Virus record (IMG/VR): IMGVR_UViG_3300047372_000545
Location: 1-25,118 of that record
Reading direction: 5' to 3' (one strand)
DNA length: 25,118 nucleotides
DNA from: a virus
The notes below the pieces were generated by a model. It saw nothing but the letters and a program-made list of their open reading frames with translations, did no database searches and was not told where the DNA came from. Positions 1-25,118 of this stretch are shown one piece after another (the stretch's first letter is position 1; the number at the start of each line of letters is the position of its first letter). The position numbers and the translations under genes are program-made.

Positions 1-1072
1 CAATGCCCATAAATTGTGCAAGTAAGTCTTTTCGTTCACTTTGACTTTTATCTATAAAAATTGCATTATTGTTTTGCAAACTCAGTGTTGTTAATACAAA
101 ATCATCATATGAACCGACATGGTCGCGAATAGAAGCATTTGTTCCTGCTCGTTGTTCTCCGTTTAATGATATTTGTTGGCCATCTTCATCTAACTTCCAA
201 AAGTCAACTACAACAGTTACATCACCATTCTTTTTAGTAGTTGCAGTTCTATCTATATAGTAGTTTACTCCGGAGATTTCAAAATTTAATTTGCAGTAAA
301 AAGATTCTGTTTGTGTATTAAGTACATGGGCTGCCTTGAATGCTCTATCGCATTTGTCAAATAAACAAAAACTCAATGCACTCATTACACTGCTTTTGCC
401 ACTTGCGTTGGAAGCAAACAATCCCATAACACTTTTCATGTTAGTAAAATCAACTACATTTGCATCTCCGTAACTGAACATATTACCAAACTCAAACTTC
501 TTGGGTTTCCAAATACAATTCCTAAGAACTTCCTTTACAACCAATTTATCATTCACTTCTTTGTTTATATCAAGTGCGGTTTGAACTTGATCATCCTCTA
601 CGACAAAATTTCTACGAAGATAATCTTCGATCAACTCATTTTGAACTTGGATCAGTGATATATCACCAAAGTCGAATTTATTATCACGATCAAACTTTTT
701 AGCCTCTGATATAGCATCACACCTTGTTACATTTAAATCACTTATACTTGTTCGCTTGCGAATGTCTGCAATTATTTCCTTTGTTTCCGTTGCAGTTGTG
801 TTGTATACCTTTACACGAAGTCTTGCTTTTTTTGGTAACTTACTCAAATCACTGACACACTCTCCGTCACGCACTTCGATTGTATAATATCCATAATCAT
901 TATGAACTTCGTGGTGGGTATGTTCACGTGTCGGTAAATCCCACAATGCATATCCATGGCCATACGGTTTTTCACCGTGGTTTTGTTGAATCATACTTCC
1001 GGAATAAACTACGATTGGTTTATTCTGATTATGCCTTTTTATCTTTACATATTTTTCTTTAACTTCGTCCAT
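1..1072 (-). CDS. SbcD C-terminal fragment fused to SbcC ATPase N-lobe (partial)
   Basis: This gene begins at an ATG at 1072 and runs off the left edge, leaving 357 residues visible. Residues 20-72 read like the C-terminal end of an Mre11/SbcD (T4 gp47) nuclease: YSGSMIQQNHGE at 23-34, then HGYALWD and NDYGYYTIEV. Residues from about 190 are the start of an SbcC/Rad50 (T4 gp46) ATPase. They show a Walker A P-loop, FASNASGKSS, at 219-228, and a Q-loop-like LSLQNNNAIFI at 330-340 followed by SERKDLLAQF. The two parts are in one continuous frame with no stop, so this is an SbcD-SbcC fusion. The family end-processes DNA for recombination-dependent replication. The phosphoesterase motifs are absent here and sit in the gene ending at 1990. 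The start overlaps the preceding gene by 14 bases. The coiled coil and Walker B would lie outside the window. Confidence 0.85.
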   Translation of the reverse strand, partial: MDEVKEKYVKIKRHNQNKPIVVYSGSMIQQNHGEKPYGHGYALWDLPTREHTHHEVHNDYGYYTIEVRDGECVSDLSKLPKKARLRVKVYNTTATETKEIIADIRKRTSISDLNVTRCDAISEAKKFDRDNKFDFGDISLIQVQNELIEDYLRRNFVVEDDQVQTALDINKEVNDKLVVKEVLRNCIWKPKKFEFGNMFSYGDANVVDFTNMKSVMGLFASNASGKSSVMSALSFCLFDKCDRAFKAAHVLNTQTESFYCKLNFEISGVNYYIDRTATTKKNGDVTVVVDFWKLDEDGQQISLNGEQRAGTNASIRDHVGSYDDFVLTTLSLQNNNAIFIDKSQSERKDLLAQFMGI

Positions 1073-1997
1073 TTAATGCAGTTTCTAAAATTTGTTCTCC
1101 TACTTCGGAATCAGTTAAAAACGGATTCAGGTGAACATGATTATCATTTGGAAAATATTTACAAGGTCCTAAATATGGAATTCTTGTTTCTAGATTATTT
1201 ACATCACCTCCACTTTGTTGCCACACTATTCCTTTTGGTCCGAACATTTGGTGGATATAATCAGTAGTTATTATTGTGTTTGTACCAAGAGCAGATGATA
1301 TATTAGTAAGACACCCCTCACCACCCACAACATAATCGCAGTTTTTCATTAAACTTGCAGTAAATGAAAATTTACTTGTTGAGTTTAAACATGGATAGTT
1401 TTTTGAAATGGTATCTTCTATACCAAGTGCAAACAACATAACTTTTGGTGAAAGTTCCATGCACTTTATTATATCAAAAATATTTCTTTTACCCGTTCCA
1501 TATCCAGTTCCGTCTTCACCACCCTCTGCACGATTATACTGATCCTCAGTAAATAAAAAACTTTTTCTATCCCAATCAACTTGATAACCTATTTTAACTA
1601 AGTCAGATTCCCAATCTCCTATCTGTGTCAACTCGTTCATGCTTTTTTGTATAGAATAATCAAGTTGGGGATTTGTAAAAACTTCAAAGGTATCGTCGAA
1701 ATTTTCAATTCCACACATACGTTGAAACTGAGATACCACTGACTCATATGGACTAAGTGTAGATACATCTTCACTCATTACATCATGCACAACATCATAG
1801 TCTATATTCGCATTTTCTTTATAGTAAACTTCATCAATGTATGGGTTGTTTGTCAACAACTCTATAGGTTGTAGATAATTAACATCAAAGTGAACAATAC
1901 AATTGGGATTTTTTTCTTTTAACTTTTTTGCGACACTACTACAAAAAATAACATCACCGATGTGAATGTTTCTACATCTGATTAATATACTAGTCAT
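1059..1997 (-). CDS. GT9/heptosyltransferase-like protein inserted between the SbcD fragments
   Basis: A 312-residue protein resembling ADP-heptose:LPS heptosyltransferases (glycosyltransferase family 9, GT-B fold). Residues 11-29 (IHIGDVIFCSSVAKKLKEK) match the family's N-terminal pattern of a glycine loop followed by a helix. NPYIDEVYY at 51-59 matches the usual 'NPYVDEV' strand. CDYVVGGEGCLTNISSALG at 220-238 corresponds to the nucleotide-sugar loop, normally 'D-VVGNDSGPMHLAAALG', with changes. Residues 155-172 are Gly-rich. The gene overlaps the upstream SbcD fragment by 8 bases and the downstream SbcD-SbcC fusion by 14, so it is tightly coupled inside the recombination locus. The substrate cannot be predicted; host surface sugar, DNA base or virion glycosylation are all open. 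The family call is by motif reading only and the key residues are divergent. Confidence 0.6.
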   Translation of the reverse strand: MTSILIRCRNIHIGDVIFCSSVAKKLKEKNPNCIVHFDVNYLQPIELLTNNPYIDEVYYKENANIDYDVVHDVMSEDVSTLSPYESVVSQFQRMCGIENFDDTFEVFTNPQLDYSIQKSMNELTQIGDWESDLVKIGYQVDWDRKSFLFTEDQYNRAEGGEDGTGYGTGKRNIFDIIKCMELSPKVMLFALGIEDTISKNYPCLNSTSKFSFTASLMKNCDYVVGGEGCLTNISSALGTNTIITTDYIHQMFGPKGIVWQQSGGDVNNLETRIPYLGPCKYFPNDNHVHLNPFLTDSEVGEQILETALNGRS

Positions 1998-2694
1998 CTG
2001 CTAAACACCACCCCTTTAGTTTATATTCATCTACTTTATCTTCTGGAATAAATTTATGTTCTGATTGATATTCCTGTAATACTTGGTGTTTGTGAATGTC
2101 ACCCAACATAACAATGTCATACCCGTTGAACATAGGAAGTTCAATGTCACCACCCATGACAACATACCCGATGTCTGTCATACTACGTTTTACTGCACCA
2201 TGATAAACTGCAATTTTGGTTTTAATACTTGGATCATTTATATCAAGACCCGAAATATAGTTCTCTGGATCATCTAATATACTAAACACCCCAAATGCAA
2301 CATCACCTATTTTATATAAACCACTATTTTTAAGATAAAAAAGATTATCATCATCCATCATATCCATAATAGGAGATAGTACATCAAGACGATCAGGATT
2401 ATTTAGATTACAATCGTGGTTACCGGCAATTACAATTGTCGGATGGAGCTTTGAGCACTCTCTTAAAAATGAAGATATTTGATGAATTAACTCAGGACTC
2501 ATTTCTGTCTTAGCATGAGCAATATCCCCACCTATAAAAATTATTGCATTGTCATAGTTGTCTTTTTTTACCTGTTTATAGAAGTTTTCAAACACTAACG
2601 AGTATTCTGTATGTCGTTTAACATTTCTTATATGAATATCTGCCAAATGATATACTTTTTCTACATTCTTTAAATTAGTTTTTAATTCATGCAT
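1990..2694 (-). CDS. SbcD/Mre11-type nuclease, N-terminal phosphoesterase fragment (gp47-like)
   Basis: A 234-residue calcineurin-like metallophosphoesterase carrying all five Mre11/SbcD metal-binding motifs: D19-x-H21 (LADIHIRN), D57 (GGDIAHAK), N92-H93-D94 (IAGNHD), H165 (VYHG) and H201-x-H203 (LGDIHKHQ). It then stops 31 residues after the last motif. An intact SbcD would continue with the YSGS...GE strand and a capping domain; those are encoded about 900 bases further on, at the start of the SbcD-SbcC fusion. The split therefore falls inside the phosphoesterase fold, after motif V, and the two pieces would need to associate for activity. The known family role is Mn-dependent exo/endonuclease processing of DNA ends with SbcC. 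Its start overlaps the primase end by 13 bases. Confidence 0.85.
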   Translation of the reverse strand: MHELKTNLKNVEKVYHLADIHIRNVKRHTEYSLVFENFYKQVKKDNYDNAIIFIGGDIAHAKTEMSPELIHQISSFLRECSKLHPTIVIAGNHDCNLNNPDRLDVLSPIMDMMDDDNLFYLKNSGLYKIGDVAFGVFSILDDPENYISGLDINDPSIKTKIAVYHGAVKRSMTDIGYVVMGGDIELPMFNGYDIVMLGDIHKHQVLQEYQSEHKFIPEDKVDEYKLKGWCLADD

Positions 2695-3611
2695 AATTTT
2701 TGTTTCATCAATTCACTAAAATCAAGAAGGTTAGTTTCTCTGATTCTATGAATAATTTTGTTAAATCCCAAATCGGCTGCGTCTTCATTTTCCAGTCTGA
2801 CCAATTTTACTTTTATATTATCGTTCATTAAAGTTTCTGATATATATAATGCGTTTTTATACGCATCATTATCTAATACAATACTAACTTCTTTTACATC
2901 ATGTTCTATTAAACGCATTTTAAGTTTGCTTGGAATATTTTTTCCGAGTAAAGCAATTGCATTTCTGCGAATTGCCATCGCATCAAAAACACCTTCGCAC
3001 AAAATAAGTGGTTCGGCAAAGTCAATTTGATTTTCAAATACAACTACATCTTTGCTTACTGGTGGATTTTTATACTTCAAATAAGCATTACCTGTAAAAT
3101 CTCTTGCTAAAAAGTAATTTAATTTGTTGTCTACATCAAATGAAGGAACGATAATACGACCTGCATAATCTCCTTTATCACAATATCCTATATCGTATCT
3201 CTCAATGTCATACAATTCAATTCCACGATTTTTTAAATACTTCATTGCTTTAGAATAAGAAAAATCAGTATGTGTTTCAGTCAATCTTTTAAATTCATAG
3301 GGCAACGATACAAATTGCTCTTCGGTATCAGCAAGTTTAGTATTTTTTGGAAGTTTAACAATCTTGGATAACTCTGCAAAATAATTGCTTGGAACCTGCA
3401 TTCTTTTGAATAATGAAAAGATACTACGACCTTTGGCATTTGTATCAATCCAACTTTGCCACCTCTGCGTTGTAAGATTGACTGCTAACTTTGGTTTACG
3501 GTGATGTGAAAACGGACACACAAACATTGCTTCGTCTTTAGAGACGATTTTACCTTCACCTAACACCTTCTGCAACAAGGCATATAACTTTTGCTCGGAA
3601 ATCCCCATCAA
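2682..3611 (-). CDS. DnaG-type DNA primase (Toprim) with degenerate zinc ribbon
   Basis: A 309-residue primase. The middle holds the RNA-polymerase-basic region (GDYAGRIIVPSFDVDNK, then FLARDF). The Toprim domain follows, with the catalytic Glu in LILCEGVFDAMA near residue 207 and the D-x-D motif in VLDNDAYK near residue 245. The N-terminus aligns by eye to a CHC2-type zinc ribbon but keeps only C32; the remaining positions read CPFSHH and WQSWID where CPFC and WHCWVC are usual. The family makes RNA primers for lagging-strand synthesis (T4 gp61 role). The start is ATGATG, giving Met-Met, and overlaps the resolvase stop as ATGA, which implies translational coupling. The call as primase is firm; whether it still binds zinc is doubtful. 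Confidence 0.85.
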   Translation of the reverse strand: MMGISEQKLYALLQKVLGEGKIVSKDEAMFVCPFSHHRKPKLAVNLTTQRWQSWIDTNAKGRSIFSLFKRMQVPSNYFAELSKIVKLPKNTKLADTEEQFVSLPYEFKRLTETHTDFSYSKAMKYLKNRGIELYDIERYDIGYCDKGDYAGRIIVPSFDVDNKLNYFLARDFTGNAYLKYKNPPVSKDVVVFENQIDFAEPLILCEGVFDAMAIRRNAIALLGKNIPSKLKMRLIEHDVKEVSIVLDNDAYKNALYISETLMNDNIKVKLVRLENEDAADLGFNKIIHRIRETNLLDFSELMKQKLCMN

Positions 3612-4138
3612 TTGTCAATAGTATACCAATGATATAGCGATGCTACCGTTGCGTCCAACATATCGTAGTTCCTTTTATCATAATTTTTTCTACTATTATA
3701 GACAATAAATTCATTTAAATCAATCTTTTTCTCAAGTTGTTCACGTACAAAAGTCTTACTATCAACTCCCTTTTCACGACTTTTTCCTAATACTGCTTTG
3801 CGTAAAGTTGATACATTTACATGATTGACTTCCACTTCATACAAAGCCTCTATTACATAACTTATTACTGCGTTGCACTTTGCGAGTTTTACAATCGTTT
3901 GTTGACTCGTTCGACCCCCTCCAAATCCACTCAAAGAATCTTCAACTATTATAATATGTGGGTCAATTGAACGGGGGTCAAGATATCTTGCAAGTGCGTG
4001 TGCTTTATTCTTAATACTTGATTCTTTGTGTATATCGATATATCCCGCGTCAATTACTTTTTCTTTGGAAATTGACGCACAATATCCTACAACGGTTGAA
4101 CTAATATCAAGTCCAAGGGAAATTTGATTTTCTGACAT
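3608..4138 (-). CDS. RuvC-like Holliday junction resolvase
   Basis: A 176-residue protein with the RNase H-like RuvC fold signature: first acidic residue D11 in LGLDISSTVVGY, second E66 in IIIVEDSL, and the C-terminal pair D159 and D162 in NYDMLDATVASLYHW. A GFGGGRTS stretch follows E66, close to the place where RuvC relatives contact DNA. The length matches bacterial RuvC (about 170 residues). The expected role is cleaving recombination or replication junctions before packaging, fitting its position just ahead of the primase and the SbcCD-like nuclease. It is the first gene of the DNA-metabolism block, 39 bases after the last structural gene. Some members of this family act on other branched DNA, so exact specificity is inferred. 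Confidence 0.85.
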   Translation of the reverse strand: MSENQISLGLDISSTVVGYCASISKEKVIDAGYIDIHKESSIKNKAHALARYLDPRSIDPHIIIVEDSLSGFGGGRTSQQTIVKLAKCNAVISYVIEALYEVEVNHVNVSTLRKAVLGKSREKGVDSKTFVREQLEKKIDLNEFIVYNSRKNYDKRNYDMLDATVASLYHWYTIDN

Positions 4139-4177
4139 ACCTAGTATAGTACATCAATTAAATAAAAAAATCAACTA

Positions 4178-5002
4178 TTAAAGTACACCACGGCCGTTAT
4201 TAACCGCAGAAGATATTTCACTGCCGTTAAACGAAGTTTCATATTTAACGGTATCCATTTTACGACGGAATGCACTATTATCTGCAACAGGACCCGTTAC
4301 TTGCACTGGATTTCCTCCTCCGTAGTCGGAATAAGTAAGTCTAAGTCCATCGTCAAATCTACGGGTGAATCCTGTAATTTTGACTCCGTCAGTTGGAGTG
4401 TCACTCATGAAATCTGCCCCAGGACCCTTACCCAAACTTGAATCTACCCCAGGAACGGTGTAACCACCACTGCTTTGTGCTTGACGAAATACACTTTTAT
4501 CTGCGTTATATTCAGTTGGTTCTTTGTTTGCACGTGGCATACCCGTTGAAAAGTTGCCTCGATCTATTCCGATTCTAAAACCCGCAGTTCCCTTTGCAGC
4601 GGTGTCATCCATAAAATTTTGAATTATTGATGTTCGGTCAGCTTTTAAATTTGCAACACGACCATCGGGACCTTTACGATATATAGTTACTCCTGCTTGA
4701 TTTGATGCGTGTTTAATATCATTTCTTATAGGTTCTCCCTTACCATATGCACCCGTTGTATCTCCTTCTTTTACAGTATCATCGAGGCCACCACCTTGAT
4801 ATGTATCACCCGAATTTCCCCCTCGGGTTCCCCCGTAACTAAAAAAATTGGTACCCTGATCACGTTGCGCCGCAAATGTAAGTCCATTTGCCGCCCCACC
4901 TGCACTGAGTAGCAAACTGCCTTTCTCGAATCTTTCTTCAAGTCCCATCTGCATTGATGCTCTATCTGCACCACTATTAAAACCTACTGTTTCTTTTGCC
5001 AT
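4178..5002 (-). CDS. Gly-rich conserved phage protein, probably virion-associated
   Basis: A 274-residue protein I do not recognise. It is rich in Gly, Ser, Asp and Arg, with short Gly clusters (SAGGAANG, YGGTRGG, TYQGGG) in the first third and a final third with alternating polar and beta-type segments (KITGFTRRFDDGLRLTYSDYG). There is no signal peptide, membrane segment or enzymatic motif. It ends the structural gene run and is followed by the DNA-metabolism block, so a structural or accessory virion role is the most economical inference, but function is unknown. A Shine-Dalgarno-like TGGAG lies about 10 bases before the ATG. The shared 10-base upstream motif lies at 5032-5041. Confidence 0.7.
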   Translation of the reverse strand: MAKETVGFNSGADRASMQMGLEERFEKGSLLLSAGGAANGLTFAAQRDQGTNFFSYGGTRGGNSGDTYQGGGLDDTVKEGDTTGAYGKGEPIRNDIKHASNQAGVTIYRKGPDGRVANLKADRTSIIQNFMDDTAAKGTAGFRIGIDRGNFSTGMPRANKEPTEYNADKSVFRQAQSSGGYTVPGVDSSLGKGPGADFMSDTPTDGVKITGFTRRFDDGLRLTYSDYGGGNPVQVTGPVADNSAFRRKMDTVKYETSFNGSEISSAVNNGRGVL

Positions 5003-5012
5003 AATTTATTTT

Positions 5013-5017
5013 CTCCA
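5013..5017 (-). promoter_or_regulatory. Ribosome binding site of the Gly-rich protein gene
   Basis: TGGAG in the sense direction, about 10 bases before the ATG at 5002. It is one of the clearer Shine-Dalgarno sequences in the window and supports that start. Confidence 0.45.
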
Positions 5018-5031
5018 GTTTATGAATTTTA

Positions 5032-5041
5032 ATATAAATAT
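5032..5041 (-). promoter_or_regulatory. ATATTTATAT motif upstream of the Gly-rich protein gene
   Basis: The 10-mer ATATTTATAT (sense direction) sits 30-39 bases before the start at 5002, in the 52-base gap after the 1343-residue protein gene. The same 10-mer occurs near three other starts in the window. Its complement contains TATAAATA, the T4 late promoter sequence, but on the opposite strand, so the assignment as a promoter is tentative. Confidence 0.25.
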
Positions 5042-5054
5042 GAGACACCTTTCA

Positions 5055-8000
5055 CTAACCGTCATATTTTACCAAAAAATTTATTGGATAGTTATTAGTT
5101 ATCTTAATTGGTTTTCCAAGTTTGGCAACTCCCACAAGAGACAACCCATCGTATAACCCAATTGTGGTCGCATGGGGTTTGAGTGAATCTAAGTTTTTTC
5201 CGTTTTTCATTAACCTTTCAAGATTTTGATATTCTTTAAAATCATCAATAATATTAGTTCCGTTTAGCTTTCCCGTCATATTATCCAAAAAACTTACAAT
5301 GTCATTGGCAACTCTTCGTTTTGAGTACTTATTAACCAAACCCTTTATCAACTCTGTACCAGAATTTCCGCGGAAATATCTTAATATCAGTTTAGCATCA
5401 AGTGAGTCGGAGTTTCCATCTTGATTTATGTCAAAGTTTCCGTCTGATTTTAGTTTATTAAGATATGGCAGATATGTCTCATACTCACTCGTTTCAATGA
5501 TATTGGATTCTCTAATAAAAAAGTTCAAAACTACATCTTCTGATTCTGTCAGCAAGACATCTGAATTAGGCCAGTGTGAATCTTGTTCAATTGTTATACC
5601 CGGATAAGTTTCCTCGTATGCAGTCTGCTCAGAGTCTGATTCGAACGCATGGGTTGTTAAAAATTTAAAAATAATAATGATATCGTGTATGTCAAACTTT
5701 CCGTCTTTGTTGATGTCATATGGTATATCGTCCATTACCACCGATGTTGGGTTCGTGCTAAAATTAAACTCATGTGGTTGTACATTACATAAAATTTCTG
5801 TTTCGTGTAATGTGTGACTACCTTTGAATTCTATTTTATATCCAGATATCCCACTCAGTTTCATAAAATCTTCCATGTAAGTGTCACGGAGGTCATTTAA
5901 TACTATAACACCGTTTTTATAAAAAATATTACCAATTTGTGTTTTTCGGTCTTCTGTAATGGTAGGTGAGTCGTATGAAAAAACATGACCATATATGCTA
6001 GGAGTGTTAGTGTGTGTGTAATTGTCTCTGTAATGTATTCTGTCAAAGTTAGCAAAGACACTCTCGGAACTTTGCATGTTTATCTTATCTTCATTAAATG
6101 TAGTGAGTTCGTATAACGGAAATCTTCCAATCACAGGAGAACCCGAGAATGCCAAATCTGCACTTATTGTGACTGAATATCCGAATTGGTGTCTTGCTGA
6201 TAATTTTTGCTTTGTTGATGTGATTGTTTTTAATAGTTTCGAAGAAGTTTTATCTAGTCTAAAAAAATGAACCTTACCCTCGGTCATATTTAAATTTTCT
6301 CCATTTATTGACATAAACTCCTCTGACGAAGTATCTACTCCAATGAAATAATCATCAATTACTAGATTATCATCAATGTCCACCGAAATATTACTCATGT
6401 CTATTGAATGCGACCCTACCATTAAAGTATTTTCGTACAGAGAAATTGAATGACCAAATCTATATGTAATTTGCTCCTCGGATTCTTCCAGTGAATACAA
6501 TTTGTACCCAAACTCTATATCATGTGAATTATTATATAAAAAAACAGAACCACCTTCATTGTCAACTGTTTCATTTTTATAGTTTCTATCAATAGAATCT
6601 CCGATTACGATATATCTATCGTTGACATCAATTGAAATTCCAAATTTAGTTTTTTCTGGTAAATAGTAGTCATACGGATACAACACACTAAGAGAACGGT
6701 CTTTTGGTGTATAATTCAAATCGATATCTGTTTTACTAGTCCAAATAGAATTTCGTTTTATTTTATTTATCAAACTCCATTCGTATTTACACGTTTGCTC
6801 GTATTCATAAACATACACATTTTGTTTTTTTGACGAAGGTGTTCCTATATAGAGTCTATTTTTATATATTTTGACAGTTTCACCAAATCTTTCAGACGAA
6901 TCTGTCGTATCTCCAAATACACAATCTTCAAGTTCCCATGTAGTATCACCCACAGCAAAATTAGGAGTATTATCGTATTCATGTGGTTCGTATCCAGAGT
7001 CAAAGTCTTTAACCTCATCTTTGATTATAGTATCAACTAAAATTTCGTCATCATCAAATGTAATAAGATCAACGGGACACGGTAATCCTTCTATATATTC
7101 ATCACTACCCGATATACAATTTTCATAACCAACGTCCACTATTGATCCTGTTGTAACTTCATATGTGGGAGTTGTAGATTCAATTATACATCCTGATATT
7201 GTATTATACCACCACGTAGTTATTGGTTCGTTGGTTGATCCAGATACAATACATCCCGACAAATGCGATCCTGATAGAAATGTTCCTGATGGCAAGCATC
7301 CAGACACAATATTTCCAGACACAATATTTCCGGAAATAATACTACCAGATATAATCCTATCAGGAATTATATGCTTTATTAAGTCTCCACCCACAATATC
7401 TTTTGTTATAGTTCCGGATGGAAATGTCCCGGAGTCACACTGCTTTTCTATCCGAATATGATGCGGGTCGGAAAATCCAACCAAAGACGATCCGTCTGGT
7501 ATCACACTGTTCACTTTCCATCTGGTTGTATCTTTGTTTATTTTTTTTAATAACTCACCACTCGGATACCCCTTTCGTTTATTATCGGCAATATCGTAAA
7601 AGTATCCATCTGGAACATCAGTCAACCTCATCCAAGGACTACATTGTGTTCTTTTCTTTTTTCTAAATACATAAACCACTCCGGACCCATGCATAGCACC
7701 AGGAGCTCCGATGGCAAGTGTGTCACCATCAACTGAAATTGAATATCCGAACTCCGTGTCGGGAATTCCTTCAATTATGTTGGTAATACCCCAATTATCT
7801 TGACCTCCTTTAGATTTTTCATACATAAAAACATGACCAGTTCTCTGTTCACTTGTGCTACCTCTTATGTGACTCCTCGGAGACCCAATTGCACATATTG
7901 TGTCGGTCAATTGCAGTGATGATCCAAAGTTGTCGTTTTGTGAGTAATTGTTAGCAAGAACAACCCCCCTAATTTCTTTCATAAGCAAATTGTTATGGTC

Positions 8001-9086
8001 ATGTCCTGATTCAGTTGCTAAACCATTTTGACTAAATGGGCAATAGAACTTACGAATACATTTGAATTTACCGGTGCTTTTTTCTTTTTTAAACAAAACG
8101 GCACTACCAGATTGAGATTCTTCAATTGCAGTTTCATCAACAGACGAACCTACTATTAAGTAATCTCTATTTGATTCTGTTGTTTTTCCAAAATAAAAGG
8201 GGTTATCTGTGTCATGTGCTTCGTGATCACACACACCGTCATCGTAGTCTATTCTTTTTATGTCCGAAAATGTATAATCGTCTGTTATTAAATTCGTATA
8301 ACCATCATCTTTAATTTTTATAGTATCAAACGATGAACTATTATCAACCACCACCACGGAATCATTTTTGATTCTATCTCCAAAGTTTTTCTGTGATATT
8401 TCAATTACTGTTATTTTATCGTCAAGCACACGTCTTTCAATGCGTCTGCCACTGTATATATCACCTTGGTCTATATCGTCTATCACAGTTGGGTCGTGAT
8501 ATTCTGCACTCTCTACACCAAACAACATAAGTGGATTTTTTATACTTAGTTTTTTATTACGATTAAAATCAAAATGTTCTACAAAATAGTCATTATAAAA
8601 TAAATGTTTAATATTACTATATATAAGTCGTTGATATGTCCCATCCCAGTTAACCAACTCTTTTGATGAATTGTACTTAGTGTGATCTATAGGATAAAAC
8701 GTTCCTGATATGTTGCTTCCTTCCCGTGTTCTAAGTTTCAACTTATTTGGATCATCGTATTTCAAGTCTTCGGCAGATACCTGTATACCATTCTCATATA
8801 GAACCAGTGAATCATTAGAAAGTTTTTCTACAACATAATCTTCAATATTAAAAGTTTGTTTTCCACATACATTTACACTTTTTTTAACAATACTCTCAAG
8901 TATCTTATTAACCTGTTCGCAATTTTTATTTTCATAAAGTACTTCGTGTGTGGTTTTATTTTTTATGTTATATACATCATGCTCTAATAAGATTGAATCC
9001 AGGTTGTCGATTGTAGAAAATGACCACCCTTTGAACGCAGTGAACGGCCTCACGGTCTTATCCGAGCTCTTGATTCTTTTTATCAT
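5055..9086 (-). CDS. Large virion protein with FG-GAP propeller, S-G pentads and split dockerin repeats
   Basis: A 1343-residue protein, probably an exterior tail or fibre component. About seven FG-GAP/integrin-alpha-like repeats are visible near residues 298, 386, 445, 731, 813, 876 and 963, for example FGYSISVDGDTLAIGAPG and FGHSISLYENTLMVGSHS, each followed by a G-x-V-x-x-Y/F strand; this suggests a seven-bladed beta-propeller. Between repeats three and four lies an insertion of about 250 residues with eight tandem S-G pentads at 578-617. Residues 1053-1115 contain a module (IGNIFYKNGVIVLND to FNFSTNPTSV) that I recognise from marine phage virion proteins. Two dockerin/EF-hand calcium loops follow, DINKDGKFDIHD at 1124-1135 and DINQDGNSDSLD at 1219-1230. 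The last 37 residues (TTIGLYDGLSLVGVAK...) match the end of the neighbouring 492-residue protein. The ATG has no obvious ribosome binding site. Role in surface binding is inferred. Confidence 0.8.
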   Translation of the reverse strand: MIKRIKSSDKTVRPFTAFKGWSFSTIDNLDSILLEHDVYNIKNKTTHEVLYENKNCEQVNKILESIVKKSVNVCGKQTFNIEDYVVEKLSNDSLVLYENGIQVSAEDLKYDDPNKLKLRTREGSNISGTFYPIDHTKYNSSKELVNWDGTYQRLIYSNIKHLFYNDYFVEHFDFNRNKKLSIKNPLMLFGVESAEYHDPTVIDDIDQGDIYSGRRIERRVLDDKITVIEISQKNFGDRIKNDSVVVVDNSSSFDTIKIKDDGYTNLITDDYTFSDIKRIDYDDGVCDHEAHDTDNPFYFGKTTESNRDYLIVGSSVDETAIEESQSGSAVLFKKEKSTGKFKCIRKFYCPFSQNGLATESGHDHNNLLMKEIRGVVLANNYSQNDNFGSSLQLTDTICAIGSPRSHIRGSTSEQRTGHVFMYEKSKGGQDNWGITNIIEGIPDTEFGYSISVDGDTLAIGAPGAMHGSGVVYVFRKKKRTQCSPWMRLTDVPDGYFYDIADNKRKGYPSGELLKKINKDTTRWKVNSVIPDGSSLVGFSDPHHIRIEKQCDSGTFPSGTITKDIVGGDLIKHIIPDRIISGSIISGNIVSGNIVSGCLPSGTFLSGSHLSGCIVSGSTNEPITTWWYNTISGCIIESTTPTYEVTTGSIVDVGYENCISGSDEYIEGLPCPVDLITFDDDEILVDTIIKDEVKDFDSGYEPHEYDNTPNFAVGDTTWELEDCVFGDTTDSSERFGETVKIYKNRLYIGTPSSKKQNVYVYEYEQTCKYEWSLINKIKRNSIWTSKTDIDLNYTPKDRSLSVLYPYDYYLPEKTKFGISIDVNDRYIVIGDSIDRNYKNETVDNEGGSVFLYNNSHDIEFGYKLYSLEESEEQITYRFGHSISLYENTLMVGSHSIDMSNISVDIDDNLVIDDYFIGVDTSSEEFMSINGENLNMTEGKVHFFRLDKTSSKLLKTITSTKQKLSARHQFGYSVTISADLAFSGSPVIGRFPLYELTTFNEDKINMQSSESVFANFDRIHYRDNYTHTNTPSIYGHVFSYDSPTITEDRKTQIGNIFYKNGVIVLNDLRDTYMEDFMKLSGISGYKIEFKGSHTLHETEILCNVQPHEFNFSTNPTSVVMDDIPYDINKDGKFDIHDIIIIFKFLTTHAFESDSEQTAYEETYPGITIEQDSHWPNSDVLLTESEDVVLNFFIRESNIIETSEYETYLPYLNKLKSDGNFDINQDGNSDSLDAKLILRYFRGNSGTELIKGLVNKYSKRRVANDIVSFLDNMTGKLNGTNIIDDFKEYQNLERLMKNGKNLDSLKPHATTIGLYDGLSLVGVAKLGKPIKITNNYPINFLVKYDG
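7236..7355 (-). repeat. Eight tandem 15-bp units encoding S-G pentads
   Basis: Exactly eight consecutive 15-bp units encode pentapeptides of pattern hydrophobic-hydrophobic-S-G-(S/N/C/T), for example IVSGN. The central units are nearly identical in DNA and the outer ones diverged. The unit length is a multiple of three, so copy-number change would keep the frame. Looser S-G pentads continue on both sides (FPSGT near residue 555, TISGC near 630). Confidence 0.8.
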
Positions 9087-9090
9087 ATAG

Positions 9091-9100
9091 ATATAAATAT
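9091..9100 (-). promoter_or_regulatory. ATATTTATAT motif just before the 1343-residue protein gene
   Basis: Same 10-mer as at 5032-5041, but only 5 bases before the ATG at 9086, too close for a conventional promoter with a leader. It sits in the 38-base gap after the 492-residue protein gene. It may be a regulatory site, a transcript-processing site, or simply AT-rich sequence. Confidence 0.2.
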
Positions 9101-9124
9101 ATTTTTTGTAAAAAATACAAAAAA

Positions 9125-10603
9125 TTAAAAATCTAATTTTACTTTAATAAGAGCCTCGGAATCAAATGTTTTTAATATAGGTCTGCTCATCTTAGCAACT
9201 GCCACCAACTCATTATCACGGTTATATAAACCAATGGTAGTTATATAAACACGTGGGTCTTCAATAAAAGTATCGTGGCGTATTCTACCCAAATAATTAT
9301 CAAGTTCAGCATTTGCTCTGCTGGCCAGTGTTCTTGCTTCATACCCCTGATAAACAAATGATGGGTTATTGCTATAATTAAAGTCAGTATTTTTGATTCT
9401 GATAAAATAATGCTTTGATGGAACAAGTTCCGTGCTTCTACATTCAAATTGTCTACCTAATTGAAGTGCATCAAACAACTTAATAAAGTTTTGATGATTT
9501 TTATCACCACCTGCACGTTTTAGTCTTTGTTGACCCGAGTCTCCCTCGTTCCATGTAGACGATCTATTTATAGGATATTCTGTATCAGTTTGGTCAAATT
9601 CTTCTACACTTCTAACATTACCCACCTCATCTTCAAACCTCGGGTTTATTTCTCCAAACCAAGAAAATCTTGCTCCTTCATTTTCTTCTTTGACATAGTC
9701 AGTTGGTATTGGATTTCCAAGTGCTTCGTGTTTTGTTACGGCCGTATCTAAACCTTCACACAACTGATCTGCAATAGCCCGTGTGTTTAAAACTATTATA
9801 CCCAAGTCGGGATACACTAAACCGAATCCAATATTTTTATCAGGTGAATATCTTATATCAGTATTCGATGCATCATAAAAATCAGATGGTTCGGATGTCA
9901 TTCTTATTATATCCGAGTCATCATTATTATATCGGTCAGAATTAAATGTTTTTACTAAATCAAACACACGACCAAATTGAGGTGACGATGATACGAAATT
10001 TAAAGAAGTTCCAAAGATACTGGAATCTTGAAATGCGACTCTATAACTAATTTGATCATTAACTGACACCCCAAGTGTAAATAAAAAGTTTCCTTCATCT
10101 ATTCTCTCTTTCATCCTGGATGTTGAAAAATTTATAAAATGACAATAATCTGCATCATATCCTACAAATGAATTATTTACTTTACGAGTGAATGTAAATC
10201 GTTTATCATCGGGATTTAATAAAATATTTTTGTATTGTGAATATACATTTTTTGTTATTTGTGGGGTCTTGTTGTTATGTGCAGAGTTTATAGGACTTCC
10301 ATATCCATTTACATGGCCGTACGATATTGAAAATTGTTGTTCTGCTCCCTGATTAAACAACCCAGCAATATGCACCTCTTCTTGGTACACGTCCATGTAA
10401 TAATCCTCTTTACTCGGAGTTGTCCAGTTATCTTGAATGTCTTGAGATGTCTGTGCAGTTGACAATGGTGTTTTCTGTTTTTCTTCGTCATAAAAAAACT
10501 CAGAAAGTTCTGATGTATTTTCTCCACTAAACAGACCATCGTGTATTGTAGTAACCCTACCCGATACGGTATCTGTTGTATCTAGTTCTTTAAAAATGGC
10601 CAC
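9125..10603 (-). CDS. Conserved marine-phage-type structural protein
   Basis: A 492-residue protein of the kind found in the tail gene clusters of marine T4-like phages. I recognise its C-terminal layout: an FIRIKNTDFNYSNNPSFV segment near residues 396-413 and a terminal module ITTIGLYNRDNELVAVAK from about 453 to the end. No enzymatic motif, signal or membrane segment is seen. The terminal module and the NYSNNPSFV segment recur in the 1343-residue protein encoded next, where they are separated by a dockerin-bearing insertion, so the two proteins probably share an attachment or assembly domain. The start codon is GTG, 2 bases after the stop of the upstream gene, with ATAGGG as a plausible ribosome binding site. 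Structural role is inferred from neighbours and family resemblance. Confidence 0.75.
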   Translation of the reverse strand: MAIFKELDTTDTVSGRVTTIHDGLFSGENTSELSEFFYDEEKQKTPLSTAQTSQDIQDNWTTPSKEDYYMDVYQEEVHIAGLFNQGAEQQFSISYGHVNGYGSPINSAHNNKTPQITKNVYSQYKNILLNPDDKRFTFTRKVNNSFVGYDADYCHFINFSTSRMKERIDEGNFLFTLGVSVNDQISYRVAFQDSSIFGTSLNFVSSSPQFGRVFDLVKTFNSDRYNNDDSDIIRMTSEPSDFYDASNTDIRYSPDKNIGFGLVYPDLGIIVLNTRAIADQLCEGLDTAVTKHEALGNPIPTDYVKEENEGARFSWFGEINPRFEDEVGNVRSVEEFDQTDTEYPINRSSTWNEGDSGQQRLKRAGGDKNHQNFIKLFDALQLGRQFECRSTELVPSKHYFIRIKNTDFNYSNNPSFVYQGYEARTLASRANAELDNYLGRIRHDTFIEDPRVYITTIGLYNRDNELVAVAKMSRPILKTFDSEALIKVKLDF

Positions 10604-10605
10604 GA

Positions 10606-11271
10606 TTAATACCCTATGTTCCCGGATTCTGATATTCCCTCAAGTGGTTCGGCAAGAACATTTACTGGAATCGTTATTGAACCCCCACTTTCATTTCCTA
10701 TGATGGTTAAGTTTGCACCAACATTACGAGTAATTGATGGATTTACTTTAAACTCAAATGTCAATCCAACCGCCGTTTGGGCAAAAGTACTTGCGGTGTC
10801 ACCCAAAAATATAGAAGTATTTTCTCCCACAGACGCATCAACTCCGGTTCCGGTGATTGTTCCAACTTCTCTGTTGGATAATACCGCCGTGTATCCAAGT
10901 TGAGTGTTATATACTGGATTCGTGGTTGGGTTTAATGTAACCACTCCATTGTAGTCTTTGTCTAGTGTAATACTTTGTTGTCCTAATTTTATTACAGGAA
11001 TGTGTTGTGTACCGGGTGGTAGTGTAACAAGTTTGTATTTAAGTGATTGAGATTCGTCTGTAAGTGGTTCGAATACAGGGGTGTTTCTGAGAGCAAGATC
11101 AAAAAATTGAGATCCATCTGGATGATCGGAATCGTATAAAGTGTAGTCTATTTCGTCATCTGCCAATGCAAAACTTGTAATGTTGAGACCTTGATCGGAT
11201 GCCAGAAGTTCGCGACCTCGTTTTGTTAACACCGCTTCAACGGTAATTGTTTCATTATTTAGATAACCCAT
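10606..11271 (-). CDS. Conserved phage structural protein (221 residues)
   Basis: A 221-residue protein whose N-terminus (MGYLNNETITVEAVLTKRG, then ELLA, then FALADDEIDYTLYD) is typical of a conserved virion protein family in marine T4-like phages. The remainder is beta-rich, with TGTGVDASVGENTSIFLGD and a C-terminal stretch of alternating hydrophobic strands, and could form an Ig-like or beta-sandwich domain. No catalytic residues stand out. It lies between the 2535-residue protein and the 492-residue protein in a continuous co-oriented run. It is preceded by a 67-base gap with a palindromic TATAAATA element, so it could be the first gene of a late transcript. Exact location in the particle is unknown. 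Confidence 0.75.
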   Translation of the reverse strand: MGYLNNETITVEAVLTKRGRELLASDQGLNITSFALADDEIDYTLYDSDHPDGSQFFDLALRNTPVFEPLTDESQSLKYKLVTLPPGTQHIPVIKLGQQSITLDKDYNGVVTLNPTTNPVYNTQLGYTAVLSNREVGTITGTGVDASVGENTSIFLGDTASTFAQTAVGLTFEFKVNPSITRNVGANLTIIGNESGGSITIPVNVLAEPLEGISESGNIGY

Positions 11272-11303
11272 ACTAATATATATATTTTTTGATAAGTTTT
11301 AGA

Positions 11304-11319
11304 ATATAAATATTTATAT
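11304..11319 (-). promoter_or_regulatory. Palindromic TATAAATA element, candidate late promoter
   Basis: A perfect 16-bp palindrome, ATATAAATATTTATAT, lies 33-48 bases before the start at 11271. It contains TATAAATA, the T4 late promoter -10 consensus, on both strands; the sense-strand copy is at 11318 to 11311, about 40 bases upstream of the start. Position and sequence fit a T4-like late promoter, though the AT-rich background lowers the weight of the match. Confidence 0.4.
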
Positions 11320-11338
11320 AAATGAAAAATTTAGCAAA

Positions 11339-14300
11339 TTAAGTTGCTTCCTTTACAATTCCACATAAATTTCCCATATATTCAGTTGTTCCGTATTTTA
11401 AGTCACCTGCATTGGGACCACCTATTATTTCAAATTTCATTCTACGTCTTACATCAGGACTCAAAGTTTGATCATCTTTTAGGTGCTTGTATTCATCATA
11501 CCAGTTAATAGCATCTCTGGCATATCGTTCCTGATAATATTCAAAATCATAGAAGTCCAGAAACGGCATACCACCACACCTATCAGTATCTACCGATGCT
11601 GATGAATTAGTAACCCGAGTTGATTCATATAACCCACGTATGTATTCTCCGGCAACATGGCCCAACTCCACATCACCGTAAGTCAAAGATTCACTATACA
11701 TTCTAATGTCATCAATCATTCCCGAAAACCTTCCGATTTCTAACTCATCAAATGTTATTTCATCGTGTTCAACACCAAGGTCGTATTTATTGGTATAAAC
11801 CCCGTCAACAAAAACAGACACCAAACCCAACCTGTAGAATATAAATGTTACATGGGTCCAACTGTCTTCGGGTATTTTTACATCCAGATCAACTAGATGG
11901 GAATCATTGGAATTTGTCCAGGCATATCCAAGTGAAAGTTTATTTCCATTGGGGTTGATCACAACACCATGTCGTTTATTATTATCAGTTGAGTTATTGA
12001 CAACTATCCCGGCATTATCTGCACTCATTCCTATCGGTCGAATCCAAAAGCTCAAAGTACATTCGGTTAATTTAAACTCATCAATGTTTTTATCAAACTT
12101 CACATAGCTGTTTGTGTTTTCAATAGAATTTGCTACATTGTTATCTAGAAATAATATTTTCTTATAGTTTCGTGAAAACCCACCTGTTTTAATTTGCGTG
12201 TTATGAAGTGTTCCGTTTCTTTCTTTTTCTGAATTATCTTTTACAATATTATCAGATTCTATAATATTTTCAAAATCAATATGAAGTTCTAAAGATTTTT
12301 TATTTAAATCTAATGTGTCTGTTGACTCGGTTGGTGGTGTAACATCACCATTAATACCATCGTATCCGCACGGCAGTGGAGATGCATATGTCTTATCTTC
12401 CAAATACCAAAAAGTATCTCCCATCCCGCCTCGCAACCCGGCCTTTCTGGTTCTGACTATCGGTGGAGTCATATCAGGTGATCCATCAACAGATATTGTG
12501 TTATTTAGATTACTTACAGATTTTCTGCAATGTAAATTAGACATACTTTTATCGGTGTGACCACGATCACTTTTTGTAAATTTATAATGGGTATGCAACA
12601 CACCATTTAACATTTTTCGGTTTGCGTTACCAATGTCTGCTAAATTATAGTAACTAAATGTAGACTCTACGATAGATTTATTGTTTATGTCTATCTGAGT
12701 TGAAAGTTTTCGGGTGGATAGTGGTGACGGATTTGGACCTAATTGAGTATCAAATTTTTTCTTAAAATCTACATAGTAGTTGGAAGTTGAAGTTGCAGGA
12801 ACAACTACTTCAAAACCATACACATAATCTGCACCCGGTATAATGTCAACATACGACTCACCAAAAGTTTCTTCCGGTACTTCTAGTCGTATTATTTCCT
12901 CACCAAATAAACTGCTAGTTTTGTCACTAACTGATGATACTGACAAGACCTCTGCATCTTCAATTACACGAATCCCTCGGGTTATCCAAAGAAATGCACC
13001 TTCACGAAATGTAACATTTACACGATCACCTGGTCTAATTCCCCCCAACGGATGCTTGGGTGAGTTTATCTCTGTTTGATCTCTGTGGTAGTTTAGACTG
13101 ACATCAAGTGAGTATACGGATTTATCTGTCTCGTGTGTGTACTCTATGCTAGTTGGGAGTTTATATAAGACCCCACCTTTTATATATTTAGAATTTTTAC
13201 TCCGTGTTTTGTTTAAATGATCAGGTGGTGACATCTTAATTAATTTATTTTCATCGGTTACATCATTCTGTATATCTACTACCCTATAATACTGATTGTT
13301 GAAATCTACAAACGCACTTAAGTTTTCTGACCACTCCATGTTTGTAACAAAAACTGCATCGTTAAGTTGTAAGTTTGAGTGCTTGTTGACTTTAACATTT
13401 AATGTATTTGTGGAGTACGAAAAATAATTTTCTGTTTTAGAACCAATGATTGGTACATCTTCACTTTTAATGCTTTTAATTGACTCAGAACCAGACATAA
13501 TCGTCGCATTAAAAATTCCATTATCAAAATTTACATATAATTTTAAATCATCAGAAAATCTCTCTCCACTTGGTCTCAGGTGTTGTGTAAAATTAGTTGG
13601 AATTATATACTTCTTTCTCAGTTTAACCCCACCTACATGCGTTTCTAGCATCGTATTTTCATTGCCTTCTTGTATAGATGCAAGTTCAATAATGTCATAT
13701 CTGCCGTTGCGAGACTCGCACTCATCAGAAGATGATTCTTTTACGTTTTTGAATATTTGGGTTGTGTCTTTTACATTTAAAGTTGGTAATTCAAAATCAG
13801 ATTTAAAATTTTTAAAATCGGTTTCGTAACTGGATATTAGTTCGTGCATATAATCATACGAAGACTGGGATATATTTAAAATTTTATTGGTGGTCTGTGA
13901 GGATTTTATTTTACGTGACCACGACATATCAAATGTGCAGATTGGTGGTGGTGTTAAAATCACAGAATTGTGCATATTTAATCTACAAAAATATGTGCCA
14001 CGTGCATTGATATATTTGCTAGTTTCGTTTTTAAGTTTTATATCGATATTTTTATGGAAATTTAATTCAATTTCATGTTGGACTTTGTCTGGAATTTTTA
14101 TTGAATTTATTTCAGAAGATTCAAATGATTTAGAAACTTCTATAAGTTTTGTTTTTCGTTGTCGTGGTGTTTCTTTTAAAGATGTTCCTTTTAAAATAGA
14201 AGTGTCTATTAAATGTTTAATATTTCCACTAAATCTGGACGATGATGATTTGATATCGCAATCAAAAAATTTATATCCACCGATACGACCCTCTACGATT

Positions 14301-17300
14301 AAATTTTTAATAAATCCGTTTTGAATTACGAAACTTACGATGCCATACACCTTACCCGATAATATGTGGCCTGTGAAGTTAAAATTGAGTATAGCATACC
14401 CGTTTACATATTCTGATTTATTTATTATGTTTCCGTATATCAATTCACCATTAAGTGTTGCGTCTTCGTGAACATAAAATTCAAAGCCAACTTTATTAGT
14501 GTTTCCGTAAACCTCACAATTAAACTCGGAGTTTTTTAGTATTCGTCCTGATATACTAACTGCTTCGTATTTTTTAGACACGGATGTGTTTTTGGTGTAT
14601 CGTTTATGTGTCTTTTCACTTGTTTCAATTTTATACTTAGACGAAATTCCTCGGTAAGAACTTACTCCATACATAATATCATTTGGTATGTTTAACACTT
14701 GGTTATACCCAAACTCGGTTGGGTATGTTTGTGATCTGTTTGATTTTATTTTGAGTGTAGTTGGGAACCCCGAAACATCGGCATCGGTTATGTCATAGTA
14801 ACCTCGTTTGTTTCCGTGGGAAACTATTTTTTTATTTTTTAATCCTGATTTTATATGTATGTCATCATACATTAAAATTTCATTTTGAATTGGTTTTCTT
14901 TGCAACTTACTTCGTTCTAATAAAGTTGGTTCTACCAAAAGACCAGACATTAATATTGTTCTAGCAGGTATTAACTTTTCAATATTTTTAAACAGAGACG
15001 GATCGAGGTAAGATTCTAACATAGACAGATAATTTGAAAAATCTACTTTTCCGAAATTGTGCTTAAAGAATAAGTTTTGGACTTGGGTAAATCCTTCATA
15101 TGACTTGTTGTATAATTCACGTGGATCACCTATGTAATCACCGAGTTCAAACTCACCGAAAAATCTCAAAATCTCGTGGTTTATGATATCAGATGGACTG
15201 AAGTAAACTCCTAGTTTATTTGTGTCAATCGTAAATAAGTCTCCACTTTTTCGTGTGCTTCTTTTTGAAACCGATAGTTGTGTTTGTAACTCCTGTGTTT
15301 CTATTCTTATTTTGTTATTATTAAACACCTGTGCTCCATATGAGGGTAGTTGTGCAGTTTGTCGTTGGTTCTGGCCATTGAAATTGTATGGATAGTTTGT
15401 TTGATCAAAATTATATGCTCTTGCAAATTTACTGACATCTTGTCTGAGTGAGCTGTTTTGTATTACTCCATACTCCTCTGTATCAGTTCCCGTGAGGTCA
15501 TAAGGAAAATCAAAATTTGCTTTAAACATCAATGCGTCCTCAAGAGAAAATGGATCAGAAACATCATAAGATTGATTAAATTTTATATGGTTTTCAAATC
15601 TATGTTCATCTATTGGAGTTGAATATAACCGCAATCGGTTCAGTTTTCCATAGAAGTTTGACGCATAGATGTTTCCGATAACTACATATGATGGATGTAA
15701 AAACTTTTCTATATTTTCTTTTTTAAGTGATATTGTTGATTGTCCTGTATATGCAATTTCTCCATCTATATAACGTTTTATATATATTTGTACACCCATA
15801 TCGGACCAACGGTCTGATTCAGATATCTGTATTAACACATCATATTCATTGTCTTCGTATGGATATATTTCTTCTTTACCACCGTTATCTTTTATATATT
15901 CACGACGGATTGATTCTCCTTCATTGATCTCAAAATAAAAACGACCCCACCCCACATTAGATGCACTTTCGTTAAGTACCTCGTTTGCATGAAAACCAAA
16001 CGACCAATCCACAGATGTTTTGGTTGCACCAGTTTCACTAGAATACACATCATCCATTCCCGATAAAATTACAACGTTTTCAAATAAATCACACTTGTTA
16101 TCATCCAAAGAGAATTTAAATTCAATGGCATTTGAGCCAAGTAATCCTTGATTCCAGTCTATTGTTAGATATTGATTATTTTTAGAAAAAACTAAATGAT
16201 AATCAAAGTGATCAAATGTATACAACACCTTATCGTTAGTTTCTGTATTATATTCAATTCCTCCGAACTCACGAATTCTAAGTAAATAGTCAGGTACACC
16301 ATAGCACCTAAACATAGCACGAATAGACTTTTCTGTTCCAATTGTTTTTAATATGTACGGAAGGTTGTTTAAAATCCGTCTCCATATTATGTGCTTTTTT
16401 TCTTTAAATCTTTTTATATAATCAAGTTGGGTTTCATTTCTAACCTGTCGTATTATGCCATCCAACCCACCTTCGTCATACCCCTCGAACGAACCACCAA
16501 AGTAGTCTAGCATATGAGAAACTAGTTCGTTTGGAATTCCCTTATTTGGATTGTTAAATGGTTTTTTTATATTTCCAATTCCTTCCACGTATAGGTGTAT
16601 TAAATCAAACTGATGTCCCACAAATGCTAAAAAGTCAAAATAATCTTCATTCTGGTCATCTCGTACAATAAACTCAGGTGTATTGTTTAAAAAAGAATTG
16701 TCATTGTACTTGTCATACACATCTGCACTTTTTGCTTTCTCTGCATACCACGTATATCCAGAGGATCGTGAGAATTCTTCCATAGTCGCAGGAATTGGCA
16801 TTGGTCGGTAATATATTCTGGATGACAAAAACTGATATTTCTTGTGATTTAATGGTATTTTTTTACCGACACACTCACCACACTTACAGAAGAATTCCCA
16901 CATATCACTTTGACCGGGTATGTCTTCTGGTTTTGGGTTTGCAGATGCAGAGACCAACCACACAGAATCGTCATACAACACCGCCTGGCCCTCTGTATAA
17001 TCGTATACCGTGTCTTCCCAGTCGTCAACTGCATCGCAGTTAAAGTCCGCACGAGGCCAACTTACATAGTTGTATATTAATTGATTTTCTAAACTCCGAA
17101 TTTCATCGGCGTATGCTCCGTCGTCATCTCCACTGGTTTTAATATTATCTTTAAGTTCGTCTACTCGTTCTTTAATCAGTTTGGCAGATTCCGACAACTC
17201 AGTTATATCCTCAAAGTATAAAAATCTTTCGTATCCATCCAAGTTGTTTAATATTTCTAGTTTTTCGTCACTTAGTTTGGCCATTTGAGAATCATATGAC

Positions 17301-18946
17301 AATTTACTAAACTTTTCCGGAGTACTGTTTCTCCAAGACCTTCGTATTTCTTCTATTTTTCTATCAATATTTGACAATTTAGTTAACTTAAATATAAACA
17401 CATCAAGTCTTTTTCGTGCAGATGAATATCTTACAAAATTATTAAAATCGGAATAATCTATTGTCAAATAATAATCTTCTGTTTGATTATTAAAATAGTT
17501 TGAAATTTCCTCTGTAATTCGTTGTGGTGTACCAAACACCTCTTCTCTCATTTCAAGTTCAATATTTTTTATTTTTTCTAAAATACCAGGATCACTTGAG
17601 TCTAAATTTAAAAGACTATTTCTTTTTATTTCTGTTTCGGTGTGCTTGAGTTGCTCTGAGGTGTATGTTTGTGTTCCTTGACCCGCGAGACCACTTAAGT
17701 CAGGGTTTCTTAGTTTAAATAGTCTTGGTTTACTCTTCCTATATAACAAAACTCGTTGAATTATATCATCGGAATATATTGAATTATTTAGATGAAACCC
17801 CGCACCAACTTTTATATCAGTTGGAAGTGGGTTTGTTAATTTAAAAATCAAAGGTATGTGCTTGCGTTCGTGGTTTATATTTTCGTTACCACGTGCAGTA
17901 GTAAGAACCGCAACTTCGTGTTTATCAAACACCATTATACTTGACAGATATGAATTAAATTTTTCTTTATATATTCCGGCCGGAATTTCAGAATTATACA
18001 TTTCAAGTAGAGTATCTTTGTATAAATTTTTATACTTTGTATACTCTACTCCAGACGAGTTAGCAAATCTTGTTGATTTTTCTAGGACATATTCAACACA
18101 CCGTTCAAACTCTTTAAAAAACTCGTCTTCTGTAAAAACACTCGTATACTTAAACAAAAAAATGTTATTATACAACAAGCTAATTTCATCATGTAGTGTC
18201 TGGCATTCAAATGAAAAGTCATCAATTGAATTAAAATTAAAAAAATCTACAAGTTGATATACCTTATCATGGAATCCCTCTATAATGTACCCACTGTTGA
18301 TTATTTCATTTATGTGAGTTTTTAAATTTATTGATTTTATAAAAGAATGTATTTCATGAAATACATGAGAAATCGGTATTTTTTTATTGAAATAATTTAA
18401 ATACTCGTTGTTAAGAGCAAGTTCTGCTGGACGGATACTGGTCTTGAGTGAACTTGGTATTACCTTTATTTCAGTTCTACTCGGAGATATATCCTGTACT
18501 ATAAGTTTGGACAACGATTCATGTGTCCCTATTTCTTCACATTTTAATGATATTCCAATTAAAAAAGAACCACTGGTTTCACCTAACTCTTTGAGCTCGT
18601 GAGTGGGTGACAACACTACGTGATTTTCTTTTGTTACTTCAAACTTACGATTAAATACTGAGATTGTTCCTGTTCTTCGTGTATTGGAATAGTCTACGAA
18701 GTCAAATGTCAACCTATCAAACATTTCACTGGATTTCACGTATTTTTCTTTTATTACATTAGTTTCATTGTCATATATACTAAAAACGACCACATCCTTT
18801 GGGTTTCTACCAAACCCCAGTTTTGTTTGGTTGGTTGATTCATTTACAACAATACGATAGATATCAGGATCAACCATAGACACCCTCGGATAGTCAAACC
18901 CCTCTCCCGATGCAGGTTCTTTTACAAATTTAATATATTTGCTCAT
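11339..18946 (-). CDS. Giant baseplate/tail-fibre protein with LamG-like domains
   Basis: A 2535-residue structural protein. Residues 148-163 contain DISPSRTEIKVIP, a motif I associate with large tail proteins of marine T4-like phages. A cysteine cluster CKCGEC is near 685. Residues 854-896 (ILKTIGTEKSIRAMFRCYG, LRIREFGG) resemble tail protein I of contractile-tailed phages. About 905-1125 is a concanavalin/LamG-like domain ending in KLNRLRLYSTPIDEHRFENH. About 1245-1345 holds a baseplate-type segment (LGVYFSPSDIINHEI, then IPARTILMSGLLVEPTLLER). About 2218-2430 is a second LamG-like jellyroll (LTECTLSFWIRPIG, SWTHVTFIFY, MIDDIRMYSESL). Its position after gp6 suggests it connects the baseplate wedge to receptor-binding elements, in the place where T4 has gp7-gp10; that equivalence is inference. 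No clear Shine-Dalgarno precedes the ATG. Confidence 0.8.
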   Translation of the reverse strand: MSKYIKFVKEPASGEGFDYPRVSMVDPDIYRIVVNESTNQTKLGFGRNPKDVVVFSIYDNETNVIKEKYVKSSEMFDRLTFDFVDYSNTRRTGTISVFNRKFEVTKENHVVLSPTHELKELGETSGSFLIGISLKCEEIGTHESLSKLIVQDISPSRTEIKVIPSSLKTSIRPAELALNNEYLNYFNKKIPISHVFHEIHSFIKSINLKTHINEIINSGYIIEGFHDKVYQLVDFFNFNSIDDFSFECQTLHDEISLLYNNIFLFKYTSVFTEDEFFKEFERCVEYVLEKSTRFANSSGVEYTKYKNLYKDTLLEMYNSEIPAGIYKEKFNSYLSSIMVFDKHEVAVLTTARGNENINHERKHIPLIFKLTNPLPTDIKVGAGFHLNNSIYSDDIIQRVLLYRKSKPRLFKLRNPDLSGLAGQGTQTYTSEQLKHTETEIKRNSLLNLDSSDPGILEKIKNIELEMREEVFGTPQRITEEISNYFNNQTEDYYLTIDYSDFNNFVRYSSARKRLDVFIFKLTKLSNIDRKIEEIRRSWRNSTPEKFSKLSYDSQMAKLSDEKLEILNNLDGYERFLYFEDITELSESAKLIKERVDELKDNIKTSGDDDGAYADEIRSLENQLIYNYVSWPRADFNCDAVDDWEDTVYDYTEGQAVLYDDSVWLVSASANPKPEDIPGQSDMWEFFCKCGECVGKKIPLNHKKYQFLSSRIYYRPMPIPATMEEFSRSSGYTWYAEKAKSADVYDKYNDNSFLNNTPEFIVRDDQNEDYFDFLAFVGHQFDLIHLYVEGIGNIKKPFNNPNKGIPNELVSHMLDYFGGSFEGYDEGGLDGIIRQVRNETQLDYIKRFKEKKHIIWRRILNNLPYILKTIGTEKSIRAMFRCYGVPDYLLRIREFGGIEYNTETNDKVLYTFDHFDYHLVFSKNNQYLTIDWNQGLLGSNAIEFKFSLDDNKCDLFENVVILSGMDDVYSSETGATKTSVDWSFGFHANEVLNESASNVGWGRFYFEINEGESIRREYIKDNGGKEEIYPYEDNEYDVLIQISESDRWSDMGVQIYIKRYIDGEIAYTGQSTISLKKENIEKFLHPSYVVIGNIYASNFYGKLNRLRLYSTPIDEHRFENHIKFNQSYDVSDPFSLEDALMFKANFDFPYDLTGTDTEEYGVIQNSSLRQDVSKFARAYNFDQTNYPYNFNGQNQRQTAQLPSYGAQVFNNNKIRIETQELQTQLSVSKRSTRKSGDLFTIDTNKLGVYFSPSDIINHEILRFFGEFELGDYIGDPRELYNKSYEGFTQVQNLFFKHNFGKVDFSNYLSMLESYLDPSLFKNIEKLIPARTILMSGLLVEPTLLERSKLQRKPIQNEILMYDDIHIKSGLKNKKIVSHGNKRGYYDITDADVSGFPTTLKIKSNRSQTYPTEFGYNQVLNIPNDIMYGVSSYRGISSKYKIETSEKTHKRYTKNTSVSKKYEAVSISGRILKNSEFNCEVYGNTNKVGFEFYVHEDATLNGELIYGNIINKSEYVNGYAILNFNFTGHILSGKVYGIVSFVIQNGFIKNLIVEGRIGGYKFFDCDIKSSSSRFSGNIKHLIDTSILKGTSLKETPRQRKTKLIEVSKSFESSEINSIKIPDKVQHEIELNFHKNIDIKLKNETSKYINARGTYFCRLNMHNSVILTPPPICTFDMSWSRKIKSSQTTNKILNISQSSYDYMHELISSYETDFKNFKSDFELPTLNVKDTTQIFKNVKESSSDECESRNGRYDIIELASIQEGNENTMLETHVGGVKLRKKYIIPTNFTQHLRPSGERFSDDLKLYVNFDNGIFNATIMSGSESIKSIKSEDVPIIGSKTENYFSYSTNTLNVKVNKHSNLQLNDAVFVTNMEWSENLSAFVDFNNQYYRVVDIQNDVTDENKLIKMSPPDHLNKTRSKNSKYIKGGVLYKLPTSIEYTHETDKSVYSLDVSLNYHRDQTEINSPKHPLGGIRPGDRVNVTFREGAFLWITRGIRVIEDAEVLSVSSVSDKTSSLFGEEIIRLEVPEETFGESYVDIIPGADYVYGFEVVVPATSTSNYYVDFKKKFDTQLGPNPSPLSTRKLSTQIDINNKSIVESTFSYYNLADIGNANRKMLNGVLHTHYKFTKSDRGHTDKSMSNLHCRKSVSNLNNTISVDGSPDMTPPIVRTRKAGLRGGMGDTFWYLEDKTYASPLPCGYDGINGDVTPPTESTDTLDLNKKSLELHIDFENIIESDNIVKDNSEKERNGTLHNTQIKTGGFSRNYKKILFLDNNVANSIENTNSYVKFDKNIDEFKLTECTLSFWIRPIGMSADNAGIVVNNSTDNNKRHGVVINPNGNKLSLGYAWTNSNDSHLVDLDVKIPEDSWTHVTFIFYRLGLVSVFVDGVYTNKYDLGVEHDEITFDELEIGRFSGMIDDIRMYSESLTYGDVELGHVAGEYIRGLYESTRVTNSSASVDTDRCGGMPFLDFYDFEYYQERYARDAINWYDEYKHLKDDQTLSPDVRRRMKFEIIGGPNAGDLKYGTTEYMGNLCGIVKEAT

Positions 18947-18963
18947 GTGATTAAGATACCGTT

Positions 18964-19551
18964 CTAATTAGATATAAAAGGAAATTTATCGTTTTTACGT
19001 TCTTGGTTCTCTGTGAGTGGTAAGAACGGAAATTCATCATTAAAGTCCGAAGGTACTTTTCCCTCCCCAAGTGATATTCTCTGTGATATGATTAAATCAC
19101 GGGCAGCTGCAAAGTTTTCTGATGATTTTTCTTGAAACTGCACACCTCGTTCAATTTCTGTGTCCAGTATCTCTGACATCTCTCCAAGTTGAGTTTGTAA
19201 AATGTTCTCTTGATCAAGTTGACTTTTTATTTCTTCGTCAATTTCATTGGTAAAATCGGCTATCATATTGCCTTCCTCCTCTGATTCTACATCTGCAACT
19301 TCACCGAACTCTGAAATTTTTGTATCCATAAATAATTCAACTTGTGTGTCATTAAGTGCTTTTTTATTAGCAGGAACTTTCATCACATATTTATCTACAC
19401 TTTTTATACGGCCGTCTTCTATATTTGAATTCAAAATTAAGTTTCCAAAGTCATCGATATTCGGTGATTGTGTTTGTTTTTTCAAAAACGCATCATATGA
19501 TTCCTGATCGAAGTCATATTTTTCTAAAAATTCAGGTAATTTTTGCTTCAT
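18964..19551 (-). CDS. Small acidic phage protein of unknown function
   Basis: A 195-residue, strongly acidic protein that I cannot assign. Residues 85-145 are predominantly helix-forming and Glu/Asp/Gln-rich (FTNEIDEEIKSQLDQENI, then LGEMSEILDTEIERG), and could form a coiled coil. There is no signal, membrane segment or enzymatic motif. The ATG overlaps the previous stop as ATGA and has AAGG just upstream, so it is translationally coupled to the DNRLRE-like gene. It precedes the 2535-residue gene by 17 bases. A baseplate adaptor or assembly factor would fit the context, but that is only positional. Confidence 0.7.
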   Translation of the reverse strand: MKQKLPEFLEKYDFDQESYDAFLKKQTQSPNIDDFGNLILNSNIEDGRIKSVDKYVMKVPANKKALNDTQVELFMDTKISEFGEVADVESEEEGNMIADFTNEIDEEIKSQLDQENILQTQLGEMSEILDTEIERGVQFQEKSSENFAAARDLIISQRISLGEGKVPSDFNDEFPFLPLTENQERKNDKFPFISN

Positions 19552-20795
19552 CGTTTAACCTTAAATTTGACATTGTCTTCGTGAATTTTAACTTGGTTTG
19601 GTGATTCAACCCTTATTTCAAAATAATAAATTCTGTCAATTGAAAGACACCCAAAATCAAAATCAAAATAGTGACCGTGACCGTTACAACTTATCCTTGT
19701 GTACTTATCATATCCAAGAATTCTTTCCTTTGTATCTGCATCAATTACAGAATAGTACATGGGGTGGTCTACGAAATTACTATCAGTATACCTAGATTTA
19801 TTTGAAAAGCTTTTAACTGGAAACTTATCTCTTACATTAACCTTCATTCTGAGCTGTTCTCTCACAGATATGTCTGTTGTTAATCCAGTGATTGAAATAG
19901 ATATATTGTCATGGTGTATAAATTTTATATTGGGCTTTCTGTTTGATATAGTATATTCAATACTCGGAGACGAGTCACAATTTGCAGAATTTATACTACT
20001 TCCACTTACAGAATTTATACTACTTCCACTTACAGAATTTATACTACTTCCACTTACAGAATTTATACTACTTCCACTTACAGAATTTATAGGTTGATTA
20101 TCATCATAGATACACTTAATAGATTCCACAACATCACACCCACACGGATTAAATACATAGTCATTGGTTGAAATTTTCAAATATGGTTGGTATATAGTGT
20201 TTGTGTCTTTAGAGAAAAAATTAAGTTTTCCCGTGAAAGCTGTTGTTTCGTTGGTAAACTTTATTACAAGTCCGTTGTTATCCATGTGACCGGATAACCA
20301 TAGATCTACATATTCCGTTATATCAAATGCGACATCCGAAGTTCTGGTATCAAACTTATATGCAGGTATTGTGGTTATTCCATATAATTTATCAAGTTCA
20401 TGCCTTGAATAAAAGTCTCCTCCTGTATTATCCCAATCGGTTTTTCCGTCGGATGTTATCCAGGTTGCTCCCGAAGCTTCTATATTATCAAACCTACGAC
20501 CTACTCCCTCACTCCATGTTGTTTTCATAGGAAAAACTTCAAGTTCTAAACTACCCGTTAGTTCAAGTGTTTCGGTTATCTTTAATTGTAAAAAAAAGTC
20601 AGAACCAGTTAGTTGTGTCTGAGACGAGAAATTACCTGTATCAAATTTCATAAGCAGTCTGCTCATGTGGTGGCCTCGTTCTTCTGTAAATGTATTTTCG
20701 AGTTCTAATATTTCATCGTATCCAGTATTTAAGTTTTCAATGCTTTTGTGTCTATAGATTGTTGCATCAGACTCTGTATATAAAAATGTGTTCAC
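19548..20795 (-). CDS. DNRLRE-like beta-rich structural protein with INSVSGSS repeats
   Basis: A 415-residue protein. Residues 1-215 resemble the DNRLRE/TGF-beta-propeptide-like fold used in extracellular structural proteins: ESDATIYR at the start, then RLLMKFDTG, LELEVFPMKTTWSEGVG, VAFDITEYVDLWLSG and LVIKFTNET, with TIYQPYLKIS closing the domain. Residues 234-268 consist of four copies of INSVSGSS plus a partial copy, probably a flexible linker. A separate C-terminal beta-type domain follows. The start is GTG at 20795, overlapping the gp6 stop (GTGA) and preceded 8 bases upstream by a strong GGGAGGG ribosome binding site. Tight coupling to gp6 argues for a baseplate-attached component. The DNRLRE call is by pattern only. 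Confidence 0.7.
   Translation of the reverse strand: MNTFLYTESDATIYRHKSIENLNTGYDEILELENTFTEERGHHMSRLLMKFDTGNFSSQTQLTGSDFFLQLKITETLELTGSLELEVFPMKTTWSEGVGRRFDNIEASGATWITSDGKTDWDNTGGDFYSRHELDKLYGITTIPAYKFDTRTSDVAFDITEYVDLWLSGHMDNNGLVIKFTNETTAFTGKLNFFSKDTNTIYQPYLKISTNDYVFNPCGCDVVESIKCIYDDNQPINSVSGSSINSVSGSSINSVSGSSINSVSGSSINSANCDSSPSIEYTISNRKPNIKFIHHDNISISITGLTTDISVREQLRMKVNVRDKFPVKSFSNKSRYTDSNFVDHPMYYSVIDADTKERILGYDKYTRISCNGHGHYFDFDFGCLSIDRIYYFEIRVESPNQVKIHEDNVKFKVKR
19984..20091 (-). repeat. 24-bp tandem repeat, four full copies and a half
   Basis: Units at 19984-20007, 20008-20031, 20032-20055 and 20056-20079, then 12 bases of a fifth. Three copies are identical and the 19984 copy differs in its first base. 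Each encodes INSVSGSS. The near-perfect identity implies recent expansion, and the unit length preserves the reading frame. Confidence 0.95.
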
Positions 20796-22771
20796 GAAGC
20801 AACCCTCCCGACTACATCACGATCAGGGAACTTTAGTTCAAATATACACGGGTCAACCGATGGGTATATTATCTTATTATATGTGGCAGACTCTATGTTA
20901 TATTCGTTTTCTGAGTAATTTCCATCGTTTATAGTTTTATTATAAATTCTCAAATTCACCACTGACTTAACACCATAGATTTTAGATATTTCAAGTTCAA
21001 GTTCACTTAATTCTATTGACTGACCTATGCTCCAGTTTTCAATATTAAAATACGTTTTGATTCCGTCAAGTACACTATCTAGAACTTCTATATTAGAATA
21101 GTTTTTAAACACAGAAATCTCTACATCAACACCTATGTTTACAATAAACGCATCCGTGATATTAATACCATCTGTAAGTAGTTTATATTGACCAATGTAA
21201 GTTCTCAGGTTTTTATATACCAACTCGTTTGGTGTAACCAAGTTCTTATTGTTATTGTAACTCAAAATATATAAGTTTATAGCAAACGGATTGTTAACTT
21301 CTCCATATACATTTGTTAATCCGTTTGAAGATATACTTTTAGATGCCTCACCTAAATTATTTATAAAATCAAGTTGAGTTTTGCTATCCAAAATTCCATC
21401 AGGAGATACGTATGCCTTTGCAATACTACCGAACTTTACTGGCATAGAATATGCACGGATTACGTAATCTTCACGTGTAACCGCTCTATTTTGGGCAGCG
21501 AAATGGGCAAGTGCATTTCTTCTAATCTCCTCCGATGACTCAGGGCCCTTTCCTCCGAGTGCAGGTTCCGGGTTGTTTACCCGGACACTTCCTTTAATCG
21601 TGTTTAGTATTGTTCGTTCGTTTGGTTCTAAAAACTCAACTTGATCACCCGTTTTTATGCTTGTAATATTCGTAAGTGTGTTGGACGGAACATTTGAATT
21701 TATTCCACCACCCGCATAATATTCAATTGTGAGTGTTCCTGTGGGTGCTTCTCCGTAACTCTTTGTTTTTAAGAAATTGGCAGGATCAATTGCGACCTCG
21801 AATGAGGCAGGTGTGTCAAGTATTCTACCCACATTATTTAAGTTTGGTATAATAATTTCATCATCAATCTTATCTGCCCCCGCACCAAACTCGATGGTGG
21901 TGGTATTATCAGAATTTACTCGGGTGGTAAATCTTTTTGAAGTTCTTAAAAACCGCAACACATATGGAGTAGCTTCTGCATATGTTGAATAAAATGGATT
22001 TTTTTTAAAACTATTTTCTTCTTCGATTAGAACCGTGTCGTTAGCCAGATATGGTACTTGGTAGTATTTATTTCCATTTTCGTCTTTTATGCTTACTATT
22101 TCTAACACATCAGGTTCAACCAAAGTAATTTCGTAAAATTCTTCTTTTGTGCGGATCGTAACCTCTCTTACTTTTTTTGATCCCGCCGACGCCATTACAA
22201 GTTTTTTAAGTAAATAAAATGTAGGTTGTCCTGAATTATCATCTCTACTAAAAACAGAAACCTCCCGTGGGTTCGCAGGAGTGTCTTCGTAAAAGTTTAC
22301 CGCATCAAGTGTTCTAAAAATAGTAGTTGTGGTATCAGATGATTGTACCTCCATTCCGGCCTGTATATTTAATGAATATTTGAAGTCAGGTTCAATTTCA
22401 CCCGTAGACGGATCGGTCACCGATGGAACTAACTGAAACACTTCCAACTCTACAAGTGCGGCCGCAGATGTTTTTGGTGTATATCCTAGATAATTTGCAA
22501 GTGTAACTATGTTTTTCCTCTCTTCTGCGTGTTGCATGAATCCCTCTTTAAACTGATAGTCAATATAATAAGATAAAACATCCCCTACATAACTGGCCAG
22601 TTCAATAAACATCATACCCGTTGAGTTTTCACTAAAGTCTTTATAGCTCTTTGGAAAATAAGATTTTGCGTACTCAACCAAGTTTTTCTTAAATGAGTTA
22701 AAGTCTTTTCCGAGATAGTTGATATCTCTTGATGTAGTTTTTATTTTTTCAGAATTTCCTATGTCACTCAT
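20792..22771 (-). CDS. 6: Baseplate wedge protein gp6-like (J family)
   Basis: A 659-residue homologue of T4 gp6 (660 residues) and the wider baseplate J family. The N-terminus has the conserved NYLGKDFNSFKKNLVEYAK and ELASYVGDVLSYYIDYQF helices. The centre carries the NRAVTREDYVIRAYSMP motif near residue 425-440, typical of J-family proteins. The C-terminal part, with ELSELELEISKIYGVKSV, is the usual wedge-binding end. In T4, gp6 dimers form the inner ring of the baseplate and clamp the wedges; the same role is expected here. It starts 1 base after the gp25 stop, and its own stop overlaps the next gene's GTG start, a layout consistent with stoichiometric expression of wedge parts. Confidence 0.93.
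   Translation of the reverse strand: MSDIGNSEKIKTTSRDINYLGKDFNSFKKNLVEYAKSYFPKSYKDFSENSTGMMFIELASYVGDVLSYYIDYQFKEGFMQHAEERKNIVTLANYLGYTPKTSAAALVELEVFQLVPSVTDPSTGEIEPDFKYSLNIQAGMEVQSSDTTTTIFRTLDAVNFYEDTPANPREVSVFSRDDNSGQPTFYLLKKLVMASAGSKKVREVTIRTKEEFYEITLVEPDVLEIVSIKDENGNKYYQVPYLANDTVLIEEENSFKKNPFYSTYAEATPYVLRFLRTSKRFTTRVNSDNTTTIEFGAGADKIDDEIIIPNLNNVGRILDTPASFEVAIDPANFLKTKSYGEAPTGTLTIEYYAGGGINSNVPSNTLTNITSIKTGDQVEFLEPNERTILNTIKGSVRVNNPEPALGGKGPESSEEIRRNALAHFAAQNRAVTREDYVIRAYSMPVKFGSIAKAYVSPDGILDSKTQLDFINNLGEASKSISSNGLTNVYGEVNNPFAINLYILSYNNNKNLVTPNELVYKNLRTYIGQYKLLTDGINITDAFIVNIGVDVEISVFKNYSNIEVLDSVLDGIKTYFNIENWSIGQSIELSELELEISKIYGVKSVVNLRIYNKTINDGNYSENEYNIESATYNKIIYPSVDPCIFELKFPDRDVVGRVAS
20803..20809 (-). 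promoter_or_regulatory. Strong ribosome binding site for the GTG-started DNRLRE-like gene
   Basis: GGGAGGG in the sense direction, 7-8 bases before the GTG at 20795 and inside the end of the gp6 gene. It is the strongest Shine-Dalgarno sequence I see in the window and supports the non-ATG start. Confidence 0.6.
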
Positions 22772-22772
22772 T

Positions 22773-23159
22773 TTAAAAATCCAAAGTTAATTGTTGAGCA
22801 GAGTCGGGTATGGAGTTTAATCTAAACTTTATATTAACAGTTACTTGATTGGGTTCATTTGTATAGTCTCGCTCTGACACCACAGATATAATGTGTACCT
22901 CGGGCATCCAAGTTTCTACTGCATCTTTTACTGCATCGTCTAATAAATCGTCTGCGTAATCTTCTGTATTTGCCTCAAATATTATTTCACGCAAATCGCT
23001 TCCATATGAAGGCATCATAGGTCGTTCACCCTTTGCGGTCATTAACAACATTTTTAAGTTTGTAAGACCCCGTTGCATATCAGAATATGTTTGATTAAAA
23101 AATCCGGAATCTCCTTTGGTATAAGGTAAAGTAATTCCAACTGGTACTTTATCTAACAT
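22773..23159 (-). CDS. 25: Baseplate wedge protein gp25-like
   Basis: A 128-residue homologue of T4 gp25 (132 residues), the GPW/gp25 family of contractile injection systems. The family core is visible as LKMLLMTAKGERPMMPSYG at 35-53 followed by SDLREIIFE, with a C-terminal strand pair ending in TVNIKFRLNS. In T4, gp25 sits in the baseplate inner ring with gp6 and gp53 and nucleates sheath assembly; the same role is expected. It overlaps the upstream gene by one base (TAATG) with AAGGGA as ribosome binding site, and is 1 base before gp6. The pairing of gp25 directly with gp6 is a common compact layout in non-T4 myoviruses. Confidence 0.93.
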   Translation of the reverse strand: MLDKVPVGITLPYTKGDSGFFNQTYSDMQRGLTNLKMLLMTAKGERPMMPSYGSDLREIIFEANTEDYADDLLDDAVKDAVETWMPEVHIISVVSERDYTNEPNQVTVNIKFRLNSIPDSAQQLTLDF

Positions 23160-23578
23160 TAAACGGTTCCCTTTTTCTTTTTATCAACTAGGTTTAATAC
23201 ATCCGAATAATTTCGTGTAAGTGCAGATGAAACATGATCGGGTAACGAATCAACATCAACCCGTTGACCGTTCATGTCTGTGAACTCGGTTGCAGGTGCA
23301 ACACCTCCACTCACCATACTACCCTCGTGTGGTATTCCACCCACAGTCTCGTTTAAGATTTCATTTATAGCTTTGTTTTTACTGTATTGCTTTTGTGGTT
23401 TGGTTTTTCTAACTTTGTTTATTTTATGTCGTGCGATTTCAACTATGTTGGTATCTTTTGACTCAGCACTCAAATGAGGGACTTTATTACTTAACTCTTC
23501 CAGTATGGATGGTAATGTGGATTTGAGTTCTTCACGAACCGCGACTCTTATAATTTTAACTAATTCTGATTTTTTCAT
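23159..23578 (-). CDS. Small helical phage protein (MKKSELVKIIR type)
   Basis: A 139-residue protein that begins MKKSELVKIIRVAVREELK, a start seen in small conserved proteins of marine T4-like phages. The first 40 residues are amphipathic helix, the middle is basic (KINKVRKTKPQKQYSKNK), and the C-terminal half is polar with GGIPHEGSMVSGGVAPATEF. I chose the ATG at 23578 over the in-frame GTG at 23629: the upstream 17 residues look unlike a conserved N-terminus, and the GTG has no ribosome binding site and overlaps the preceding gene. The ribosome binding site at 23578 is itself weak. Its place between hub and gp25 suggests a baseplate or assembly role; function unknown. Confidence 0.7.
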   Translation of the reverse strand: MKKSELVKIIRVAVREELKSTLPSILEELSNKVPHLSAESKDTNIVEIARHKINKVRKTKPQKQYSKNKAINEILNETVGGIPHEGSMVSGGVAPATEFTDMNGQRVDVDSLPDHVSSALTRNYSDVLNLVDKKKKGTV

Positions 23579-23603
23579 AACTTTTATAGATATACATATA
23601 TAC

Positions 23604-25118
23604 TCACCCAGATATAAATATTCTCTCACTTAATAATGTTGGTAATCTTGCTCTTAAACTTGCAAGTTGTCCCTGTTGAGCAGGTCTAGATGTTGTAATA
23701 TATGGATCGTGGTGGACATGGGATGACAACCAACCACACAAATCATTTAACCACGCAGTTGTGCAATCTCCCTTTAGTGTCGGGTGGCACTCTGATGTAT
23801 ATCCACCCAAATGCACACTGGGTGTTGCAAATGAAATGTGAGCATCACTTCTAAGCACTATCCTGCTCTTTGCGTCCATAGTGATTTCGTCATCGGTTGT
23901 AACAAAAAATTTCTTCTTTGAAAAAATTCCAGTCTCTTGAGTTTTCGAGGATATTAACACTCGTTCGGAATTTAATATTATTTGATTACCCACAAGTGCA
24001 GGTAGTTGCTTTCCAAATATAGCACCAGAATCATTCTTTTTAAGAATGCTTTTTTCACTTTTTTCAAGTTCCTTGTTAAACTCCTCTTCATATACACGTG
24101 TGGCATCTGCTATAGCAAGATCCACTTCATCTGTATTTTTTAGTGTAGTTAAGTCTTCTTTATCAAGTAGTGACACGGCATTTAAGTCTGCGTTTTCAAG
24201 CACAGTTCCTTTTAGTGAGTCACGTGTTATTTTTTCACCTGACATGAATGATGTAACTTCCGTTGAATTGGAATGTACGGGTTGCACATCTCTATTAATA
24301 ATGTTTTTTATATTCAACTTCTCTTTTTTAGAGTTTCCAAGAAAATTTGGTATGTCTGAGTCTGTGATTGATATGTTGCTTTTTAAGTTATTGCTTCCTT
24401 TAAACGCAGTTGGATTTCCACTAGAAAACCCCCCTATATTAAAAGTTCCCGTTGTTGAGTTTTTGATATCACTAACCGAAGTTCCAGGAGCACCTGTTGT
24501 CAAGTTGGCAAATGTTCCGGTTGGATTTGTGGGTTGGGGTGTGGTTGACTTCTGCTTTTCCCGGAACAATCCAGTCAGTGGATCAAATTTAACCTGTGCT
24601 ACGTTTTCTGCGTCCTTGGTCAACCCTATATTAGTTTGACCAAATGTCTTAGCAGAATCTTGTATAGCACCGAGATCACCCACAAGTGATTTATAGTTCA
24701 TATCAAAACCAGAATTATTTCTTGCATATGAATTGTATGTACCGTCTTGCATGAAAGTATCTCCAAGTTGTTTTGTCAACTCCATATCAGAAAGAAGTTT
24801 GTTTCCTTCGTTTCTAAATGTATCTACTAAATTATTTTTATATTCCAATTTATTTACCCAATCACATAAATCAAATAATAAATTATCTAAATTGAAACCA
24901 CCAAACCCACCAAAATTGAATTTCAAGTTTCTCAGTCTGTCAAACAAACTCATCAAAAGTGCAAGTAATGTTAAATCAATTCCGATTGAAAGTAACCAAC
25001 CGAGTTTATTTTCTGTTTTAGAATTTCCACTCTTTCCATCTACACTCGCACATATTGATTTTAAACCGAACGCAGCCAACTTAAAAACTTTAAACATCGG
25101 GCTATCATCTGATGAAAT
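23604..25118 (-). CDS. Baseplate hub/spike-like protein, 5' end outside the window
   Basis: An open frame runs through the right edge; the first Met at 25097 is preceded by seven more in-frame codons and no ribosome binding site, so the true start is probably beyond the window. Counting from that Met, residues 32-52 are a hydrophobic helix (LGWLLSIGIDLTLLALLMSLF). Residues 150-340 are low-complexity, Thr/Asn/Ser-rich. About 369-440 show repeated short strands (NQIILNSERVLISSK, ITMDAKSRIVLRSDAHISF) like the gp5/VgrG-type spike stalk. The end (LSSHVHHDPYITTSRPAQQ, then LRARLPTLLSERIFISG) is a tail I recognise from hub-type proteins of marine T4-like phages. It would form or cap the central spike. 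The family call is moderately sure. Confidence 0.65.
   Translation of the reverse strand: MSSDDSPMFKVFKLAAFGLKSICASVDGKSGNSKTENKLGWLLSIGIDLTLLALLMSLFDRLRNLKFNFGGFGGFNLDNLLFDLCDWVNKLEYKNNLVDTFRNEGNKLLSDMELTKQLGDTFMQDGTYNSYARNNSGFDMNYKSLVGDLGAIQDSAKTFGQTNIGLTKDAENVAQVKFDPLTGLFREKQKSTTPQPTNPTGTFANLTTGAPGTSVSDIKNSTTGTFNIGGFSSGNPTAFKGSNNLKSNISITDSDIPNFLGNSKKEKLNIKNIINRDVQPVHSNSTEVTSFMSGEKITRDSLKGTVLENADLNAVSLLDKEDLTTLKNTDEVDLAIADATRVYEEEFNKELEKSEKSILKKNDSGAIFGKQLPALVGNQIILNSERVLISSKTQETGIFSKKKFFVTTDDEITMDAKSRIVLRSDAHISFATPSVHLGGYTSECHPTLKGDCTTAWLNDLCGWLSSHVHHDPYITTSRPAQQGQLASLRARLPTLLSERIFISG
23612..23621 (-). promoter_or_regulatory. ATATTTATAT motif upstream of the small helical protein gene
   Basis: Same 10-mer as at 5032-5041, located 34-43 bases before the chosen ATG at 23578 and inside the last codons of the hub-like gene (encoding I-F-I). 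The spacing matches that at 5002 and 11271, which is mild support for both the motif and the chosen start. Confidence 0.25.

Follow-up and report, generated by a model that had tools for sequence, protein, structure and literature searches.

A dockerin-related domain with two putative calcium loops splits the C-terminal module of a predicted tail protein in an uncultured phage group

The window analysed here, that is, the whole stretch of 25,118 bases from the IMG/VR virus record IMGVR_UViG_3300047372_000545, encodes a 1343-aa protein whose C-terminal module is split by an insert of about 186 residues carrying two calcium loops of the dockerin/EF-hand type. As far as its sequence tells, the insert is related to dockerins, yet it should not be classed as an ordinary dockerin because the spacing of its loops does not fit (see below). 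The module that it interrupts is common to several proteins of the baseplate/fibre cluster. We consider the chances about even that the insert is a calcium-stabilised, exposed domain for docking or receptor contact on a baseplate or fibre-anchor protein. The coordinates of all the features discussed are collected in Table 1.

All the long ORFs of interest lie on the minus strand of the record. In the direction of transcription, the gene of the gp6-type wedge is followed by those of the 415-, 195-, 2535- (with a laminin-G-like domain), 221-, 492- and 1343-aa proteins, after which come a 274-aa protein, a RuvC-like resolvase, a primase-like protein, an SbcD-like phosphoesterase, a 312-aa protein and the start of an SbcC-like ATPase. 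In all contigs inspected (8/8) the insert-bearing gene occupied the identical slot. It follows the 221-like and 492-like genes and lies downstream of gp25/gp6-like ones, wherever a fragment is long enough to include these, and it precedes a small gene and those for RuvC, primase and nuclease. Given this gene order beside gp25 and gp6, and the annotated fibres and spikes found downstream in the phage immuto, the 1343-aa product would be a baseplate or fibre-anchor protein of the virion. The 312-aa protein (1059-1997), flanked by the SbcD-like and SbcC-like genes here as in L010, L017 and L021, has no Pfam match and looks by eye like a glycosyltransferase. Elsewhere in the window, a perfect 24-bp tandem repeat (19985-20091, 4.5 copies, 100% identical) encodes SINSVSGS repeats in the 415-aa protein, residues 106-205 of which gave a Disaggr_repeat match near threshold.

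In the 1343-aa protein itself Pfam recognised FG-GAP_2 (E 1.3e-20) together with Dockerin_1 above cut-off, and FG-GAP_2 was also present in every insert-bearing relative tested (8/8). The N-terminal FG-GAP propeller is adhesin-like. A 15-bp tandem repeat at 7299-7349 (about residues 580-596) falls within an SG(x)n run (IISGSIISGNIVSGNIVSG...), possibly a small beta-solenoid. The orthologues in L010, L012, L014, L016, L018 and L020 reach ~3,100 residues, with the same C-terminus and a much expanded body.

Table 1. Features of the window and of the insert-bearing protein (residues are those of the 1343-aa protein unless stated).
Feature	Residues	Position in the window	Strand	Basis or remark
497-aa protein		23604-25097	(-)	first in transcription direction; no Pfam match
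gp25-type baseplate wedge		22773-23159	(-)	PHROGs
gp6-type wedge		20792-22771	(-)	PHROGs
492-aa neighbour	module at about 381-492 (own numbering)	9125..10603	(-)	same module without insert
1343-aa protein		5055..9086	(-)	ORF; FG-GAP propeller repeats and C-terminal module with insert
Best FG-GAP_2 repeat	444-474	7665..7757	(-)	Pfam
Upstream half of shared module (GNIFYKNG ... EFNFSTNPTSV)	1050-1116	5739..5939	(-)	profile match to 492-aa family
Insert	1117-1302	5181..5738	(-)	absent at this point from 492-aa family
Putative calcium loop 1, DINKDGKFDIHD	1124-1135	5682-5717	(-)	exact consensus
F-hand helix following loop 1	1133-1149	5640..5690	(-)	AlphaFold2 secondary structure
Conserved segment between loops, WP...D...TESED and helix	1172-1196	5499..5573	(-)	W1172 45/46, E1183 38/46
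Putative calcium loop 2, DINQDGNSDSLD	1219-1230	5397-5432	(-)	exact consensus
Helix following loop 2	1228-1239	5370..5405	(-)	AlphaFold2 secondary structure
Conserved insert tail, two helices	1251-1292	5211..5336	(-)	R1257 44/46, F1283 46/46
Downstream half of shared module (KPHATTIGLYDG...VAKLGKP...)	1303-1343	5058..5180	(-)	profile match to 492-aa family

The original prediction, made from this DNA alone, held that the flanks of the calcium-binding part match the neighbouring 492-aa protein and that this part was inserted into a shared module that existed before it, and both proposals are borne out. The matching flanks are FNFSTNPTSV (residue 1107) against FNYSNNPSFV (408) and TTIGLYDG (1307) against TTIGLYNR (455). 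BLASTP of the two proteins gave E 4e-4, over the downstream half only, and the two C-termini align significantly when profiles are compared, since a comparison that left out the insert columns and set 32 C-termini from the 1343-aa family against 70 sequences from the 492-aa family gave E 4e-18 and a probability of 99.0% over 77 columns. By itself, the upstream flank matched the 492-aa family at 92.6% (E 4.5e-7; reversed control 0.2%) and the downstream half matched it at 97.5% (E 5e-12 over 39 columns); such small profile-profile E-values are rough, and hence reversed or positive controls were used where it mattered. The signature of the module, FN-x-S-x-NP ... TT(I/V)GLY-x-(D/N) ... (V/I)A(K)L-x-x-P with homologous flanks, is found in the 1343-aa protein. 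Relatives with an empty site and a tree in which the inserts form one clade (see below) also argue for an insertion. Short-gap relatives already hold 17-90 residues at the insertion point, so the segment gained would amount to ~100-170 residues and not to the whole 186.

A single-protein search gave one close relative, the locus L003 (80% for the 492-aa protein and 65% for the 1343-aa protein), in which the relative of the latter retains both loops; a single-protein scan with the 1343-aa protein found no relatives and alignment queries were required. The alignment-based searches recovered 8, 80 and 79 viral loci, and the insert-bearing records among them are all uncultured and mostly fragments. 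Across 197 module-bearing ORFs the distance from FN-x-S-x-NP to TT(I/V)GLY is bimodal, being <90 residues in 127 and at least 167 in 70, with no gaps between 90 and 160 residues, and a loop-like motif appeared in just one of the 127 short-gap ORFs. No locus carried more than one insert-bearing protein, and a short-gap paralogue was found on the same fragment in 50 of the 70 insert-bearing loci. In a tree built from the flanks only, all 54 insert rows fall in one clade (SH-aLRT 96), with one change, among insert-free relatives; this is a quick tree of 141 columns, insert columns excluded, and its deep forks are unsure. With all insert rows in one clade, the domain was gained once, and its single origin is clear in this flank-only tree.

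Isolated phages have the module with the insertion site unfilled. In the Microcystis phage Mel-JY01 (WWT39517) the same C-terminal module is found in the same slot of the gene cluster, the insert being absent and FNFTMNP joined to YITTIGLY by a short linker, with a laminin-G-like domain where the 1343-aa protein has FG-GAP. The Flavobacterium phage immuto has two module proteins (QQO92082 and QQO92083) at the same cluster position, both without the insert. When 50,697 phage records were searched with the insert by tblastn, no match appeared, and other phage searches retrieved flanks only. The same domain was sought in 151 Chloroflexota genomes, using a query with no positive control there, and none was detected. 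Among 84,980 bacterial and archaeal genomes the whole module occurred once (L179), on the 3.7-kb MAG contig CANHPK010000273.1, which probably represents phage sequence that ended up in the MAG through binning.

The two loops were predicted to fit the dockerin/EF-hand consensus D-x-N-x-D-G-x-x-x-x-x-D exactly, and they do so at the residues given in Table 1, at a distance of 95 residues from each other. The 1343-aa protein has no further motif of this kind, and 5000 composition shuffles of the protein gave a mean of 0.010 motifs and a P of 0.0002 for two or more. In a non-redundant set of 46 inserts (<80% identical), the loop 1 ligands are kept as D in 43/46 (D1124), 40/46 (D1132) and 43/46 (D1135), the ends of loop 2 (D1219 and D1230) are each found in 46/46, and loop 2 also has N/D at position 3 and D/N at position 5 in 46/46. 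When the ligands are judged strictly, 36 of these 46 inserts have both loops intact and 44 have an intact loop 2; the loop 1 ligands have decayed in several members with the domain still present. Together with the core residues W1172, R1257 and F1283, the ligands are far better conserved than the remainder of the insert. When the loop-1 unit was compared with the loop-2 unit by profile, the probability was 97.3% (E 2e-11 over 29 columns), and on this comparison the two loop-plus-helix units are homologous duplicated F-hands. Because the ligands are conserved, and from what is known of the family, the insert would be expected to bind calcium.

The nearest known structures are dockerins. A profile of 67 inserts searched against the PDB placed them at the top (4fl4 7e-8, 2y3n 2e-7, 2mte and 1daq 4e-6), a search with a single insert having given nothing significant. 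Dockerin_1 scored 25 bits with the whole protein and 30.7 with the insert (cut-off 22.9), the matched stretch being the second repeat only; it was found by Pfam in 59 of the 67 inserts, and in 28/28 insert-bearing versus 0/4 insert-free C-termini. The likeness to type I dockerins (PF00404; 4fl4, 2y3n, 1daq, 2mte) lies in the duplicated unit of a calcium loop and one helix (F-hand), in the ligand spacing D-x-N-x-D-G-x5-D and in the post-loop helix signature (I/L)x(R/K)Y(F/I/L); both loops conform to D-x-[ND]-x-[DN]-G-x5-D and each leads into a helix, the helices being taken from AlphaFold2. Unlike type I dockerins, the phage insert has conserved helical sequence both between the loops and beyond the second, it sits within another domain instead of at the protein end, and its carrier is a phage protein with no cohesin known for the insert.

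An ordinary type I dockerin has about 60-70 residues with the loops about 32 apart. The insert is not compact in this way, and its loops are separated by 72-100 residues in 44 of the 46 non-redundant members and by 198 and 228 in two with a nested LysM. This spacing is indeed abnormal for a dockerin, as had been noted for the 95 residues seen here, the published linkers having at most 45 (PMC2930009). The original proposal is borne out on both these points, the homology with dockerin half-repeats (profile E 7e-8) and a spacing well outside that of known dockerins. The longest linkers described between calcium repeats, 37-45 aa, are those of the group 1 dockerins of Ruminococcus flavefaciens (PMC2930009), and the solved group 1a/1b dockerins of this species have two calcium ions bound despite the longer loop (PMC5429695), a precedent that makes pairing of the phage units across a longer linker plausible. 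Compared with group 1, the phage linker is longer and has its own conserved residues, and no sequence similarity between the insert and these dockerins was found outside the loops.

Other possible parallels are more distant. An EF-hand-like calcium site has been reported in the phage lysin LysGH15 (PMC4022735), which differs in that its site belongs to the CHAP domain, in an enzyme that lyses cells, and not to a duplicated dockerin-like unit of a tail-cluster protein. PHROG 10782, an 88-residue family of unknown function, matched weakly over loop 2 and the tail (E 0.011, not significant). One paper on a phage tail protein uses the word dockerin, meaning the carbohydrate-binding-module template 2wz8 (PMC5967307), and our literature search, of incomplete coverage, brought up no account of a phage tail protein with a dockerin-like domain.

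AlphaFold2 modelled the insert with medium confidence (pLDDT 70.4, pTM 0.63). Apart from the helices that follow the loops, it predicted a helix before loop 2 and none before loop 1, two helices between the units and tail helices at residues 1260-1271 and 1281-1292. Fold searches (Foldseek) with these medium-confidence models returned no dockerin or EF-hand relative and no match, and direct-coupling analysis of the insert (47 effective sequences) gave a signal dominated by phylogeny. The middle segment and the tail scored a probability of only 0.3-3.4% when compared by profile with the EF-like units. A third, degenerate EF-hand at W1172 was considered and rejected, since by profile the middle segment does not resemble either of the loop units. 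In three members (L017, L019 and L136) an extra segment of ~100-130 residues with similarity to LysM (best E 8e-11) lies between the dockerin-like units, making a domain within a domain within the tail module. Since LysM is nested in the linker of these members, the insert is likely to be exposed at the surface.

We propose that a dockerin-like helical domain was inserted once into an exposed loop of the C-terminal module, in an ancestor from which a large group of tailed phages descends. Its two duplicated loop-plus-helix units (F-hands) would bind calcium, and the W...TESED helix pair between the units, as well as the S-R...DI..YL and F after them, would be parts of one and the same domain, which, stabilised by calcium, would serve as a docking or receptor-contact surface on a protein that also has an adhesin-like FG-GAP propeller. 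The conservation of the ligands would be equally expected under a purely structural calcium brace, which is the main rival. Here, calcium would merely stiffen the loop of the fibre-anchor module or an assembly contact made with a neighbouring baseplate protein, aiding the folding of the protein and its survival outside the cell, with no role in recognition. We regard such a brace as quite possible without holding it to be probable. The ligands and the three core residues stand out above the rest as a folding core would, the insert has been retained across one clade after a single gain, and the searches for a partner domain came up empty. However, insert-free relatives with the same module manage without it, the nested LysM suggests an exposed, ligand-facing site, and the loop 1 ligands decay in several members in which the domain is not lost.

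A recognition role could also take the form of true dockerin-cohesin docking, the domain plugging into a cohesin of a virion protein or of a host surface scaffold, and a cohesin-like partner on the virion or host had in fact been suggested. That suggestion is not supported, as no cohesin passed the Pfam cut-off in 27 related contigs (fragments) and the 492-aa family is not cohesin-like. Sub-threshold cohesin matches do recur in this family, in 4/70 members at E 0.13 or worse (e.g., L096 and L072, 10.0-11.1 kb), L098 and L099 also have matches below the Pfam cut-off, and cohesin is the sole Pfam family matching more than one member. In profile-profile comparison, 23 cohesins against the 492-aa family gave 0.2%, equal to the reversed control (cohesin positive control 99.1%), by which the 492-aa neighbour was ruled out as a cohesin. 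With loops spaced far from those of any cohesin-binding dockerin, we judge this docking very improbable in spite of the homology with dockerin half-repeats. Quite improbable too is a calmodulin-like switch of four EF-hands, with those at 1124 and 1219 intact and those at ~1172 and ~1257 degenerate, acting as a sensor that reshapes the baseplate on host contact. It would agree with a weak profile match to the sarcoplasmic calcium-binding protein 9l5m (positions 10-150, E 1.1e-4), with calmodulins matched by the insert profile at E 0.02-0.07 and with the AlphaFold2 helix preceding loop 2, but only two units are recognisable, the middle and end segments are unlike either hand, no helix precedes loop 1 and dockerins score far higher with the insert profile. 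Finally, it is hardly credible that the ORF is a fusion or chimera whose two loops arose by chance; nothing was found in favour of coincidence or of an assembly artefact, and both are refuted by the shuffles (P 0.0002) and by the recurrence of this insert, at one and the same site, in 70 ORFs from independent contigs.

A bolder version of the docking or receptor-contact surface would be a stretched, dockerin-derived plug that docks in a calcium-dependent manner onto a host surface protein or an exchangeable component of the virion. We think this unlikely; if true, an interface of the dockerin type would exist apart from multi-enzyme complexes, with a linker open to modules such as LysM. In spacing, setting and carrier alike, the insert extends what has been known of the dockerin repeat, and it marks one loop of a tail module as a place where phages have accommodated unrelated binding domains. 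Its carriers are a large group of uncultured phages with relatives among those of Flavobacterium, Microcystis and Rhodothermus, and for this group two putative calcium loops with fixed aspartates would provide a simple handle on calcium-dependent adsorption.
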